From Aeromicrobium choanae (GTDB taxonomy: Bacteria > Actinomycetota > Actinomycetes > Propionibacteriales > Nocardioidaceae): DNA of 64,000 bases. This document shows, piece by piece, positions 1 to 64,000 of this stretch. The position numbers were made by a program, and so were the translations under genes. The notes beneath the pieces were generated by a model, which worked only from the letters and a program-made list of their open reading frames with translations, was not told the origin of the DNA and did not search any database. Position 1 is the stretch's first letter. Each line of letters opens with the position of its first letter. The stretch spans positions 1,922,001 to 1,986,000 of the forward strand of contig NZ_LT796768.1 of NCBI RefSeq assembly GCF_900167475.1, in the 5' to 3' direction.

Positions 1-688
1 GATCCCCCAGGGATCAGGCACGCCGGAGTCCGTCTATCGGGGTCTTGATCACGCGACGATCCGGGCGGCCTTCGAGGACGCCGGGATGCTCGTGCTCGAC
101 GGTCACGACCCCCGCGTGATCAAGGGCATCCTCGGAACACCGAGCCCCTTCTTCGAGGTCGCCGTTCTCGACGAGGACGACCGCCCGTGCGTGGCGGACC
201 AGGTGGGCCAGCTGGCGATGCGCCCGGCACTGCCGGAGCTGATCTTCACGCGGTACCTCGCCAAGCCCGAGGCCACGGCCCAGGCCTTCGCCAACCTGTG
301 GTTCCACACGGGCGACGCCGCCCGGATCGACGACCTCGGCGTCTTCCACTTCGTGGACCGCCTGGGCGATCGCATCCGTGTCCGCGGAGAGAACATCTCC
401 GGCGCGCAGGTCGAGGAGCAGATCGCGCGGCATCGCACGGTGCAGCTCGCCGCGGTGATCGCGGTCCCGAGCGACGAGGGCTTCGAGGACGCGATCGTCG
501 CGTTCGTCGAGCTCGTCGAGGGAGCGGACTTCGATGAGGCCGCACTCGATGCGCACTGCAAGGCGGTCATGCCCAAGTTCATGTGGCCCAGCCGCATCGT
601 CCGGGTCGACAAGATCCCGCACACCCCCACCAACAAGATCGAGAAGTACAAGCTGCGCCAGCTGTTCAAGGAAGGACAGACGCTGTGA
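1..688 (+). CDS. acyl-CoA ligase (AMP-binding), C-terminal part, 5' truncated by window edge
   Basis: The open frame runs in from the window edge (first full codon at 2) and leaves about 228 residues. It carries the end of an ANL-superfamily adenylating enzyme: the hinge region with FHTGDAARIDD, the DRLGDRIRVRGENIS block, and a C-terminal lid ending in the conserved catalytic-lysine context (PTNKIEKYKL). The family activates carboxylic acids with ATP and loads them onto CoA. The RVRGENIS form and VEEQIARH following resemble the carnitine/crotonobetaine-CoA ligase (CaiC) branch, but the substrate cannot be told from this part. Its stop overlaps the GTG of the next gene, so the two are translationally coupled. 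Confidence 0.85.
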   Translation, partial: IPQGSGTPESVYRGLDHATIRAAFEDAGMLVLDGHDPRVIKGILGTPSPFFEVAVLDEDDRPCVADQVGQLAMRPALPELIFTRYLAKPEATAQAFANLWFHTGDAARIDDLGVFHFVDRLGDRIRVRGENISGAQVEEQIARHRTVQLAAVIAVPSDEGFEDAIVAFVELVEGADFDEAALDAHCKAVMPKFMWPSRIVRVDKIPHTPTNKIEKYKLRQLFKEGQTL

Positions 689-2202
689 GGATCGTCAAGA
701 CGATGAAGGTGGTGGCCGCGGCCGCCCTGATGGCCGCGATGCTCTCCGCCTGCGGGGGCTCGGACGACAAGTCGGCGGGTTCGACCACGCTTCGCGTGGC
801 GGCGCAGTCGGACGTGTCGTCGCTCGACCCCATCCGGGGCAACTCCGGCAACGACCACGTGATGCTGTTCCCGATCTACGACACCCTGGTGTCCTTCGAC
901 GAAGGACTCCAGCCGCAGCCCGGCCTGGTCGAGTCGTGGGACTCACCCACGCCGAAGGAGCTGACGCTGACACTGCGGCCCGGCGTCAAGTTCCACGATG
1001 GCGAACCCCTCGACGCTGATGCCGTGAAGGTCAACCTCGACCGTGCACGCGCCGAGGACTCGGTCGCCGCGGCCGACCTCGCATCGATCGAGAACGTCCG
1101 TGTCGACGACGAGCTCGTCGCGACGCTCGAGCTGAGCCGACCGGATGCCTCGCTGCTGCTGGTCCTGGCCGATCGCGCGGGCATGATGGTCTCTCCCGCC
1201 GCGCTCGAGGCGAACGACAACGACGTCAGCCGCACCCCCGTCGGGGCCGGCGGGTGGAAGCTGTCCGACTGGAAGCAGGGCAACGAGCTCCGCCTCGAAC
1301 GGTTCGACGACTACTGGGACGCGGACTCCGAGCGCGCCGAGACCCTGCGGATCAAGATCATCACCGACCCGCGCACCCGCGTGACCGCGATGCGTTCCGG
1401 GCAGCAGGACATCGCGCTGGACGTCCAGCCCGTCGACGCCGAGTCGCTGGAGAAGGAGAAGTCGGTCGTCCTCGAGTCGCAGACGAGCCTGTTGGTGCAC
1501 GGCATGTACATGAACACGAGTGCCCCGGAGTTCTCCGATGCGAAGGTGCGCCGGGCGCTGGCCCTCGCGATCGACCGGGACACGATCGTCAAGAACGCGC
1601 TGTTCGGGCACGGCCAGTCGGCCAGTGGCGTCCTCCCGGACGGGTACTGGGCCGAGACGCCGGACTCGGTCGACTACGCCCACGATCCGGACGAGGCGAA
1701 GCGTCTCCTGGCCGACGCCGGCGTGCCGAGCCTGGAGTTCGACATGCTCAGTCGCAGCGACACGTCCAGCGTTCGTCTGGCCGAGATCCTCAAGGACCAG
1801 TGGGCCGCGGTGGGGGTGACGGTCAACATCCTGCCGCGTGACGTGGTCGAGGCGACGGACCAGTACTTCAACCAGAAGAGCAGTCCGGCCTACCTCGCCG
1901 GCTGGTCCGGCCGTCCCGATCCGAGCATGACGTACCGGTCCCTGTTCGACGCGAAGGGCTACTACAACGTCGGTGGCCTCGAGATCGACGGGATGGCCGC
2001 GGCCATCGGCGCAGCGGACAAGTCCTTCGATCTCGACGAACGGGTGGTGGGCCTGGACGCTGCCGCTGTGGCCGCCTACGAGAGCACCCCGTTCCTCCCG
2101 GTGGCGTTCCAGGACGCCCTGATCGCCCGGAGCGACAAGGTCCAGGGCTTCCAGATGAACCAGATGGGCAAGCCCAAGTTCATCGGGATCACGGTCGACT
2201 GA
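685..2202 (+). CDS. ABC transporter substrate-binding lipoprotein, family 5 (peptide/nickel type)
   Basis: A 505-residue lipoprotein. The signal peptide ends in lipobox LSAC (Cys about 23), and the mature protein starts with a Gly/Ser/Asp tether. The family-5 signature follows: SLDP, then LRPGVKFHDGEPLDADAV near residue 110, and a C-terminal lobe with YLAGWSGRPDP. Family 5 proteins capture oligopeptides, nickel or other small solutes outside the membrane for an ABC importer. I chose GTG 685 because GGAAGG lies about 8 nt upstream and GTGA overlaps the stop of the acyl-CoA ligase; ATG 703 is possible. No permease or ATPase follows, so partners may lie before the window. Confidence 0.88.
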   Translation: MRIVKTMKVVAAAALMAAMLSACGGSDDKSAGSTTLRVAAQSDVSSLDPIRGNSGNDHVMLFPIYDTLVSFDEGLQPQPGLVESWDSPTPKELTLTLRPGVKFHDGEPLDADAVKVNLDRARAEDSVAAADLASIENVRVDDELVATLELSRPDASLLLVLADRAGMMVSPAALEANDNDVSRTPVGAGGWKLSDWKQGNELRLERFDDYWDADSERAETLRIKIITDPRTRVTAMRSGQQDIALDVQPVDAESLEKEKSVVLESQTSLLVHGMYMNTSAPEFSDAKVRRALALAIDRDTIVKNALFGHGQSASGVLPDGYWAETPDSVDYAHDPDEAKRLLADAGVPSLEFDMLSRSDTSSVRLAEILKDQWAAVGVTVNILPRDVVEATDQYFNQKSSPAYLAGWSGRPDPSMTYRSLFDAKGYYNVGGLEIDGMAAAIGAADKSFDLDERVVGLDAAAVAAYESTPFLPVAFQDALIARSDKVQGFQMNQMGKPKFIGITVD

Positions 2203-2227
2203 CCGCCAGTCCGACGGACCCGGGGGG

Positions 2228-2280
2228 ACCGGCCGAGCGGCACCGGATCGCATGATCGCGGTGGCGTTCGGCCGGTGCCG
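2228..2280. terminator. bidirectional terminator-like inverted repeats
   Basis: Two alternative stems occupy the space between the convergent binding-protein and methyltransferase genes: ACCGGCCGA (2228-2236) with TCGGCCGGT (2268-2276), and CGGCACCGG (2238-2246) with CCGGTGCCG (2272-2280). They cannot both form. Position and GC-rich stems suggest termination from both sides. Confidence 0.5.
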
Positions 2281-3126
2281 TCAGCGCACCTCGGCCGTCA
2301 CGAGCAGGTACTCCCACTGCATCGTGAAGCCCGCCTCCGAGCGTGAGCCCTCGCGTTCGCCCAGGGCGGCCAGGTCGCGCTCCAGGGCGGCGGTCCGCTC
2401 CGGGTCGTCGGCATGGGCGGCGAAGGCCGCGATCGTCGGGCCGTAGTGGGCCGCGAAGTAGTCACGGAACTGCTCGCCGTCCCCGAAGTGGATGACCGGC
2501 AGCGTCTGCCGGCGCACCTGCACGTCGCCGACCCGGTCGCCGAGCAGCGACCGGACGTGCTCCTCGTTCCCCCACAGCGGCGGCGGTGAGGCGCCCGGTG
2601 GCGGCGGGGGGACGTACTGCTTCATCGTGGCGAAGAGCTGGCCGATCGTGCCCTCCGGCGTCCACGAGACGATGCCGATCCGGCCGCCGGGGCGGCACGC
2701 GCGCACCAGTTCGTCGGCGGCCTGCTGGTGGTGCGGCGCGAACATCACGCCGATGCACGACATGACCACGTCGAACGAGTCGTCCTCATAGGGCAGGGCC
2801 TCGGCGTCCGCGACGTCCCACGTGAGGTCGACGTCGGGGTGCTCGGCGCGGCCCGCCTCGAGCAGCTCGGGGGTGAGGTCGGAGGCGACGACGGTCGCGC
2901 CCCGTCGCGCGGCGCGGACCGCGGCGCTGCCCGTGCCGGCCGCGACGTCGAGCACGCGCTCGCCCCGGCCCACGGCCAGTGCGTCCACGAGGACGGCGCC
3001 CAGCGGTGAGACGATCTCGCGCGCCACGCGGGGGTAGTCGCCCAGTCCCCACATGCGGCGGTGCTTGCTCTTCAGCTCGGTGTCCTGCTGCACCGCGTCG
3101 GCGGCGGTGGTGTCGGTGGTTCCCAT
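2281..3126 (-). CDS. class I SAM-dependent methyltransferase
   Basis: A 281-residue cytoplasmic Rossmann-fold methyltransferase of the Methyltransf_11/25 type. Motif I (VLDVAAGTGSAAV, about residue 60) binds the methyl donor. The Asp at the end of beta-2 (VASDLTPE), DVADAEALPYEDDSFDVV, and the RPGGRIGIVSWTPEG motif follow in order. The acceptor is unknown; the W-x-P-E-G block is typical of small-molecule methyltransferases. I chose ATG 3126, not upstream frames, because GAAGGAAG lies just before it. It is divergent from the HxlR-type regulator at 3275 (148 bp apart), which probably controls it. Confidence 0.85.
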   Translation of the reverse strand: MGTTDTTAADAVQQDTELKSKHRRMWGLGDYPRVAREIVSPLGAVLVDALAVGRGERVLDVAAGTGSAAVRAARRGATVVASDLTPELLEAGRAEHPDVDLTWDVADAEALPYEDDSFDVVMSCIGVMFAPHHQQAADELVRACRPGGRIGIVSWTPEGTIGQLFATMKQYVPPPPPGASPPPLWGNEEHVRSLLGDRVGDVQVRRQTLPVIHFGDGEQFRDYFAAHYGPTIAAFAAHADDPERTAALERDLAALGEREGSRSEAGFTMQWEYLLVTAEVR

Positions 3127-3274
3127 GGATCTTCCTTCGATGGAGTTCTTCCTCCACCCAGAGTCCGTCCGCGCGGCGCGGCGGCACCAGTTCTGTTTCT
3201 GTACCGGCCCGATCGGGTGGGTGGCGCCGGGAGGTGGAGCAGGCGCACGATGGTCGAGACGAAGGGGAAGACCC

Positions 3275-3946
3275 ATGGCGACCTCCTACGGCCAGTTCTG
3301 CCCACTCGCGAAGGCGATGGAGATCCTCGACGAGCGCTGGACGATCCTGATCGTGCGCGAGCTCCTGCTGGGCAGCACGCGCTTCAACGAGTTGCGGCGC
3401 GGGGTGCCGCGGATGTCCCCGGCGCTGCTGTCGAAGCGGCTGCAGGCGCTCGAGCGCCACGGCATCATCGAGCACGACGCGTCCGGCTACCGGCTGACCG
3501 AGTGCGGGCGCGACCTGCACACCGCCGTGATGAGCCTGGGCGTGTGGGGCCTGCGGTGGATCGAGGACTTCGGCGACGAGGACCTCGACCCGCACCTGCT
3601 GATGTGGGACGTCCGCCGGACGATCCCGAGCGCCGCCTGGCCGCCCGGGCGCACGTGCGTGGCGGTGGAGTTCACCGACCTGGAGCGGGCGCGCCGGTGG
3701 TGGCTGGTCGTGTCGGGCGGCGTCGTGGACGCGTGCGACTACGACCCGGGCTACGAGGTGTCCGCCACCGTGCGGGCGACGCTGCGCACGCTCACGCACG
3801 TGTGGCGTGGCGACGTCTCGTGGGAGCAGGCGATGCGGGCGCGGCAGGTGGAGATCGACGCGCCCCGTGACACCCGCGCCGTGGTGCCCGACTGGTTCGG
3901 GCGGTCGATGCTGGCCGACGCGCTGGCCGCCGTCAGCGCGGGATGA
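3275..3946 (+). CDS. HxlR-family transcriptional regulator
   Basis: A 223-residue protein with an N-terminal HxlR winged helix. FCPLAKAMEILDERWTILIVRELL (as two halves FCPLAKAMEILDERW and TILIVRELL) matches the family opening with its conserved Cys near residue 9. RFNELRRGVPRMSPALLSKRL is the recognition helix region, and GYRLTECGRDL is the wing. A C-terminal domain of about 110 residues, present in the longer HxlR members, may sense a ligand. ATG 3275 follows AAGGGGAAG. It is divergent from the methyltransferase, and its last 14 bp overlap the convergent phosphatase gene. Confidence 0.85.
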   Translation: MATSYGQFCPLAKAMEILDERWTILIVRELLLGSTRFNELRRGVPRMSPALLSKRLQALERHGIIEHDASGYRLTECGRDLHTAVMSLGVWGLRWIEDFGDEDLDPHLLMWDVRRTIPSAAWPPGRTCVAVEFTDLERARRWWLVVSGGVVDACDYDPGYEVSATVRATLRTLTHVWRGDVSWEQAMRARQVEIDAPRDTRAVVPDWFGRSMLADALAAVSAG

Positions 3947-4424
3947 CGACGTCGGTCAGGGTGGCGGTACCGATGTCGAGCGCGGCCCAGGGTCCCTCGA
4001 CGTCGAGGACCGCGATGGCCGACGTGGGGAAGCCGGCGCGCACGCGGTTCAGGGCCTCGGGGTCGGAGTCCTCGCCCGCGAGCCGGGCGGCGAGGCCCGG
4101 GGTGCCGGGGGCGTGGCCCACCAGCAGCACGGTTGACGCGGAGTCCTCGACGGACTGGATCGCCTCGAGGAGGCTCCCGGTCCAGCCCTCGTAGATCTCG
4201 TCGAGGAAGCGGGCGGGGGCCTCGAGCCCGGTGGCGGCGAGGGTCTCGCGCGTACGGGTGGAGGTGGAGCACAGCACCACGTCGACGGTGTCGACGTGCT
4301 CGCGGATCCAGTCGCCCGCGAGCGCCGCCTCCCGCCGTCCGCGGTCGGCCAGGGGCCGCTCGAAGTCCTCGACCCCGTCGGGGAACGCGGCCTTGCCGTG
4401 GCGCATCAGCAGCAGTCGGCTCAT
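3933..4424 (-). CDS. SixA-like histidine phosphatase
   Basis: A 163-residue histidine phosphatase superfamily protein. LLLMRHGKA (residues 4-12) holds the catalytic RHG motif. RPLADRGRREA and the STSTRTRETL segment provide further phosphate-binding residues, and LLVGHAPG supplies the second His. The size and the K after RHG match the SixA/phosphohistidine phosphatase branch, which removes phosphate from phosphohistidine proteins; the real substrate is unproven. TAGACT at 4431-4436 (read on the minus strand) ends 6 nt before the ATG, so the mRNA is probably leaderless. Confidence 0.82.
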   Translation of the reverse strand: MSRLLLMRHGKAAFPDGVEDFERPLADRGRREAALAGDWIREHVDTVDVVLCSTSTRTRETLAATGLEAPARFLDEIYEGWTGSLLEAIQSVEDSASTVLLVGHAPGTPGLAARLAGEDSDPEALNRVRAGFPTSAIAVLDVEGPWAALDIGTATLTDVVIPR

Positions 4425-4430
4425 GCCCCG

Positions 4431-4436
4431 AGTCTA
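4431..4436 (-). promoter_or_regulatory. -10 element of SixA-like gene (leaderless)
   Basis: TAGACT on the minus strand is followed by 6 nt and then the ATG at 4424. No Shine-Dalgarno sequence is present, so transcription probably starts at or next to the A of ATG. Confidence 0.5.
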
Positions 4437-4443
4437 GGAGTGT

Positions 4444-4542
4444 GTGATCTCGATACGCCCGCTCGTTCCTCGCGGTGCTACTCGATCACCTGGCCGGTGA
4501 TCGAGTGGCGGCGAGCGAAGCGAGACGGTGTATCGAGATCAC
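4444..4542. repeat. REP-like palindromic element (99 bp)
   Basis: The outer arms GTGATCTCGATAC (4444-4456) and GTATCGAGATCAC (4530-4542) pair perfectly over 13 bp. The inner arms ACTCGATCACC (4480-4490) and GGTGATCGAGT (4496-4506) pair perfectly over 11 bp around a 5-nt loop. The middle is only partly complementary. It fills the space between fprA and the phosphatase gene, both on the minus strand. It looks like the dispersed palindromes of other actinobacterial genomes. As RNA it could end fprA transcription or protect the 3' end. No second copy is visible in the window. Confidence 0.7.
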
Positions 4543-4549
4543 GGAGGAC

Positions 4550-5917
4550 TCAGCCGCGCGCGATGCCCACCATCTCGTCGCGCGGGACGACCTTCTTGCG
4601 CTCGCGCGGGTGGGTGTCGCCCTCGCCGAGGGACGTCTCGTGGGCGTCGAGCTTCTCCCAGCCCTCCCACGTGGTGTACTCCACGCCGCGGCTGTCGAGG
4701 TGGCGGTCGAAGGCCTCACGGTCGGCGAACTCCGGTGCGGGCAGCTTCGGCAGGTCCTCGACGAGCATCTTGACCGTCTGCGCCGCATCGGACTTCGTGT
4801 GGCCGATCAGGCCGACGGGGCCGCGCTTGATCCAGCCGGTGGCGTAGACGCCCTCGATCGGCGAGCCGTCGATGTCGAGTACGTGGCCGCCGTCGTTGGG
4901 CAGCACGCCGCCGTTCGCGTCGAACGGCAGGCCCGGCAGGTTGTCGGAGTAGTAGCCGATCGCGCGGTACACGGCCTGGACGGGCCAGTCCTTGAACTCG
5001 CCGGTGCCGCGCACGTTCCCGGTGCCGTCGAGCTCGGTGATCTCGGTGCGCAGGCCCACGACGCGACCGTCCTCGCCGAGGATCTCGACCGGGCTCTGGC
5101 AGAAGTGGATGTGGATGCGGTGGGGTGCGCCCGACGGCTCCTTGGCCAGGTAGTCGCCCAGCACCTTCACGACGAGCTTCTGGCTCTTGGCGGCGGCGAG
5201 CGCCTCCATCGAGCCGTGGTCGAACTCGTAGCCCTCGGGGTGCACGACCACGTCGATCGTGGGGGAGTGGCTCAGCTCGCGCAGCTCCATCGGCGTGAAC
5301 TTCACCTGGGCCGGGCCGCGCCGCGCGAACACGTGCACGTCGGTGGTGGCGTTCTTCTTGAGGCCCTCGTAGACGTTGTCGGGGATCTCGGTGACGAGCA
5401 GCTCCTCGGCCGTCTTGGCCAGGATCCGCGCGACGTCGAGGCCCACGTTGCCGACGCCGAGGACGGCGACCTGCTTGGCGTGGGGCTGGAAGTCCCACTC
5501 GCGCGGGGCGTCGGGGTGGCCGTCGTACCAGTAGACGAAGTCGGCGGCACCGTACGAGCCGTCGAGGTCGACGCCGGGGATCGTGAGCTCACGGTCGCGG
5601 CGCGCGCCGGTGGCGAACACGACGGCGTCGTAGAACCCCTTGAGATCCTCGAGCTTGATGTCGGTGCCGAAGTTGACGTTGCCGAAGAAGCGGATGTCCT
5701 CGTTCGCCATCACGCGCTTGAGCGCCTTGATGATCTCCTTGATCCGCGGGTGGTCGGGCGCCACGCCGTAGCGGATCAGGCCGAACGGGGTCGGGTCGCG
5801 GTCGAGGATGTCGACGGTCACGTCGAGGTCCTCGGTCTTGGTGAGGATGTCGGCCGCGTACACGCCAGCGGGGCCGGCGCCGACGACGGCGACGCGCACC
5901 TTCCTGTCCACAGTCAT
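4550..5917 (-). CDS. fprA: NADPH:ferredoxin reductase, FprA family
   Basis: A 455-residue cytoplasmic flavoenzyme of the adrenodoxin-reductase/FprA family, which passes electrons from NADPH to ferredoxin. The FAD-binding VAVVGAGPAGVYAA is at residues 9-22. DRDPTPFGLIRYGVAPDHP is the family signature, and VAVLGVGNVGLDVAR near residue 170 is the NADP site. The ATGWIKRGPVGLIGHTKSDA block is the conserved C-terminal FAD contact. Full length for the family. The DUF952 gene ends 9 bp upstream. The start is supported by a TAGGCT -10 placed 6 nt before the ATG. Confidence 0.92.
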   Translation of the reverse strand: MTVDRKVRVAVVGAGPAGVYAADILTKTEDLDVTVDILDRDPTPFGLIRYGVAPDHPRIKEIIKALKRVMANEDIRFFGNVNFGTDIKLEDLKGFYDAVVFATGARRDRELTIPGVDLDGSYGAADFVYWYDGHPDAPREWDFQPHAKQVAVLGVGNVGLDVARILAKTAEELLVTEIPDNVYEGLKKNATTDVHVFARRGPAQVKFTPMELRELSHSPTIDVVVHPEGYEFDHGSMEALAAAKSQKLVVKVLGDYLAKEPSGAPHRIHIHFCQSPVEILGEDGRVVGLRTEITELDGTGNVRGTGEFKDWPVQAVYRAIGYYSDNLPGLPFDANGGVLPNDGGHVLDIDGSPIEGVYATGWIKRGPVGLIGHTKSDAAQTVKMLVEDLPKLPAPEFADREAFDRHLDSRGVEYTTWEGWEKLDAHETSLGEGDTHPRERKKVVPRDEMVGIARG

Positions 5918-5923
5918 GAGGCA

Positions 5924-5929
5924 AGCCTA
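5924..5929 (-). promoter_or_regulatory. -10 element of fprA, overlapping the upstream stop codon
   Basis: TAGGCT on the minus strand lies 6 nt before the fprA ATG (5917). Its TAG is also the stop codon of the DUF952 gene. fprA can therefore have its own leaderless transcript in addition to read-through. Confidence 0.45.
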
Positions 5930-6262
5930 AGACTCCGGGCCCAATGGTTCTGCACCCGACCGCCATCTGGACCGGCCCACGACGTAGGCCAGCGGCAGGA
6001 CGCCGTGGTAGTGCGGGAACTCCTCCACGCCGCGAGGTCCGTCACTCGGTTCCCAGCGCAGGCGCGGGTCGTCCTCGGGGATCTCGACCTCGAGCAGCAG
6101 CAGGTCGGGGACGCCGGCGAAGAACCGCGCGGCGGTGCCGGCGACCTGGCCGGCGGTGGACAGGTGCACGAATCCCTCGGTGGCCAGCGAGTCGGGCTCG
6201 TACGCCGGGCGGCCCTCGGTGAGGCGCCAGCGCGCGGCGGGAACGAGGTGGAACAGCGTCAC
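5927..6262 (-). CDS. DUF952 family protein
   Basis: A 111-residue protein opening TLFHLVPAARW, with FVHLSTAGQVAGTAARFF near residues 33-50 and HYHGVLPLAYV at the end. These are the conserved blocks of DUF952, whose fold resembles ADP-ribosyltransferase-like proteins; the function is unknown. I chose GTG 6262 because the conserved region starts at residue 3. CAGAAT lies 7 nt upstream, and further extension would run into the divergent VOC gene promoter. It sits just upstream of fprA, so the two may be co-transcribed. Confidence 0.7.
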   Translation of the reverse strand: MTLFHLVPAARWRLTEGRPAYEPDSLATEGFVHLSTAGQVAGTAARFFAGVPDLLLLEVEIPEDDPRLRWEPSDGPRGVEEFPHYHGVLPLAYVVGRSRWRSGAEPLGPES

Positions 6263-6323
6263 GGGGTCGATTCTGTCGCCCGGCGGGGACAGGATGGGAG
6301 GAGACCACCGAACGGAGCCCCGC

Positions 6324-6785
6324 ATGAGCCTCGACGTGCAGATCACCTTCGACGCCCACGACACCCGGGTCATGGCCGAGTTCTGGGCGGCCGCGCTCGG
6401 CTACGAGGTGCCCGGACCGCCCGACGCCCAACTCGAGCCCGGCGACGATCCGTGGGCCGCGTGGGACGACTTCCTCGAGCGGGTGGGCGTGCCCGAGGGG
6501 CAGCGCCGCGCCAAGGCGGCCATCGAGGACCCCGAGGGCTCGCGCCCCCGGGTGTTCTTCCAGCAGGTGCCCGAGGACAAGGTCGCCAAGAACCGTGTCC
6601 ACCTCGACGTCCGCGCCGCGCCGGGCCTGCAGGGCGACGAGCGGATGACGGCGCTCGAGGCCGCCGCCGAGCGGCTCGTGGCGCTGGGGGCCGAGCGCGT
6701 GCGGCGATTCGAGCCCGAGCCGCCGATGGAGGCGGGCTTCCTCGTCATGCGCGATCCCGAGGGCAACGAGTTCTGCCTCGACTGA
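6324..6785 (+). CDS. VOC-family (glyoxalase-like) protein
   Basis: A 153-residue protein of the glyoxalase-like type common in actinobacteria. Residues 3-30 (VQITFDAHDTRVMAEFWAAAL in part) form the first beta-alpha-beta unit. FFQQVPEDKVAKNRVHLDV gives the metal-site His in the middle, and the C-terminal DPEGNEFCLD holds the second acidic ligand. Many relatives carry the same bulged PEDKxxKNRVHLD block; their substrates are unknown. ATG 6324 follows GGAG at the right distance. The gene stands alone and is divergent from the DUF952/fprA pair. Confidence 0.8.
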   Translation: MSLDVQITFDAHDTRVMAEFWAAALGYEVPGPPDAQLEPGDDPWAAWDDFLERVGVPEGQRRAKAAIEDPEGSRPRVFFQQVPEDKVAKNRVHLDVRAAPGLQGDERMTALEAAAERLVALGAERVRRFEPEPPMEAGFLVMRDPEGNEFCLD

Positions 6786-6864
6786 GGTCGCGAGTCCACC
6801 TGAGAAGTCCCTGTGGGTCGTCCACGGGAGCCCCCCGGAGGTAGTGATCCGCCGAGGGTTCGCC

Positions 6865-6870
6865 TACGTT
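6865..6870 (+). promoter_or_regulatory. putative -10 of the flavin electron-transfer operon
   Basis: TACGTT occurs in the 138-bp gap before the FMN-lipoprotein gene. It predicts a start near 6877 and a leader of about 47 nt that carries AGGAG before the ATG at 6924. The rest of the gap shows no clear operator. Confidence 0.35.
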
Positions 6871-6923
6871 GGATGCACGACGGTTGAACGAGAAACCACT
6901 TCGTGTCCCGACCCAGGAGCTCC

Positions 6924-7403
6924 ATGAACCCGACGAAGCGACGCACGTACGCCGCCCTCGCCGCCTCCACCGCCCTGCTCACCCTCGCCGCCTGTGGCAG
7001 CGACGCCGCCGAGGACGACGCGTCCTCCAGCAGCAAGACGCCGTCGGCCACCACGCCGTCCGCATCCGAGCCCGCGGCATCCGCCCCGGCCGCCGGCGGA
7101 GCGTTCACGGCCGGCGAGTACGAGGCCACCGGCTCCTACACGACGCCCGACGGCCAGACGCAGTCGATCGACGTCGAGGTCACCCTCGCCGCCGACGGCA
7201 CCATCACCGAGCTCGACGCCGACGGCAACGCCGAGGGTGGCAACTCCGAGCAGTTCCAGGGCAAGTTCGAGAGCGGCATCGACGCCCAGGTCGAGGGCCG
7301 CAAGATCACCGATCTCGACGTCGACAAGGTGTCCGGCTCGTCGCTGACCAGCGGCGGCTTCAACGACGCCATCGACCAGATCATCGGCCAGGCGCAGGCC
7401 TGA
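6924..7403 (+). CDS. FMN-binding-domain lipoprotein
   Basis: A 159-residue exported lipoprotein with lipobox LAAC (Cys24). A Ser/Thr/Ala/Pro-rich tether of about 35 residues leads to a C-terminal FMN_bind domain (about 60-159). DKVSGSSLTSGGFNDAIDQI is the flavinylation region. The usual S-G-A-T-x-T-S reads S137-G-S-S140-L-T-S, so the residue that would carry FMN is Ser140, not Thr. Such domains hold covalently bound FMN outside the membrane and relay electrons. The ApbE transferase and a membrane reductase follow directly, which fits a single chain. ATG 6924 has AGGAG 5 nt before it. Confidence 0.85.
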   Translation: MNPTKRRTYAALAASTALLTLAACGSDAAEDDASSSSKTPSATTPSASEPAASAPAAGGAFTAGEYEATGSYTTPDGQTQSIDVEVTLAADGTITELDADGNAEGGNSEQFQGKFESGIDAQVEGRKITDLDVDKVSGSSLTSGGFNDAIDQIIGQAQA

Positions 7404-7407
7404 CCCC

Positions 7408-8241
7408 ATGAGCTCCGACTGGCGTTTCGACGCCATCGGAACCGCGTGGTCGATCGGGACCCCCGACCCGATCGGCCCCGGACTACGAACCGCGATCACG
7501 GCCCGCATCGACTCGTTCGATCGGACGTGGTCGCGGTTCCGCGTCGGTTCGGCGGCGAACGCCCTGCGCACCTCGCGCGAGGCCGACCTCGGCCCCGACG
7601 CCCCCGCCATCCTGGCCGTCTACGACCGCCTGTTCGCGCTGACCTCGGGCGCCGTCAGTCCGCTCGTGGGCGGGGCGCTGGAGCAGCTCGGCTACGGCGC
7701 CGGCTACACCCTCACGCCGTCCGGTGAGCCCGTGCGCGTCCCCTCGTGGACCGACTGCGAGCTCGTCGGCACGGTGCTGCACGTCCCGGGCCCCGTCGTC
7801 CTCGACATCGGCGCCGTCGGCAAGGGCTGGCTCGCCGGTGAGATCGCTGCGATGATCGACCAGCCGTGCGTCGTCGACGCGAGCGGTGACCTGGTGAACC
7901 GGTCGGGAGGGGTGCTGCGCGTGGCACTGGAGGACCCCGACGACGCCGAGCTGGCGATCGCCGTGGTGGAGGTGCCCGACGGCGACGCGATCTGCGGATC
8001 GGCCAGCAACCGGCGCCGCTGGTCCGACGACGTGCACCACGTGCTCGACGCCCGATCCGGTACTCCGACCCGCAACGTCGTGGCGGCCTGGGCCGGCGGC
8101 CCCGACGCCGCCTGGGCCGACGGGCTCGCCACCGCCGCCTTCTTCGCCTCCGACCTGTCCGGCACCGGGCACTGGTGGGCGGCCCTCGACCGTGACCGGC
8201 GACTCGTGGCCCACGGGCTGCCCGGAGAGGTGTTCGCATGA
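7408..8241 (+). CDS. apbE: FAD:protein FMN transferase (ApbE family)
   Basis: A 277-residue ApbE-family enzyme, which moves FMN from FAD to a Ser/Thr of a target protein. Seen motifs: RIDSFDRTWSRFR near the start, DIGAVGKGWLAGEI in the middle (family form D-x-G-x-x-K-G), DASGD, HHVLDARSGTPTRN, and the C-terminal ADGLATAAFF. It begins 5 nt after its probable substrate gene and overlaps the next gene by ATGA. No signal peptide or lipobox is visible, although many ApbE proteins are exported. This enzyme therefore looks cytoplasmic, or is exported by an unseen route. Confidence 0.88.
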   Translation: MSSDWRFDAIGTAWSIGTPDPIGPGLRTAITARIDSFDRTWSRFRVGSAANALRTSREADLGPDAPAILAVYDRLFALTSGAVSPLVGGALEQLGYGAGYTLTPSGEPVRVPSWTDCELVGTVLHVPGPVVLDIGAVGKGWLAGEIAAMIDQPCVVDASGDLVNRSGGVLRVALEDPDDAELAIAVVEVPDGDAICGSASNRRRWSDDVHHVLDARSGTPTRNVVAAWAGGPDAAWADGLATAAFFASDLSGTGHWWAALDRDRRLVAHGLPGEVFA

Positions 8242-9719
8242 CGTTCCTGGATCGCCAGCTGGGCCGGTTCACGATGTACCGGCTCGTCACCGTCGTGCTG
8301 CTCGCGCTGGCCGCCGTCGCCGTGGTCCAGTCGGCCCTCGGCGTGCTCGACTCCGACATCTTCCCCGTCGACGCGCTGCTGCTCACCCTGGCCGTGATGG
8401 TGGCGACGTCGGTGCTCGTGAACCTCGTGGTCGGACGGCTCGTCGGGGCCCGGCCGCACCTCGAGTCGTCGGTCGTGACCGCCCTGATCCTGTGGTTCCT
8501 CTACTGGCCCTCCACCCACGCCGAGCAGCTCGGCTGGCTCGCGCTGGTGGCCGCCCTCGCCCAGGTGTCGAAGTACCTGATCACGTGGCGCGGGCGTCAC
8601 CTCGTGAACCCGGCCGCCGCGGGCGTCGTGCTGTCGGTCCTGCTCGGCTGGGTCACGGGCTGGCCGGTGCCGTTCACGGGCTGGTGGGTCGCCAGCGAGT
8701 CGTTGTTCTGGTTCGTCCTGGCCGGTGCGCTCCTGGTGCTGCACCGCACGCGCCGGCTCGCCCTCGGCGCCGTGTTCGCCGTCGTCGCCGTCGCCGCCAC
8801 CGTGTGGTGGCAGGTCGGCATCGGCGCGGGGCTCGAGGAGGCGATCCGGTTCACGCTCTACTCGACGCCCATCGTCTTCTTCGGCGGGTTCATGCTCAGC
8901 GAGCCGCTGACCCTGCCGCCGCGCCGGACGCAGCAGCTCGGCGTCGCGGCCCTCGCCGGCGTCCTCTTCACGTGGCCGCTGCTCACCTCGCGGATCTTCG
9001 GTGAGCCCTGGACGACCGAGCCGTTCACGAGCACGTACGAGCTGACCCTCGTCGTCACGGGCCTCGTGGCGTTCGCGCTGCGGCAGGGCTCGCGGACCCT
9101 GACCCTGCGCGAGCGCCGGCGCCTCGGGGACGACGTCGTGGAGTACGTCTTCGCCGCCGATCGTCCCCTGCGGTTCGTCCCGGGCCAGTATGTCGAGCTC
9201 GACGTGCCCCACGGCCGCGTCGACACCCGGGGTCGCCGCCGGATGTTCAGCGTCGTGTCCGCCCCGGGCTCCGAGGTCGTCGTCGCGACACGGCATCCCG
9301 AGCCCGGCTCCTCGTACAAGCGCGCCCTGGCCGCCGCGTCGCCGGGCGACCGGATGCGGGTCACGGCGGTCCACGGCGACTTCGTGTGGCCGTCGACCGG
9401 TCCGATCCTGCTGGTCGGCGCGGGGATCGGCGTCACACCGTTCCTGAGCCAGCTCGCCGCCCACCCGGGCCGCGACGTGGTCGTCGTCCTGGGCGAGCGC
9501 GAGGACCAGCCCTACGTGGCCGAGCTCGAGGCCTCGGGTGCCCGCGTCGTGCGGATGCCCGTCGAGGAGGTCGGCGGGGCCGCCATCTCCGACCTCGTGC
9601 CCGACCTGTCGGATCGCACCGCCCTGGTGTCGGGTCGGCCCGACTTCGTCGACGAGGTCGCCCGGAGCCTGCGAGGGCGCGTGCGGCGGGTCAAGCGCGA
9701 CCACTTCCTGGGCTACTGA
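8238..9719 (+). CDS. NqrB/RnfD-like membrane domain fused to FAD/NAD(P)H reductase
   Basis: A 493-residue two-part protein. Residues 1-275 form about 8-9 membrane helices of the NqrB/RnfD type: HLVNPAAAG is typical, and FFGGFMLSEPLTLPP matches the RnfD-like F-M-x-[ST]-[DE]-P-x-T-x-P loop. Residues 280-493 form a ferredoxin-reductase module: FVPGQYVEL and RRMFSVVSAPG bind FAD, and LLVGAGIGVTPF binds the nicotinamide nucleotide. The architecture would take electrons from NAD(P)H and pass them across the membrane to the flavinylated lipoprotein. The last acceptor is not encoded here. Coupled to apbE by an ATGA overlap. Confidence 0.85.
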   Translation: MTFLDRQLGRFTMYRLVTVVLLALAAVAVVQSALGVLDSDIFPVDALLLTLAVMVATSVLVNLVVGRLVGARPHLESSVVTALILWFLYWPSTHAEQLGWLALVAALAQVSKYLITWRGRHLVNPAAAGVVLSVLLGWVTGWPVPFTGWWVASESLFWFVLAGALLVLHRTRRLALGAVFAVVAVAATVWWQVGIGAGLEEAIRFTLYSTPIVFFGGFMLSEPLTLPPRRTQQLGVAALAGVLFTWPLLTSRIFGEPWTTEPFTSTYELTLVVTGLVAFALRQGSRTLTLRERRRLGDDVVEYVFAADRPLRFVPGQYVELDVPHGRVDTRGRRRMFSVVSAPGSEVVVATRHPEPGSSYKRALAAASPGDRMRVTAVHGDFVWPSTGPILLVGAGIGVTPFLSQLAAHPGRDVVVVLGEREDQPYVAELEASGARVVRMPVEEVGGAAISDLVPDLSDRTALVSGRPDFVDEVARSLRGRVRRVKRDHFLGY

Positions 9720-9773
9720 GCCCGGCCGCCCTGCGGGGTTGTCAGGGACCCGGAGCGGGCGCACGATCGAAGG

Positions 9774-10190
9774 ATGAGGATCACCGCGACGGTGCACCAC
9801 GAGCCGGGTCGTCACGAGGTGACCGTCGCGACCGACGGACGCGAGACCGAGCTCGAACTGCCGGCGCGCGACGACGGTCCGGGCTCGGCCGTGAGCGGCG
9901 GCGAGCTGCTCGCCGCGGCGCTCGCGACGTGCTTCCTCGACGACCTCCACCGCGAGGCCGGGAGGCGCGGCATCGAGATCGGGGCCGTGGAGGTGGTGGT
10001 CGAGTCCGAGTACGGGGACCGCGGCGTGCCCGCCCGCGACCTGACCTACGAGGTGCGCGTGCGGTCCCGGGCGGACGCGGGGCTGGTGGCCGACCTCGCG
10101 CGGGAGACGGACCTCCTCGCCGAGGTCCACGCCACCCTCCGCGCGGCGTGCGACGTGGAGCTGCGCAGCGTGCAGATCAGCGCCCCCTGA
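9774..10190 (+). CDS. OsmC-family protein
   Basis: A 138-residue OsmC/Ohr-superfamily protein. The family reduces hydroperoxides with two cysteines; here Cys53 (LAAALATCF) and Cys126 (LRAACDVEL) are at the expected places, with the glycine-rich SGGEL before the first helix. It lacks the extra features that separate Ohr from OsmC, so I leave it at family level. The gene stands alone between the flavin operon and the glycosyltransferase. CACGAT 6 nt before the ATG hints at a leaderless transcript, and the GAAGG touching the ATG is too close to be a ribosome site. Confidence 0.85.
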   Translation: MRITATVHHEPGRHEVTVATDGRETELELPARDDGPGSAVSGGELLAAALATCFLDDLHREAGRRGIEIGAVEVVVESEYGDRGVPARDLTYEVRVRSRADAGLVADLARETDLLAEVHATLRAACDVELRSVQISAP

Positions 10191-10247
10191 GCCGACCGCC
10201 GTCCGACCCGGCACAATGGGTTACCCACGAGTACCCGAGGAGGCCGC

Positions 10248-11498
10248 GTGCGGATTGCACTGTTGTCCTACCGCAGCAAGCAGCACAGCGGTGGGCAGGG
10301 CGTCTACGTGCGCAACCTCAGCGCCGGACTGGCCGATCTCGGGCACGAGGTGACGATCTTCTCCGGCCAGCCGTACCCGGAGGACCTGCACCCCGAGGTG
10401 CGCCTCGAGAAGGTGCCGAGCCTCGACCTCTACCGTGACGACGACCCGTTCCGGACGCCGAGGCTGCGCGAGTTCCGCGACTGGATCGACGTCCTCGAGT
10501 ACCTGCAGATGCTCACGGCGGCGTTCCCCGAGCCGCTGACGTTCAGCCTCCGCGCGCGCCGGCTCGACCTGTCGGGCTTCGACGTCGTGCACGACAACCA
10601 GTCGCTCGGGTTCGGGCTGCTGTTGATCAACCGGCGCCAGCCGTTCCTGGCCACGATCCACCACCCGATCAGCCGCGACCGCGCGCTCGACATCGCCGCC
10701 GCTCCGCTGCGCAAGCAGGTCACGACGCGCCGCTGGTACGCGTTCGTGCGGATGCAGGCGTTCGTGGCGCGACGGATCCGCACCATCCTGGGCGTCTCGT
10801 CGGCGTCCGCCGGCGACACCGTGGCCGACTTCCGGCTGCGCCCCGAGCAGATGACCGTCGTGCCGCTCGGCGTCGACACCGACCTGTTCAGCCCCTCGGA
10901 CGAGCGGGTGCCCGGCCGGCTCGTCGTGGTCGCCAGCGCCGACTCGCCGCTGAAGGGCCTCTCGCACTTCCTGGACGCGGCCGCCAAGCTCAGCACGGAT
11001 CGCGACATCGACGTGCAGCTGGTGTCGAACCTCGACCCCGACGGCACCGCGTACCAGCGGATCCACCGCGGCGACCTCGCCGGCACCGTCACGGTGCACA
11101 GCGGCATCTCCGACGAGGAGCTGGCGGCGCTGATCTCGTCGGCGCAGGTCATGGTCGTGCCCTCCCTGTACGAGGGCTTCAGCCTGCCCGCGGTCGAGGC
11201 GATGTCCTGCGGCACGCCGCTCGTGGCCAGTGCCGCCGGCGCGCTGCCCGAGGTGGTGGGCGACGCGGGGGTGCTCGTCGAGCCGGGCGACGTCGAGCAG
11301 CTCGTCACGCAGATCGGCCGGCTGCTGGACGACCCCGCCGAGCGCGAGCGGCTCTCCTCGGTGGCCCGTCGCCGGGCGATCGAGCGCTTCAGCTGGCTCG
11401 CGGTGGCCCGCGCCACCGCACAGGCCTATGAGAAGGTGATCGGCGATCACCGTGCTCGCCAGTCCCGGGACGGAAGGAACCCCCATGCTGACCGTTGA
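10248..11498 (+). CDS. glycosyltransferase family 4
   Basis: A 416-residue GT-B glycosyltransferase. The N-terminal domain begins with the glycine-rich SGGQGVYVRNLSAGL acceptor loop. The C-terminal domain starts near VVPLGVDTDLF and holds the donor-site motif SLYEGFSLPAVEAMSCGTP, whose E-x7-E pattern marks GT4 enzymes. It is cytoplasmic; sugar and acceptor are unknown. GTG 10248 follows CGAGGAGG. The following methyltransferase starts inside its last 14 bp. A similar trio with a methyltransferase and a toroid protein suggests modification of one surface or storage molecule. Confidence 0.88.
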   Translation: MRIALLSYRSKQHSGGQGVYVRNLSAGLADLGHEVTIFSGQPYPEDLHPEVRLEKVPSLDLYRDDDPFRTPRLREFRDWIDVLEYLQMLTAAFPEPLTFSLRARRLDLSGFDVVHDNQSLGFGLLLINRRQPFLATIHHPISRDRALDIAAAPLRKQVTTRRWYAFVRMQAFVARRIRTILGVSSASAGDTVADFRLRPEQMTVVPLGVDTDLFSPSDERVPGRLVVVASADSPLKGLSHFLDAAAKLSTDRDIDVQLVSNLDPDGTAYQRIHRGDLAGTVTVHSGISDEELAALISSAQVMVVPSLYEGFSLPAVEAMSCGTPLVASAAGALPEVVGDAGVLVEPGDVEQLVTQIGRLLDDPAERERLSSVARRRAIERFSWLAVARATAQAYEKVIGDHRARQSRDGRNPHADR

Positions 11499-12198
11499 CT
11501 TCGACCGACTCCGGGTGGGTCGCGGCACGCGCTTCATCGACGTGGGCGCCGGTGCTGGCCGTCACTCCTACGAGGCGCTGCGCCGCGGCGCGCACGTCAC
11601 CGCCTTCGACATGGACGAGGTCGAGCTCAAGGGCGTCGAGGACATGTTCGGCGCGATGGCGCTCGAGGGCGAGGTCCCGCCCGGCGGCAGCGGCGAGATC
11701 AAGGTCGGCACGATCCTCGACATGCCCTACGAGGACGGCTCGTTCGACGTCGTCCTGGCCTCGGAGATTCTCGAGCACGTGCCCGAGGACGTGCAGGCCA
11801 TCAGCGAGCTCGAGCGCATCCTGGCGCCCGGCGGCATCCTCGCCGTCACGGTGCCGCGCTGGATGCCCGAGGCCGTGTGCTGGGCCCTTTCGGACGAGTA
11901 CCACGCCAACGAGGGTGGCCACATCCGGATCTACAAGGCCGACGAGCTGCGCGGCAAGCTCGAGGCGACGGGGCTGCGATTCACGCACCAGCACCACGCG
12001 CACGCCCTGCACGCGCCGTACTGGTGGATCAAGTGCGCGGTCGGCGTCGAGCGCGACCAGCACCCCCTCGTGCGCGGCTACCACCAGCTGCTGGTGTGGG
12101 ACATGATGAAGGCCCCTCGCACCACCCGCTGGGCCGAGAAGGCCCTCAACCCGGTGCTCGGCAAGAGCGTCGCGCTGTACTTCCAGAAGCCGTTCTGA
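11485..12198 (+). CDS. class I SAM-dependent methyltransferase
   Basis: A 237-residue methyltransferase. Motif I (FIDVGAGAGRHSYEA) is at about 17-31, the SAM-ribose Asp is in TAFDMDE, and SFDVVLASEILEHVPED is the Methyltransf_11 hallmark. GGHIRIYKADELRGKLE is typical of sugar- or lipid-acting relatives. It overlaps the glycosyltransferase by 14 bp and has GGAAGGAAC before ATG 11485, so the two are one transcription unit. The substrate is unknown. The stop codon lies 16 bp before a palindromic repeat. Confidence 0.87.
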   Translation: MLTVDFDRLRVGRGTRFIDVGAGAGRHSYEALRRGAHVTAFDMDEVELKGVEDMFGAMALEGEVPPGGSGEIKVGTILDMPYEDGSFDVVLASEILEHVPEDVQAISELERILAPGGILAVTVPRWMPEAVCWALSDEYHANEGGHIRIYKADELRGKLEATGLRFTHQHHAHALHAPYWWIKCAVGVERDQHPLVRGYHQLLVWDMMKAPRTTRWAEKALNPVLGKSVALYFQKPF

Positions 12199-12214
12199 TG
12201 CCCGATCCCCGCCC

Positions 12215-12287
12215 CACTCTCCACTTTTGGAACGCGATCAACCGTCCTCGGGCGGCTGAAGGTGTATCCCGTTCCAAAAGTGGAGTG
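12215..12287. repeat. palindromic dispersed repeat, copy A
   Basis: The perfect 14-bp arms CCACTTTTGGAACG (12221-12234) and CGTTCCAAAAGTGG (12270-12283) enclose exactly 35 nt that pair further in part. Outside the arms, CACT (12215-12218) can pair with AGTG (12284-12287) across a small bulge. A second copy lies at 56512-56597. The right arm reaches the ribosome-binding region of the gene at 12299 (GAGG at 12287-12290), so the hairpin may hide that site. Confidence 0.85.
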
Positions 12288-12298
12288 AGGTCGGCTCG

Positions 12299-13279
12299 GT
12301 GACGCCGGCCGAGGCCCAGCAGACCGGGAAGTGGATCGCGTCGGTCCAGCTGACCAGCGGCGCGATCCCGTGGTTCGAGGGCGGTCACCTCGACCCGTGG
12401 GACCACGTCCAGGCTGCGATGGGGCTGGCCACGGCGGGCCTCGTCGACGAGGCGGTCGCGGGCTACGACTGGCTCCGGCACGCGCAGCGACCCGACGGGT
12501 CGTGGGGCCGCAAGTATTGGCCCGGCGCTGATGACGACGGCGTCGAGGAGCCCGAGACCGACGCGAACTACTGCGCCTACGTCGCCACGGGCCTGTGGCA
12601 CCTCGAGCTGCTGGGCGTCGACGGCCGAGGGTTCTTCGAGATGCTCGAGCGCGCGGTCGACGTGGTGCTCGAGCTGCAGGTCGGTCACGGCCCCGTGGCC
12701 TGGGCCCGCGGCGTCGACGGCAAGGTCGCGGGCGAGTGCCTCGTCACGGGCAACTCCAGCATCGTGTTCAGCCTGCGGTGCGCCGCCCGGCTGGCCGAGC
12801 GCTGGGGCCACCCGCGCCCGCACTGGCAGCACGCCGCCGACGGCATCGCCGAGGCCCTGACCCACCGGCCCGAGCTGTTCACGCCCAAGCCGCGCTTCTC
12901 GATGGACTGGTACTACCCGGTGATGACGGGCGTCCTCGACGGCGCGGCCGCCACGGCTCGCCTCGACGAGCGGTGGGACGAGTTCGTCGTCCCCGAGTTC
13001 GGCGCGCGCTGCGTCACCGTGAACCCGTGGGTCACCGGCGGCGAGACGCTCGAGCTCGTGCTCGCCCTCGTGCGTGCGGGCCGGCTCGACGCCGCGACGT
13101 CGCTCTACGGCGACATCCAGCACCTGCGCGATCCCGACGGCGCCTGGTGGACCGGGCTGGTCTACAACGACGGCAAGCGCTGGCCCGTCGAGCAGTCCAC
13201 GTGGACCGCCGGCACGGCCCTGCTGGCCCACGACGCCCTCACCGGCGCCACCCCGGCCGCCGGCTTCATGGGCCGCTGA
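12299..13279 (+). CDS. prenyltransferase/terpene-cyclase-like (alpha/alpha toroid) protein
   Basis: A 326-residue soluble protein with repeats of the alpha/alpha-toroid fold: RHAQRPDGSWGRKYWP, ELQVGHGPVAWA, and HLRDPDGAWWTGLVYNDGKRWP recall the QW repeats of squalene cyclases and prenyltransferase beta subunits. No DXDD or DCTAE cyclase motif is seen, so catalysis is doubtful. EQSTWTAGTALLAHDAL at the end is a family feature. It follows the glycosyltransferase and methyltransferase. Translation from GTG 12299 would use GAGG at the edge of the palindromic repeat. Role unknown. Confidence 0.75.
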   Translation: MTPAEAQQTGKWIASVQLTSGAIPWFEGGHLDPWDHVQAAMGLATAGLVDEAVAGYDWLRHAQRPDGSWGRKYWPGADDDGVEEPETDANYCAYVATGLWHLELLGVDGRGFFEMLERAVDVVLELQVGHGPVAWARGVDGKVAGECLVTGNSSIVFSLRCAARLAERWGHPRPHWQHAADGIAEALTHRPELFTPKPRFSMDWYYPVMTGVLDGAAATARLDERWDEFVVPEFGARCVTVNPWVTGGETLELVLALVRAGRLDAATSLYGDIQHLRDPDGAWWTGLVYNDGKRWPVEQSTWTAGTALLAHDALTGATPAAGFMGR

Positions 13280-13336
13280 GTCCTCCCACTGGGGCGATCC
13301 GGGGACACGACGCGCCTGCGCTGGGAGACTCTCGGC

Positions 13337-13726
13337 ATGGAGGCCGAGGGACGACCGCGGACGCTCGGCGCGATCGCCAGGTCATGGGCGCTCGGTGGCT
13401 GCCTGCTGGGCATGCTCGTGGCCTGGGTCGTGCTGATGTGGCCCGGCGAGACTCGCTGGGCGATCGCCGTCATCGGCGCATGCGGCTTCCTGGGTCTCCT
13501 CCTCGGAGACTTCGAGGACGCATTGGACGGCGGACTGCGGGCCTCGAGTACGGCGCTCCTCATCGGCGCCGCCGCTGCCCATGAGCTCGGGCACGTCGGG
13601 CTGGCCACGGTGGTCACGGGCCTCGCCATCGCCATCACGTTGGTGCCGGAGGAGAAGGTCCGAGACCGGCGGGCCCGGCGGAGGATGCCGCCGCCGGAGT
13701 GGCCGGTCACCTCGTCGGATCGATGA
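13337..13726 (+). CDS. small integral membrane protein, unknown function
   Basis: A 129-residue protein with about four hydrophobic segments (roughly 18-36, 41-58, 67-82, 88-103), short charged loops and a basic C-terminal tail rich in Arg. I recognise no family. GAGACT lies 6 nt before the ATG, which would give a leaderless transcript. The 3' end overlaps the convergent dehydrogenase by 20 bp. The hydrophobic pattern and frame make it a likely real gene, but conservation is untested. Confidence 0.55.
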   Translation: MEAEGRPRTLGAIARSWALGGCLLGMLVAWVVLMWPGETRWAIAVIGACGFLGLLLGDFEDALDGGLRASSTALLIGAAAAHELGHVGLATVVTGLAIAITLVPEEKVRDRRARRRMPPPEWPVTSSDR

Positions 13727-14855
13727 GGATCTTCGCGTGCCGCTCGGGGTCGGCGAGGTCGTCGAAGGCCTGCGCGACGCCGTCGAGGCCGACGGTGCCG
13801 GTGTGCAGCGGGGTGGGGTCGACTCGGCCGTCGGTGATCATCTCGAGCGTCTCGTGGAACTCGTGCGGCTGGTAGCAGAACACGAACCGCAGGTCGAGCT
13901 CCTTGTTGACGGCCATCGTCGGGCGGAACGTGTCGGGCTCCATGCAGACGCCGACGACGATGATGCGCGAGCGGATCGGCGCGTGGGTGACGAGGTCCTC
14001 GATCACGCCGGGCACGCCGACGCACTCGAAGACCACCGGGCCGCGAGGCGTCTGGCCCGCGCGCTCGGCCACCTTCATCACGCGCTTCCACGGCACGCCG
14101 CGCACGCGCCGCAGCATCCGCATCGCGTCGATGCCCTGCCCGAAGTAGTCGGGCGCGGAGCTCAGGTGGGTCGCCGGGCGGGAGTAGGCCTCCCACGGCG
14201 ACTGGACCGCCGGGTCGACCACGATGTCGGCGCCGCAGCGCTGCGCCAGCGCACGGCGCCCGGGGGAGTAGTCGCTCGCGACGACGGTCCTCACGCCCGC
14301 GGCCTTCAGCATGAGGATGACCGCGAGCCCGATCGGCCCGCAACCGATCACCAGCGCGACCTCGCGCTTGCGGATCTCGCTGCGGTTCACCGCGTGGTGG
14401 GCGACCGCGAGCGGCTCGGTCATCGCGACCTGGTCGGGGTCGGCGCCGGCCGGCACCTCGAACGTCATCGCCTCCTGCGCGAGCACGTACTCGGCGTACC
14501 CGCCCGGCGCCTGCTCGGACAGGCCGGTCATGTCGACCTGCCCGTCGCGCTTCAGGACGGGCAGCGCCACGACCGGTGTGCCGACGGGCCACCGCTTGCG
14601 GCACTTGGGTCCGTAGGCGACGACGGTGCCGGTGAACTCGTGACCCATCACGACGTGGTGGGCGCGCCGCATGAAGCGGTCGTAGTCGACCTCGACCGCC
14701 ACGTCGGCGCTCGCGTCGGCGTGGACGCGGGCGTGCAGGTCCGAGCCGCAGATCCCCGAGCGCGTCACGGCCACGAGCACCTGCCCGGGTCCGGGCTCGG
14801 GGGTCGGCAGGTCGACGACCGTCAGCTCGCCCTCGTGGACGCTGACCGCCTTCAC
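13707..14855 (-). CDS. zinc-binding alcohol dehydrogenase family protein
   Basis: A 382-residue medium-chain dehydrogenase. SGICGSDLHA and MGHEFTGTV give the catalytic-zinc Cys and His-Glu, and IGCGPIGLAVI near 190 binds NAD(P). The lobe that normally holds four structural-zinc cysteines reads PVLKRDGQVDMTG and has none, so structural zinc seems lost. The family oxidises alcohols or reduces carbonyls. GTG 14855 overlaps the stop of the monooxygenase as GTGA, so the two enzymes are made together. An alcohol dehydrogenase beside a Baeyer-Villiger monooxygenase suggests alcohol to ketone to ester. Confidence 0.87.
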   Translation of the reverse strand: MKAVSVHEGELTVVDLPTPEPGPGQVLVAVTRSGICGSDLHARVHADASADVAVEVDYDRFMRRAHHVVMGHEFTGTVVAYGPKCRKRWPVGTPVVALPVLKRDGQVDMTGLSEQAPGGYAEYVLAQEAMTFEVPAGADPDQVAMTEPLAVAHHAVNRSEIRKREVALVIGCGPIGLAVILMLKAAGVRTVVASDYSPGRRALAQRCGADIVVDPAVQSPWEAYSRPATHLSSAPDYFGQGIDAMRMLRRVRGVPWKRVMKVAERAGQTPRGPVVFECVGVPGVIEDLVTHAPIRSRIIVVGVCMEPDTFRPTMAVNKELDLRFVFCYQPHEFHETLEMITDGRVDPTPLHTGTVGLDGVAQAFDDLADPERHAKILIDPTR

Positions 14856-16321
14856 GCCCGGGCCTCCGCGCGGTCGGGGGCGGTCCACACCAGCCCGTCG
14901 TCGAGGTCGGCGCGGTTCGTCGACCAGGAGTCGACGAGGAAGTTCTGGCGGAACGACCACGGGTACGCGTCCGTCGCTCGGGGCATGAGGTGGGCGCCGC
15001 GCTGCAGGTAGCCCGACTGCATGTCCATGAGCGGGGTGGTGGGGCCCGAGCCGGTGAACTCCGGCACCACCGAGCTCGCACCGGAGTCGACGAGGCGCCG
15101 CAGCACCCGCGCGACGAGGCGCGACGTCAGGTCCGAGCGCATCGTCCACGACAGGTTGATGTAGCCCACGCAGAAGGCCAGGTTCGGCAGTCCGGTGAGC
15201 ATCGTGCCGTGGTACGCGAAGGACTCTGCGGGGTCGCGTGGCTCGCCGTCGACGCTCACCTTCGCCCCGCCGAGGATCTTGATCGACAGGCCCGTCGCGG
15301 TGACGACGATGTCGGCCGGGAGCACCGTGCCGTCCTCGAGCCGGACGCCCTCGGGCACGAAGCGGTCGATCCGGGCGGTGGTCACCGACGCCCGGCCGGC
15401 CTTGATGGCGGCGAAGATGTCGCCCTGCGGCGTGACGCACAGGCGCTGGTCCCACGGGTCGTACGGCGGGTTGAAGTGCTGCTCGGCGATCTCGGCCGAT
15501 CCGGTGCCGTGGGCGACGCCCTTCAGCAGCAGCGAGCGCATGGCCTTCGGCGCACGCTGGCACGCCTGGAACAGCGCCCACTGCAGCAGCATGTTCTTCG
15601 TGCGCACCACGTGGTGGGCCACGGTGGGCGGCGCGATCTTGCGCACCACGTCGGCGATCGGGTCGCCCTTCGGCTGGGCCAGGAGGTAGCTCGGGGTGCG
15701 CTGCAGCATCGTCACGTGCTCGGCGGTCTCGGCCATCGCCGGCACGATCGTCACCGCGGTCGCGCCGCTGCCGATCACGACGACGCGCTTCCCCGAGTGG
15801 TCGAGGCCCTCGGGCCAGAACTGCGGGTGCACGAGGGTCCCGTCGAAGTCCTCCACGCCCGCGAAGCCGGGGTCGTAGGGGGAGTCGTAGTCGTAGTAGC
15901 CGGTGCACGTCACGACGAACCGTGCCGACCACGTCTCGGGGCCGTCCGGGCCGCTGGCCTCGACGCTCCAGCGCGCGTCCACCGACGACCAGTCGGCGGA
16001 GTCGACGCGCCGGCCGAAGGCGATGTGGCGGTCGATGCCCGCCTCGCGCGCCGTGTCCTCGAGGTACTCCAGGATCTGGTCGCCGTCGACGATGGCGTCC
16101 TTGCCGCGCCACGGCCGGAACGGGAACGCGAGGGTGAAGAAGTCGGAGTCCGAGCGGACGCCCGGGTAGCGGAACAGGTCCCACGTCCCGCCGATCCGGT
16201 CGCGCCGCTCGACGATCGCATAGGTCAGCTCGGGGCACGCCTCCTGGATCCGGTAGGCCATGTTGATGCCGGACAGGCCGGCTCCGACGATCAGGACGTC
16301 GACGTCACGCTGCAAGGTCAT
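14852..16321 (-). CDS. flavin monooxygenase, Baeyer-Villiger type
   Basis: A 489-residue class B flavoprotein monooxygenase. G13-A-G-L-S-G18 binds FAD. RDRIGGTWDLFRYPGVRSDS is the conserved post-FAD block. F159-x-G161-x3-H165-x3-W169-P170 fits the type I Baeyer-Villiger fingerprint exactly. VVIGSGATAVTI near 180 is the NADPH site. The family inserts oxygen next to a ketone using NADPH and O2. ATG 16321 was chosen because conserved sequence begins there and CACAAT lies 6 nt upstream. It forms a two-gene operon with the dehydrogenase. Confidence 0.88.
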   Translation of the reverse strand: MTLQRDVDVLIVGAGLSGINMAYRIQEACPELTYAIVERRDRIGGTWDLFRYPGVRSDSDFFTLAFPFRPWRGKDAIVDGDQILEYLEDTAREAGIDRHIAFGRRVDSADWSSVDARWSVEASGPDGPETWSARFVVTCTGYYDYDSPYDPGFAGVEDFDGTLVHPQFWPEGLDHSGKRVVVIGSGATAVTIVPAMAETAEHVTMLQRTPSYLLAQPKGDPIADVVRKIAPPTVAHHVVRTKNMLLQWALFQACQRAPKAMRSLLLKGVAHGTGSAEIAEQHFNPPYDPWDQRLCVTPQGDIFAAIKAGRASVTTARIDRFVPEGVRLEDGTVLPADIVVTATGLSIKILGGAKVSVDGEPRDPAESFAYHGTMLTGLPNLAFCVGYINLSWTMRSDLTSRLVARVLRRLVDSGASSVVPEFTGSGPTTPLMDMQSGYLQRGAHLMPRATDAYPWSFRQNFLVDSWSTNRADLDDGLVWTAPDRAEARA

Positions 16322-16325
16322 GGAC

Positions 16326-18718
<2,393 letters not shown>

Positions 18719-18756
18719 CCCGTCACCGGGGTCGCGGGCGGCGACGCGCCCACATA

Positions 18757-18772
18757 TGCCTAGGGTTAGGCA
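18757..18772. promoter_or_regulatory. 16-bp inverted repeat upstream of the PTS operon
   Basis: TGCCTA-GGGT-TAGGCA is a perfect 6-bp repeat about 20 bp upstream of a TACGCT -10 (18792-18797). Its position suits a repressor or activator site for the PTS genes. It only partly resembles a DtxR iron box. Confidence 0.45.
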
Positions 18773-18836
18773 AAAGACACCCGGGGCGGGTTACGCTCCA
18801 TGCAGCCGTCCCCACCGGGGACGAAAGGGGGCGTTC

Positions 18837-19307
18837 GTGGCACTCAACGACGAACTCACCAAGGACGCGATCGCGGTCCGTGCCCACGCGTCGGACTGGC
18901 GCGACGCCGTCCGGCAGGCCGGTGCCCTGCTCACTGCCGTGGGCGTCGCGACCGACGAGTACACCGACGAGATGATCCAGACGGTCGAGAAGCTCGGCCC
19001 CTACATCGTGCTGGCCCCCGGCATCGCCCTGGCGCACTCGCGTCCGTCGCCCGCCGTGCAGCGCGCCGGACTGGGCTGGCTGCAGCTGGCCGAGCCCGTC
19101 GAGTTCGGCCACGCGAAGAACGACCCGGTGTGGCTCGTCGTCGCCCTGGCCGCGCTGGACCACGACGGACATCTCGGCCTGATGTCCGCCCTCGCCGCCG
19201 TGCTCGGCGACACCGACCTGCTGGACCGGCTGCGCGAGGCGGACTCCGCCGAGCGCGTCCTCGAACTCCTGACCCCCACCACTGCCAACGAAGGACCCAC
19301 CTCATGA
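18837..19307 (+). CDS. PTS IIA component, ascorbate/mannitol-fructose type
   Basis: A 156-residue IIA protein, which takes phosphate from HPr and passes it to IIB. The phosphorylated His is His67 in LAPGIALAHSRPSPAV. The family helix A (AIAVRAHASDWRDAVRQAG) and KNDPVWLVVALAALDHDGHL are present. GTG 18837 follows GAAAGGGGG. It overlaps the IIB gene by ATGA and belongs to a three-gene operon ending in an UlaA-type channel, which indicates the L-ascorbate superfamily. The sugar itself is not shown. No EI or HPr is in the window. Confidence 0.88.
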   Translation: MALNDELTKDAIAVRAHASDWRDAVRQAGALLTAVGVATDEYTDEMIQTVEKLGPYIVLAPGIALAHSRPSPAVQRAGLGWLQLAEPVEFGHAKNDPVWLVVALAALDHDGHLGLMSALAAVLGDTDLLDRLREADSAERVLELLTPTTANEGPTS

Positions 19308-19576
19308 AGATCGTCGCCGTGTGCGGAATGGGCATCGGAACCTCGGTGCTGCTGAAGATGAACGCCGAGAAGGCCCTCCGTGCACTCGGCAAGGACGCCG
19401 ACGTCGAGGCCGCCGACATCGGCACCGCCAAGGGTGCCGCGCGCACCGCCCAGATCGTCCTGACCTCGGCCGAGCTCGCGCCGGAGCTCGGCGACGTCCC
19501 GGCGGAGGTCGTGGTCATCGACAACTTCATGGACGTCGCCGAGATCACGGCGAAGCTGACCCCCCTCGTCTCCTGA
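19304..19576 (+). CDS. PTS IIB component, ascorbate type
   Basis: A 90-residue P-loop IIB protein. Cys7 in VCGMGIGTSVLLK is the phosphorylated residue, and the loop after it binds phosphate as in low-molecular-weight phosphatases. VVVIDNFMDVAEI forms the last strand and helix. It sits between IIA (ATGA overlap) and the IIC gene (29 bp gap with GAAAGAGAA). It hands phosphate from IIA to the incoming substrate at the UlaA-type channel. Confidence 0.9.
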   Translation: MKIVAVCGMGIGTSVLLKMNAEKALRALGKDADVEAADIGTAKGAARTAQIVLTSAELAPELGDVPAEVVVIDNFMDVAEITAKLTPLVS

Positions 19577-19605
19577 CGGACGACGGAACCTAGAAAGAGA
19601 ACGAC

Positions 19606-21096
19606 ATGGACTGGTTGGTCGACGTACTCGAATTCATCGGACTGCAGATCCTCAATGTGCCGGCCTACTTGATCGGCATCATCACGGCGATCGGCCTCAT
19701 CGCGCTCAAGCGCCCGAGCGGACAGGTCATCGGCGGCGGCCTCAAGGCGGCGCTCGGCTTCCTGATCCTCGGCGCCGGCGCCGGCGTCGTGGTCGCGTCG
19801 CTGGACCCGTTGGGCGCGATCATCCTCGACGTCACCGGCGCCCAGGGCGTCATCCCGACGAACGAGGTCATCACCGCGCTGGCGGCCGAGGAGTACGGCG
19901 CACGCAGTGCCTACGTCCTCGTGCTCGGCTTCGTCGTGATGCTGGCGCTCGCCCGGTTCACGCCGTTGCGCTACATCTTCCTCACCGGCCACCACATGGT
20001 CTTCATGGCGCTCATGCTGACGGTCGTGCTGTCGGTCGGCCTCGACGGCGACAACAGCTGGCTGGTCGTGATCGCCGGTGCGTTCCTGCTCGGCGTGGTC
20101 ATGGTCGTGATGCCCGCGCTCGTCCACCCGTGGACGCGCAAGATCACCGGTGACGACACGCTCGCCATCGGTCACTTCGGCACCCTGGGCTACATCGCCG
20201 CCGGCGCTTCGGGCCAGGCCGTGGGCCAGCGCAGCCGCTCCACCGAGGAGATCAACTTCCCGCAGGGCCTGAAGTTCCTGCGCGACTCGATGGTCGCCAC
20301 CGCCCTGTCGATGGTCCTCATCTACGAGGTGTTCGTGATCTGGGGCCTGATCGCCAGCCCCGAGGCCACGAAGGAGACCCTCGGATCTCCCGACGCCGGT
20401 GCGGCCGTCATGGCCGGCTTCGCGCAGGCGCTGCAGTTCGGCGTGGGCGTCGCGATCATCCTCTACGGTGTCCGCACCGTGCTGGGTGAGCTCGTCCCGG
20501 CCTTCCAGGGCATCGCCGAGAAGGTCGTCCCCGGCGCCAAGCCGGCACTCGACATCCCGATCGTCTTCCCGTTCGCCGCCAACGCCGTGCTGATCGGCTT
20601 CCTGGCCTCGTTCGCCGGTGGCCTCGCGTCGCTCGCGCTGCTGGCCGTGTGGCTCGGCCCGGCCTTCGGCCTGGCGCTGATCCTGCCGGGCATGGTGCCG
20701 CACTTCTTCACCGGTGGTGGTGCCGGCGTGTACGGCAACGCCACGGGTGGCCGCAGGGGTGCTGTGTTGGGCGGCTTCGTCAACGGCGTGCTCATCACGA
20801 TCCTGCCGGCGCTGCTGCTCGAGGTCTTCGGCGAGCTCGGCTTCGCGAACTCGACCTTCGGCGATGCCGACTTCGGCTGGTTCGGCACGCTGCTCGGTGT
20901 GAGCCTGCTCGCCGGGCCGGGCATCGGGATCGCGCTGTGCCTGCTGATCGGCGGCGTTCTGGTCGTGGGCGCCTCGATCTATCAGGTCAAGGTCGTCGAC
21001 GCGGGCTGGACGCCGGGCGCGAAGCGCGACCGGATCCTCGCGGAGGAGGACGCTGCGGCCGCCGCCGCCGACAAGGAGACTCCCGCGAAGGAATAG
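19606..21096 (+). CDS. PTS IIC component, UlaA/SgaT family
   Basis: A 496-residue integral membrane protein with 11-12 helices. LNVPAYLIGIITAIGLI opens the first core domain. RYIFLTGHHMVFMA, HFGTLGYIAAGASGQAVG and PHFFTGGGAGVYGNATGGRRGA are conserved in the UlaA ascorbate family. It moves substrate inward while IIB phosphorylates it. It ends with an Ala/Glu-rich cytoplasmic tail and is followed by a clear terminator. No catabolic genes for ascorbate accompany it, so the substrate remains open. Confidence 0.9.
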   Translation: MDWLVDVLEFIGLQILNVPAYLIGIITAIGLIALKRPSGQVIGGGLKAALGFLILGAGAGVVVASLDPLGAIILDVTGAQGVIPTNEVITALAAEEYGARSAYVLVLGFVVMLALARFTPLRYIFLTGHHMVFMALMLTVVLSVGLDGDNSWLVVIAGAFLLGVVMVVMPALVHPWTRKITGDDTLAIGHFGTLGYIAAGASGQAVGQRSRSTEEINFPQGLKFLRDSMVATALSMVLIYEVFVIWGLIASPEATKETLGSPDAGAAVMAGFAQALQFGVGVAIILYGVRTVLGELVPAFQGIAEKVVPGAKPALDIPIVFPFAANAVLIGFLASFAGGLASLALLAVWLGPAFGLALILPGMVPHFFTGGGAGVYGNATGGRRGAVLGGFVNGVLITILPALLLEVFGELGFANSTFGDADFGWFGTLLGVSLLAGPGIGIALCLLIGGVLVVGASIYQVKVVDAGWTPGAKRDRILAEEDAAAAAADKETPAKE

Positions 21097-21111
21097 CTCC
21101 CCGTCCCATCT

Positions 21112-21143
21112 CGCAGGCCCGTCCCGGAAGGGGCGGGCCTGCG
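21112..21143 (+). terminator. terminator after the PTS operon
   Basis: CGCAGGCCCG (21112-21121) pairs with CGGGCCTGCG (21134-21143). The inner CCC/GGG extends the stem around a GGAA loop. It lies 16 bp after the IIC stop. Confidence 0.75.
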
Positions 21144-21185
21144 TGCGTCCGGGACTTTGGCCCAGATCACAGCGCGAATCACAGA

Positions 21186-21206
21186 GTTGAGTGGAATGGA
21201 CTCAAC
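21186..21206. promoter_or_regulatory. HAIR operator (HspR-binding inverted repeat) of clpB
   Basis: GTTGAGT-N7-ACTCAAC matches the HspR-associated inverted repeat CTTGAGT-N7-ACTCAAG of actinobacteria at 12 of 14 arm bases. The outer pair is swapped but still complementary. It overlaps the expected -35 region, and TATGTT (21213-21218) is the likely -10. HspR would hold clpB off until heat shock. Confidence 0.85.
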
Positions 21207-21227
21207 TTTGGGTATGTTGAAACTGAC

Positions 21228-23816
<2,589 letters not shown>

Positions 23817-23835
23817 CGGCTGGTCTCGTGGTGCC

Positions 23836-23870
23836 CTGCGCCTCCCCGGGATTTCCCCGGGGAGGCGCAG
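23836..23870 (+). terminator. clpB terminator
   Basis: A perfect 15-bp stem, CTGCGCCTCCCCGGG (23836-23850) with CCCGGGGAGGCGCAG (23856-23870), closes a 5-nt loop 20 bp after the clpB stop. Confidence 0.85.
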
Positions 23871-23939
23871 TGACATCCGGGCGGGAAGGGCGCGATGCGG
23901 GGGTGGGGGCGTCAGGCGGGATCTGGAAGGATCGTTGGC

Positions 23940-24965
23940 ATGTCGACCCCCAGGCCCCGCTCGGTGACGCTCGCCTGCGTTTACGGCGGGCTCGGTGGCG
24001 TCCTGGCGACCGTCGCGCTCTACGAGGCGCTCGCGGGCTGGGGTTCGATCGAGGTCCAGGAGGCGCTCCGCCAGGGGCTGGAGCCGCTCGGCGCCGATCC
24101 CGACGCCGTCCTGCCCACCCTGCGCTGGGTGGTCATGGCGCTGCTCGTCGGCTCGATCGCCGCGACCGTCTTCTCGTTCTTCACCGCGCGCGGCCACCAG
24201 TCCTCCCGCATCGGGCTCAGTGTGCTCGCGGGCCTCGGCGCGGCCGGCTTCCTGGCCACCGGCGTGGCCGGCCTGCTGCCCGCGATCCTCGGCCTGCTGA
24301 TCGTGTACCTGCTGTGGACCGCCCCGGCGCGTGAGTGGTTCGCGGTGATGAACGGCCGCACCCCCCTGTCGCTCGGAACGGCTCCGTCGGTGCCGTCCGC
24401 GCCGACGCCGTTCACCCCCGCCGGTCAGCCCGGCGCGCCCGGTCAGCCGGCTCAGCCCGGTCAGCCGGTCCAACCGCCTCCGTACGACCCCGCCCAGCAC
24501 GCCACCGTGCCCCAGCCGGGCGCCCTGCCTCCCGGCGGCCGGCCGCGGCCCGTCGGCCTCGCGCTGCTGATCTCGGGCATCGCCTACCTGGTCGGCGCGC
24601 TGGGCTCGGGCGTCGTCCTGCTGGCCCTGGTCGCCCTGCGCGACGAGGTCACGAAGCAGTACGAGCAGAACGACCTCCTGCAGCGCCAGCTCGACAGCGC
24701 CGGCATCACGGCCGGCGAGATGGTCACCCTCGGCACCTGGCTGTTCGGCGGGTGGCTCGTCATCTCGCTGCTCGGCCTCGGCGCCACCGCGTGGGCCGCT
24801 TCCGGCGCGCCGACGGGGTGGTGGGCGCTCGTCGTCGTGAGCGTCGTCACGGCCGGATTCGCGGCCCTCGGGCTGCCCGTCGGGCTGGTGTGGATCCTCG
24901 GAGCGATCGTCGTGATCGTCCAGCTGTCGCGTCCTGAGGCGAAAGCCTGGTTCCGCCGGGCATGA
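23940..24965 (+). CDS. membrane protein with Pro/Gln-rich linker, unknown function
   Basis: A 341-residue protein in two membrane halves. Residues 1-135 hold about four helices (for example near 8-28, 62-80, 92-112, 115-130). A flexible linker (about 145-205) carries PGQP/AQPGQPVQP repeats. Residues 208-341 hold four more helices. I recognise no family with certainty; such layouts occur in actinobacterial envelope proteins. GGAAGG stands 9 nt before ATG 23940. The gene lies between the clpB terminator and ndh and appears to be its own unit. Confidence 0.7.
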   Translation: MSTPRPRSVTLACVYGGLGGVLATVALYEALAGWGSIEVQEALRQGLEPLGADPDAVLPTLRWVVMALLVGSIAATVFSFFTARGHQSSRIGLSVLAGLGAAGFLATGVAGLLPAILGLLIVYLLWTAPAREWFAVMNGRTPLSLGTAPSVPSAPTPFTPAGQPGAPGQPAQPGQPVQPPPYDPAQHATVPQPGALPPGGRPRPVGLALLISGIAYLVGALGSGVVLLALVALRDEVTKQYEQNDLLQRQLDSAGITAGEMVTLGTWLFGGWLVISLLGLGATAWAASGAPTGWWALVVVSVVTAGFAALGLPVGLVWILGAIVVIVQLSRPEAKAWFRRA

Positions 24966-25014
24966 TCGTCCTCACACGGCCACTCCCGGGCGTGAACCGT
25001 TGAAAAAGGCTCGT

Positions 25015-25020
25015 TAGGCT
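25015..25020 (+). promoter_or_regulatory. -10 element of ndh (leaderless)
   Basis: TAGGCT ends 7 nt before the ndh ATG at 25028. No ribosome-binding site is visible. Confidence 0.5.
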
Positions 25021-25027
25021 GGACCTC

Positions 25028-26449
25028 ATGTCCATGGTCCGAGCGTCCTATCGTCCACACGTCGTCGTCGTGGGAGGCGGGTTCGGCGGTCTGGCCCTGG
25101 TGCGCAAGCTCGCGCGAGCCGACGTCGACATCACCCTGATCGACCGGCACACCTACAACACGTTCCAGCCGCTGCTCTACCAGGTGGCCACGGCCAGCCT
25201 GAACCCCGGCGACATCACGTGGTTCCTGCGCGCCGTGCGCGCCAAGCAGGACAACATCCGCTTCCTCAAGGGCACCGTCGTCTCGATGGACCACGAGGCC
25301 AAGTCGGTGCTGCTCGACGGCAACATCACGGTCACGTACGACTACCTCGTGCTCGCGAACGGCGTCACCGCGAACTACTTCGGCATCCCCGGTGCCGAGG
25401 AGTTCGCGATGCCGCTCTACCGCCGCTCGCAGGCGCTCGCGCTGCGCGACCTGATCTTCGCCAACCTCGAGAATGCCGCGGTCAACGGCCAGGACCAGGA
25501 CCTGCGCGTCGTCGTGGTCGGCGGTGGCGCCACGGGCGTGGAGACCGCGGGTGCGCTGGCGGAGATGCGCAACCTCGACATGCCGACCACGTACCCCGAG
25601 CTGGACTCCAAGCGCATCCACATCACGCTGGTGGAGATGGGCGAGCACGTGCTCGCGCCCTTCCATCCGAAGCTGCGGGACTACGCCAAGAAGGAGCTCA
25701 TCAAGCGCGGCATCGACCTGCGCCTGAAGACCGCCGTGAAGGAGGTCCGCCGCGACGGCGTGCTCATCGAGAACGACGGCCACCAGGAGTTCCTCAGCGC
25801 CGGCATCGTCGTGTGGGCCTCCGGCGTCGCCGCCCACGGCGTGGTCAAGGACTGGGGCCTGCCGCAGGGCCGTGGTGGCCGCATCGAGGTCGACGAGCAC
25901 CAGCAGGTCCGCGGGATGCCGGGCGTCTTCGCGATCGGCGACATCTCGGTCAACCCCGACTCGCCGCTGCCCCAGCTGGGCCAGCCCGCGATCCAGGGCG
26001 GCAAGCACGTCGCGAAGGTGATCAAGGCGCGTGTCTCGGGCAAGAGCCTGCCCAAGCCGTTCAAGTACTTCGACAAGGGCACGATGGCCACGATCGGTCG
26101 CGCCGCCGCGATCGCCGAGGTGCGTGGCCTGCCCCGGCTGAAGGGCTTCCCGGCCTGGTTCATCTGGGTCACCGTCCACGTCGCGCTGCTGCTGGGCAAC
26201 CGCAACCGCTTCGCCACCATGACGAACCTGACGCTGAAGTACCTGCTGTGGCGCAGCCACAACGCGATCGTCGGCGAGACGCCCTACGTGATCGCCCACG
26301 AGCCGAAGATCGTCTCCGGCAGCGACATCGAGACGGTGACGCCGAAGAAGTCGGCGCGGTCGGCCCGCAAGTCGATCTCGAAGAAGGCCCAGGTGCGCAA
26401 GGCCGTCGCGCAGCAGACGATCGACGAGATCGACGAGCCGCGCGACTGA
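25028..26449 (+). CDS. ndh: type II NADH dehydrogenase (NDH-2)
   Basis: A 473-residue single-subunit NADH:quinone oxidoreductase, which feeds electrons into menaquinone at the inner membrane face without pumping protons. VVVVGGGFGGLALV (about 12-25) binds FAD. YNTFQPLLYQVATASL is the quinone/FAD signature. VVVVGGGATGVETAGAL (about 158) binds NADH, and FAIGDIS with the LGQPAIQGGKHVAKVI block is conserved. A basic C-terminal tail (KKSARSARKS and following) is extra length for the family. Its TGA abuts the stop of the convergent gene as TGATCA. Confidence 0.93.
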   Translation: MSMVRASYRPHVVVVGGGFGGLALVRKLARADVDITLIDRHTYNTFQPLLYQVATASLNPGDITWFLRAVRAKQDNIRFLKGTVVSMDHEAKSVLLDGNITVTYDYLVLANGVTANYFGIPGAEEFAMPLYRRSQALALRDLIFANLENAAVNGQDQDLRVVVVGGGATGVETAGALAEMRNLDMPTTYPELDSKRIHITLVEMGEHVLAPFHPKLRDYAKKELIKRGIDLRLKTAVKEVRRDGVLIENDGHQEFLSAGIVVWASGVAAHGVVKDWGLPQGRGGRIEVDEHQQVRGMPGVFAIGDISVNPDSPLPQLGQPAIQGGKHVAKVIKARVSGKSLPKPFKYFDKGTMATIGRAAAIAEVRGLPRLKGFPAWFIWVTVHVALLLGNRNRFATMTNLTLKYLLWRSHNAIVGETPYVIAHEPKIVSGSDIETVTPKKSARSARKSISKKAQVRKAVAQQTIDEIDEPRD

Positions 26450-27199
26450 TCAGGCCAGCGCGGCGGCCAGCTCGTCGCGCGCGGTCAGCAGCGACGGCCC
26501 GTACCAGGTGAGCGCCCGGCCGCTGCACAGCGCGGTGGGCGCCGCCCGGAACGCCTCGGGCCCGTCGGTGCTCGAGAACACGTAGGGCTCGTCCGGCAGC
26601 AGGACGAGGTCCAGGTCGGCGGAGTCCAGGTCGCCCACCTCCACGTGGGGATACCGGTCGGCGGCGTCGGCGAAGGCGTGCACCAGCCCGAGCCGCCGCA
26701 GCAGGTCGCCGGTGAACGTGTCGCGGCCGACGACCATCCACGGATCGCGCCAGATCGCCACGGCGACGCGGCGCCCGTCCGGTGCCGCCGGCTCGCTCCA
26801 GACCCGCTCGGCCTCGTCCAGCCATGCGGGGGCGCCCCAGCCGAGCGCCGTGTCGAACAGGCGGCGCAGGCTCGCGAACGCCTCGTCGAGCGTGGTGATG
26901 TCGGTGACCCAGACCCGCACGCCCGCCGCGCGCAGGCGGGCCACGTCGAGCTCGCGGTTCTCCTCCTTGTTCGCGATGACGAGGTCGGGGGAGAGGGCCT
27001 CGATCGCCGCGCGGTCCGGGTTCTTCGTGCCGCGCACGCGCGCGACCTCGAGTCCGGCCGGGTGGGTGCACCAGTCGGTGGCGCCGACGAGCGCGTCGGG
27101 GCGCGTGGCGGCGATCGCCTCGGTGAGGGAGGGAACGAGGCTGACCACGCGCCGGGCAGGCCCGAGCGGCGGGAGGTCGAAGCCGAGGTCATCGTGCAT
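26450..27199 (-). CDS. BtuF-like helical-backbone metal receptor, no signal peptide
   Basis: A 249-residue protein with the fold of ABC cobalamin/siderophore binding proteins: [15 protein letters not shown], the WCTHPAGL segment with Cys and His, [13 protein letters not shown], and [12 protein letters not shown]. BtuF-type receptors bind corrinoids or metal chelates outside the cell. This protein starts directly with soluble sequence and has no signal peptide, lipobox or membrane segment. No permease or ATPase adjoins it. It may bind or chaperone a corrinoid or metal in the cytoplasm. The start is supported by a TAGGGT 8 nt upstream in a shared palindrome. Confidence 0.7.
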
Positions 27200-27205
27200 C
27201 GCGGC

Positions 27206-27219
27206 CCACCCTAGGGTGG
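27206..27219. promoter_or_regulatory. symmetric divergent promoter (metal receptor / menB)
   Basis: CCACCCTAGGGTGG is a perfect palindrome in the 25-bp space between divergent starts. It contains TAGGGT on both strands: plus 27212-27217, 7 nt before the menB ATG; minus 27213-27208, 8 nt before the other ATG. The two -10 elements share the central TA. Confidence 0.55.
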
Positions 27220-27224
27220 AAACC

Positions 27225-28046
27225 ATGACTGAGTGGAACGCCGCGGGCGAGTGGACGGACATCCGGTACGAGACGACGGCCGACGGGATCGCCAAGATCA
27301 CGATCTGCCGCCCCGAGGTCCACAACGCGTTCCGCCCGCAGACGATTCGCGAGATCTCACGCGCCCTCACGATCGCCCGTGACGACGAGTCGGTCGGCGT
27401 CATCGTGCTGACCGGCGAGGGCGAGAAGGCCTTCTGCTCCGGTGGCGACCAGCGGGTGCGCGGCGACTCGGGCTACAAGTCCGACGAGGGCGCCACCGGG
27501 CGCTTCGACGTCACCGACCTGCACGTCCAGATGCGCCGCACCCCCAAGCCGATCGTCGCGATGGTGGCCGGCTGGGCCATCGGCGGCGGCCACGTGCTGC
27601 ACCTCGTCTGCGACCTGACGATCGCGGCCGACAACGCCCGCTTCGGGCAGGTCGGACCGAAGGTCGGCTCGTTCGACGGTGGCTACGGCGCGAGCATCCT
27701 GTCCGATCTCGTGGGGCCGAAGAAGGCCAAGGAGATCTGGTTCCTGTGCCGCCAGTACGATGCGAACGAGGCCATGAGCATGGGCCTGGTCAACACCGTC
27801 GTGCCGCTGGCCGACCTCGAGGCCGAGACGCTGAAGTGGTGCCGCGAGATGCTGCAGCTGTCGCCGTGGGCACTGCGCCTTTCGAAGCTGAGCTTCCACG
27901 CGCACGAGGACGGCTACGCGGGGATCCAGCAGCTCGCCCACGACGCCAACCTGCTGTTCTACGGACAGGCCGAGGCGCAGGAGGGACGCGACGCCTACAA
28001 GGAGAAGCGCACCCCGGACTTCAGCCGTTTTCCGCGCCGTTCCTGA
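27225..28046 (+). CDS. menB: 1,4-dihydroxy-2-naphthoyl-CoA synthase
   Basis: A 273-residue crotonase-fold enzyme that closes the ring of o-succinylbenzoyl-CoA in menaquinone synthesis. [14 protein letters not shown] (residues about 72-85) and the [15 protein letters not shown] block are diagnostic of MenB among enoyl-CoA hydratase relatives. [16 protein letters not shown] forms the oxyanion region, and the C-terminal [14 protein letters not shown] is typical. Other men genes are not in the window. NDH-2, which reduces menaquinone, lies 0.8 kb away. Predicted leaderless. Confidence 0.93.
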
Positions 28047-28224
28047 CGGTTCCGAAATCGCGGGTGATGCCGGCACTCGCGCAGTGAATCGGCCTAACGC
28101 CTGACCCCAAGCGCAACTTACCCTTCCCCGATCGGGTGCGCAGCAAGCAAGATGGCGGGCAATCCCCATGCCGGTGGTGCCCCACCAGACGCTCTGCCGG
28201 ACCCGTCCGAAGGGAAGTCCGTCC

Positions 28225-31200
28225 GTGCGCACCACCCGTCTGCTGGCCTCTGCCGCGAGCCTCGCGCTCCTGGCATCCGTGCTGGGCTCGAGCCCGGCCA
28301 CCGCCGCGAATCCCACTGCTCCACCGTCCGCCACCGTCCGCTCGGCCCCCGAGCCCACGACCCCCGGGTCCCTCACCGCGAAGGCCGCGCGTGCGGCCGC
28401 CGCCGAGGACGAGCCGGAGGGCGCCCTGGCGATGCCGGACTCCTACCCGGTCCAGCCGAAGCTCAAGGTCTACCCGGACGCCAATCCCGACGCGGCCGAC
28501 ACGGGCAACCTGATCGGCTACGACGACATCGCCCCGCGGCTGCAGTCGTTGATGCGCGCGTCCGACCGGGTCTCGACGCAGATCGTCGGGGAGTCCACGC
28601 AGGGCCGCCAGCTCTACCTGGTCACGGTCACCGCGCCGGAGGACGAGGAGCAGACCGCCCAGCAGACCGCATGGCGCAAGAAGATCCGCACGAACCCCGG
28701 CGACGCGGCGACCGACACCGCGCTGAAGTCGGGCTACAAGACGCCCATCTGGATCAGCTCGAACATCCACGGCAACGAGTGGGAGGGCACCGACGCGTCG
28801 CTGGACTACATCGAGGAGCTGGCGACCGCCCCGTGGAACGACGTCAAGTCGCTGCTGCGCGGCCACCGCCTGTACTTCAGCGTGGTGCTGAACCCCGACG
28901 GCCGCACGATCGGCCAGCGGCCCACGGCGCTCAACCTCGACGCCAACCGCGACATGATCACGAACACGACGCCCGAGTCGACCTCCTTCGTCCGCACGGC
29001 GCACGCCGTGCAGGCGCTCTACGCGGCCGACTTCCACGGCTACACGGGCGTCCTGCAGATCGAGCCCTGCGGCCCGCCGCACGGTGACGACTACGAGTAC
29101 GACCTGTTCATCCCGCACGCCTACGCCGCGTCGCTGAAGGTCGAGCGCGACGTCGTCGACGCCGAGATCCCCGGCAACACGTACTACAACGTGACGACCG
29201 GCCAGGTCGTGCCCGAGAACACCAGCGCCGACACCGACCACATCAGGATCCCCTACCGCGACACCCCGACCGGCTGGGACGACTTCCCGCCGATCTTCAC
29301 GGCGCAGTACGCGGCCTTCACGGGTGCGGTGAGCAACACGGTCGAGCTGCCGAAGGGTCGCCCGAACAACGGCTCCCAGACGCCCGCGAGCGCCACCATC
29401 AACGTGGCCGTCGCGAAGCAGACGATGAAGAGCCTGGTCGACTACGTCTCCGACAACGACGACGCGATGCTCGCCGACCAGGTCGAGTTCTTCCGCCGCG
29501 CGAACATCGGGGCCGAGCGGGTCGCGCTCACGCAGGCCAACATCGACGCGGTCCCCGGACCCGCCGAGTGGAAGCCGCTGTGGAACGACTCCGACGACCA
29601 GACGGCCGTGCAGTACCCGCGCGCGTTCGTCATCCCGGTCGGCGAGGGCCAGCGCTCGGTCTCCGACGCGCGCTTCCTGGTGTCGCGCCTGCTGATGCAC
29701 AACATCGCGGTCCGGCGTCTCGACGCCGCGACCACGCTGGACGGCACGTCGTATCCCGCGGGGTCGTATCTCGTCGACATGTCACAGCCGAACCGCAACC
29801 TGGCCCACGCCCTGCTGGCGCCCGGGTCGGACATCTCGAACAAGCCCGGCATCCTGAGCATGTACGACGTGTCGGCCTGGAGCTGGGGCCACCTCTGGGG
29901 CGTCGACGTCGCCGACTTCGGCACCACGGGCGTCGGCTCGCTGCCCGCGAGCACGAGGATCGTCACGGGCAACGCCGACGGCAAGGTCGCCTCGGGCGGC
30001 TCCTACCTCACGTTCGAGCTGGCCGGCGTCAACGACTTCCGCACGCTGAACGCGCTGCTGGAGGACGAGATCGCGGTGTCGGTGCTCGCCGACGGCTCGG
30101 CGATCGTGGAGTCCGATGAGGCCCGCGACGCGCTCGAGGACGCCGCCGAGGAGTTCGACGTCGACGTCGACAAGGCGACGGCGGCCGAGATCGCGCAGCT
30201 GTCCGACGAGTCCACGCGAGGGCTGCAGGACCTGAAGGTCGGCTACAGCGGCAACCACGAGGACCTGCTCTCGCTGACGCAGCTGGGCTTCGACGACCTC
30301 CAGGCCGTCACGGCCGCCACGATCACCGCCAATCCGGCGATCCTGGACGACGTCGACGTGCTGTGGCTCGGCTCGGCGCTGACCTTCAACGACGCCCAGG
30401 CCGCGGGTCGCGCCGCGGTGCAGGCGTTCGTCGACGCGGGCGGCAGCATGGTCGGCCGCGCGGCGGGTGCCTTCAACACGGCGAGGACGTTCGGCCTCAT
30501 CGGCGGCGGCACCGCCGTGGTCGGCAACGGCTCCGGCAACGGCATCGTCAGGACCGACACCGCGGAGGGGGGCGTGCTGAAGCCGTACGAGCAGCAGTTC
30601 GCCTTCGTCTACCCGGCCACGTGGTTCACGGGGCTGCCGGAGTCGGTCGCGGTCGAGCAGCGGTACGCCACGGGCAACCCGCTGGTGTCGGGTCACTGGC
30701 GTGACACGAACGGCGCGAACGGTCCGCTGAACGCCGCGGGTCAGCCGGCCGCCGTCTCGGCGTCGCAGCCGTCCGGCGCCAAGGCGTTCGTGTTCGGCAC
30801 GTCGCCCGTCTACCGCACGCACACCAAGGGTGGTCAGAGCCAGGCGGCGCGTGCGCTGTTCTGGGCGGCGCCCGAGGGCGAGGGCGTCCCGGCCCCCGCT
30901 CCGGTGGTGGCCACGACGACGACGCTGAAGGTCCCGGCGACGGCGACCTACGGCCGCTCGATCACGGCCACGGTCAAGGTGACCGCGGCGGGTGCGCAGA
31001 AGCCGGCCGGCACGGTGCAGGTGCGTGAGGGCTCGAAGGTGCTCGCCTCGCGGGCGCTCCCCGCGAGCGGCACGGCGACCCTGAGCGTGTCGGGCCTCAA
31101 GCCCGGCTCGCGTCGCCTGACGGCGCACTTCGTCCCGTCGGGTGCGGGCTTCGCCCCCTCGGCCTCGGCTCCGGCCACGGTGAAGGTCGCCAAGGCGGCC

Positions 31201-31458
31201 TCGCGCACCGGGCTGAGGGCCAAGGCGCTCGGCAAGGGCCGCGTCCAGGTCACCGTCACGGTGAAGTCGTCGGCGGGCACGCCCTCCGGCTCCGTGCGGG
31301 TCAAGGTCGGCTCCTCGACCAAGGTGGTCAAGCTGAGGAACGGCAAGGCCACGGTCACGCTGAAGTCGGCCAAGGGCAAGCGCAGCGTCTGGGCCCGCTA
31401 CGGCGGCTCGTCGCTGTTCTCGCCCAGCGCGAACGCGACCACGGTCCGCGTGCGCTGA
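28225..31458 (+). CDS. large secreted M14 zinc carboxypeptidase with Ig-like C-terminus
   Basis: A 1077-residue exported protein. A signal peptide (about 1-28) and Ala/Pro-rich spacer precede an M14 peptidase domain. H182-G-N-E185 is the first zinc pair, DANRD follows, and H271 in DFHGYTG is a likely third ligand. A long middle region (about 450-880) follows. The C-terminal 180 residues form Ig-like repeats (for example TATYGRSITATVKV, SGLKPGSRRLTAHF) with a lysine-rich end. M14 enzymes trim C-terminal residues of peptides; the Ig part probably holds it at the surface. GTG 28225 follows AAGGGAAG. Confidence 0.87.
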   Translation: MRTTRLLASAASLALLASVLGSSPATAANPTAPPSATVRSAPEPTTPGSLTAKAARAAAAEDEPEGALAMPDSYPVQPKLKVYPDANPDAADTGNLIGYDDIAPRLQSLMRASDRVSTQIVGESTQGRQLYLVTVTAPEDEEQTAQQTAWRKKIRTNPGDAATDTALKSGYKTPIWISSNIHGNEWEGTDASLDYIEELATAPWNDVKSLLRGHRLYFSVVLNPDGRTIGQRPTALNLDANRDMITNTTPESTSFVRTAHAVQALYAADFHGYTGVLQIEPCGPPHGDDYEYDLFIPHAYAASLKVERDVVDAEIPGNTYYNVTTGQVVPENTSADTDHIRIPYRDTPTGWDDFPPIFTAQYAAFTGAVSNTVELPKGRPNNGSQTPASATINVAVAKQTMKSLVDYVSDNDDAMLADQVEFFRRANIGAERVALTQANIDAVPGPAEWKPLWNDSDDQTAVQYPRAFVIPVGEGQRSVSDARFLVSRLLMHNIAVRRLDAATTLDGTSYPAGSYLVDMSQPNRNLAHALLAPGSDISNKPGILSMYDVSAWSWGHLWGVDVADFGTTGVGSLPASTRIVTGNADGKVASGGSYLTFELAGVNDFRTLNALLEDEIAVSVLADGSAIVESDEARDALEDAAEEFDVDVDKATAAEIAQLSDESTRGLQDLKVGYSGNHEDLLSLTQLGFDDLQAVTAATITANPAILDDVDVLWLGSALTFNDAQAAGRAAVQAFVDAGGSMVGRAAGAFNTARTFGLIGGGTAVVGNGSGNGIVRTDTAEGGVLKPYEQQFAFVYPATWFTGLPESVAVEQRYATGNPLVSGHWRDTNGANGPLNAAGQPAAVSASQPSGAKAFVFGTSPVYRTHTKGGQSQAARALFWAAPEGEGVPAPAPVVATTTTLKVPATATYGRSITATVKVTAAGAQKPAGTVQVREGSKVLASRALPASGTATLSVSGLKPGSRRLTAHFVPSGAGFAPSASAPATVKVAKAASRTGLRAKALGKGRVQVTVTVKSSAGTPSGSVRVKVGSSTKVVKLRNGKATVTLKSAKGKRSVWARYGGSSLFSPSANATTVRVR

Positions 31459-31471
31459 GCTGCTGACGGAT

Positions 31472-31511
31472 TCCCCGGTTACGTGGGCAGGACTTCCCAC
31501 GTAACCGGGGA
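31472..31511. terminator. bidirectional terminator between peptidase and Fe-siderophore operon
   Basis: A perfect 16-bp stem, TCCCCGGTTACGTGGG (31472-31487) with CCCACGTAACCGGGGA (31496-31511), surrounds an 8-nt loop between two convergent stop codons. Confidence 0.85.
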
Positions 31512-31515
31512 GTCG

Positions 31516-32313
31516 TCACGCCCGCACGTGGTGACGCCCCAGCGGCAGGATCATGGGGCGGCCGCTGGTGGGGTCCTCGACCACGCGGGCGTCGAGGCCG
31601 AAGACGATCTTGACCGTCTCCTGCGTGAGCACCTGCTCGGCCGAGCCCTGGGCGTGGATGAGCCCGCGGTCGACGGCGACGAGGTGGTCGGCGTAGCGCG
31701 CGGCGAGGTTCAGGTCGTGCAGCACCATCGCGATCGTCGTGCCGCGCGTGCGGTTGAGGTCGGTGAGCAGGTCCAGGACCTCCACCTGGTGGCACACGTC
31801 GAGGAAGGTGGTCGGCTCGTCGAGCAGGAGCACCTCGGTCTGCTGGGCGAGCGCCAGGGCGATCCAGACCCGCTGGCGCTGGCCGCCCGAGAGCTCGTCC
31901 ACGACGCGGTCGGCGAGCTCGAGCACGCCGGTGTCCTCGAGTGCGGAGGCCACGATCGCGTCCTCGTCGGCGGTCCACCGCGCGAAGGAGCGGCGATGGG
32001 GGTGGCGGCCCTGCGCCACCAGCTCGGCCACCGTGATGCCCTCGGGCGCGATCGGCGACTGGGGCAGCAGGCCGAGGCGTCGTGCGACCTGCTTCGTGGG
32101 CATCGAGTGGATGTCGCTGCCGTCGAGCAGCACCCGGCCGGACTGCGCCGGCAGCAGGCGCGCGAGACCGCGCAGCAGGGTGGACTTGCCGCACGCGTTC
32201 GCGCCGACGATCGTCGTGATCTTCCCCGCCGGCAGCGACAGGGTGAGGTCCGTGACGATGGGCCGGTCGCCGTACGCCAAGGTCAGTGACTCGGTGGTCA
32301 GGGTGGTGGTCAC
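31516..32313 (-). CDS. Fe-siderophore ABC transporter ATPase (FecE/FepC type)
   Basis: A 265-residue ABC ATPase. Walker A is VGANACGKST (the usual GPNGCGKST is altered), the signature is ELSGGQRQRVWIALAL, and Walker B is VLLLDEPTTFLD. MVLHDLNLAARYAD carries the H-loop. GITVAELVAQGRHPH is characteristic of the iron-siderophore/B12 subgroup. It powers the two FecCD permeases. GTG 32313 overlaps the permease stop as GTGA. Last gene of the four-gene operon, closed by the terminator at 31472. Confidence 0.92.
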   Translation of the reverse strand: MTTTLTTESLTLAYGDRPIVTDLTLSLPAGKITTIVGANACGKSTLLRGLARLLPAQSGRVLLDGSDIHSMPTKQVARRLGLLPQSPIAPEGITVAELVAQGRHPHRRSFARWTADEDAIVASALEDTGVLELADRVVDELSGGQRQRVWIALALAQQTEVLLLDEPTTFLDVCHQVEVLDLLTDLNRTRGTTIAMVLHDLNLAARYADHLVAVDRGLIHAQGSAEQVLTQETVKIVFGLDARVVEDPTSGRPMILPLGRHHVRA

Positions 32314-33347
32314 AGGGAGCCTCCCGTGCGCTGGGTGCGGATGAGCAGGTAGATCAGGAACGGTGCGCCGAGCGCGCCGGTGATGACGCCGACGGGGTAG
32401 CGCGTGTCGAAGGCGTACTGGCCGATGAGGTCGGCCGCCAGCACGAGCGTGGAGCCGACGAGCGCCGAGGGCAGCATCAGCGAGCCGCGGTGGCCGACCA
32501 GCCGCGTGGCGATCGGTCCGGCCATGAACGCGACGAACAGGATGGGCCCGGTGGCAGCGGTGGCGAACGAGGCCAGCGCCACCGCGACGAGCACGAGCAT
32601 CCGCCGGGTCGTCTCCACCGGGACGCCGAGCCCCGCGGCCAGGTCCTCGCCGAGCCGCAGGAGCGCCAGGCGAGGGCCGAGCAGCAGCAGGACCGGCGCG
32701 AGGAAGACGAAGGGGACCGCCACGATCGCCACGGTCTCCCACGTCGCGAGGTTGAGGCTGCCGTTCAGCCACCGCATCGCCCGCTGCAGGTCGAGCTCGT
32801 TGGCATAGACCAGCAGGTACGACGTGACGCTGTGCAGCATCGCGGCGATGCCGATGCCCACGAGGATGAGTCGCGTGCCGACGGCCTTGCCGGAGGCGGC
32901 GAGGCCGTAGATGAGCGCGGCGGTGGCGACACCGGCCACGACCGCGCCGAGCGAGACGGCCAGGCCGCTCGCGCCCAGGACCACGATCCCGAAGAGGGCG
33001 GCGGCGTTGGCGCCGTTGGTGATGCCGATGATGTCCGGGCTCGCCAGCGGGTTGCGCAGCATCGTCTGGAAGGTGATGCCCGCCAGGCCGAAGGCCGCGC
33101 CCGCGAGGACCGCGAGGACGGCGCGGGGCAGACGCAGCTCGCCGACGATGAACGAGGCGCCCGGCACCTGCTCGCCGAGGATGACGCGCCACACGTCGGG
33201 GAGGGAGTAGACGGGGTCGCCGGCGCTCAGGGACACCACGAACAGCACGACGAGGGTGATCGCCAGGCCGACGACGGTCCACGTGGCGCGGCGCGCGCCG
33301 CGGGTGCGGGCGGCGTGGACGATCTCGGGGCCGGTGAGAACGGTCAT
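32310..33347 (-). CDS. Fe-siderophore ABC permease (FecCD family), second
   Basis: A 345-residue membrane protein with about 9-10 helices of the BtuC/FecCD type. LRLPRAVLAVLAGAAFGLAG and FQTMLRNPLASPDIIGITNGA are the family signature (R-N-P-L-A-x-P). TGPILFVAFMAGPIATRLVGH is the ATPase-facing loop. It pairs with the permease encoded just upstream to form the channel. ATG 33347 overlaps the upstream stop as ATGA. A weak identity between the two permeases suggests old duplication followed by divergence, as is usual for this system. Confidence 0.92.
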   Translation of the reverse strand: MTVLTGPEIVHAARTRGARRATWTVVGLAITLVVLFVVSLSAGDPVYSLPDVWRVILGEQVPGASFIVGELRLPRAVLAVLAGAAFGLAGITFQTMLRNPLASPDIIGITNGANAAALFGIVVLGASGLAVSLGAVVAGVATAALIYGLAASGKAVGTRLILVGIGIAAMLHSVTSYLLVYANELDLQRAMRWLNGSLNLATWETVAIVAVPFVFLAPVLLLLGPRLALLRLGEDLAAGLGVPVETTRRMLVLVAVALASFATAATGPILFVAFMAGPIATRLVGHRGSLMLPSALVGSTLVLAADLIGQYAFDTRYPVGVITGALGAPFLIYLLIRTQRTGGSL

Positions 33348-34375
33348 GTGGCGCCCCCCGTGCGACGCAGGACGACCCAGAGGAAGACGGGTCCGCCGAT
33401 GAGGGCGGTGATCACGCCGACGTCGATCTCGCCGGGCCGGCCGAGCACGCGACCGACGACGTCGGCCAGGGTCAGCAGGGTGGCGCCGACGGTGGCGCAC
33501 ACCGGCAGCAGCCACCGGTGGTCGGACCCGACCACGAGCCGGCACAGGTGCGGCACGACGAGGCCCACGAACCCGATGGGTCCGGCCAGCGCGGTGGCGG
33601 CGCCGCACAGGATGATCGCCCCGGCGGCGGCCAGCAGGCGGGTGCGGACCACGGCGACGCCGAGACCGGCGGCCGCCTCGTCGCCCAGCGCGAGGATGTT
33701 CAGGGAGCGGGCGCTGGCGAAGCAGATCGCCGCGCCGACCACGAGGATCGGCAGCACCATCAGAGTGTCGGAGTTCTCGGCGCGCCCCACGCTGCCCACC
33801 TGCCAGAACCGGAACACCCGCATGACGTCGATCCGCGGCAGCAGGATCGCGCTCGACAGCGAGGTGAAGGCGGCGGTGGTGATCGCTCCGGCCAGCGCCA
33901 GCTTGAGTGGGGTGGGTCCACCGGCACCCAGGGAGCCCACGAGGTAGACGAAGACCGCGGCCAGCGCGGCGCCGGTGAGGGCGAAGAAGATGTACTCGGG
34001 CATCGAGGCGGCGGCGAAGAACGCGATGCCGATCACGACAAGCAGCGAGGCGCCCGAGTTGATGCCGAGGATGAACGGGTCGGCGAGTGGGTTGCGGGTG
34101 ACGGCCTGCAGCACGGCACCGGCGATGCCGAGGGCCGCGCCCACCAGCACGGCCAGGATCGTGCGCGGCACGCGTGAGCGGATCGCCGCCGAGGTGACGT
34201 CGTCACCGCCGCCGGTGAGCGCCTGCACGACGTCGGACAGGCTCACCACGCGAGCGCCGAAGGCGACCGAGAGGAACACCGCGGCGACGAGCGCCACGAT
34301 GCTGACGAGGAACCACCACGGGGGCTGCCGCGTCAGCGCGGCAGCCCCCACGGTCGGATCGGTCGTCGTGGTCAC
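33344..34375 (-). CDS. Fe-siderophore ABC permease (FecCD family), first
   Basis: A 343-residue FecCD-type permease. RVPRTILAVLVGAALGIAG, LQAVTRNPLADPFILGINSGA and GPIGFVGLVVPHLCRLVVG are the conserved blocks, with about ten helices. GTG 34375 overlaps the binding-protein stop as GTGA. Codons 10-19 form a perfect 12-bp hairpin in the mRNA (34321-34348), just inside the gene, which could lower the amount of permease made relative to the binding protein. Confidence 0.92.
   Translation of the reverse strand: MTTTTDPTVGAAALTRQPPWWFLVSIVALVAAVFLSVAFGARVVSLSDVVQALTGGGDDVTSAAIRSRVPRTILAVLVGAALGIAGAVLQAVTRNPLADPFILGINSGASLLVVIGIAFFAAASMPEYIFFALTGAALAAVFVYLVGSLGAGGPTPLKLALAGAITTAAFTSLSSAILLPRIDVMRVFRFWQVGSVGRAENSDTLMVLPILVVGAAICFASARSLNILALGDEAAAGLGVAVVRTRLLAAAGAIILCGAATALAGPIGFVGLVVPHLCRLVVGSDHRWLLPVCATVGATLLTLADVVGRVLGRPGEIDVGVITALIGGPVFLWVVLRRTGGAT
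34321..34348 (-). other. intragenic hairpin at the binding protein/permease junction
   Basis: GGGGCTGCCGCG (34321-34332) and CGCGGCAGCCCC (34337-34348) pair perfectly around 4 nt. The hairpin lies within codons 10-19 of the first permease, 23-51 nt after the end of the binding-protein gene. It may protect the upstream mRNA or slow entry into the permease. Confidence 0.55.
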
Positions 34376-35403
34376 TTCACCTTCGCGGCTGCGTCCGCGA
34401 GCAGGGCGACGTAGTCGTCGATCATCCAGGGGATGGACAGCGCCGAGGGCGACACGGCCGCGGCCATCGGCGTGTTGTCCTCCAGCAGGGCGGCGGAGCC
34501 GTTCTTGAACGCGGTGACCTGGCCCAGCAGCGGGTCGGCCTGGACCTTCTTCAGGGCCGCCTCGTCGCCGTAGCCCACGAACACGTCGGCGCCGTTGAGC
34601 TCGTCGGCCTTCTCGGAGCTGATCTCCAGGAAGAACTGGTCGCTGCCCTCCGAGGCCTTCGTGACGAAGTCGGGCGTCTCGAAGCCGAGGTCGTTGAGGA
34701 ACGTCGCACGGGTGTCGGACGCGGTGTAGTAGCCGACCTTGCTCAGGTCGCTCGGGTCGATCCAGCTCATCACGGCGGTCTTGCCCTTGATGTCCGGCTC
34801 CTTCTCGGTGGCGTCGGTGATCTGCTGCTCGAGGTCGGAGATCAGCTGGGTGGCCTCGTCGGACTTGCCGAGGGCCTGGCCGGTGAGCTTGATGGCGTCG
34901 CGCCACGAGGTGCCCCACGCCTGGCCGGGGTACGCGACGACCGGCGCGATCTTGCTGAGCGTCTCGTACTCCTCCTTCGTGAGGCCGGAGTTGGGCGCGA
35001 GGATCAGGTCGGGTGTCGTCTTGGCGACCGCGGTGGCGTCGATGCCGTCGGTCTCGTCGAACAGCACGGGGGCCTCGCCGCCGAGCTCGTCGAGCTTGTC
35101 CTTGACCCACGGGTGCAGGCCGTCGGTGTCGTCGTCGCCGTAGGTGACCTTGGGCATGCCGACGGGCACGACGCCCAGGGCGAGGGCGGTGTCCTGGTTC
35201 GACCACGCGACGGTGGCGACGCGCTTCGGCTCGCTCTTGATCTCGGTCGTGCCGAGCGCGTGCTCGATCGTGACCGGGAAGTTCTCGCCCGAGGCCCCCG
35301 AGGACTCGTTCGTGTCGTCGGAGGAAGAGCCGCAGGCGGCAAGGCTCAGCGCGAGGGTCGCGGCGGCCAGCAGGGGTGCGAGGCGCAAGGGAGTACCTTT
35401 CAT
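34372..35403 (-). CDS. Fe-siderophore ABC substrate-binding lipoprotein
   Basis: A 343-residue lipoprotein with lipobox LAAC (Cys24) and a Ser/Asp/Glu-rich tether. The helical-backbone receptor fold is shown by KRVATVAWSNQDTALALG, TPDLILAPNSGLTKEEYE and ADVFVGYGDE. It binds a ferric siderophore outside the membrane for the two FecCD permeases. First gene of the operon. A DtxR/IdeR-like iron box (35409-35427) ends 6 nt before the ATG and overlaps the TACCTA -10, so iron should repress the operon. The mRNA is probably leaderless. Confidence 0.92.
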   Translation of the reverse strand: MKGTPLRLAPLLAAATLALSLAACGSSSDDTNESSGASGENFPVTIEHALGTTEIKSEPKRVATVAWSNQDTALALGVVPVGMPKVTYGDDDTDGLHPWVKDKLDELGGEAPVLFDETDGIDATAVAKTTPDLILAPNSGLTKEEYETLSKIAPVVAYPGQAWGTSWRDAIKLTGQALGKSDEATQLISDLEQQITDATEKEPDIKGKTAVMSWIDPSDLSKVGYYTASDTRATFLNDLGFETPDFVTKASEGSDQFFLEISSEKADELNGADVFVGYGDEAALKKVQADPLLGQVTAFKNGSAALLEDNTPMAAAVSPSALSIPWMIDDYVALLADAAAKVK

Positions 35404-35408
35404 CACGG

Positions 35409-35427
35409 GTAGGTAAGCCAAGCCTAA
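35409..35427. promoter_or_regulatory. DtxR/IdeR-like iron box with overlapping leaderless -10
   Basis: GTAGGTAAGCCAAGCCTAA agrees with the 19-bp consensus TWAGGTWAGSCTWACCTWA at 16 positions. On the minus strand TACCTA (35415-35410) lies 6 nt before the ATG at 35403. Bound repressor would cover the -10 and the start codon. Confidence 0.7.
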
Positions 35428-35490
35428 GCCTTGGTTCCATGACGACACCACCGGGATCGGTCCATGGACGTGCGCGGCGGTGCGGATGGC

Positions 35491-35496
35491 TACGGT
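35491..35496 (+). promoter_or_regulatory. -10 element of the MarR-family gene (leaderless)
   Basis: TACGGT ends 6 nt before ATG 35503. This supports that start over the upstream in-frame ATG at 35464. Confidence 0.4.
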
Positions 35497-35502
35497 GGAG
35501 CC

Positions 35503-35991
35503 ATGCCAGGACTGGACTTCGACCCGCTCGAGCGCGCCGGCGAGCTCTGGGAGGAGCGCATCGGCGACGCCACCTCGATGCGGCTGGCGACCTCGATCAT
35601 GCGGGTCCACCAGATCGTGCTCGCCCGCCTCGACGGCGCCCTGAAGCCGTTCGGGATCACCTTCGCGCGCTACGAGGTGCTGCGGCTGCTGTCGTTCAGC
35701 TCCTCTGGCTCGTTGCCGCTGTCGAAGATCGGGGAGCGGCTCATGGTGCACCCGACCTCGGTCACCAACGTCATCGACCGGCTCGTCGCCGACGGGCTCG
35801 TCGACCGCAACATCGACCCGCGCGACCGGCGCCGCGCGCTCGCGTCACTGACGCCGGCCGGCACCAAGGTGCTCGACGCCGCCACGGAGGCGCTGACGGC
35901 GCTCGACTTCGGCGTGGGCGGCGTGAGTGCCCAGGACCAGCGCACGATCCACGAGCTGCTCACCCCGCTGCGCCGCGACGACTGGAGCTGA
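35503..35991 (+). CDS. MarR-family transcriptional regulator
   Basis: A 162-residue winged-helix regulator. ARYEVLRLLSFSSSGSLPLSKIGERLMVHPTSVTNVIDRL (here cited in part: PLSKIGERLMVHPTSVTN) is the helix-turn-helix near 70-100. GLVDRNIDPRDRRRALASLTPAG is the wing with the conserved D-x-R-D-x-R salt-bridge pattern. MarR proteins usually repress their own gene and neighbours and let go when they bind a small molecule. It is divergent from the iron operon, 99 bp apart. Whether it acts on that operon is not shown. Confidence 0.88.
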   Translation: MPGLDFDPLERAGELWEERIGDATSMRLATSIMRVHQIVLARLDGALKPFGITFARYEVLRLLSFSSSGSLPLSKIGERLMVHPTSVTNVIDRLVADGLVDRNIDPRDRRRALASLTPAGTKVLDAATEALTALDFGVGGVSAQDQRTIHELLTPLRRDDWS

Positions 35992-36001
35992 GCGCTGCGG
36001 A

Positions 36002-36057
36002 GACGAACGATGATGCCTCTCGCCCCGCTGGGGTACCCCAATGCCTCATCGTTCGTC
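36002..36057 (+). terminator. terminator-like inverted repeat after the MarR gene
   Basis: GACGAACGATGA (36002-36013) pairs perfectly with TCATCGTTCGTC (36046-36057). The 32-nt loop contains a small GGGGTACCCC palindrome. Confidence 0.6.
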
Positions 36058-36069
36058 CCGCCAACGCGA

Positions 36070-36101
36070 AGCGCCGGCCCACCCGAAGGTGGACCGGCGC
36101 T
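36070..36101 (-). terminator. terminator of the secreted basic protein gene
   Basis: AGCGCCGG (36070-36077) pairs with CCGGCGCT (36094-36101). The inner CCACC/GGTGG continues the stem around CGAA. It lies 15 bp after the stop of the minus-strand gene at 36116. Confidence 0.75.
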
Positions 36102-36115
36102 CGGTGCGAATCAGA

Positions 36116-36865
36116 TCAGATGCGGATCGCGCCCGTGGCGCCGCCCTGCACCGACGTGGTCGTCTTGATGTAGAGGCGGTACTTGCGCTTGCTCTTGTGC
36201 TTGATCTTGAACGTCCGGCTGCCGTACTTGTTCAGCTTGACGGTCTTGAGGGTCTTCCACTTCTTGCCCTTCTTGACCTGGACCGTGGCCTTGGGCAGCG
36301 CCGTGTAGCGCGCACCGTTGAAGGCGCGGATCTTCTGGACCTTGAAGGTCACCTTCGAGCCCTTGCGGACGATGCGGATGCCGCCCGAGGGGTTCAGGCC
36401 CTTGCGGACGCGGAACGTGAGCGAGTTCGGCGCGACGTGCGTGGCCGTGCCGTCGTAGCGACGGAAGGTGATGTTGTCGACGCGGTACACGCCGGCGCCC
36501 CACGCGCTGGGGATGCGGACCGAGGTGCCGTCGAACAGGTCGACGTTGGCGGTGCGGCCGCTCTTCGAGAGGCGCGCGGTCGGGATGCTGCTCCAGCCGT
36601 CGGGCACGTTGTAGTTGATCGCGGCCGGCACGTAGGTGTTGCCGGTGTAGTACAGCGTGCCCCGGCCCGCGGACAGGCGGGTCACGGACGGCGCGGCTGC
36701 CGGGTTGCGGGTGATGGCGCTGGGCGTCGCGACCGTCGGCGCGGTGGCGCTCTTCTGCAGCGTGGCGGAGCCGGACTCGGCAGCCTGGGCGGACACGGGC
36801 GTGGCCAGGGACAGCGCCATGGCGGCCGCGGCGGCGACCGCGACCTGGGTGATGCGTCGGTTCAT
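36116..36865 (-). CDS. secreted basic protein, unknown function
   Basis: A 249-residue exported protein. A signal peptide of about 28 residues ends near VSAQAAE. An Ala/Thr/Pro-rich spacer leads to a beta-rich domain (about 65-150). The C-terminal 100 residues are very lysine/arginine-rich, with KKGKKWKTLKTVKLNKYG and KIKHKSKRKYRLYI as Ig-like strands. I recognise no enzyme motif. The basic tail suggests binding to anionic wall polymers. ATG 36865 follows GGGGAG. It stands alone with its own terminator. Confidence 0.7.
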   Translation of the reverse strand: MNRRITQVAVAAAAAMALSLATPVSAQAAESGSATLQKSATAPTVATPSAITRNPAAAPSVTRLSAGRGTLYYTGNTYVPAAINYNVPDGWSSIPTARLSKSGRTANVDLFDGTSVRIPSAWGAGVYRVDNITFRRYDGTATHVAPNSLTFRVRKGLNPSGGIRIVRKGSKVTFKVQKIRAFNGARYTALPKATVQVKKGKKWKTLKTVKLNKYGSRTFKIKHKSKRKYRLYIKTTTSVQGGATGAIRI

Positions 36866-36926
36866 TTTTCTCCCCGAGACGAAATGTGTGTGGATGAGCA
36901 GCGTCAGTCTGCCATGTCCCGGGCGA

Positions 36927-36944
36927 ATGGTTCGGAAGAACCAT
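36927..36944. other. short hairpin in the gap before the secreted protein gene
   Basis: ATGGTTC-GGAA-GAACCAT forms a 7-bp stem with a GGAA loop (TTCC in the minus-strand mRNA). It lies 43 bp after the acyl-CoA oxidase stop on the minus strand. It could be a weak terminator for that gene or an operator for the gene at 36865. Confidence 0.35.
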
Positions 36945-36987
36945 CAAGTGGACGGCCTCCGTTCACCCGGCGACCCACCGTCCTCGG

Positions 36988-38880
36988 TCAGCCGAGCATC
37001 GCGGCGCCGAGGCTCTCCTCCGGCACGCCCAGGCCCTCGACGAGCGCGAGCGTGTGGGGTCGCAGCCTCTCCAGCAGGGCGTTGACCTCGGTGGTGACCG
37101 CCTTGGCGCGGGTGTCGCTGATCCGGTTGTGCTCCATGAACCAGGCCTTGTCGCGCTCGATCACGGTGAGGGCGTACAGCGAGCAGACGTCGCGCAGGAC
37201 GTCGGCCGCGGCCTCGTCGTCGCACCGGGCGATGCCGGCGGTGAACGCCTCCAGCACGACGCGATCGATGTGCACCTGGCCGATCTTGACCACGTGGTCC
37301 TGGGCGGCGTTGAACGCGGCGAAGGCGGCGCCCTTGTCGTTCCCGGCGCGGCGCAGGCGGCGGGCGGCCGTCTCGATGACGTGCTGCTCGCGGTCCTCGA
37401 AGAGGTCCAGCTGCGTGCCGCGGTCGAGCAGGTTGTGGTCGTCGTCGCGCGAGCGGGCGTCGATGAGCCGCTGGATCAGCTGGGCGGCGGCGGTGCGCTC
37501 CTTGACGGTCTCGGCCACCGTGCTGGCGGCGAACTTCACCATGCCGACCGGGTCGAGGCCCGTGACCTCCTTGGCGTACGACGTCAGCAGCTCCTTGGCG
37601 ACCAGCTGCAGCAGCACGACGTTGTCACCCTCGAACGTGGTGAACACGTCGCTGTCGGCCTTGAGCGTCGTGAGCCGGTTCTCGGCGAGATATCCGGCGC
37701 CGCCGCAGGCCTCGCGGCACTCCTGGATCGCGCGGGTCGCGAACGAGGTGAGTGCGGCCTTGAGTCCGGCGGCCCGGCCCTCGAGCTCGCGCTGCGCGTG
37801 GGCGTCGGGGTCGGCCTCGGTCTGCAGGCGGTGCATGCGCGCGACGAGCTGGTTGTGGGCGAAGCGGAACGCGTACGCCTCCGCCAGCAGGGGGAGCAGG
37901 CGACGCTGGTGCATCCGGTAGTCCATCAGCACGGTCTCCTCACCCGGCACGCCCTCGAACTGGCGACGCTGGAGCGCGTAGCGGCCGGCGATGCTGAGCG
38001 CCACCTCGGCGGCGGCGCGGGCCGATCCGCCCACGCTGACGCGGCCGCGGATGAGCGTGCCGATCATGGTGAAGAACCGGGCGTTGAGGCTGTCGATGGG
38101 GGACGAGTAGGTGCCGCCCTCGTCGACGTTGCCGTACCGGTTGAGCAGGTTCTCGCGGGGGATCCGCACCTGGTCGAACATGATGCGGCCGTTGTCGACA
38201 CCGCCGAGCCCGCCCTTGAACCCGCAGTCGCTGGTGGTGACGCCGGGCAGGTCCTCGCCGGCCTCGTCGCGGATCGGCACCACGAAGCAGTGCACGCCGT
38301 GGTCCTCGCCGAGGGTGATGAGGCGGGCGAACACCGCGGCCACGCGCGCGTGCTTGGCGGCACCGCCGATGTAGTCCTTGCGCGCCGACGGGGTGGGGGA
38401 GTGGACCACGAACTCCTGCGTCGCGGGGTCGTACGTGGCCGTGGTCTCGAGGCTCTGCACGTCGCTGCCGTGACCCGTCTCGGTCATCGCGAAGCAGCCG
38501 AGCACGTCGAGGTCGATCAGCGCGGGGATGTACTTCTCGTGGTGGCGCTCCGTGCCGAGGTTCTCGATCGCGCCGCCGAACAGGCCCCACTGCACGCCGG
38601 CCTTCACCATGAGCGACAGGTCGAACTGGGCCAGCATCTCGATCCCCGTGACGGCCATCCCCGGGTCGCCGGTGCCGCCGTTCTCGGTGCGGAAGCCGGC
38701 CGCCGGGATGCCGGTGGGCACGAGCTGCTTCATCTGGTCGAGCACGCGCTCGCGGGCCTCGTCGAGGGTGAGCGAGTGGTCGTACGCCAGGTCCAGCTGG
38801 GCCAGCTCCACGCGGCTCTGCTCACGCACGTGGCGCCACTTGCCGTCGATGGACCGTCGAAGTTCCTCACCGAGACTCAT
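36988..38880 (-). CDS. acyl-CoA dehydrogenase/oxidase family protein
   Basis: A 630-residue flavoprotein, longer than ordinary acyl-CoA dehydrogenases and close to the acyl-CoA oxidase length. GCFAMTETGHGSDVQSLETTATYD is the flavin/substrate block (cited in part). FKGGLGGVDNGRIMFDQVRIPRENLL follows, then ACGGAGYLAENRL and TTFEGDNVVLLQLVAKELL, and a C-terminal ACOX-like domain. It makes the first double bond in fatty acyl-CoA oxidation; whether it uses oxygen or an electron-transfer flavoprotein is unknown. ATG 38880 is chosen because TAGCCT lies 6 nt upstream; GTG 38886 is less likely. Confidence 0.87.
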   Translation of the reverse strand: MSLGEELRRSIDGKWRHVREQSRVELAQLDLAYDHSLTLDEARERVLDQMKQLVPTGIPAAGFRTENGGTGDPGMAVTGIEMLAQFDLSLMVKAGVQWGLFGGAIENLGTERHHEKYIPALIDLDVLGCFAMTETGHGSDVQSLETTATYDPATQEFVVHSPTPSARKDYIGGAAKHARVAAVFARLITLGEDHGVHCFVVPIRDEAGEDLPGVTTSDCGFKGGLGGVDNGRIMFDQVRIPRENLLNRYGNVDEGGTYSSPIDSLNARFFTMIGTLIRGRVSVGGSARAAAEVALSIAGRYALQRRQFEGVPGEETVLMDYRMHQRRLLPLLAEAYAFRFAHNQLVARMHRLQTEADPDAHAQRELEGRAAGLKAALTSFATRAIQECREACGGAGYLAENRLTTLKADSDVFTTFEGDNVVLLQLVAKELLTSYAKEVTGLDPVGMVKFAASTVAETVKERTAAAQLIQRLIDARSRDDDHNLLDRGTQLDLFEDREQHVIETAARRLRRAGNDKGAAFAAFNAAQDHVVKIGQVHIDRVVLEAFTAGIARCDDEAAADVLRDVCSLYALTVIERDKAWFMEHNRISDTRAKAVTTEVNALLERLRPHTLALVEGLGVPEESLGAAMLG

Positions 38881-38886
38881 GGGCAC

Positions 38887-38892
38887 AGGCTA
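38887..38892 (-). promoter_or_regulatory. -10 element of the acyl-CoA oxidase-like gene (leaderless)
   Basis: TAGCCT on the minus strand ends 6 nt before ATG 38880. No ribosome-binding site precedes the ATG. Confidence 0.45.
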
Positions 38893-38939
38893 GTGGCGGC
38901 GGCCCACCACGACACGGCGAAGACTGGTACTCCTGAGGC

Positions 38940-39713
38940 ATGGCCTTCCTGTCCTCGCTGCTGCTCGCGGTGCTCGCGGCGGTCACGCCCGTCACGCTCC
39001 CGCCGGCCGGTGGGGTGGCCGACTACCAGCTCGGCGGTGCGTACCCGCCCGCCGCGAAGGTGGACGTCGTCGTGCGTGATCGCACCGAGAAGCCGGCGCC
39101 CGGCGTGTACTCGATCTGCTACGTGAACGCGTTCCAGACCCAGCCGGGCAGCCTGCGCTGGTGGAAGAAGAAGCACCCCGGCCTGCTGCTGCGCGACGGC
39201 AGAGGGCGCGTCGTGCGCGACGCCGGCTGGCCCGACGAGGTGCTGCTCGACCTGCGCTCCTCGGGGAAGCGCGCGGCTGCGGCGCGCGTGATGCGCAGCT
39301 GGTTCGCCTCGTGCGCCGACCGGGGCTTCCGCGCGGTGGAGCCGGACAACCTCGACTCGTGGACCCGGTCGAAGAGGCTGCTGAAGCGGTCGGAGGCGCG
39401 GGCCTACGCCAAGCGGCTCGTCACCGCCGCGCACGCCGAGGGCCTCGCCATCGCCCAGAAGAACACCCCCGAGATCAACGGCCGGAGGCTCGGCTTCGAC
39501 TTCGCGGTGGCCGAGGAGTGCGAGGTGTACCGCGAGTGCGGCCGGTACACGCGGATGTACGGCCGCCGGGTGATCGAGATCGAGTACACCGACAACGGCC
39601 GCCGCGCGTTCAAGCGCGCCTGCAAGGCGCGGGGCTCGAGGATCTCGGTCCTGCTCCGGGATCGCGACGTCGTCCCGCGCGGCGCGAAGGGCCACGTCTA
39701 CCGCACCTGCTGA
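38940..39713 (+). CDS. exported GH114-like (endo-alpha-1,4-polygalactosaminidase family) protein
   Basis: A 257-residue protein with a short signal peptide (about 1-20) and a TIM-barrel of the glycoside hydrolase 114 type. YQLGGAYPP opens the barrel, VYSICYVNAF is strand 2, and DEVLLDLRS and FRAVEPDNLDSW carry the conserved acids. GLAIAQKNTPEI and FAVAEECEVYREC follow; the last is a typical E-E-C-x5-C motif of this family. Relatives cut galactosamine polymers of biofilms or are uncharacterised. The gene stands alone, upstream of the first cobalamin riboswitch. Confidence 0.75.
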   Translation: MAFLSSLLLAVLAAVTPVTLPPAGGVADYQLGGAYPPAAKVDVVVRDRTEKPAPGVYSICYVNAFQTQPGSLRWWKKKHPGLLLRDGRGRVVRDAGWPDEVLLDLRSSGKRAAAARVMRSWFASCADRGFRAVEPDNLDSWTRSKRLLKRSEARAYAKRLVTAAHAEGLAIAQKNTPEINGRRLGFDFAVAEECEVYRECGRYTRMYGRRVIEIEYTDNGRRAFKRACKARGSRISVLLRDRDVVPRGAKGHVYRTC

Positions 39714-39755
39714 TCTCGCCCTCGACGAGAGGGAAATGACGAGGCGCGCGGGTGT

Positions 39756-39761
39756 TAGAGT
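39756..39761 (+). promoter_or_regulatory. -10 element for cobalamin riboswitch 1
   Basis: TAGAGT predicts a start near 39768, just before the aptamer. A small CCCTC/GAGGG stem at 39719-39733 may end the upstream GH114-like transcript. Confidence 0.5.
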
Positions 39762-39769
39762 GCGCTTCA

Positions 39770-39880
39770 ACAATCACCTTCCGCAGTGCCAGGGGAAGCC
39801 GGTGCGAATCCGGCGCTGACCCGCAACCGTGAGACCGCCCCTCGGGGCGACGAGCCGGAGCACCTGCCTGTCGGAACCGG
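39770..39880 (+). ncRNA. cobalamin (B12) riboswitch 1, aptamer
   Basis: The conserved core AGGGGAAGCCGGTG...GAATCCGG...CTGACCCGCAACCGTGA occupies 39791-39832. The B12 box AGCCGGAGCACCTGCC is at 39853-39868. TTCCG (39779-39783) and CGGAA (39872-39876) close the aptamer. Adenosylcobalamin or a related form is the known ligand of this class. It precedes the secreted barrel protein at 39962, so capture proteins are made when B12 is scarce. Confidence 0.93.
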
Positions 39881-39927
39881 CCACACGCTGTCGAGGAACG
39901 CAGCGGGCGGAGCTGATGACATCGGCC

Positions 39928-39953
39928 CCTTCCCGTCCTGTGCAGCGGGAAGG
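39928..39953 (+). promoter_or_regulatory. riboswitch 1 expression platform (ribosome-site hairpin)
   Basis: CCTTCCCG (39928-39935) pairs with CGGGAAGG (39946-39953). The right arm is the Shine-Dalgarno sequence of the gene at 39962. The stem would block translation when B12 is bound. Confidence 0.65.
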
Positions 39954-39961
39954 AAACCCCC

Positions 39962-41494
39962 ATGTGTACCACCCTGCGTCGACGCGCCCTCGCGGTGCTC
40001 GCAGGCGGCGCGGTCGCGGTGTCCACCGCCGTCGCCGCCGCCCCCACCGCCTCGGCGGCCCCCACCCCGTCCACTGCCGCGGCCGGCCAGTGGCTCTCCG
40101 CGCAGCTGACGAATGGCGTCGTCCACAACGACCAGTGGGACTACGACGACTTCGGCCTCACGCTCGACGTCCTCGGTGCGCTCCGCGCGCTCGACGTCCA
40201 GCCGGCCGTCCAGCAGCAGATCCTCTCGACGGTCACGTCGCGCGTGGACGAGTACGTCGAGTCGACCTGGGAGGGCGTCACGACGTTCTACCCCGCGTCG
40301 GCCGGCAAGCTCGCGCTCGCGGTGGACGCCGCCGGCGGCGACGTGGCCTCGGTCGGCGGTCGTGACCTGGTCGCCCAGATCGAGGCGGCGACGAACGACG
40401 AGACCGGGGAGTCCAGCGACACCTACGGACTCTTCGGCCAGACGTTCGCCACGCGCGGCCTGATCGCGGGCGGGAGCGACGAGGCCGCCACCTCGGTCGG
40501 TTACGTCGCTGCGCAGCAGTGCGCGGACGGCACCTTCCGCCAGGTGCTCACGGCGCCCTGCCCCGAGGTCCCGGAGATCGACACCACCGCAGCCGCCCTC
40601 CACACCCTCGTCGACGCGCGTGAGGCCGGCCTCACGGTCGACGCCGCGGTCGTCGACCGCGCCGTGGCCGCGATCGCCGCCGCCCAGGGCGCCGACGGCT
40701 CGTTCGTCGGCAACGGCGTGCCCAACACGAACTCCACCGGCCTGGCCGCGGCGGCGCTGAGCCGTGCGGGCCGTGCCACGGAGGCGACGAAGGCCGCCAC
40801 GTGGGTCGCACGCCACCAGGTCACCGAGGCCACTGGCGGGAAGCTGGCCGCGCAGGCCGGCGCGATCGCCTACGACCAGGCGGCCCTGACCGCCGGCGCC
40901 GAGGACGGCATCGACGAGTTCGCGATCGACCAGTGGGTCCGTGCCTCGGCGCAGGCTGCTCCGGCCCTGGCGGTGCTCTCGTCGCCGAAGGCGTCGGTCT
41001 CCGTGCCGAAGTTCGTCCGCTCGGGCAGCGCCCTCAAGGTGAGCGCCAGTGGCCTCGCCGCCGGCTGGAGCAGCACGGCGCGTGTCGCCGGCGGCTCCAC
41101 GGCCCGGACGGTCGTGCCGGCCGCCGGCCGTGCCACGTTCACGGTGCGCGTCCCGAAGGGCACGGCCCGTCGGGCCGTCGTCGTCGGCGACTCCACCGGC
41201 CGCGCCGTCGCATCCACGTCGGTTCAGGTGCTCGCCGCGAAGAAGCTGCGGGTCTCCTCGAAGGCGAAGGTCCGCCGCGCGAAGGTGCAGAAGGTCGTCG
41301 TGCGGGGCCTCGTCGCCGGCGAGCCGGTGCGCGTCTACTACCGCGGGAAGCTCGTGAAGCGCGGCGTCGCGACGAAGACCGGGACGTACACGTACCGCCT
41401 GAAGGTGGGCAAGAGGATCGGCAAGGCCAAGGTGATCGTCCGCGGTGCGTACTCCGAGCGCAACGGCGTGAGGGTCTTCCGGGTCGTCAAGTGA
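39962..41494 (+). CDS. secreted alpha/alpha-barrel protein (intrinsic-factor/transcobalamin barrel-like), B12-controlled
   Basis: A 510-residue exported protein with a signal peptide to about 32 (PTASAAP). Residues 35-330 form an alpha/alpha barrel with terpene-cyclase/prenyltransferase-like repeats: AGQWLSAQLTNGVVHN, YGLFGQTFATRGL, AAQQCADGTFRQVL, AAQGADGSFVGNG. Two cysteines (near QQCADG and APCPEV) could form a disulfide. The C-terminal 170 residues are Ig-like and lysine-rich. No cyclase acid motif is seen. Mammalian B12 carriers use this barrel plus a DUF4430-type domain; that domain is on the next gene, coupled by GTGA. With the riboswitch, B12 capture is the likely role. Confidence 0.8.
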   Translation: MCTTLRRRALAVLAGGAVAVSTAVAAAPTASAAPTPSTAAAGQWLSAQLTNGVVHNDQWDYDDFGLTLDVLGALRALDVQPAVQQQILSTVTSRVDEYVESTWEGVTTFYPASAGKLALAVDAAGGDVASVGGRDLVAQIEAATNDETGESSDTYGLFGQTFATRGLIAGGSDEAATSVGYVAAQQCADGTFRQVLTAPCPEVPEIDTTAAALHTLVDAREAGLTVDAAVVDRAVAAIAAAQGADGSFVGNGVPNTNSTGLAAAALSRAGRATEATKAATWVARHQVTEATGGKLAAQAGAIAYDQAALTAGAEDGIDEFAIDQWVRASAQAAPALAVLSSPKASVSVPKFVRSGSALKVSASGLAAGWSSTARVAGGSTARTVVPAAGRATFTVRVPKGTARRAVVVGDSTGRAVASTSVQVLAAKKLRVSSKAKVRRAKVQKVVVRGLVAGEPVRVYYRGKLVKRGVATKTGTYTYRLKVGKRIGKAKVIVRGAYSERNGVRVFRVVK

Positions 41495-42345
41495 GCCGAC
41501 TGCTCCGGCGTGTCCTGGCGGCGGCCCTCCTCGGGGTCGCCGCCGGACCCGCGTCCCTCAGCGCACCGGCCCACGCCGCGGCGTGCGGCGGCGCGCAGGG
41601 TGTCACCGTCGTGGTCGGCTCCAGCGTCGGGTGCGACTCCGACGGTGGCGGGCGTGCCGCGAGCAACTTCACCGATGCCGGTCACCAGCTCAAGTTCGCG
41701 TCGCGCGCGCCCGGCTTCGTGTGCCGGGTCGACGGAGCGCCGGCCTCCGACCCCTGTGTCGAGGCATCGCCCGTCGACGCGTACTGGGGCCTGTTCTGGT
41801 CGGACGGGAAGTCCGGCGAGTGGACCTACTCGAGCCTAGGTGTCTCCGCGCTGAAGGTGCCGCAGGGCGGCTCCGTCGCGTTCGTGTTCCAGGGCTCGTC
41901 CTCGCGCACGTGGCCGTCGGTGAGGCCGCCGGTCGCGACCGCGCCCCAGCCCACCCGGGCCACGACGCGTCCCACCTCCGGCACGTCGAAGCCCGGCGCG
42001 AAGGACCAGCCGCGCGCCAAGGACTCGACCGCGCGCACCACCGCCACCGCCGCACCGAAGGGCGCCGTCCCCGGATCCTCCGTGACCCCCTCGGCGGGAA
42101 CGTCGCCGACCACCTCGGTGCCGACCCCGTCCGCGACCCCGTCCACCGGTCCGACGCCGAGCGCCTCGGTTCCGACGACCTCGGGCGGGGACGAGACGGT
42201 AGCCGGTGCGCCGGCGGTCGAGCCCACGGCCGGTGAGGCCGGGTCCGACACGACGTCGCCCGCCGCCCTGGTCGCTGGGGTCGGTGTCGTGGTGCTGCTG
42301 GCCGCCGCCGGGGGCGTCACGTGGTACCGACGCCGGTCGGGCTGA
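41491..42345 (+). CDS. membrane-anchored DUF4430-like protein 1
   Basis: A 284-residue protein: a signal peptide (about 1-30), a four-cysteine domain (32-130), a Pro/Thr/Ser-rich stalk (135-245), one membrane helix (about 253-275) and a short Arg-rich end. The domain holds FVCRVDGAP, DAYWGLFWSDG and EWTYSSLGVSALKVPQG, the DUF4430 pattern that also forms the C-terminal domain of intrinsic factor and transcobalamin. It starts as GTGA within the stop of the barrel gene. The stalk and anchor would hold it on the outer face of the membrane, where it could help present B12 to the ECF transporter. Confidence 0.78.
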   Translation: MSRLLRRVLAAALLGVAAGPASLSAPAHAAACGGAQGVTVVVGSSVGCDSDGGGRAASNFTDAGHQLKFASRAPGFVCRVDGAPASDPCVEASPVDAYWGLFWSDGKSGEWTYSSLGVSALKVPQGGSVAFVFQGSSSRTWPSVRPPVATAPQPTRATTRPTSGTSKPGAKDQPRAKDSTARTTATAAPKGAVPGSSVTPSAGTSPTTSVPTPSATPSTGPTPSASVPTTSGGDETVAGAPAVEPTAGEAGSDTTSPAALVAGVGVVVLLAAAGGVTWYRRRSG

Positions 42346-42359
42346 CGGCCGCGGGGGAG

Positions 42360-42365
42360 TAGACT
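42360..42365 (+). promoter_or_regulatory. -10 element for cobalamin riboswitch 2
   Basis: TAGACT predicts a start near 42372, at the foot of the second aptamer. The transporter genes can thus be transcribed separately from the capture genes. Confidence 0.5.
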
Positions 42366-42370
42366 CGCGG

Positions 42371-42485
42371 GCGTTGGACCAACGTCCGGCACAGGGGAAA
42401 CCGGTGAGATTCCGGTGCTGTGCCGCAACCGTGAGCCCCGCCCCACCCGGCGGAGCGAGCCGGGAACCCGCGCCGGACAGCCACC
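42371..42485 (+). ncRNA. cobalamin (B12) riboswitch 2, aptamer
   Basis: The core CAGGGGAAACCGGTG...GATTCCGGTGCTGTGCCGCAACCGTGA spans 42392-42434. The B12 box variant AGCCGGGAACCCGCGCC is at 42458-42474. GTCCGGC (42384-42390) pairs with GCCGGAC (42472-42478). In the region before the gene, CCCCG (42540-42544) pairs with CGGGG (42550-42554) and the ribosome site GGGGAG (42557-42562) can pair with upstream CTCGCCCC, so control is probably at translation of the ECF operon. Confidence 0.93.
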
Positions 42486-42565
42486 ACCACATGTGTTGTC
42501 GCGCAACGACGGGTGGGCGATCGCCCTCGTGGATCTCGCCCCCGTGCCGCGGGGAAGGGGAGCAG

Positions 42566-43708
42566 ATGACCTCCGTCGTCGACTCCACCCCGGTGAGGAG
42601 CCCCGCCACCGGACGCCCCCGGCGCGAGCTGCACCCGGGCGCCTGGTGGCTGTGGGCGCTCGGCCTCGCGGCGGGCGCGTCGTTCACGCTCAATCCCTTC
42701 CTGCTGGTGATCATCGTCGCGATCGCGGCGCTCGTCGTGGCGGCGTGCCGCGGTGACGCCCCGTGGGCCCTGTCGTTCCGGTACTACCTGTACTTCGGGC
42801 TGCTCATCGTCGTGATGCGCGTCGTCTTCCGCGTCCTGCTCGGCGGGGGCTCCGCGCCGGGCGACCCCGTGCTGTTCGGCCTGCCGGAGATCCCGCTGCC
42901 CGAGGTGGCCCGGGGGATCCAGCTGCTCGGCGACGTCACGGTCAACGAGGTGCTGCTGGGCCTCTACGACGGCATGCTCCTGGCCACGCTGATCATCTGC
43001 ATCGGTGCGGCCAACTCGCTGGCCAACCCCAAGAAGCTGCTCGCCGCCGCGCCCTCCGCGCTCTACGAGGTCGGCGCGGCCCTGGTCGTCGCCGTCTCGG
43101 TGTTCCCCCAGCTGGCCGAGAGCGTGCGCCGGGTCAACCGCGCGCGCAAGCTGCGCGGCGACGCGAGCCGCGGCACGGGCGCGATGCACCGCATCGTCAT
43201 CCCCGTGCTGGAGGACGCGCTCGACCGCTCGATGACCCTCGCCGCCGGGATGGACGCGCGGGGCTACGGTCGTTCCGGCACGGTGGCGCCTCGCGACCGC
43301 TTCGCCACGGGCGTGCTCATGCTCGTGGGCCTGTTCGGCCTCAGCGTGGGCACCTACGGGTACCTCGACGGAACGGCGCCCCGCTTCCTCTCGTACCCGA
43401 TGCTCGCCGTCGGCCTGGTCTTCGCCGTGCTGGCCCTGCGATCGGCGGGCCGCCGGGTGCACCGCACGCGCTACCGTCCCATCGCCTGGCAGGCGGCCGA
43501 GTACCTCACCGCGGCGTCCGGTCTGGCCGTGGCGATCGGCCTCAAGGCGCTGTCGACGCAGCAGATCCCCGTGATCTACCCCGACGTCCCCGGCTGGCCC
43601 CCGCTCAGCGTGCTGTCGCTCGCGGTGGTCGCCATCGGGATCCTGCCCGTGTTCGTCGCCCCGCAGGCGCCCGTCGCCCACGACCAGGTGGGAGGGGACG
43701 ACGCATGA
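42566..43708 (+). CDS. ECF transporter T component (transmembrane coupling protein)
   Basis: A 380-residue membrane protein of the EcfT/CbiQ family, which couples ATP hydrolysis to the substrate-binding S component. About 5-6 helices form the first 330 residues. The cytoplasmic helix with RVNRARKLRGD and the A-R-G motif AAGMDARGYGR are the sites that grip the ATPases. ATG 42566 follows AAGGGGAG behind riboswitch 2. It overlaps the ATPase gene by ATGA. Longer than typical EcfT because of an N-terminal extension and C-terminal helices. Confidence 0.88.
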   Translation: MTSVVDSTPVRSPATGRPRRELHPGAWWLWALGLAAGASFTLNPFLLVIIVAIAALVVAACRGDAPWALSFRYYLYFGLLIVVMRVVFRVLLGGGSAPGDPVLFGLPEIPLPEVARGIQLLGDVTVNEVLLGLYDGMLLATLIICIGAANSLANPKKLLAAAPSALYEVGAALVVAVSVFPQLAESVRRVNRARKLRGDASRGTGAMHRIVIPVLEDALDRSMTLAAGMDARGYGRSGTVAPRDRFATGVLMLVGLFGLSVGTYGYLDGTAPRFLSYPMLAVGLVFAVLALRSAGRRVHRTRYRPIAWQAAEYLTAASGLAVAIGLKALSTQQIPVIYPDVPGWPPLSVLSLAVVAIGILPVFVAPQAPVAHDQVGGDDA

Positions 43709-45306
43709 TCTCGTTCGACGACGTGACGTTCTGGTACGACGACGCCTCCGCACCCACGCTGCGCGACGTCTCACTCGAGATCGAGGAGGGCGAGCTGGTG
43801 CTGGTGGCCGGCCGCACCGGCTCGGGCAAGTCCACGCTGCTGGGGATGCTCAACGGCCTCGTGCCCCACTTCACTGGCGGCACGCTCGGCGGCGACATCC
43901 GGATCGACGGCTCGTCCGTCCTCGGCAAGCCCCCGCGCGAGCTGGCGCACCTCGTGGGCTACGTCGCGCAGGACCCCGCCTCGGGCTTCGTGGCCGACGT
44001 CGTCGAGGAGGAGCTCGCCTACGGGATGGAGCATCTCGGCCTCGACCCCCAGACGATGCGTCGCCGCGTCGAGGAGACGCTCGACCTGCTCGGCATCGCC
44101 GACCTGCGCCGCCGCTCGGTGCGCTCGCTGTCGGGCGGCCAGCAGCAGCGCGTCGCGATCGGCTCGGTGCTGACGATGCACCCGCGCGTGCTCGTGCTCG
44201 ATGAGCCCACCTCGGCGCTGGACCCCACCGCGGCCGAGGACGTCCTGGCCACGATCGCGCGCCTCGTCGACGACCTGGCGCTCACCGTCGTGGTGGCCGA
44301 GCACCGGATGGAGCGCGTCGTGCCCTTCGCCGACCGGCTCGCCGTGGTCGAGGACGGCCGGGTCCGGATCGGGGAGACGGCCGCCCTGCTCGTGGACGCG
44401 CCGGTCGCGCCGCCGCTCGTGCACCTCGGGCGCCTCGCCGACTGGGATCCGCTGCCGCTGTCCGTGCGCGAGGCGCGGCGCCGGGTGAGGCCGCTCGCCT
44501 CACGGCTCGGCCCGCCGCCCGTGCACGCGCCGTTCGAGCGTCCGCCGGCGCTGCGGGCGCGAGGGATCACCGTGCAGTACGGGCGGTTCGCCGCCGTGAA
44601 GGAGGTCGACCTGCAGGTCGGCCACGGCGAGGTCGTGGCCCTCATGGGTCGCAACGGCTCGGGGAAGAGCTCGCTGCTGTGGGCCGTGCAGGGCACGGGC
44701 GCTCGGGCCGCGGGCGCCGTCGACGTCGACGGCGTGGACCCGGGCGACGCGCGCCCGGCCGAGGCGCGGATGCTGGTCGGCCTGGTCCCGCAGACCTCCT
44801 CCGACCTGCTGTACCTCGAGACCGTCGACCGCGAGTGCGCCGCCGCCGACGACCAGTCGGTCGTCGACACGGGCACCTGTCGCGCGCTGCTCGACCGCCT
44901 GGCACCGGGCATTCCCGGGGACCGTCATCCGCGCGACCTGTCCGAGGGGCAGAAGCTGGCGCTCGTCCTGGCGATCGTCCTCACGGCCCACCCCGCGGTG
45001 GTCGCGCTGGACGAGCCGACCCGCGGCCTCGACTACCCGGGCAAGGCGGCCCTCGCGGCGATCCTGCGCGACCTCGCCGCCGAGGGCCGCGGCATCGTCG
45101 TGTCCAGCCACGACGTTGAGTTCGTCGCCACCGTGGCCGACACCGTCGTGGTGATGGCCGAGGGCGAGGTCGTGTCCACCGGCCCGGTGCGCACGGTGCT
45201 GGCGGAGTCGCCCGCCTTCGCGCCGCAGGTGTCGAAGGTGCTCGGTCACGACTGGCTCACGGTGGACGAGGTCGCGGCCGCGCTGCCCACGGAGGTGGTC
45301 CGGTGA
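43705..45306 (+). CDS. ECF transporter ATPase, fused A1-A2
   Basis: A 533-residue protein with two ABC ATPase halves. The first has GRTGSGKST (about 36), Q-loop GYVAQDP, SLSGGQQQRVAIGSVL and VLVLDEPTSALDP. The second has GRNGSGKSS, QTSSDLLYLETV, a changed signature DLSEGQKLALVLAIVL, and VVALDEPTRGLD. SSHDVEF gives the second H-loop. Fused ATPases are known in ECF systems. The degenerate second signature (LSEGQ for LSGGQ) suggests unequal ATP sites. Coupled on both sides by 4-bp overlaps. Confidence 0.92.
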   Translation: MISFDDVTFWYDDASAPTLRDVSLEIEEGELVLVAGRTGSGKSTLLGMLNGLVPHFTGGTLGGDIRIDGSSVLGKPPRELAHLVGYVAQDPASGFVADVVEEELAYGMEHLGLDPQTMRRRVEETLDLLGIADLRRRSVRSLSGGQQQRVAIGSVLTMHPRVLVLDEPTSALDPTAAEDVLATIARLVDDLALTVVVAEHRMERVVPFADRLAVVEDGRVRIGETAALLVDAPVAPPLVHLGRLADWDPLPLSVREARRRVRPLASRLGPPPVHAPFERPPALRARGITVQYGRFAAVKEVDLQVGHGEVVALMGRNGSGKSSLLWAVQGTGARAAGAVDVDGVDPGDARPAEARMLVGLVPQTSSDLLYLETVDRECAAADDQSVVDTGTCRALLDRLAPGIPGDRHPRDLSEGQKLALVLAIVLTAHPAVVALDEPTRGLDYPGKAALAAILRDLAAEGRGIVVSSHDVEFVATVADTVVVMAEGEVVSTGPVRTVLAESPAFAPQVSKVLGHDWLTVDEVAAALPTEVVR

Positions 45307-46118
45307 CCAGCCTGCGATCCTCCGAGGCCGTCCCGGTCACCCTGCGGTCCGCGCTCGTGCTCGCCGCCGCCAGCGTCGCGGGGCTGCTCATGCTGCTGTG
45401 GCCGCTCATCTTCGCGCCGGCGCCGGACCAGACGCGCGTCGACCAGCCCTTCATCTTCATGGTGCTGATGCCCGTGGTCGTCCTCGTGGTGATCGCCGAG
45501 CTCTCCGAGGGCGGTCTGGACTCGAAGGCGCTCGCGATGCTCGGCGTGCTGAGCGCGATCAACGCGGCGGTGCGTCCCCTGGGCGCGGGCGTCGCCGGCG
45601 TCGAGCCGATCTTCTTCCTGCTGATCCTCGGCGGTCGCGTCTTCGGGCCCGGCTTCGGCTTCGTGCTGGGGTGCACGAGCCTGTTCGCGTCGGCGCTGCT
45701 CACCTCGGGCGTCGGTCCGTGGCTGCCGTTCCAGATGCTGTGTGCGGCGTGGGTCGGCATGGGCGCCGGCCTGCTTCCGCGGCGGCTGACCGGCCGGTCC
45801 GAGATCGCCGCGCTCGCCGTCTACGCCGTGGTCGCGGCGTTCGCCTACGGGCTGCTGATGAACCTCTCCTCCTGGCCGTTCACCCTCGGCATTGCGATCC
45901 CGGGCGCGGAGGACTCGCTGGCGATGGTCCCCGGCGACCCCGTGCTGGAGAACCTGCAGCGCTTCCTCGTCTTCACCCTGCTCACGTCGTTCTGGGGCTG
46001 GGACCTCGGCCGTGCGATCACGAACTGCCTGCTGGTGCTCGCGCTCGGGCCGGCCGTCCTCGCTACGTTGAGACGCGCCGCCCGGCGCGCCCGCTTCCTC
46101 TCCAAGGAGTCCACATGA
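45303..46118 (+). CDS. ECF transporter S component, probably cobalamin-specific
   Basis: A 271-residue membrane protein with 6-7 helices and the ECF S-component look: VLSAINAAVRPLGAGVAGVEPIFFLLILGGRVFGPGFGFVLG (cited in part) carries the A-x3-A motif region that meets EcfT. PWLPFQMLCAAWVGMGAGLLP is a conserved S-component helix. The specificity for cobalamin comes from the B12 riboswitch in front of the operon and from the DUF4430 neighbours, as in the predicted CbrT group. It could in principle carry another corrinoid. GTG 45303 overlaps the ATPase stop. Confidence 0.82.
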   Translation: MTSLRSSEAVPVTLRSALVLAAASVAGLLMLLWPLIFAPAPDQTRVDQPFIFMVLMPVVVLVVIAELSEGGLDSKALAMLGVLSAINAAVRPLGAGVAGVEPIFFLLILGGRVFGPGFGFVLGCTSLFASALLTSGVGPWLPFQMLCAAWVGMGAGLLPRRLTGRSEIAALAVYAVVAAFAYGLLMNLSSWPFTLGIAIPGAEDSLAMVPGDPVLENLQRFLVFTLLTSFWGWDLGRAITNCLLVLALGPAVLATLRRAARRARFLSKEST

Positions 46119-46756
46119 AGAGCCTGCTCGCCCGCCTCGCCGCGGTGACCCTGCTGTCGGCGAGCGTCGTCGCGCTGCCGACGGCCGCCACCGCCGAGGG
46201 GTCCTGCGAGTCGCCCGAGGACGTCCCGATCGTGCTGGAGTTCGGCTCGCTCGACGGCGAGGACCGGGTCCTGTGCGCCCAGGACTCCGCGGGCACGACC
46301 GGCCTCGAGGCCCTCGACGAGGCCGGCGTCGAGACGGCCGAGACGAGCGGTGCGATGCCGATGGTGTGCCGCATCGACGGGCTGCCGACGCCGGAGCAGG
46401 AGAAGTGCGGCAACGCGCTGAACGGTCCGGGCTACTGGGCGTTCCTCGTGGCCAAGGAGGGTCAGGACTGGGGCTACGCCTCGGTGGGCCTTCAGGAGTA
46501 CGAGCTGGCCGAGGGTGACTTCGTCGCGCTCAAGTACCACCTCATGGCCGACGGCGAGAACGTCCCGGTCGACGCCGCGGCCGACGCGTCCACGCGCGCC
46601 GCCGCCGAGGCTTCCGGCCACGAGGACCACGCGAGCGGTGACCACGAGGACGACGAGTCGTCCTCGCTCGCCACGGTGGCGCTGCCGATCGCGATCGTGG
46701 CCGCGCTGCTGGTGGCCGTGGCCGCCTTCGTCGTCGCCCGCCGCCGCCGCGACTGA
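46115..46756 (+). CDS. membrane-anchored DUF4430-like protein 2
   Basis: A 213-residue protein: a signal peptide (about 1-28), a four-cysteine DUF4430-like domain (30-145), an acidic His/Asp-rich stalk (for example EDHASGDHEDDE), one membrane helix (about 187-207) and an Arg-rich end. MVCRIDGLPTPEQEKC, GPGYWAFLVAKEG and DWGYASVGLQEYEL match the spacing in the first DUF4430-like protein. The His/Asp-rich stalk is unusual and might bind metal. ATG 46115 follows AAGGAG and overlaps the S-component stop, so it is part of the transporter unit. Confidence 0.8.
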   Translation: MKSLLARLAAVTLLSASVVALPTAATAEGSCESPEDVPIVLEFGSLDGEDRVLCAQDSAGTTGLEALDEAGVETAETSGAMPMVCRIDGLPTPEQEKCGNALNGPGYWAFLVAKEGQDWGYASVGLQEYELAEGDFVALKYHLMADGENVPVDAAADASTRAAAEASGHEDHASGDHEDDESSSLATVALPIAIVAALLVAVAAFVVARRRRD

Positions 46757-46815
46757 GCCCACCGCCCCACTCGCGACCCCGGTGTGCGCCACTCGGCGAG
46801 GGAGGTCCGCGAACG

Positions 46816-47982
46816 TCAGTCCGCGGCGGCCAGCAGCTCGGCGCTGGCCTGCTCGATCGCCTCGGGCGAGAGCACGTGGGCGATCGCCATGGCCGCCGCG
46901 CCCAGGACGCCCGACTGCTCCCCGCTGACCGACGGGACGATGCGCAGGTGCTCGGTCGCCAGCGGCAGTGAGCGCCGGTAGACCTCCTCGCGGATGCCGG
47001 CCAGCAGGTGCTCGCCGGCCTCGGCGAGGGCACCGCCGATCACCACGACCGACGGGTTGATGAAGTTCACGATCATCGCGAGCACGTCGCCGATGTCGCG
47101 GCCCGCCTGGCGCACGGCCTGGATCGCGGCCAGGTCGCCGGAGCGGACGAGGTCGACGACGTGGGTCGCCTCGGTCACCCCGGGCCGGCCCAGCACCCGC
47201 GCGATCGCGGGTCCGGCGGCCAGCGCCTCGAGGCAGCCGACGTTGCCGCAGCGGCACAGCACGTCGCTCCCGCGGGAGACGCGGATGTGCCCGATGTCCC
47301 CGGCGGTGCCCTGGCCGCCGCGCTGGAGCTCGCCACCGGCGATGATGCCGGCGCCGATGCCCGTGGCCGCCTTGATGAGGATCAGGTCGTCCTCGTCGGG
47401 GAACTGGGTGTCCTGCTCGCCCAGCGCCATGATGTTCACGTCGTTGTCGATGAGCACCGGCACGTCGAACGAGCGCCGGACGAACTGCGGCACGTCGAAC
47501 CGGTCCCAGCCCGGCATGATCGGCGGGTTGATCGCGCGGCCGGTCGAGTGCTCCACCGGGCCGGGCAGGCCGATGCCGATGCCCGCCAGGTCGGCGCGGG
47601 GGCGGCCGGTCTGGAGCATCAGGCGATCGATGGTCGCGGTCACCCAGCGGAGCACGGGCACGGGGCCGTCGGCGATGTCCAGGTCCTCGCGGTCCTGCGC
47701 GAGCACGGCACCGGACAGATCGACGATCGCCGCGCGGGCGTGGCGTGCGCCGAGGTCGATCGCGGCCACGACGCGCGCGCCATTGTTGACGGCGAGCAGG
47801 GACGGCGGGCGGCCGCCCGTGGAGCTGCGACCGCCGTACGGCGCGATCAGGCCGAGCCGCAGCAGCAGGTCGACCCGCGAGGCCACGGTGGAGCGCGCCA
47901 GACCACTCGACGCCGCCAGCTCGGCGCGGGTCATGGGCCGACCCTCGCGCTGGAGCAGTGCGAACACGTCGCTGGTCTTCAC
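46816..47982 (-). CDS. ROK-family transcriptional repressor
   Basis: A 388-residue regulator. The N-terminal winged helix (about 3-60) has MTRAELAASSGLARSTVASRVDLLL. The ROK sugar-kinase-like domain follows, with GIGIGLPGPVEH, NDVNIMALGE, and the zinc motif CRCGNVGCLEALA. IDLGARHARAAIVDL is an ATP-site relic, as in XylR/NagC-type repressors. It is divergent from the sugar transporter operon and 93 bp away, so it very likely represses that operon and is released by its sugar or a sugar phosphate. Confidence 0.9.
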   Translation of the reverse strand: MKTSDVFALLQREGRPMTRAELAASSGLARSTVASRVDLLLRLGLIAPYGGRSSTGGRPPSLLAVNNGARVVAAIDLGARHARAAIVDLSGAVLAQDREDLDIADGPVPVLRWVTATIDRLMLQTGRPRADLAGIGIGLPGPVEHSTGRAINPPIMPGWDRFDVPQFVRRSFDVPVLIDNDVNIMALGEQDTQFPDEDDLILIKAATGIGAGIIAGGELQRGGQGTAGDIGHIRVSRGSDVLCRCGNVGCLEALAAGPAIARVLGRPGVTEATHVVDLVRSGDLAAIQAVRQAGRDIGDVLAMIVNFINPSVVVIGGALAEAGEHLLAGIREEVYRRSLPLATEHLRIVPSVSGEQSGVLGAAAMAIAHVLSPEAIEQASAELLAAAD

Positions 47983-47985
47983 GGT

Positions 47986-48004
47986 GCTGATTCAACCATT
48001 CAGC
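47986..48004. promoter_or_regulatory. candidate ROK operator in AT-rich intergenic region
   Basis: GCTGATTCAACCATTCAGC has 5-bp inverted ends, and TTCAA (47991-47995) pairs with TTGAA (48008-48012). The whole 93-bp gap (47983-48075) is distinctly AT-rich for this genome. It holds promoter-like TTGAAC (48009-48014), and CACAGT 6 nt before GTG 48076. Confidence 0.45.
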
Positions 48005-48075
48005 CTTTTGAACGTCCAGCCGACAACTTTTACCGAATACTCGACAGAAGTGGAGATCTGTGTCACAGTGCTTGC

Positions 48076-49599
48076 GTGAACGAGGCTGACGTGAACGTGC
48101 GCGAGACCGCGCCGGTGCTGCGCGTCCGCGCCGTGACGAAGGCCTTCGTCGGCAACCAGGTCCTCCACGGTGTGGACCTCGACCTGGTGGCCGGACAGGT
48201 GCTCGGACTCGTCGGCGAGAACGGCGCCGGGAAGTCGACGCTGATGAAGATCCTCGCCGGCGTGCACCCGGCCGACTCGGGCTCGATCGAGCTGGACGGC
48301 GAGGCGGTGAGCTTCGGCCACCCCGTCGAGGCCCAGCGCGCCGGGCTCGCCACGGTGTTCCAGGAGTTCAACCTGCTGCCCGAGCGGACCATCGCCGAGA
48401 ACATCCACCTCGGACGCGAGCCCCGCGGACGCGGTGGCCTCGTCGACACGCGCCGCATGGAGCAGGAGACCACCGCGCTGCTGAGCGGCCTGGGCATCGA
48501 GGGGCTGCGCGCGTCGCGTCGGGTCCGCTCGCTCTCGGTCGCCGAGCAGCAGATCGTCGAGATCGCCAAGGCCGTCAGCTTCGACGCCCGCGTCATCCAG
48601 ATGGACGAGCCGACCGCCGCGCTCGCCGACCACGAGGTCGAGCTGCTCTACGGGATCGTGCGCAGGCTGACGTCGCGCGGTGTCGCCATCGTCTACGTCT
48701 CCCACCGGCTGCGCGAGGTCCTGGACCTGTGCGACACGGTGACCGTGCTCAAGGACGGCCGCCAGGTCGACACGCGCCCCGCGTCCGAGCTCGACGAGGC
48801 CACGCTGGTGCGCCTCATGGTGGGACGTCCGATGGACTCGTTCATCCCCGACCCGACCCCGGGCACCACGGTCGGCGAGCCGCGACTGCAGCTGCGCGGC
48901 GCCGGCAATGGCTACGTCGACGACATCGACCTGACGCTGCGCGCGGGCGAGATCGTCGGCATCGCGGGCCTGCAGGGCTCGGGTCGCACCGAGCTGCTCG
49001 AGGCGATCTTCGGGATCGAGCCCTTCACACGGGGCGAGATCACCGTCGACGGCGCGGCCACGCCGATCGGCTCCCCGCGCCGCGCCATCCGCTCGGGCCT
49101 GGCCCTCGTCACCGAGGATCGCAAGGCCACCGGCCTGGCACTGCAGCAGTCCCTGCTCGACAACGCGCTCGGCGTGGTCCGCGCCGTCTTCCCGCGACGC
49201 ACGGAGGCGGCCCGGCGCGAGGTGCCCGGCCTGTTCGGCTCCCTGTCGGTCTCGGCCCGCTCGCTGAGCCAGGAGGCCCAGTTCCTCTCCGGCGGCAACC
49301 AGCAGAAGGTCGTCCTGGCGCGCTGGCTGTCCACCGATCCGCGGATCGTGCTGCTCGACGAGCCCACGCGCGGCATCGACGTCGGCGCGAAGCACGCCAT
49401 CTACGAGGTCATGCGCGAGCTGGCCGCCCGCGGGATCGCCGTCCTCATGGTGTCCAGCGAGCTGCCCGAGGTCATCGGGATGTCCGACCGGGTCCTCGTG
49501 ATGCGCGACGGCCGGCTCGCCGGCGAGCTGCCCGGGGGCTCCGACGAGGAGACGATCCTGTCGCTCGCCGCCGGCCTGGACGAGGAGATCGCCTCATGA
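48076..49599 (+). CDS. sugar ABC transporter ATP-binding protein (RbsA/MglA type, fused)
   Basis: A 507-residue protein with two ABC halves. The first has GENGAGKST (about 55), SLSVAEQQIVEIAKA and VIQMDEPTAAL. The second has GLQGSGRTE, where Lys of Walker A is Arg as is usual in this family, then FLSGGNQQKVVLARWL and VLLDEPTRGID. It powers ribose/xylose/galactose-type importers. GTG 48076 is chosen from the CACAGT 6 nt upstream; GTG 48091 is an alternative. It overlaps the next permease by ATGA. Confidence 0.9.
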   Translation: MNEADVNVRETAPVLRVRAVTKAFVGNQVLHGVDLDLVAGQVLGLVGENGAGKSTLMKILAGVHPADSGSIELDGEAVSFGHPVEAQRAGLATVFQEFNLLPERTIAENIHLGREPRGRGGLVDTRRMEQETTALLSGLGIEGLRASRRVRSLSVAEQQIVEIAKAVSFDARVIQMDEPTAALADHEVELLYGIVRRLTSRGVAIVYVSHRLREVLDLCDTVTVLKDGRQVDTRPASELDEATLVRLMVGRPMDSFIPDPTPGTTVGEPRLQLRGAGNGYVDDIDLTLRAGEIVGIAGLQGSGRTELLEAIFGIEPFTRGEITVDGAATPIGSPRRAIRSGLALVTEDRKATGLALQQSLLDNALGVVRAVFPRRTEAARREVPGLFGSLSVSARSLSQEAQFLSGGNQQKVVLARWLSTDPRIVLLDEPTRGIDVGAKHAIYEVMRELAARGIAVLMVSSELPEVIGMSDRVLVMRDGRLAGELPGGSDEETILSLAAGLDEEIAS

Positions 49600-50591
49600 G
49601 GGCACGGCTGGCGGGCCTCGACTCCACGATGATCGTGTTCGTCGTGCTGGCGGTTTCGATCGTCGCCGGCTCGATCATCACGGCGCTCGAGGGCCGCAAC
49701 TTCTTCAGCGTCGGCAACATCGACAACGTCCTGACCACCATGACGATCCTGGGCCTGATCGCGATCGGCCAGACGCTCGTGATCCTCGTGGGCTCGCTGG
49801 ACCTCTCGGTGCCGTTCATGGTCAGCCTCGCCAGCGTGCTGGCGGGCGGGATCATGGCCGACCGCTCCGCGAACATCCCCCTCGGCGTCGCGGTGGCGCT
49901 GGGCGTCGCGGTCCTCTTCGGCCTGCTGAACGGCCTGATCGTCAGCATGCTCCACGTCCACGGCTTCATCGCCACGCTCGGCACGGGCCTGGTCGTCTCG
50001 GGCTTCCTCGGGTCGAACTACCAGGGCAGCTCGGGCACGGCACCGTACGCCTTCCGGCTGCTCGACGCGACGCGGATCGGCCCGGTGCCGGTGGCGACGC
50101 TCATCATGCTGGTCTGTGCCGGCCTGGCCGTGCTGATGCTGCGCCGCACGCGCCTCGGGCACCACATCTACGCCGTCGGCGGCAACGCCGAGGTGGCGCG
50201 CATGTCGGGCGTCCGGACGCAGGTCCCGATCGTCGCCGCGCACGTCATCTGCTCGGTGACGGCCGCCCTCGCGGGTCTGCTGCTGCTCGCGCGCCTCGGC
50301 GTCGGCCAGCCGACGGTCGGCTCGCAGGCCGGCTACGACCTCATGTCCATCGCGGCGGTCGTGCTCGGCGGCACCCTGCTGTCGGGCGGCAAGGGCAGCA
50401 TCGTCGGCACGATCGCGGGCGTCGGCATCTTCGCCGTCCTCGACAACGTCATGGGCGTCATGGAGCTGAACCCGTTCCTGAAGGACGTCGTGCGCGGCAT
50501 CGTCATCGTCGTCGCGGTCGCCGTCTACGCGCGCCGCGAGATCGACCGGCGGCCCGAGCGCTTCGGCGCGACGAAGGAGGTCGTGTCATGA
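49596..50591 (+). CDS. sugar ABC transporter permease (RbsC type), first
   Basis: A 331-residue membrane protein with 8-10 helices. TMTILGLIAIGQTLVILVGSLDLSV, GLLNGLIVSMLHVHGFIATLGTG and YAVGGNAEVARMSGVR are the signatures of the ribose-type (BPD_transp_2) permease family. SIAAVVLGGTLLSGGKGSI is the ATPase contact loop. It pairs with the second permease to form the channel, with ATGA overlaps at both ends. Confidence 0.92.
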   Translation: MRARLAGLDSTMIVFVVLAVSIVAGSIITALEGRNFFSVGNIDNVLTTMTILGLIAIGQTLVILVGSLDLSVPFMVSLASVLAGGIMADRSANIPLGVAVALGVAVLFGLLNGLIVSMLHVHGFIATLGTGLVVSGFLGSNYQGSSGTAPYAFRLLDATRIGPVPVATLIMLVCAGLAVLMLRRTRLGHHIYAVGGNAEVARMSGVRTQVPIVAAHVICSVTAALAGLLLLARLGVGQPTVGSQAGYDLMSIAAVVLGGTLLSGGKGSIVGTIAGVGIFAVLDNVMGVMELNPFLKDVVRGIVIVVAVAVYARREIDRRPERFGATKEVVS

Positions 50592-51658
50592 CGACCCGTG
50601 TGCTCCCCCTCCACGAGGGCACGCCGGGCCGGCGGTTCCTGGCCGTCCTGGCCACTCCCGGCGGCGCGGTCTTCCTCCTCGTCATCGCGCTGCTGCTCGC
50701 GATCATCGCGTCCAACCCGAGCTTCGCCGACGGCAACGCGCTGATCCGCTTCGCGGGCCGCACGGCGCCGATCGCGATCGCCGCGATGGGCCAGTACTTC
50801 GTCATCGTCAGCGGCGAGTTCGACCTCTCCATGGGAGCGGTCATCGCCGCCCAGGTGGTGCTGGCCGGCAACGTCATCGGTCAGGACGAGGCGCGCATCC
50901 TCCCGGGCCTGCTGCTCATGCTGGTCGTCGGCGCCGGGATCGGGCTGCTCAACGGGCTGGCCACGACGCTGCTCAAGGTGCCGAGCTTCATCGTCACGCT
51001 CGGCATGATGCTGTCGCTCACCGGCCTCGTGCGGTACGTCACCGGGGGCGCCGCCACGGGCAACCCCTCCGACCGCTTCCGCGAGATCGGCCGCGGCGGC
51101 ATCGAGAACGTGCCGCTCGTCGGGATGATCCCGTACCCGCTGATCGTGCTCCTCGTCGTCGGGGCGTTCGCCGTGTGGCTCATGCGCCGTCCGTTCGGCC
51201 GCACCCTGATCGCCGCCGGCGACAACCCCGAGTCCGCACGCTTCTCCGGCACGCCGCTGTGGTGGACCAAGACGCGGGCCTTCATGATCTCGTCCCTGTC
51301 CGCGACGGTCGCGGGCATCCTGCTGGTCGGCTACGCCGGCGTGCACCCCTCAGTCGGCGGCGGCTACGAGTTCGCCGCGATCACGGCGGTCGTGCTCGGC
51401 GGCGTGGTCCTCGGCGGCGGACGCGGCTGGGTCCTCTCAGCCGCGGCGGGCGCCTTCGCGCTCGAGCTGCTGTTCGTGCTGCTGACGAGCCTCGGCATCG
51501 CGTCGACCTGGCGTGACACGGTGCAGGGCCTCATCATCATCGCGGCCGTCGCCCTCGCGGGCCGGGCCTGGCAGGGCGCCGGGCGCCGCCGCGGCCCCAC
51601 GACTTCTCCACCCCCATCACCCCAGCCCGCCACGGGCGCAACGACAGGAGAGAACTGA
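50588..51658 (+). CDS. sugar ABC transporter permease (RbsC type), second
   Basis: A 356-residue membrane protein of the same family: TAPIAIAAMGQYFVIVSGEFDLSMG, KVPSFIVTLGMMLSLTGLVRYVTGG and LIAAGDNPESARFSG, then AITAVVLGGVVLGGGRGW. The C-terminal tail is Pro/Ser-rich. Having two different permeases rather than a homodimer is a less common form of ribose-type transporter. Its stop overlaps the binding-protein ATG (TGATG). Confidence 0.92.
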   Translation: MTTRVLPLHEGTPGRRFLAVLATPGGAVFLLVIALLLAIIASNPSFADGNALIRFAGRTAPIAIAAMGQYFVIVSGEFDLSMGAVIAAQVVLAGNVIGQDEARILPGLLLMLVVGAGIGLLNGLATTLLKVPSFIVTLGMMLSLTGLVRYVTGGAATGNPSDRFREIGRGGIENVPLVGMIPYPLIVLLVVGAFAVWLMRRPFGRTLIAAGDNPESARFSGTPLWWTKTRAFMISSLSATVAGILLVGYAGVHPSVGGGYEFAAITAVVLGGVVLGGGRGWVLSAAAGAFALELLFVLLTSLGIASTWRDTVQGLIIIAAVALAGRAWQGAGRRRGPTTSPPPSPQPATGATTGEN

Positions 51659-52842
51659 TGCGCGCATCCATGAGAGGGGTACTGGTGTCGGCCGCGGCCG
51701 TCCTGGTACTGGCCGGCTGCAGCACGGACGACGTGCCCGACTCCGGAGACGACGACTCGGGATCCCAGGACACCGAGTGGTTCGTCCAGGCTGACTTCGA
51801 CCGCCAGAACGAACAGCGCAGCGCCAGCTTCGAGGGCGATCCCGCCACGCCGTGGATGCAGTACATCGCCGGCGACATGACCGACACGGCCAAGTTCAAG
51901 ACCGACGGCGCCAAGAAGGTCTGCTTCGCGAACGCCTCGATCAGCAACCCGTGGCGCCAGACCGGCTGGATCACGATGCAGCAGCAGCTGAAGGTGATGC
52001 AGGACGAGGGCGTCGTCTCGCAGATGGAGACCCGCGACGCGCAGGACTCCGACGACACGCAGATCGCCGACATCGACTACTTCATCAAGGAGGGCAACTG
52101 CGACGCCTTCATCATCTCGCCGAACTCCACGGCGGCGATGACGCCGGCCGTCGAGCGCGCCTGTGAGACCGGCAAGCCGGTCGTGGTGTTCGACCGCGGC
52201 GTCGACACCGACTGCGCGACCACGTTCATCCACCCGATCGGTGGCTACGCGTGGGGCATCGACACGGCCGAGTTCCTGGTGGACAACCTCGAGAAGGGCG
52301 ACAAGGTCATCGCGCTGCGCATCCTGCCCGGCGTCGACGTCCTCGAGACCCGCTGGGCCGCGGCCGAGAAGATCTTCGACGAGAACGACATCGACGCGGA
52401 GGACCAGTTCACCGACGCCGATCCCACCAAGATCAAGCAGATCATCACCGACGCGATCAACCAGGACGACATCAAGGGCGTCTGGATGGACGCCGGTGAC
52501 GGTGCCGTCGCGGCCATCGAGGCCTTCGAGGACGCGGGCAAGGACTACCCGGTCATGACCGGTGAGGACGAGATGAGCTTCCTGCGCAAGTGGGAGGACA
52601 CCGGGCTGACCGGCCTGGCGCCCGTCTACTCCAACTTCCAGTGGCGCACCCCGCTGCTGGCCCTGCAGAAGATCTTCGCGGGCGAGGAGGTGCCGGCCGA
52701 GTGGGTCCTGCCCCAGGCGCCGATCACCGAGGACAGCCGTGCGGAGTTCCTGAAGGCCAACGACGGGATGCCCGACGGGCACTACGCCAAGTTCGGCGGC
52801 GAGGACCTCCCGGGCTTCCCGAAGGCCTGGCAGGACCGCTGA
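51658..52842 (+). CDS. sugar ABC substrate-binding lipoprotein (Peripla_BP_4)
   Basis: A 394-residue lipoprotein with lipobox LAGC (Cys21) and an Asp/Ser-rich tether. The family-B sugar-binding fold shows as KVCFANASISNPWRQTGW, CDAFIISPNSTAAMTPAV, KPVVVFDRGVDT and KGVWMDAGDGAVAAIEAFE. This group binds pentoses, hexoses, polyols or inositols. The 50-residue stretch before the first strand, with DFDRQNEQRS and TPWMQYIAG, is longer than in classic RbsB. A strong hairpin follows the stop and may keep this mRNA segment abundant. Confidence 0.9.
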   Translation: MRASMRGVLVSAAAVLVLAGCSTDDVPDSGDDDSGSQDTEWFVQADFDRQNEQRSASFEGDPATPWMQYIAGDMTDTAKFKTDGAKKVCFANASISNPWRQTGWITMQQQLKVMQDEGVVSQMETRDAQDSDDTQIADIDYFIKEGNCDAFIISPNSTAAMTPAVERACETGKPVVVFDRGVDTDCATTFIHPIGGYAWGIDTAEFLVDNLEKGDKVIALRILPGVDVLETRWAAAEKIFDENDIDAEDQFTDADPTKIKQIITDAINQDDIKGVWMDAGDGAVAAIEAFEDAGKDYPVMTGEDEMSFLRKWEDTGLTGLAPVYSNFQWRTPLLALQKIFAGEEVPAEWVLPQAPITEDSRAEFLKANDGMPDGHYAKFGGEDLPGFPKAWQDR

Positions 52843-52849
52843 TCGCGAA

Positions 52850-52881
52850 CCGGGTGGCGGCGACTCGGCGCCGCCACCCGG
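52850..52881 (+). terminator. hairpin after the sugar-binding protein gene
   Basis: CCGGGTGGCGGCG (52850-52862) pairs perfectly with CGCCGCCACCCGG (52869-52881) around a 6-nt loop. No T-run follows and the operon continues 32 bp later, so partial termination or 3'-end protection of the binding-protein mRNA is more likely than full stop. Confidence 0.65.
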
Positions 52882-52912
52882 GACCCACCCGTCCCTCTCG
52901 ACAGGAGAAGTC

Positions 52913-53779
52913 GTGCGCAGCATCGGCATCAACACGTGGGTCTGGCAGTCGCCGCTCACCGACGCCACGGTCGAGGCTCGCCTGGAGCACGTCGCCGCCC
53001 TCGGCTTCGACGCGGTCGAGTTGCCGCTGGAGAACCTCGGTGACCTGACGGCGGACGTCGTCGGACCGGCCCTCGAGCGCACCGGCCTCGCTCCTTCGGT
53101 CGTCGGCGCGATGGCGCCGGGACGCGATCTCGTCGGGGCGGACGACGAGGCCGTCGCCATCACGCAGGAGTACCTGCGGGGGTGCGTCGACCTCGCCGCC
53201 GGCATCGGGGCCGACGCGGTCTGCGGCCCCTTCTACGCGGCGACCGGCCGCACGTGGCGGCTGTCGCCCGACGAGCGCCGCGACGCCTACCGGCAGTGGC
53301 GCGAGCACCTCGCGCCGGTCGTGGAGCACGCGGCATCCCGCGGCGTGCGGATCGGCATCGAGCCGCTGAACCGCTACGAGACGTCGCTCGTCAACACGGT
53401 CGACCAGGCGCTCGAAGGCCTCGACGGACTCCTCGGAGCTTCCCTCGGCCTCGCCCTGGACACGTATCACCTGAACATCGAGGAGCGGTCCAGCGCCGGT
53501 GCGATCCGTGCGGCGGGCGAGCACCTCGTTCACATCCAGGTCTGCGGCAGCGACCGCGGGGCGCCCGGCGGCGACCAGACCGACTGGGACGCCCTGATCG
53601 GCGCCCTCGACGAGGTCGGGCACACCGGCCCCCTCGTCATCGAGAGCTTCACGGCCGAGAACGCCTCGATCGCCACGGCGGCGTCGATCTGGCGGCCCCT
53701 CGCGCCGACGCAGGACGACCTCGCGCGCGACGGTCTGGCGTTCCTGCGCGAGCTGACCCGGACGGGGGAGTCACGATGA
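52913..53779 (+). CDS. sugar isomerase/epimerase, D-tagatose/D-psicose 3-epimerase-like
   Basis: A 288-residue TIM-barrel of the xylose-isomerase-like superfamily. GIEPLNRYETSLVNT matches the E-P-L-N-R-x-E-T signature of ketose 3-epimerases, where the first Glu is catalytic. LALDTYHLNIEE gives the metal Asp and His, VHIQVCGSDRGAPG the next His-region, and LVIESF the last Glu. Such enzymes use Mn or Co to invert C3 of ketoses, but related enzymes act on inositols or hydroxypyruvate. GTG 52913 follows AGGAG. It overlaps the dehydrogenase by ATGA. Confidence 0.85.
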   Translation: MRSIGINTWVWQSPLTDATVEARLEHVAALGFDAVELPLENLGDLTADVVGPALERTGLAPSVVGAMAPGRDLVGADDEAVAITQEYLRGCVDLAAGIGADAVCGPFYAATGRTWRLSPDERRDAYRQWREHLAPVVEHAASRGVRIGIEPLNRYETSLVNTVDQALEGLDGLLGASLGLALDTYHLNIEERSSAGAIRAAGEHLVHIQVCGSDRGAPGGDQTDWDALIGALDEVGHTGPLVIESFTAENASIATAASIWRPLAPTQDDLARDGLAFLRELTRTGESR

Positions 53780-54897
53780 CGCGCGAGCTCGGGGTGGCCG
53801 TCATCGGCTACTCGTTCATGGGCAAGGCCCACTCGAACGCCTGGCGCAACGTCGGGGCGTTCCATCCGCACCTGCCGCGGGTCGCCCAGCAGGTCCTGGT
53901 CGGCCGCGACGCGTCGGCCGTCAGCGCGGCGGCCCACCAGTTCGGCTGGCGCGAGTCGGCCACCGACTGGCGCGACGTCGTCACGCGCGACGACGTGGAC
54001 GTCATCGACATCTGCACCCCCGGTCACCTGCACCACGAGATCGCCCTGGCCGCCCTGCGCGCCGGCAAGCACGTCATCGTGGAGAAGCCGCTGACCAACA
54101 CCCTCGAGGAGTCCGCGGAGCTCGTCGTCGCGGCCGAGGAGGCCCGCGCTCGGGGGGTCCGCTCGATGGTGGGGTTCAACTACCGGTGCGTGCCCGCGCT
54201 CGCCCTGGCCCGCTCGGTGATCGCCGAGGGTCGGATCGGCGAGGTCCGCCAGGTGCGTGCCTCCTACCTGCAGGACTGGCTCGTCGACCCCGACGCCCCC
54301 ATGACCTGGCGCCTGCGCAAGGAGGAGGCCGGGTCGGGAGTGCTGGGCGACCTCGGCTCGCACGTGGTCGACCAGGTGCGCTTCCTGCTCGACGACGAGA
54401 TCGCGAGCGTCTCGGGGCGACTCGAGACGTTCGTCGAGTCGCGGCCGGGGCCCTCCGGTCCCGAGCCGGTCACGGTCGACGACGCGGCCTGGGCGCTGCT
54501 GGGCACGTCGCGCGGAGCGGTGGTGAGCCTCGAGGTCAGCCGGATGGCCGCCGGCCGCAAGAACGCGCTGCAGATCGAGGTGTTCGGGTCCCGCGGCTCG
54601 GTCGCCTTCGACCTCGAGCGCCTCAACGAGCTGTGGATCGACACCGGCGAGGGACGCACCCGCGTGCTCGTGACCGAGCCCGATCATCCCCACCTGGAGC
54701 CGTGGTGGCCGCCCGGCCACGTGCTGGGCTGGGACCACACGTTCACGACGCAGGCCGCCGGCTTCCTCGCCGCGATCGCGGCCGGCACCGACCCCACGCC
54801 CTCGTTCGAGGACGGCCTGGCGGTGCAGCGGGTGCTCGACGCGATCGAGCGCAGTGCCGTCGCCGGGCGCGACACGGTCGCACTCGCGAGATCCTGA
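53776..54897 (+). CDS. Gfo/Idh/MocA-family dehydrogenase
   Basis: A 373-residue NAD(P)-dependent oxidoreductase. VAVIGYSFMGKAHSNAW (about 7-23) binds the nucleotide; G-Y-S-F-M-G is a variant of GxGxxG. DVIDICTPGHLHHEIALAAL and KHVIVEKPLTNT carry the conserved E-K-P lysine. GDLGSHVVDQVRFLL holds the active-site His. The family oxidises sugars, inositols or glycosides at a ring hydroxyl. It is coupled to the epimerase before it. A 19-bp gap with GAAGGAGG leads to the second epimerase. Confidence 0.9.
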   Translation: MTRELGVAVIGYSFMGKAHSNAWRNVGAFHPHLPRVAQQVLVGRDASAVSAAAHQFGWRESATDWRDVVTRDDVDVIDICTPGHLHHEIALAALRAGKHVIVEKPLTNTLEESAELVVAAEEARARGVRSMVGFNYRCVPALALARSVIAEGRIGEVRQVRASYLQDWLVDPDAPMTWRLRKEEAGSGVLGDLGSHVVDQVRFLLDDEIASVSGRLETFVESRPGPSGPEPVTVDDAAWALLGTSRGAVVSLEVSRMAAGRKNALQIEVFGSRGSVAFDLERLNELWIDTGEGRTRVLVTEPDHPHLEPWWPPGHVLGWDHTFTTQAAGFLAAIAAGTDPTPSFEDGLAVQRVLDAIERSAVAGRDTVALARS

Positions 54898-54916
54898 TCA
54901 TCGAAGGAGGGACACC

Positions 54917-55918
54917 ATGGGCAAGCGCTTCACGCTCTTCACGGGCCAGTGGGCCGACCTGACGCTCGAGGAGGTCGCCGAGCTGGCGGCCGGCTGGGGC
55001 TACGACGGCCTCGAGATCGCCGTGTCCGGCGAGCACCTCGACGCCTGGCGCTGGGACGACGACGACTACGTCGAGGGACGCCTCGAGATCCTGCGCCGGC
55101 ACGGCCTCGGCTGCTGGGCGATCTCGAACCACCTCAAGGGCCAGGCCGTGTGCGACGACCCGATCGACGACCGCCACCGGTCCATCGTCGGTCCGCGGGT
55201 GTGGGGCGACGGTGAGCCCGAGGGCGTGCGCCGCCGCGCCGCCGAGGAGATGCAGCACACCGCACGGCTGGCGCAGCGGATGGGCGTCGACGTCGTGGTG
55301 GGCTTCACGGGCTCGTCGATCTGGCAGTACGTGGCGATGTTCCCGCCCGTCCCGGCCGAGCGCATCGAGGCCGGCTACCAGGACTTCGCCGACCGCTGGC
55401 ACCCGATCCTCGACGTCTTCGACGAGTGCGGCGTCCGGTTCGCCCACGAGGTCCACCCCTCCGAGATCGCCTACGACCACTGGTCGACCGTGCGCACGTT
55501 GGAGGCGATCGGCCACCGCGAGGCGTTCGGGATCAACTGGGACCCCAGCCACATGGTCTGGCAGGGACTCGACCCCGTCGCGTTCATCAGCGACTTCGCC
55601 GACCGGATCTACCACGTCGACTGCAAGGACACCCGCATGCGGATGGGCGGGGGCCGCAACGGCATCCTCTCGTCGCACCTGCCGTGGGGCGACCAGCGTC
55701 GCGGCTGGGACTTCGTCTCCACCGGGCGCGGTGACGTGCCGTGGGAGGACGCGTTCCGGGCGCTCGCGCGCATCGGCTACGCCGGGCCGATCTCGGTGGA
55801 GTGGGAGGACGCCGGGATGGACCGGCTCCGCGGCGCGCCCGAGGCGCTCGAGTTCCTCAAGCGCTTCGACTTCGAGCTGCCCACCGCCTCGTTCGACTCC
55901 GTGTTCGACCAAGGCTGA
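54917..55918 (+). CDS. sugar phosphate isomerase/epimerase family protein
   Basis: A 333-residue TIM-barrel of the AP-endonuclease-2/xylose-isomerase superfamily. YDGLEIAVSGEHLDAW, ISNHLKGQAVCD, VGFTGSSIWQYVAMFPP, FAHEVHPSEIAYD (metal Glu and His), INWDPSHMVWQGLDP (metal Asp and His) and HVDCKDTRM follow the usual order. It is distinct in sequence from the epimerase at 52913. Relatives occur beside Gfo/Idh/MocA dehydrogenases in polyol or glycoside pathways. ATG 54917 has AAGGAGG. Probably the last gene of the sugar operon. Confidence 0.87.
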   Translation: MGKRFTLFTGQWADLTLEEVAELAAGWGYDGLEIAVSGEHLDAWRWDDDDYVEGRLEILRRHGLGCWAISNHLKGQAVCDDPIDDRHRSIVGPRVWGDGEPEGVRRRAAEEMQHTARLAQRMGVDVVVGFTGSSIWQYVAMFPPVPAERIEAGYQDFADRWHPILDVFDECGVRFAHEVHPSEIAYDHWSTVRTLEAIGHREAFGINWDPSHMVWQGLDPVAFISDFADRIYHVDCKDTRMRMGGGRNGILSSHLPWGDQRRGWDFVSTGRGDVPWEDAFRALARIGYAGPISVEWEDAGMDRLRGAPEALEFLKRFDFELPTASFDSVFDQG

Positions 55919-55940
55919 CCGGCGCGGGGCGCGACGGGAC

Positions 55941-55946
55941 TAGGCT
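55941..55946 (+). promoter_or_regulatory. -10 element of cobU (leaderless)
   Basis: TAGGCT ends 6 nt before GTG 55953. No ribosome site and no riboswitch stand in this 34-bp gap. Confidence 0.5.
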
Positions 55947-55952
55947 TCGAGC

Positions 55953-56483
55953 GTGAGGACCCTCATCACCGGAGGCGTGCGTTCGGGCAAGTCGTTCCAT
56001 GCCGAGTCGATGCTCGTCGCAGCCACCGACGTCACGTACATCGCCCCGGGTCCGCCGCCGGACCCGGAGTTCGATCCCGACTGGGCGGCGCGCGTCGAGG
56101 CCCACCGGGGGCGTCGGCCCCAGCACTGGAAGACGGTCGAGACCGCCGACCTGGAGCGCGCCATCGCGATGACCGACGACACCGTCATCGTGGACTGCCT
56201 CGGCACGTGGGTCACCGCCCTGATCAGCGAGCTCGACGGCTGGGACCAGACACTCGACGACTGGGAGCCCGAGTTCTGGCTCCGCGTCGAGCGCGCCGTG
56301 CAGGCGATGACGGCCCACGCCGAGGACGTCGTCGTGGTGACCAACGAGGTCGGCTGGGGCGTCGTGCCCGAGCACCGCTCCGGGCGGCTGTTCCGCGACC
56401 TGCTCGGCAAGGTCAACCAGCGCTTCGCCATGGACTGCGACGAGGTCCTGCTCGTCGTCGCGGGCCGCGTCCTGCGCCTCTGA
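55953..56483 (+). CDS. cobU: adenosylcobinamide kinase / adenosylcobinamide-phosphate guanylyltransferase
   Basis: A 176-residue bifunctional enzyme that phosphorylates adenosylcobinamide and adds GMP on the way to cobalamin. The P-loop GGVRSGKS is at residues 7-14. AHRGRRPQHW carries the His that takes GMP. VIVDCLGTWVTALI is Walker B, and VVVTNEVGWGVVPEHRSGRLFRD is the conserved CobU block (cited in part), followed by NQRFA. The partners cobS and cobT lie on the opposite strand just beyond tag. The gene ends 28 bp before repeat copy B. Confidence 0.93.
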   Translation: MRTLITGGVRSGKSFHAESMLVAATDVTYIAPGPPPDPEFDPDWAARVEAHRGRRPQHWKTVETADLERAIAMTDDTVIVDCLGTWVTALISELDGWDQTLDDWEPEFWLRVERAVQAMTAHAEDVVVVTNEVGWGVVPEHRSGRLFRDLLGKVNQRFAMDCDEVLLVVAGRVLRL

Positions 56484-56511
56484 GCCCCGCGCCCGCCCGC
56501 GCCGGACAGCC

Positions 56512-56597
56512 GCCACCCCTCGGCCACTTTTGGAACGCGTTGCACGTGGGATCGCGGCGAAAGCGTGCATCCCGTTCCAAAAGTGGCGAGGGGTGGC
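56512..56597. repeat. palindromic dispersed repeat, copy B
   Basis: The arms CCACTTTTGGAACG (56524-56537) and CGTTCCAAAAGTGG (56573-56586) are identical to copy A and again enclose 35 nt. Here the flanks GCCACCCCTCG (56512-56522) and CGAGGGGTGGC (56587-56597) also pair. The centre pairs further (TGCACG with CGTGCA). It lies between the convergent ends of cobU and tag, where it could also end both transcripts. Confidence 0.88.
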
Positions 56598-56612
56598 GGT
56601 CGGTCGCGGGCG

Positions 56613-57215
56613 TCAGGCAGGAGGCGTGAAGGCCGCGCGGGCGTCGGCGACGCGGGCGCGGATCACGCAGTCGTGGGCGTGGTCGTTGACCAGACCCATC
56701 GCCTGCATGAACGAGAACACCGTGGTCGGGCCGACGAACTTCCAGCCGCGCCGCTTGAGGTCCTTCGACAGCGCCGTCGCGGTGGGCGAGGTGGTCAGCG
56801 ACTGCGGCTCGGGGATCTCGGCCGGGTCGGGCTCGTGGCGCCACACGAACGCCGCGAGGGAGCCCTCCGACTCGATCAGGTCCAGCGCGCGGCCGGCGTT
56901 GTTGATCGCCGCCTCGATCTTGCCGCGGTGCCTGACGATGCCCGCGTCGGCGAGCATCCGCAGCACGTCGGACTCGTCGAACGCGGCGACGGTCTCGAGG
57001 TCGAACCCCGCGAACGCCGCGCGGAAGTTCTCGCGCTTGTCCAGGATCGTGCGCCACGACAGGCCCGACTGGAACCCCTCGAGGCAGAACTTCTCGAAGA
57101 GCCGCACGTCGTCGGAGACGGGGAAGCCCCACTCGCCGTCGTGGTACTCCACGAAGCCGGGGGCGCCACCGGCCCAGTCGCAGCGCGGCGCGCCGTCGGG
57201 GCCGAGGAACGTCAT
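56613..57215 (-). CDS. tag: DNA-3-methyladenine glycosylase I
   Basis: A 200-residue base-excision enzyme that removes 3-methyladenine from alkylated DNA. Cys12 and His25 in RCDWAGGAPGFVEYHDGEWG, with the C-terminal HAHDC, form the zinc site of TagI. FEKFCLEGFQSGLSWRTIL is the helix-hairpin region and contains the damage pocket. FVGPTTVFSFMQAMGLVNDH is conserved. ATG 57215 overlaps the cobS stop as ATGA, so a DNA repair gene is translated with cobalamin genes, possibly by chance of packing. Confidence 0.93.
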   Translation of the reverse strand: MTFLGPDGAPRCDWAGGAPGFVEYHDGEWGFPVSDDVRLFEKFCLEGFQSGLSWRTILDKRENFRAAFAGFDLETVAAFDESDVLRMLADAGIVRHRGKIEAAINNAGRALDLIESEGSLAAFVWRHEPDPAEIPEPQSLTTSPTATALSKDLKRRGWKFVGPTTVFSFMQAMGLVNDHAHDCVIRARVADARAAFTPPA

Positions 57216-57991
57216 GCGATCACCGCCGAGAAGCCGATCAGGAGGACAGCGAGGGCGACCTCGACCGAGGCGCCCACCGCATCGCCGATGATGCCACCAA
57301 GGCGGCGCACGACGTGGGCGATCAGGGCGAGGGTCACCGCGAGGGCCACCGCCACCGTGACGACGCCCTGCAGCACGGGGGCGGAGGTCGTGGCCGTGAG
57401 GGCGGCTCCGACGCCGGCGGCGGCGATCCAGCCGACGGCCAGGGCGACGGGTCCGACGCTGCCGGCGAAGGTGGCTCCCATGCCGTCGCTGCGGGCCGCG
57501 GGCACGCCGCGGCGCAGTCCCACCGTGGCCGCGGCGCGCGCGAGGCACCACAGCACCCCGAGCGCGACCGGTCCCCACGACCAGAGCGTCGCCACGGTCC
57601 CCGCGGCGGCAGCCTGGGTCAGCAGGACGAGCACGAGCGTGGCCGCGCCGGCGGGTCCCACGTCGCCCGTGCGGGCGACGGTGAGCGCGCGGTCGCGGTC
57701 GTACGACGAGGCCAGTGCGTCGGCGGTGTCCGCCAGTCCGTCGAGGTGGAAGCCGCGGGTCGCCCACGCGCCGAGCCCGATCGCGAGGGCGCCGACGACG
57801 ACCGAGGACAGCCCGAGCTCGCGGCCGCCCCACGCGACCAGGGCCACGAGCGCACCGACGGGGATGACGGCCAGCGGCGCGATCGCGACGGCGACCCCGG
57901 CGGTGGCACGGTCCACCCGCCGCGGAGCCGGGACGGGGACGGCACTGAACGTCCCGACCGACAGCCGGACCGCGTCGCCGAACCGGCTCAC
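57212..57991 (-). CDS. cobS: adenosylcobinamide-GDP ribazoletransferase
   Basis: A 259-residue integral membrane enzyme (CobS/CobV) that joins adenosylcobinamide-GDP and alpha-ribazole to give cobalamin. RFGDAVRLSVGTFSAVPVP opens the protein. RGFHLDGLADTADAL holds the acidic metal-binding motif, followed by DRALTVARTGDVGPAGAA. Six or seven helices follow. GTG 57991 overlaps the cobT stop (GTGA), and its own stop overlaps tag. Together with cobU and cobT this gives a complete nucleotide-loop assembly set. Confidence 0.93.
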   Translation of the reverse strand: MSRFGDAVRLSVGTFSAVPVPAPRRVDRATAGVAVAIAPLAVIPVGALVALVAWGGRELGLSSVVVGALAIGLGAWATRGFHLDGLADTADALASSYDRDRALTVARTGDVGPAGAATLVLVLLTQAAAAGTVATLWSWGPVALGVLWCLARAAATVGLRRGVPAARSDGMGATFAGSVGPVALAVGWIAAAGVGAALTATTSAPVLQGVVTVAVALAVTLALIAHVVRRLGGIIGDAVGASVEVALAVLLIGFSAVIA

Positions 57992-59007
57992 AGGAGCTCG
58001 TCGAGCCGTGCCATCTCCGACAGCAGCAGCGCCGCGGACCGCACGAGGGGCACGGCGGTGACGGCGCCCGAGCCCTCGCCGAGGCGCATGCCGAGGTCGA
58101 GCAGCGGCTCGAGCCCGAGGTCCTTCAGGGCGTGCCACTGCGCGCCCTCGGTGGAGCGGTGGCCGGCGGCGAGCCATGGGGCCACGCCCGGGGTGAGGCG
58201 CTCGGCGACCAGCGCGGCGGCCGTGGCGATCGCGCCGTCGAGCAGGACCGGGACGCCCGCCTGCGCGGCGGCGCTGATGAACCCGGCCTGGGCGGCGATG
58301 TCGGGGCTCCCGAGCGCGCTCAGCAGGTCGATCGGGTCGGAGGTGCGATCCTGCGCGCGCCGCAGGGCCGTGTCGATGACCTCGGTCTTGACCCGGAGCG
58401 CCGCGTCGTCGATGCCGGTGCCACGCCCGACGACGTCGACGGCCGGGAGGCCCAGGATCGCAGCCGTGAGGACCGCCGCGGTGGTGGTGTCGCCGATGCC
58501 CATGTCGCCGCCGATCAGCAGGTCGGCGCCGGCCGCGATCTCCTCGGCGGCGATCGCCGCGCCCGCCTCGACGGCGCGCCGGGCCTCGTCGGCGGTCATC
58601 GGATCGGTCAGGTGGAGGGGCTCGGTGCCCCGGCGGATCTTGTACGCGCTGATCGCCGGGTCGAGGTCGGGGAACTCGCCGTCGACGCCGAGGTCCTGGA
58701 CCCGCAGGTGCACGTCGTGCTGCCGGGCGAGGACGGCCACGCCCGCGACGCCGGAGACGAACGCGCGCACCATCGCGCCGGTGACGGCCGGGGGGTAGGC
58801 CGAGACGCCGTGCGCCGCGACACCGTGGTCGCCCGCGAAGACGACGGCTCGCACGTTGGAGGGCGCGGCCGGCGTGGCCTCGCCGCGGACCGATGACCAC
58901 CACAGCGCCAGCTCGCCGAGGCGCCCGAGGGCCCCGGTGGGAATCGCCAGCGCGGCGAGGCGGTCACGAGCTGCGGAGAGGGCGTCCTGCGAGGGCGGGG
59001 TGATCAT
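57988..59007 (-). CDS. cobT: nicotinate-nucleotide-dimethylbenzimidazole phosphoribosyltransferase
   Basis: A 339-residue enzyme that makes alpha-ribazole phosphate from dimethylbenzimidazole and nicotinate mononucleotide. PTGALGRLGELALWW and VVFAGDHGVAAHGVSAYP are the N-terminal signature. GGDMGIGDTTTAA binds phosphate. LGEGSGAVTA near residue 310 carries the catalytic Glu. The start at 59007 lies 44 bp inside the upstream SCO6745-family gene, a long overlap; a later start would lose conserved sequence. Coupled to cobS. Confidence 0.93.
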   Translation of the reverse strand: MITPPSQDALSAARDRLAALAIPTGALGRLGELALWWSSVRGEATPAAPSNVRAVVFAGDHGVAAHGVSAYPPAVTGAMVRAFVSGVAGVAVLARQHDVHLRVQDLGVDGEFPDLDPAISAYKIRRGTEPLHLTDPMTADEARRAVEAGAAIAAEEIAAGADLLIGGDMGIGDTTTAAVLTAAILGLPAVDVVGRGTGIDDAALRVKTEVIDTALRRAQDRTSDPIDLLSALGSPDIAAQAGFISAAAQAGVPVLLDGAIATAAALVAERLTPGVAPWLAAGHRSTEGAQWHALKDLGLEPLLDLGMRLGEGSGAVTAVPLVRSAALLLSEMARLDELL

Positions 59008-59788
59008 CTGCCCATTGTCCCGCGAGATCGACGAGCTCGGCCTCGAGGGTCACCAGGCGGGAGGCGGCCTCGCGGTCGAGGCCCGCGGCCACCACGCGGT
59101 CGGTGGCGTCTTCCAGCTGGGCGCGCGCGGCCCGGCCGGTCTCGGTGGCGGTGCCGTCGGGTTCGAGCCAGCCGCGCGTCACGAGTCCGGCGATCGCCTC
59201 GGCCCACTCCTCCTCGGTCCAGCCCCGCATGGTGCGCTGGTCGGCGTGCCGCAACCACCCTGTGCTCTCGGCGAGCGCGTTGGCCGCGGCCCCGCTGAGG
59301 CCCGCGGCGGTGAGCACGGCGACGTGGCAGTCGCCCCGGTACTCGCGCAGGGCCGTGACGGACTGCCAGAAGTCGATGACGGGATCGTCGGAGGCGGGCA
59401 GCTCGGCGTGGGCGGCGGCCAGGGGCTTGCCGGCCCAGTCGACGCCCGCCAGCACCGAGCGGACCCGCGGCGCGAGAGCGGTCGCACCCTCGGCGACGCC
59501 CTCGAGGAGGTCGCGCGCCAGCGCGTACCGCTGCTCGAGCACGCGGTCGCGGTCGGCCAGTCGCCAGGCGTCGGGCAGGGCCCGTTCCACGAGCCGCGGC
59601 GCGAACCCGTGGAACGTGGCGACGACGAGCCGGGGTCTGGGCGTGCCGAGCGCTGCGGACCGGCTGGCGAAGTAGCCCATCCAGTAGCCCTTCAGGCCGA
59701 CCGACTCGTACCTGGCCTTGGAATCGGGGGCGAAGTAGACGCCTGAGTGCAGTTGCGAGATCGCCGACCAGAGGGCTCGTGAGGTCAT
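58964..59788 (-). CDS. SCO6745-family protein (helix-turn-helix-like)
   Basis: A 274-residue protein of a widespread actinobacterial family named after a Streptomyces protein. ALWSAISQLHSGVYFAPDS opens it, GLKGYWMGYFASRSAALG follows, and WTEEEWAEAIAGLVTRGWLEPDG near residue 195 looks like a winged helix. It is often annotated as MarR-like, but its role is unknown. TAGGGT 6 nt before the ATG implies a leaderless transcript. It covers the first 44 bp of cobT and may lead the cobT-cobS-tag unit. Confidence 0.75.
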   Translation of the reverse strand: MTSRALWSAISQLHSGVYFAPDSKARYESVGLKGYWMGYFASRSAALGTPRPRLVVATFHGFAPRLVERALPDAWRLADRDRVLEQRYALARDLLEGVAEGATALAPRVRSVLAGVDWAGKPLAAAHAELPASDDPVIDFWQSVTALREYRGDCHVAVLTAAGLSGAAANALAESTGWLRHADQRTMRGWTEEEWAEAIAGLVTRGWLEPDGTATETGRAARAQLEDATDRVVAAGLDREAASRLVTLEAELVDLAGQWADDHPALAGRPLRSS

Positions 59789-59794
59789 GGGCCG

Positions 59795-59800
59795 ACCCTA
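59795..59800 (-). promoter_or_regulatory. -10 element of the SCO6745-cobT-cobS-tag unit (leaderless)
   Basis: TAGGGT on the minus strand ends 6 nt before ATG 59788. No cobalamin riboswitch is seen in this gap. Confidence 0.45.
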
Positions 59801-59847
59801 GCGGCGTCCAAATGGCGCAATGGGGGACGACAGGGCCCCGGACTCAG

Positions 59848-59860
59848 ATACCATCGGTAT
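59848..59860. promoter_or_regulatory. candidate TetR operator
   Basis: ATACC-ATC-GGTAT is a 13-bp inverted repeat 22 bp before GTG 59883, inside the likely promoter. The position suits autoregulation by the TetR protein. Confidence 0.45.
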
Positions 59861-59882
59861 GCGAACCAGGAAGGAGCCCGCC

Positions 59883-60497
59883 GTGACGCAGACCAGAGTG
59901 AGCCGTGCCGAGCGTCAGCAGCAGACGCGTGACCGCCTCGTGGAGGTGGCCACCCAGATGTTCCTGGACGTCGGGTACTCCGGCACGTCACTGGACAAGG
60001 TGGCCGTCGAGGCCGGCTTCTCCAAGGGTGCGGTGTACTCGAACTTCGCGGGCAAGGAAGAGCTCTGCATGGCGGCGCTCGACACGATCCACGCCGAGAA
60101 GATCCGCCTCGTGCACGAGATGTTCACCGAGGACACGTCGATCGAGACGCGCCTGAAGAGCTTCGTCGAGTGGTCGCGGTCGGGCCTGGGCGAGCCGCGC
60201 TGGACGGCGCTCGAGGTGGAGTTCGCCGCCGTCGCGCGGCACAACCCCTGGGTGGCGTCGGAGCTGGTGAAGCGTCACCGCGAGGTGCGCCGCCTCATCG
60301 CGCAGCTGATCTCGGCCACGGTCGAGGACGCCGGGCTCGAGACGACCGTGCCGGTCGAGCACGTGGCCACGGCCCTGCTCGCGGTGGGCGCCGGACTCGG
60401 CGGCCTGCGCGCGCTCGACCCGAAGATCGACATGGACGTGTTCGGCGACGTGCTCGCCGGCCTCGTCAGGCCCCGGAGGGACCCCGCGGCTCAGTAG
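59883..60497 (+). CDS. TetR-family transcriptional regulator
   Basis: A 204-residue regulator. [46 protein letters not shown] (cited in part: [20 protein letters not shown]) is the classic TetR helix-turn-helix at about 17-62. An all-helical ligand domain follows. GTG 59883 is chosen because AGGAAGGAG lies 6-7 nt before it; an in-frame ATG at 59859 falls in the candidate operator. The ligand and targets are unknown. It overlaps the convergent ppa gene by 7 bp. Confidence 0.88.
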
Positions 60498-60985
60498 CCG
60501 CCGTTGGCCTTGAAGCGCTCGAAGCTGGCCTGGATCTCGGCCTCGGCCTCGGCGCGGCCGACCCACTCGGAGCCTTCCTCGACCGACTTCCCGGGCTCGA
60601 GGTCCTTGTAGCTGGTGAAGAAGTGCTCGATCTCGCGCAGGTCGAAGTCGGACACGTCGCCGACGTCCTGCGTGTGGTCGTGGCGCGGGTCGCTCGCGGG
60701 CACGCAGAGGATCTTGTCGTCGCCGCCGGCCTCGTCGGTCATCTTGAACATGCCGATCGCGCGGCACTCGATGACGCAGCCGGGGAACGTCGGGAACGGC
60801 AGGATGACGAGCGCGTCGAGCGGGTCACCGTCGTTGCCGAGGGTGTGGTCGATGAACCCGTAGTCCGCCGGGTACTGCATCGACGTGAAGAGGGTGCGGT
60901 CCAGCCGGATGCGGTGGGTCTTGTGGTCGAGCTCGTACTTGTTGCGCTCGCCCTTGGGGATTTCCACGGTGACGTCGAAAAACAC
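60491..60985 (-). CDS. ppa: inorganic pyrophosphatase
   Basis: A 164-residue family I pyrophosphatase, which splits pyrophosphate in the cytoplasm and pulls biosynthetic reactions forward. [35 protein letters not shown] and [12 protein letters not shown] carry the metal-binding acids; the D-G-D-P-L-D signature is complete. [13 protein letters not shown] and [13 protein letters not shown] complete the active site. GTG 60985 follows GGAGGAACC. It is divergent from dacB. Full length. Confidence 0.95.
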
Positions 60986-61018
60986 GGTTCCTCCGGCTTG
61001 GTGTTGATGGCTGTCACA

Positions 61019-61024
61019 TAGTCT
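61019..61024 (+). promoter_or_regulatory. -10 element of dacB (leaderless)
   Basis: TAGTCT ends 7 nt before GTG 61032. TTGGTG (60998-61003) could be the -35. No ribosome-binding site. Confidence 0.45.
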
Positions 61025-61031
61025 GACGCAC

Positions 61032-62420
61032 GTGACGGCCCGTGGCTCCCGCAGGGGGGAGAGAGTGCATGCGGCCTGGATGCTGCCGTTGCTCGTGGTC
61101 GTGACGCTCGCGGCGATCGCGGTGCTCTACGTCCGGGGCGACCTCAACCCCATCCTGTGCGACGGCCCGTGCGGACCCGAGTACGTCACCGCCCCCACCG
61201 GCCTGGTCTCCGCCTCGCCCGCGTCCGACCGGGCCACCGGCGTCGGCGCCGGGCCCGTCGACGCCGCCGCGCTCGCGGCCGCGGTGAAGGAGCCGCTGGC
61301 GTCCGACGCCCTCGGCGGACGCACGAGCCTCGTCGCGCTCGACGCCCGCGACGGCACCGTGCTGGCCACGTCGGGCGATGGCACGCACGTCCCCGCCTCG
61401 ACGACGAAGGTCCTGACCGCCGTGGCGGCGCTCGACACGCTCGGTCCCGACGCCACCTTCACCACCACGGTCGTGCGCGACGGCGACCGCCTCGTGCTGG
61501 TCGGCGGCGGCGATCCCTACCTCACCGACACCCGGACGAAGGGGTCGCCGGTGGAGCGGGCCGACCTCGCCACGCTGGCGGCCGCCACGGCGACGAAGGT
61601 CGGCTCGGCGAAGGTCACGCTCGGCTACGACGTCTCCCTGTTCTCCGGGCCGTCGGTCAGCCCGGCCTGGGAGGAGGGCTACGTCGGCGGCGTGGTCGCG
61701 CCCGTCAGCCCGCTGTGGATCGACCGGGGGCGCGTGGGCGGCGCGCGCTCCACCGAGCCGGCCGCGGACGCCGCCCGTCGCTTCGCCGAGCTGTTGCGGG
61801 CGGAGGGCGTCGACGTCACGGGCGAGCCGGCCCGGGTCGAGGCGCCCGCGGGCGCCACGAAGGTCGCGCAGGCCCGCAGCGCCCGGCTGTCGCGGATCGT
61901 CGAGCGGTTCCTGGCCGACTCCGACAACGAGGTCGCCGAGGTGCTGCTGCGCCAGGCCGCGATCGGAGGAGGGCAGCCCGGCTCGTTCGCCGGCGGCTCG
62001 AAGGTCGCCACCGAGGTCCTGGCCTCGGCGGGCGTCAGCACCGGGGGACTCGTGCTCAACGACGGCAGCGGGCTCTCGCGCAAGAACCGGATCTCCGCCA
62101 CCACGCTCGCCGAGACGATGGTCGAGGCGTCCTCCACGCCGCGCCTGGCCTCGGTGCTGAGTGGCCTTCCGGTGGGTGGCTTCAGCGGCACCCTCGAGAA
62201 CCGCTACGACCGCAGCGACGCGCGCGGTCTCGTCCGGGCCAAGACCGGCACCCTCACCGGCGTGCACTCCCTGGCCGGCATCGTCACCCTCGACGGCGGG
62301 CGGCCCGTCGCCTTCGCGGTGATGGCCGACGACACCGAGCAGGTCAACCCGTTCGTCACCCAGGCCGCGCTCGACCGCGTCGCCGCGTCGATGGCCGCCT
62401 GCGCCTGTGGGGGTGAGTGA
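61032..62420 (+). CDS. dacB: D-alanyl-D-alanine carboxypeptidase/endopeptidase, PBP4 (S13) family
   Basis: A 462-residue membrane-anchored penicillin-binding protein. One N-terminal helix (about 16-35) anchors it. The catalytic Ser123-T-T-Lys126, Ser297-D-Asn299 and Lys404-T-Gly406 are all in place. Between the first two motifs lies the large S13 insertion, with [12 protein letters not shown] and [10 protein letters not shown]. The family trims or cuts peptidoglycan side chains outside the cell. The next gene begins 1 nt after its stop. TAGTCT supports GTG 61032; a later GTG at 61065 is possible. Confidence 0.9.
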
Positions 62421-62421
62421 C

Positions 62422-64000
62422 ATGAGCCCGTCCCGACTGGTCGACCGGCTCCCCGGCGGCACCACCGACGACGTCGACGCAGTGCACGAGGCGATCCTCG
62501 GGTGGATCGAGGACCGCGGCCTGACGCCCTATCCGGCGCAGGACGAGGCGATCCTGGAGATGGTCGCCGGGTCCAACGTCGTGCTGGCCACCCCCACCGG
62601 CTCGGGCAAGAGCCTCGTCGCCACGGCGGCCATGGGTGCGGCGCTCGCCCGCGGCGAGTGCAGCGTCTACACCGCGCCGATCAAGGCGCTCGTGAGCGAG
62701 AAGTTCTTCGACCTGTGCGAGGTCTTCGGGGCCGACAACGTCGGCATGGTCACCGGTGACGCGGCGGTGAACGCCGACGCGCCGATCATCGCGGCGACGG
62801 CCGAGATCCTCGCGAACATGGCGCTGCGCGAGGGGGCCGCGGCGGACATCGGCCTGGTCGTGATGGACGAGTTCCACTTCTATGCCGACCCCGACCGCGG
62901 CTGGGCCTGGCAGGTGCCGCTGATCGAGCTGCCGCGCGCCCAGTTCCTGCTCATGTCGGCCACGCTGGGCGACACGACCCGCCTCGAGGCCGACCTCGCC
63001 CGCCGGACCGGCCGCGAGACGGTCGCGGTCACGTCGGTCGAGCGTCCCGTGCCGCTGGTCAGCGAGTACGTCACCACGCCCGTTCACGAGACGCTCGAGC
63101 AGCTCGTCGAGACGCACCAGACGCCGGTCTACGTCGTGCACTTCTCGCAGGCGGCGGCACTGGAGCGCGCGCAGGCCCTGACCAGCGCCAAGGTGGCCAC
63201 GCGCGCCGAGCGCGACGCGATCGCCGACGCGCTGGGCGACTTCCGCTTCACCTCGGCGTTCGGCAAGACGCTCTCGCGCCTGATCCGCATGGGGATCGGC
63301 GTCCACCACGCCGGCATGCTGCCGCGGTACCGACGCCTCGTCGAGACCCTCACGCAGCAGGGCCTGCTCAAGGTGGTGTGCGGCACCGACACCCTCGGCG
63401 TCGGCATCAACGTCCCGATCCGCACCGTGCTCTTCAGCGGCCTGTCGAAGTACGACGGCACCCGCCAGCGTCACCTCCAGGTGCGCGAGTTCCAGCAGAT
63501 CGCCGGGCGCGCGGGTCGCGCCGGGTTCGACACCGTGGGGCACGTCGTCGTCGAGGCGCCCGAGCACGAGATCGAGAACGCCCGGCTCGTGCGCAAGGCC
63601 GGCGACGACCCGAAGAAGCTCAAGCGGATCCAGCGCAAGAAGCCGCCGGAGGGCTTCGTCTCGTGGGGCCACGGGACCTTCGAGCGGCTCGTGAACGGCA
63701 CGCCCGAGCCGCTCGTCTCGCGGATGAAGGTCAGCCACGCGATGGTGCTCGACGTCATCACCCGGCCCGGCGACGCACGCGCGGCGCTGGAGCACCTCGT
63801 CCGCGAGAGCGGCGAGACCGAGGAGTCGCAGGATCGACTGCTGGCCGAGGTCGACCACATCGTCGAGGCGCTGCTGGCGGGCGAGGTCGTCGAGCGGATC
63901 GACCCGCCCGACGCCCAGGGCCGCACGCTGCGCCTCACCGTCGACCTGCAGGCGAACTTCGCGCTCAACCAGCCGCTGTCGCCGTTCGCGGTCGCGGCCT
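62422..64000 (+). CDS. DEAD/DEAH-box helicase (DUF3516-type), 3' truncated by window edge
   Basis: The first 526 residues of a superfamily 2 helicase that continues past the window. TPYPAQDEAILEMVAG is the Q motif and A56TPTGSGKS64 is Walker A. TAPIKALVSEKF is motif Ia and D149EFH152 is motif II. LLMSATLGDT is motif III, VVCGTDTLGVGINVP is motif V and QQIAGRAGRAGFD is motif VI. The DEFH form and KLKRIQRKKPPEGFVSW segment match actinobacterial helicases with a DUF3516 C-terminus. It probably unwinds RNA or DNA with ATP; the role is unknown. ATG 62422 is used; GTG 62413 is an alternative that would overlap dacB. Confidence 0.88.
   Translation, partial: MSPSRLVDRLPGGTTDDVDAVHEAILGWIEDRGLTPYPAQDEAILEMVAGSNVVLATPTGSGKSLVATAAMGAALARGECSVYTAPIKALVSEKFFDLCEVFGADNVGMVTGDAAVNADAPIIAATAEILANMALREGAAADIGLVVMDEFHFYADPDRGWAWQVPLIELPRAQFLLMSATLGDTTRLEADLARRTGRETVAVTSVERPVPLVSEYVTTPVHETLEQLVETHQTPVYVVHFSQAAALERAQALTSAKVATRAERDAIADALGDFRFTSAFGKTLSRLIRMGIGVHHAGMLPRYRRLVETLTQQGLLKVVCGTDTLGVGINVPIRTVLFSGLSKYDGTRQRHLQVREFQQIAGRAGRAGFDTVGHVVVEAPEHEIENARLVRKAGDDPKKLKRIQRKKPPEGFVSWGHGTFERLVNGTPEPLVSRMKVSHAMVLDVITRPGDARAALEHLVRESGETEESQDRLLAEVDHIVEALLAGEVVERIDPPDAQGRTLRLTVDLQANFALNQPLSPFAVAA

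Follow-up and report, generated by a model that had tools for sequence, protein, structure and literature searches.

The window analysed here, a stretch of 64,000 nucleotides from Aeromicrobium choanae, contains three closely packed genes, a very small set that could link NAD(P)H of the cytosol with a flavin held covalently on the outer side. The set is near-universal in the genus Aeromicrobium. The operon family to which it belongs also bears on the question if ApbE, the enzyme that attaches the flavin, always operates outside the cell with exported FAD or if a covalent flavin can be loaded in the cytosol and then exported. The three genes occupy positions 6924-9719, as an earlier note on this DNA had given them, and are all encoded on the + strand in the same direction. 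The operon has the following parts:

6924..7403, + strand: gene of an FMN_bind lipoprotein (NqrC/RnfG-like), 159 aa, assigned by PF04205 and by an AGGAG resembling a ribosome-binding site before ATG 6924.
7408..8241, + strand: ApbE (FAD:protein FMN transferase), 277 aa, assigned by PF02424.
8238..9719, + strand: gene of the fusion protein, 493 aa, assigned by fold and relatives.
8238..9104, + strand: membrane half of the fusion protein, with an RnfD/NqrB-like fold that lacks the covalent-FMN motif, assigned by fold match and relatives.
9087..9719, + strand: C-terminal half of the fusion protein, a cytosolic FNR-type FAD/NAD(P)H reductase, assigned by NCBIfam and PDB matches and by fold.

The lipoprotein reading frame opens at GTG 6903, and it is the ATG at 6924 that is preceded by the AGGAG sequence; positions 6924-7403 are therefore the likely lipoprotein gene. 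Gene apbE begins 4 nt past the lipoprotein stop codon and its own stop overlaps the start of the fusion gene as ATGA. The lipoprotein matches the FMN_bind family PF04205 (29.8 bits, cut-off 22) and features a signal peptide with the lipobox LAAC, while the second protein matches PF02424 (84.9 bits, cut-off 25.6), in agreement with the FMN_bind lipoprotein and the ApbE named in the earlier note. The latter is the sole ApbE of the genome, in which one FMN_bind protein was detected. This pairing offers a simple test of the site of flavin loading. Positions 6500-10300, scanned with Rfam, contain no match to a riboswitch or any other RNA family.

The third protein had been described as an NqrB/RnfD-like membrane domain fused to an FAD/NAD(P)H reductase, an assignment that is borne out by fold and relatives. 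Pfam gives no match to either half of the window protein, even at E 10, and homology therefore rests on these two sources. Among 43 relatives of the fusion protein, PF00175 is found in 36 and PF03116 in 8 (best E-value 1.3e-8). A profile built from 27 relatives and compared to the PDB identified RnfD (8ahx_D, E 0.0021) as the only match of the membrane half above noise. The C-terminal half matches FNR-type reductases, with E-values of 8.4e-10 for the BenC model and 8.3e-8 for the P450 reductase GcoB. An AlphaFold2 model of the fusion protein derived from 43 sequences (mean pLDDT 91.4, pTM 0.87) was then used for fold comparison. Its reductase half, which dominates the first listing of matches, aligns to NqrF and other FNR-type FAD/NAD domains with Z values of 21-23 (top 23.2). 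RnfD 8ahx_D (Z 22.7, rmsd 3.0 Å over 244 residues) and NqrB 8evu_B (Z 20.7) surfaced with a second-look aligner. The reductase motifs R-R-x-F-S and G-I-G-[IV]-T-P are kept in the 43 relatives apart from single-position changes (F/L, S/T and F/Y). In 42 of the 43, the membrane half does not contain the covalent-flavin motif [ST]GA[ST]; the lone occurrence there (L109, position 53) is at a site that is not conserved, and the match in L072 sits in the reductase half. The membrane half, having lost this motif, is thus likely to carry a non-covalent flavin.

The earlier note proposed to look for the same gene order in other genomes and for the reductase that accompanies it. Species genomes supplied 80 loci, the best 80 among 501 relatives of one collection; 77 of these have the full order FMN_bind-apbE-fusion and the remaining 3 end at contig edges. 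When 6 duplicate genomes are taken out and the window and 13 relatives are added, the same order holds for 85 of 88 related loci, and contig ends break the remaining three. An order so fixed across loci shows that the three-gene set is not due to chance. Among the named hosts are Aeromicrobium, Nocardioides, Tsukamurella, Arthrobacter and relatives, several Microbacteriaceae, Cellulomonas and Nakamurella. The operon spans several actinobacterial families and one Saccharibacteria metagenome-assembled genome.

Within the genus, the fusion protein is found in 46 and ApbE in 47 of 49 Aeromicrobium genomes, while PF04205 has a match in 38; the last number is an undercount, since lipoproteins such as those of G118 and G025 are found only by similarity within the operon family. 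The near-complete genome G575 (98% complete) has no match to the fusion protein, ApbE or FMN_bind. This joint absence and the high counts of the fusion protein and ApbE in the genus speak for a single module. Pairwise identities of the three proteins show a positive, modest correlation (0.58-0.66, without background control) over 84 loci, a set from which duplicates of 6 genomes and the incomplete L121 were removed and which was used also for the lipobox counts given below.

Some loci deviate from the common layout. A longer gap separates the lipoprotein gene from apbE in L043, L044 and L091; in the first two it holds four genes, of which one matches WXG100 proteins weakly. In L223 (genome G443) a stop codon interrupts the fusion gene in its membrane half, while FMN_bind and apbE have uninterrupted reading frames. 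Outside the genus the distribution of the membrane domain is patchy, with 32 of 393 genomes in a class sample in which Aeromicrobium itself is counted. Actinobacterial genomes of other classes (L224-L228) code for NqrB/RnfD-like proteins that were not matched to the three-gene operon. One of them (L227, 8108-9664) has a PF03116 match of 32.2 bits and no FNR match, and adjoins genes for the alpha and beta subunits of an electron-transfer flavoprotein. Proteins of this type possibly represent a different use of the same membrane domain.

No reductase, nor any other gene, travels with the operon. Apart from the three genes themselves, the highest count reached by any gene cluster is 22 of the 80 loci, and clusters at this frequency, whose products were read by eye from sequence starts, look like lineage synteny. 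For the 43 immediate neighbours at 21 loci, the 25 commonest of 78 Pfam families include no redox or metal family that recurs; they are scattered families such as arginyl-tRNA synthetase, GT87 and carbohydrate kinase. A linked terminal reductase was rejected on both grounds. In the window, positions 4550-5917 of the - strand code for a pyridine-nucleotide/FAD oxidoreductase (Pyr_redox_2, FprA-like by eye); such a gene lies close by in 12 of 14 loci from the genus and a near relative, probably by lineage synteny.

Because no gene is linked to the operon, the electron acceptor is most likely a small diffusible molecule or a household protein encoded elsewhere. A small acceptor, plausible since no protein acceptor is linked, would fit a ferric or ferric-siderophore reductase serving iron uptake, with the FMN lipoprotein as terminal reductant. 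The presence of the iron transporter VIT1 in 6 of 127 NQR/RNF-like clusters (PMC8238504) goes in the same direction, but iron transport is not represented in the 25 commonest neighbour families at the 21 loci, and such a role appears rather unlikely.

It is highly probable that the three genes encode a self-contained module of the NQR/RNF-like kind for one-way electron transfer across the membrane, from NAD(P)H to the FMN of the lipoprotein outside. The cytosolic FNR-type half would transfer hydride from NADH or NADPH onto FAD, and the RnfD/NqrB-like half would then conduct electrons through the membrane, probably via its non-covalent flavin, to FMN on the lipoprotein at the outer face. ApbE would attach this FMN to a serine in the sequence G-S-S. 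The reduced lipoprotein might finally serve a diffusible or widely shared acceptor encoded elsewhere. The route outlined in the earlier note, which runs from NAD(P)H through the FAD domain and the membrane domain to the lipoprotein flavin, is the same as that proposed in the literature (PMC8238504, PMC11334425), where a one-way path that leads from NAD(P)H to an acceptor outside is likewise a proposal (PMC8238504, PMC10979944). The points against this best explanation are the lack of a Pfam match to either half of the window fusion protein, a departed flavin motif, a less-favoured serine acceptor and an ApbE that lacks a signal peptide.

A covalent flavin on the lipoprotein is part of the route proposed in the earlier note. 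A presumed attachment site is present, D-K-V-S-G-S-S-L-T in the window protein, but the presumed acceptor is a serine in a departed G-S-S motif in place of S-G-A-T. The published substrate motif of ApbE is D-x-x-[S/T]-G-A-[S/T] (PMC12052999). In the operon family, where the motif was read also from an alignment of 13 lipoproteins, the consensus is mostly x-K-V-[A/S]-G-S-S-L-T, and G-S-S-L-T is present in 82 of 85 lipoproteins. Both the acceptor and the residue preceding it are serines in all 78 of the 85 proteins that could be parsed, the latter residue taking the place of the alanine in the published motif; the 7 proteins left unparsed by the motif pattern all carry G-S-S-L-T. The aspartate of the first motif position is found in 15 of the 78 and is retained in the window. 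Serine acceptors are used less well by tested ApbEs (PMC12052999), and the cognate ApbE of the operon has presumably adapted to the altered motif.

The altered motif and its less favoured serine could also mean that FMN binds the lipoprotein only non-covalently, or that the operon runs in reverse with electrons entering the cell. Either reading is improbable in view of the retention of G-S-S-L-T and of the invariable linkage of ApbE to the operon. Furthermore, the distant relative L221 has the same three genes with an FMN_bind protein that retains the canonical S-G-A-T, and its ApbE too has no signal peptide.

Export of the lipoprotein is well supported across the family. A lipobox combined with a hydrophobic segment was recognised by filter in 78 of 84 loci and by eye in five of the other six; the homologue of L120 has a membrane anchor without cysteine. 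The signal peptides look mostly of the Sec type, a Tat-like pattern being present in 2 of the 84, and Tat export of a folded flavoprotein was rejected as a general answer on the latter count.

ApbE has a different organization. The window protein starts directly with its domain (MSSDWRFDAIGTAW) and has no signal peptide. One and the same cut-off (mean hydropathy of at least 1.9 over 12 residues) detects a hydrophobic segment at the N-terminus of 0/85 ApbEs from the operons and of 24/28 from other classes of the phylum; the latter come from a control set of 30 loci, 2 of which were removed since the match lay elsewhere than expected. By the profile alignment, 3 codons lie between the lipoprotein stop and the ApbE domain of the window. 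The spacing does not exceed 40 codons in 82 of 85 operons and is often below 10, leaving in those cases no room for a missed signal. ApbEs of other Actinomycetes systems (L156-L163, L229-L236) likewise have no signal segment (0/8 measured and 0/8 further ones in the genus inspected by eye). Absence of a signal peptide may therefore be a class-wide trait of these enzymes.

In published work, ApbEs serving exported substrates are described as secreted or lipid-anchored outside the cell, with a signal or lipoprotein peptide, and the known cytosolic ApbEs serve cytosolic substrates (PMC12052999). No report of an ApbE without signal peptide combined with an exported substrate in actinobacteria was recognised in open-licence PMC text. 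The extracytoplasmic flavin put forward in the earlier note agrees with export of the lipoprotein, but covalent attachment outside the cell is not to be assumed when the enzyme has no signal peptide. ApbE either acts before export or exits the cell unconventionally.

The first alternative leaves the electron-transfer module unchanged: a cytosolic ApbE would load FMN on the unfolded lipoprotein precursor before export, dispensing with FAD export. Flavinylation before export becomes a testable possibility when an ApbE without signal and an exported lipoprotein substrate are found together with the lack of PF07456, the EetB family that is a component of the FAD exporter (PMC9973259); this S-component marker is absent from 49 of 49 Aeromicrobium genomes. 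The short distance upstream of the ApbE domain and the single ApbE of the genome agree with such loading. ApbE labels co-expressed tags of seven residues in E. coli (PMC12052999), from which it follows that a folded substrate is not required and that pre-export flavinylation is chemically possible. Against it, most signals look Sec-type and Sec would have to let a chain that bears FMN pass, and a different FAD exporter or non-classical ApbE export are alternatives. Loading of the precursor in the cytosol is a serious candidate, at somewhat less than an even chance.

In the second alternative, ApbE would be exported by a non-classical route and act on the outer side, as in other bacteria, where the enzymes with exported substrates are placed (PMC12052999); genes for substrate and enzyme are adjacent here too. 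Neither the operon ApbEs nor the 16 other ApbEs mentioned above have a signal, however, the operon has no exporter gene and PF07456 is not in the genus, making this route doubtful. Flavinylation before export can be tentatively extended to Actinomycetes as a class: their cytosolic ApbEs might flavinylate secreted lipoproteins before or during export, the flavin crossing on the polypeptide without an FAD exporter. If true, extracytosolic flavinylation would have a second topology, which in the operon family uses an attachment motif of its own (G-S-S).

Among known systems, the operon shares with Na+-NQR and Rnf the folds of NqrB/RnfD and of the NqrF-type reductase, and the FMN_bind family of NqrC/RnfG. 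Those complexes contain further Rnf-Nqr membrane subunits (NqrD/E and RnfA/E, PF02508), found in 0 of the 49 genus genomes, that of the window included; a control search for them was positive in 4 of 14 known genomes. The genus therefore has no semicircular Nqr/Rnf complex at its disposal, and a remnant of a full Nqr/Rnf was rejected; unlike Na+-NQR and Rnf, the operon has a single electron path and no pump is expected.

In the flavin-based extracellular electron transfer of Listeria (PplA, FmnB, EetA/EetB) a flavinylated lipoprotein is likewise the outer electron carrier, and the likeness is weak at the level of the PplA model (34 bits for a cut-off of 325). The present system differs by the use of NAD(P)H via an RnfD-like fusion protein, by lack of an EetB-type exporter (PF07456, 0/49) and by its ApbE without signal. 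Fusion of a cytosolic FNR-type domain to a membrane conduit is found also in MsrQ-like and NOX-type flavocytochromes, with SpNOX among the fold matches. NOX-type flavocytochromes have haem-type membrane domains, whereas the membrane half described here aligns to RnfD/NqrB.

The closest resemblance is to the NQR/RNF-like systems defined by these parts in Meheust et al. 2021 (PMC8238504), one of which was modelled by Huang et al. 2024 (PMC10979944, PMC11334425) with the same route as here. Both have an exported FMN-binding protein, ApbE and an NqrB/RnfD-like membrane part with an NAD-binding C-terminal part; in both the covalent flavin site of NqrB/RnfD is lost and no other Nqr/Rnf subunits are found. 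The homology features are all present in the operon: an FMN_bind protein with signal and lipid anchor, a linked ApbE, RnfD-like and NqrF-like halves, and loss of the flavinylated threonine. Differences are the divergence of the window fusion protein, too large for the Pfam models that define the system (0 matches), the serine-containing G-S-S attachment motif and the ApbE without signal peptide, a trait that the passages of those papers on these systems do not discuss. Published systems are reported mainly from Actinobacteria and CPR, with 127 clusters (PMC8238504), compared to 501 relatives in one collection here. The operon belongs, as a divergent representative, to the NQR/RNF-like flavinylation systems, a kind already described.

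Follow-up and report, generated by a model that had tools for sequence, protein, structure and literature searches.

An AbiEi–DUF559 fusion gene and its matched palindromic sites make up what looks like a REP-like system in Aeromicrobium and other Actinobacteria

Two copies of a 63-nt palindromic site in the genome of Aeromicrobium choanae are probably solo recognition sites belonging to a system of two parts, and the enzyme would be encoded elsewhere on the chromosome. The candidate enzyme gene is bracketed by further copies of the same site, and the combination of such a gene with matched sites, present across many actinobacteria, looks like a previously undescribed kind of REP-like selfish or mobile DNA. 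The paired architecture of the sites, their occurrence as flanking pairs, their co-divergence with the protein, their presence or absence among genomes and their location at gene 3′ ends are features of the sequences themselves, the AbiEi and nuclease folds come from structure prediction, and binding, cutting and spread are what we infer from the two together.

Results

Two copies of the F1 site in the window

The window analyzed here is a stretch of 64,000 nt (positions 1,922,001–1,986,000) of the 3.42-Mb genome, which is assembled in one contig. It contains two copies of the site, which we refer to as F1, with the following neighbors.

11485–12198, plus strand: methyltransferase gene (PF08241), 3′ end 22 nt upstream of copy A; context, outside the system
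12221–12283, no strand assigned: F1 palindromic site copy A, 63 nt; half-sites 12221–12243 and 12261–12283, center 12244–12260
12299–13279, plus strand: gene without a Pfam hit, start 15 nt past copy A; context
55953–56483, plus strand: cobU (PF02283), end 40 nt before copy B; context
56524–56586, no strand assigned: F1 palindromic site copy B, 63 nt; half-sites 56524–56546 and 56564–56586, center 56547–56563
56613–57215, minus strand: 3-methyladenine DNA glycosylase gene (PF03352), convergent with cobU, end 26 nt past copy B; context

As a first-pass annotation of the window had pointed out, the 14-nt arms CCACTTTTGGAACG and CGTTCCAAAAGTGG are identical in the two copies and lie 35 nt apart in each. 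The half-sites match one another at 20 of 23 positions in copy A and at 21 of 23 in copy B. With up to two mismatches allowed, the F1 core motif has four matches in the window, every one of them inside copy A or copy B, versus a mean of 0.63 in shuffled windows, none of which reached four. An Rfam search of the window returned nothing beyond two cobalamin riboswitches (RF00174; 39733–39885 and 42354–42489, plus strand), and neither repeat copy was matched. The riboswitch pair probably heads a cobalamin gene cluster that runs on to cobU at 55953.

Across the whole genome, F1 occurs in four perfect copies and in 12 with at most three arm mismatches, and a reversed-pattern control gave no matches. 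With a covariance model trained on 30 copies, this genome gives 29 matches, of which 28 score 54–78 bits on the better strand; the 29th (at 904,037, 40 bits) is a member of a related family, F2 (ACTTTTGTGACG...CGTCACAAAAGT), which has 19 copies of its own. The genome scan and covariance model that the first-pass annotation had called for thus yield about 28 F1 copies, nearly all precisely 63 nt long. Its proposal of a dispersed palindrome family under selection is borne out, and the outcome that it named as fatal, two copies only and none in relatives, did not materialize. F1 copies are absent from approximately 2.99 Mb around to 0.03 Mb, and the stretch at 1.41–2.13 Mb holds about half of the total. 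F1 and F2 sites come within 3 kb of one another at four places (for example, 1,784,798 and 1,786,395), with roughly one expected by our own estimate, and an F2 site lies at 1,986,989–1,987,047, about 1 kb past the right end of the window.

Two inverted half-sites around a free center

Among the 28 copies in the genome, F1 positions 1–12 (CCACTTTTGGAA) are nearly invariant, positions 13–17 and 19 are variable, and positions 18 and 20–22 are again conserved. Over positions 13–23, the two halves of a copy agree with a frequency of 0.795, versus 0.686 for shuffled halves (a value reached in 0 of 1000 shuffles), and this agreement is strongest at positions 13, 14 and 19, where covariation stands at 0.82, 0.75 and 0.57 compared with 0.38, 0.43 and 0.31 after shuffling. 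From position 24 inward, pairing falls to 0.366 versus 0.344 with the halves shuffled (p = 0.23), and conservation is likewise at chance. Because pairing and conservation both end at position 23, we describe F1 as 23 + 17 + 23, that is, two inverted 23-nt half-sites separated by a freely varying 17-nt center.

F1 is therefore not a small-loop hairpin, and its layout is that of the operators of AbiEi antitoxins. The binding target of Streptococcus agalactiae AbiEi is a pair of 23-bp inverted repeats with 3 bp between them (PMC7319586), and Rv2827c of Mycobacterium tuberculosis has pairs of 23-bp inverted repeats 13 bp apart (PMC7319586, PMC3985639), in both cases directly upstream of the gene. 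F1 has the corresponding 23–17–23 arrangement, and most of the partner genes described below have a palindrome upstream.

The first-pass annotation had read the repeat as a selected DNA or RNA hairpin, citing the compensatory change from C12243:G12261 in copy A to G56546:C56564 in copy B and the ability of the outer flanks to pair. The compensatory change is present; however, position 23 pairs at chance across the family (0.61 versus 0.53 shuffled, p = 0.31), so this pair is not evidence by itself. The pairing of the flanks proved to be an effect of composition, the left flank being C-rich and the right flank G-rich, with 7.03 matches between the flanks of one copy versus 6.99 between shuffled flanks (p = 0.42). 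A long hairpin with selected flank pairing was accordingly rejected. A center that pairs at chance, the lack of a T-run or TTTT downstream of the copies (0 of 60 flanks) and length steps of about 10 bp between families leave the hairpin unsupported as the selected feature. In a lineage whose arms start with GGCGGTG, the site measures 52–53 nt in 20 cases and 62 nt in four. A step of about 10 bp (53 versus 63), or one helical turn, suits two proteins bound on one face of duplex DNA.

A partner gene bracketed by matching sites

Outside the window, a lone gene beside lepA (444,956–445,897) has an F1 copy on each side and encodes a DUF559 protein. The gene at lepA is bracketed by sites in the same manner in three other Aeromicrobium genomes (G037, G077 and G119). 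The putative encoded partner, of the kind that the first-pass annotation had proposed to look for, is a nuclease gene with matching repeats on both sides. A second gene of this type (1,731,487–1,732,434) is bracketed by F2 sites; the genome has two genes and two site families, with each gene bounded by its own. The idea that the fusion gene adjoins most F1 copies was discarded, as among the first F1 loci inspected it is present at the lepA locus alone.

Searching the proteins of the genus turned up relatives in 45 of the 49 genomes, with between one and six per genome. Among 48 of these congeneric genes, a palindrome with a score of at least 10 is found upstream of 29, downstream of 25, on both sides of 16 and on either side of 38, compared with 3, 8 and 0 (upstream, downstream and both) for 92 control genes. 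The 10 of 48 genes with no such palindrome on either side are explained in part by palindromes that are imperfect. Upstream and downstream arms of a single gene overlap in their 5-mers by a mean of 0.47 (at least 0.2 in 30 of 32 genes), whereas the mean between different genes is 0.08 (above 0.2 in 9%). Arm similarity also follows protein identity (Spearman ρ = 0.33, reached in 0 of 999 permutations; 0.34 for the N-terminal part and 0.29 for the C-terminal part). As judged by these sequence comparisons, the palindromes are gene-specific, and site and protein co-diverge. Between the flanking palindromes, only the fusion gene was called, with no AbiEii (DUF1814) toxin gene. At the thresholds used, no matching gene was found for the F1 sites of G133 and G056 or for the F6 sites of G110.

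The association extends beyond the genus. In a survey of Modestobacter, Blastococcus, Klenkia, Nocardioides, Mumia, Leifsonia, Salinibacterium and unclassified Nocardioidaceae, 24 of 34 fusion genes are flanked on one or both sides by a palindrome scoring at least 10, and palindromes on both sides with the same arms are frequent. One family, GTTGATCATCGGC...GCCGATGATCAAC, is present in five perfect copies in each of two Modestobacter genomes and one Blastococcus genome (Geodermatophilaceae); all copies are 63 nt long in a search that permitted 56–70 nt, and in each genome the gene lies between two copies spaced about 1.0 kb apart. AbiEi–DUF559 fusion genes are common in Actinobacteria. One lineage adjoins a gene for a LepA-like GTPase, probably typA, in many species (L276, L274, L289, L283, L218, L286, L297, L288, L224, L281 and L272), and the sites of this lineage have a constant outer GGCGGTG and a species-specific inner half-site.

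Predicted domains of the fusion protein

The predicted models have a mean pLDDT of 93.8 for the whole protein and 91.4 for its N-terminal part. A foldseek search with the N-terminal model gave AbiEi (6y8q, E = 2.5e-4) and Rv2827c (1zel, E = 4.4e-3) as its top two PDB matches, each at a probability of 1.00. In addition, 34 of 35 members match the PADLOC AbiEi profiles, and the match to Pfam AbiEi_4 falls below the Pfam cut-off. By the predicted model, the N terminus is a winged helix followed by an AbiEi-type second domain. The C-terminal part resembles the catalytic domain of the homing endonuclease I-Bth0305I (3r3p), with a fold probability of 1.00 at a weak E-value and a sequence match at E = 0.0022. 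Residues E189, D222, E233, H239 and R252 are found in 77 of 77 aligned proteins and D249 in 76 of 77, an alignment in which 30 of the proteins were collected by a pattern that itself requires E233, G236 and the histidine region. By our own assignment, E189, D222, H239 and D249 are the residues of the EDxHD motif, and from the alignment the catalytic motif is intact. The protein is thus predicted, on the strength of its modeled fold, to combine an AbiEi-type DNA-binding domain with a DUF559/EDxHD nuclease of the Vsr/homing type.

Sites lie behind genes

In nine genomes, 63 sites lie between convergent, 44 between co-directional and two between divergent genes. Control gaps of at least 60 nt in the same loci number 11 convergent, 66 co-directional and 76 divergent (p about 1e-19 in the convergent and in the divergent class), a contrast that is somewhat exaggerated, as occupied gaps were left out of the controls. 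With genes called by our own codon-usage-based caller, five sites in these genomes overlap a gene, and sites lie a median of 21 nt from the neighboring 3′ end. The ten neighboring genes that we inspected have unrelated functions or belong to no family. Gene ends also hold ordinary GC-rich hairpins of other sequence.

The strong bias toward convergent pairs and gene ends, with the short distance to the 3′ end, is what would be expected of bidirectional transcription terminators or mRNA 3′-end hairpins that share their sequence by chance, and F1 copies can indeed be folded as RNA. We nevertheless regard this explanation as improbable, since the centers are unpaired, the flanks are devoid of TTTT, the arms are specific to the nuclease gene and are found upstream of it as well, and hairpins of quite different sequence share the same location. 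A somewhat better, though still unlikely, alternative is that the protein serves purely as an AbiEi-like autorepressor, with the upstream palindrome as its operator, the solo copies as operators of a regulon and the nuclease employed otherwise, for example in defense. The operators described for AbiEi proteins share this layout of paired 23-bp repeats and lie upstream of the gene, and most of the genes studied here have an upstream site. However, a matching site is also found downstream of the gene, solo sites lie behind genes and avoid divergent promoters (2 of 109 sites versus 76 of 153 control gaps), and the ten neighboring genes do not form a functional set. In addition to the two-part system that we favor, the upstream site likely mediates autoregulation.

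Gain, loss and decay

The F1 covariance model, run over the 49 Aeromicrobium genomes, matches strongly in six and weakly in others. The weak matches are variants, palindromes of 63–65 nt with different arms: CCCAGATTTGCGGA in G063 and G125, CCGAGATTTGGATC in G107, G110 and G113, CCGAGATGTGCTCC in G133, and more besides. Copies of one family agree inside a genome, and the family differs from species to species. Genome G133 also has an unrelated repeated palindrome, GTCACTTCACGAGGTTTGCAAACCTCGTGAAGTGAC with GTGACAGTTTCCCCGGTTAACCGGGGAAACTGTCAC (L132:974–1101, L134:4438–4473 and L146:4399–4482).

The interval from lepA to the next gene, a ligase gene, measures 1,238 nt in A. choanae, including site, gene and site, versus 31 nt in G056, whose LepA C terminus is 99% identical. 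The cassette behind lepA is missing in several further congeners too. The presence of the gene at lepA in G037, G077 and G119 as well makes gain in the lineage of A. choanae no more likely than loss in G056 and G133. Both G056 and G133 have kept F1 solo sites in the absence of the F1 gene, and perfect half-sites make up 19 of 74 there compared with 91 of 118 in genomes with the gene (p = 2e-12), a comparison that involves two gene-less genomes only and takes its reference half-site from A. choanae. Past the lepA stop codon of another genome (G137, L356), a nearly perfect 75-nt palindrome (GGTCCCCGTTGAGTGTGACGTTTGGACGGTGAAATG...) lies at 24–98 nt, and a degraded relative occupies the same place in G104.

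Polymorphism of the kind that the first-pass annotation had proposed to look for is found between G037 and G077, two species about 93% identical: three solo sites occur in just one of the two, and the remaining sites compared are common to both. No target duplication was seen at the three polymorphic sites, where the junctions have diverged and the empty sites are not clean. Among fusion genes with 65% identity or more, the neighbors are almost always the same, suggesting that cassettes rarely move and that inheritance is mainly vertical. The orientation of the flanking pair, as read from the center motif, is inverted in Geodermatophilaceae; in Aeromicrobium there are 19 direct pairs, eight inverted pairs and five ties, a mixed picture for a solo-LTR-like origin of solo sites by deletion between the two flanking sites.

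About 30 conserved, symmetric, extragenic copies per genome could also be chromosome-organizing or segregation sites, similar to matS or Noc sites and read by an architectural protein. We consider this very improbable, given that this form of the site is missing in most congeners, is polymorphic between close species and switches its sequence family along with the nuclease gene between species.

Discussion

We propose that the F1 gene and its sites make up a nuclease system with the following mode of action. Two protomers would bind the inverted 23-bp half-sites on one face of the duplex, holding their nuclease domains above the 17-bp center, which would vary because it is not read. With a site on each side, gene and sites would form a cassette that is gained or lost as a unit. 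Repair or copying after a nick or cut at a site could then spread and homogenize the solo sites, and copying or conversion from another copy after a cut would give conserved arms, free centers and agreement within a genome. Solo sites would persist mostly right behind genes, where the harm they do is slight, and their location may thus reflect selection against insertion into promoters and genes.

REPs are hairpins of 20–40 bp with a GTAG or CGTC tag (PMC3733652), and RAYT (TnpA-REP) genes are flanked by two palindromes, with enzyme and repeat co-diverging (PMC2817692, PMC8266576). The first-pass annotation had named REP elements and MITEs as candidates, and the former comparison holds in part: an enzyme gene flanked by matching repeats is present, although in the strict sense the reading fails, as no gene for a Y1 HUH transposase (PF01797) was found in any of the 49 congeneric genomes, with five of 14 control genomes positive. 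A short (20–40 nt) hairpin with a GTAG or CGTC tag was not encountered either, F1 being 63 nt long with the outer motif CCACTTTTGG. Classic REP or MITE elements mobilized by a Y1 (RAYT) or DDE transposase would account for dispersed palindromes, species-specific families and an enzyme gene between two copies, as for RAYTs (PMC2817692); given the missing Y1_Tnp gene, the missing tag and the site length (63 bp versus 20–40 bp, PMC3733652), we hold out very little prospect for them, and the RAYT form of this explanation is refuted for the genus. With both the Y1 enzyme and the short tagged hairpin absent, the system is not a member of the REP/RAYT group, though it would resemble REP/RAYT in its working.

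Our best reading is therefore of a REP/RAYT-like nuclease and its sites, assembled from unrelated parts, whose binding, cleavage and spread we infer. More tentatively, and with slightly less than even confidence, we suggest that AbiEi–DUF559 fusions at large serve as the enzymes of a second REP-like class of independent origin, each reading its own pair of inverted half-sites in duplex DNA, cutting the open center and in this way both spreading and homogenizing its sites. What appears to be new is the pairing of the AbiEi–DUF559 gene, built from two known domain families, with palindromes on which it would act; in a literature search that covered mainly open-access papers, we found none linking DUF559 with AbiEi or with such palindromes. 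The proposal offers a function for a large unannotated actinobacterial family and names its likely DNA targets from sequence. If it is true, REP-like systems arose at least twice, from unrelated enzymes, and the rules that such genome residents follow in general could be put to the test. The many gene-specific site pairs that co-vary with their proteins also provide a data set on how AbiEi-type winged-helix proteins choose their DNA.

Homing enzymes recognize a single uninterrupted target site, which insertion destroys. The C-terminal fold of the fusion protein and its E, D, H and D residues are shared with EDxHD/Vsr homing endonucleases such as I-Bth0305I and with DUF559 proteins, but the sites here lie on either side of the gene and remain in many copies. 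AbiEi antitoxins (S. agalactiae AbiEi and Rv2827c) share with the fusion protein the N-terminal fold, the profile matches and the paired 23-bp inverted repeats upstream; they differ in that the protein described here is fused to a nuclease, its cassette has no AbiEii toxin gene, and a second site lies downstream with dozens of solo sites elsewhere. A further close parallel is with the REP/RAYT systems (REPtrons), in which an enzyme gene likewise lies between two repeats, enzyme and repeat coevolve, and solo copies of many sequence families are dispersed outside genes. The system described here differs from REPtrons in its enzyme (an AbiEi wing and an EDxHD nuclease in lieu of a Y1 HUH enzyme), in its site (63 bp, with two 23-bp half-sites, an open center and no GTAG tag), and in its occurrence in Actinobacteria at tens rather than hundreds of copies.
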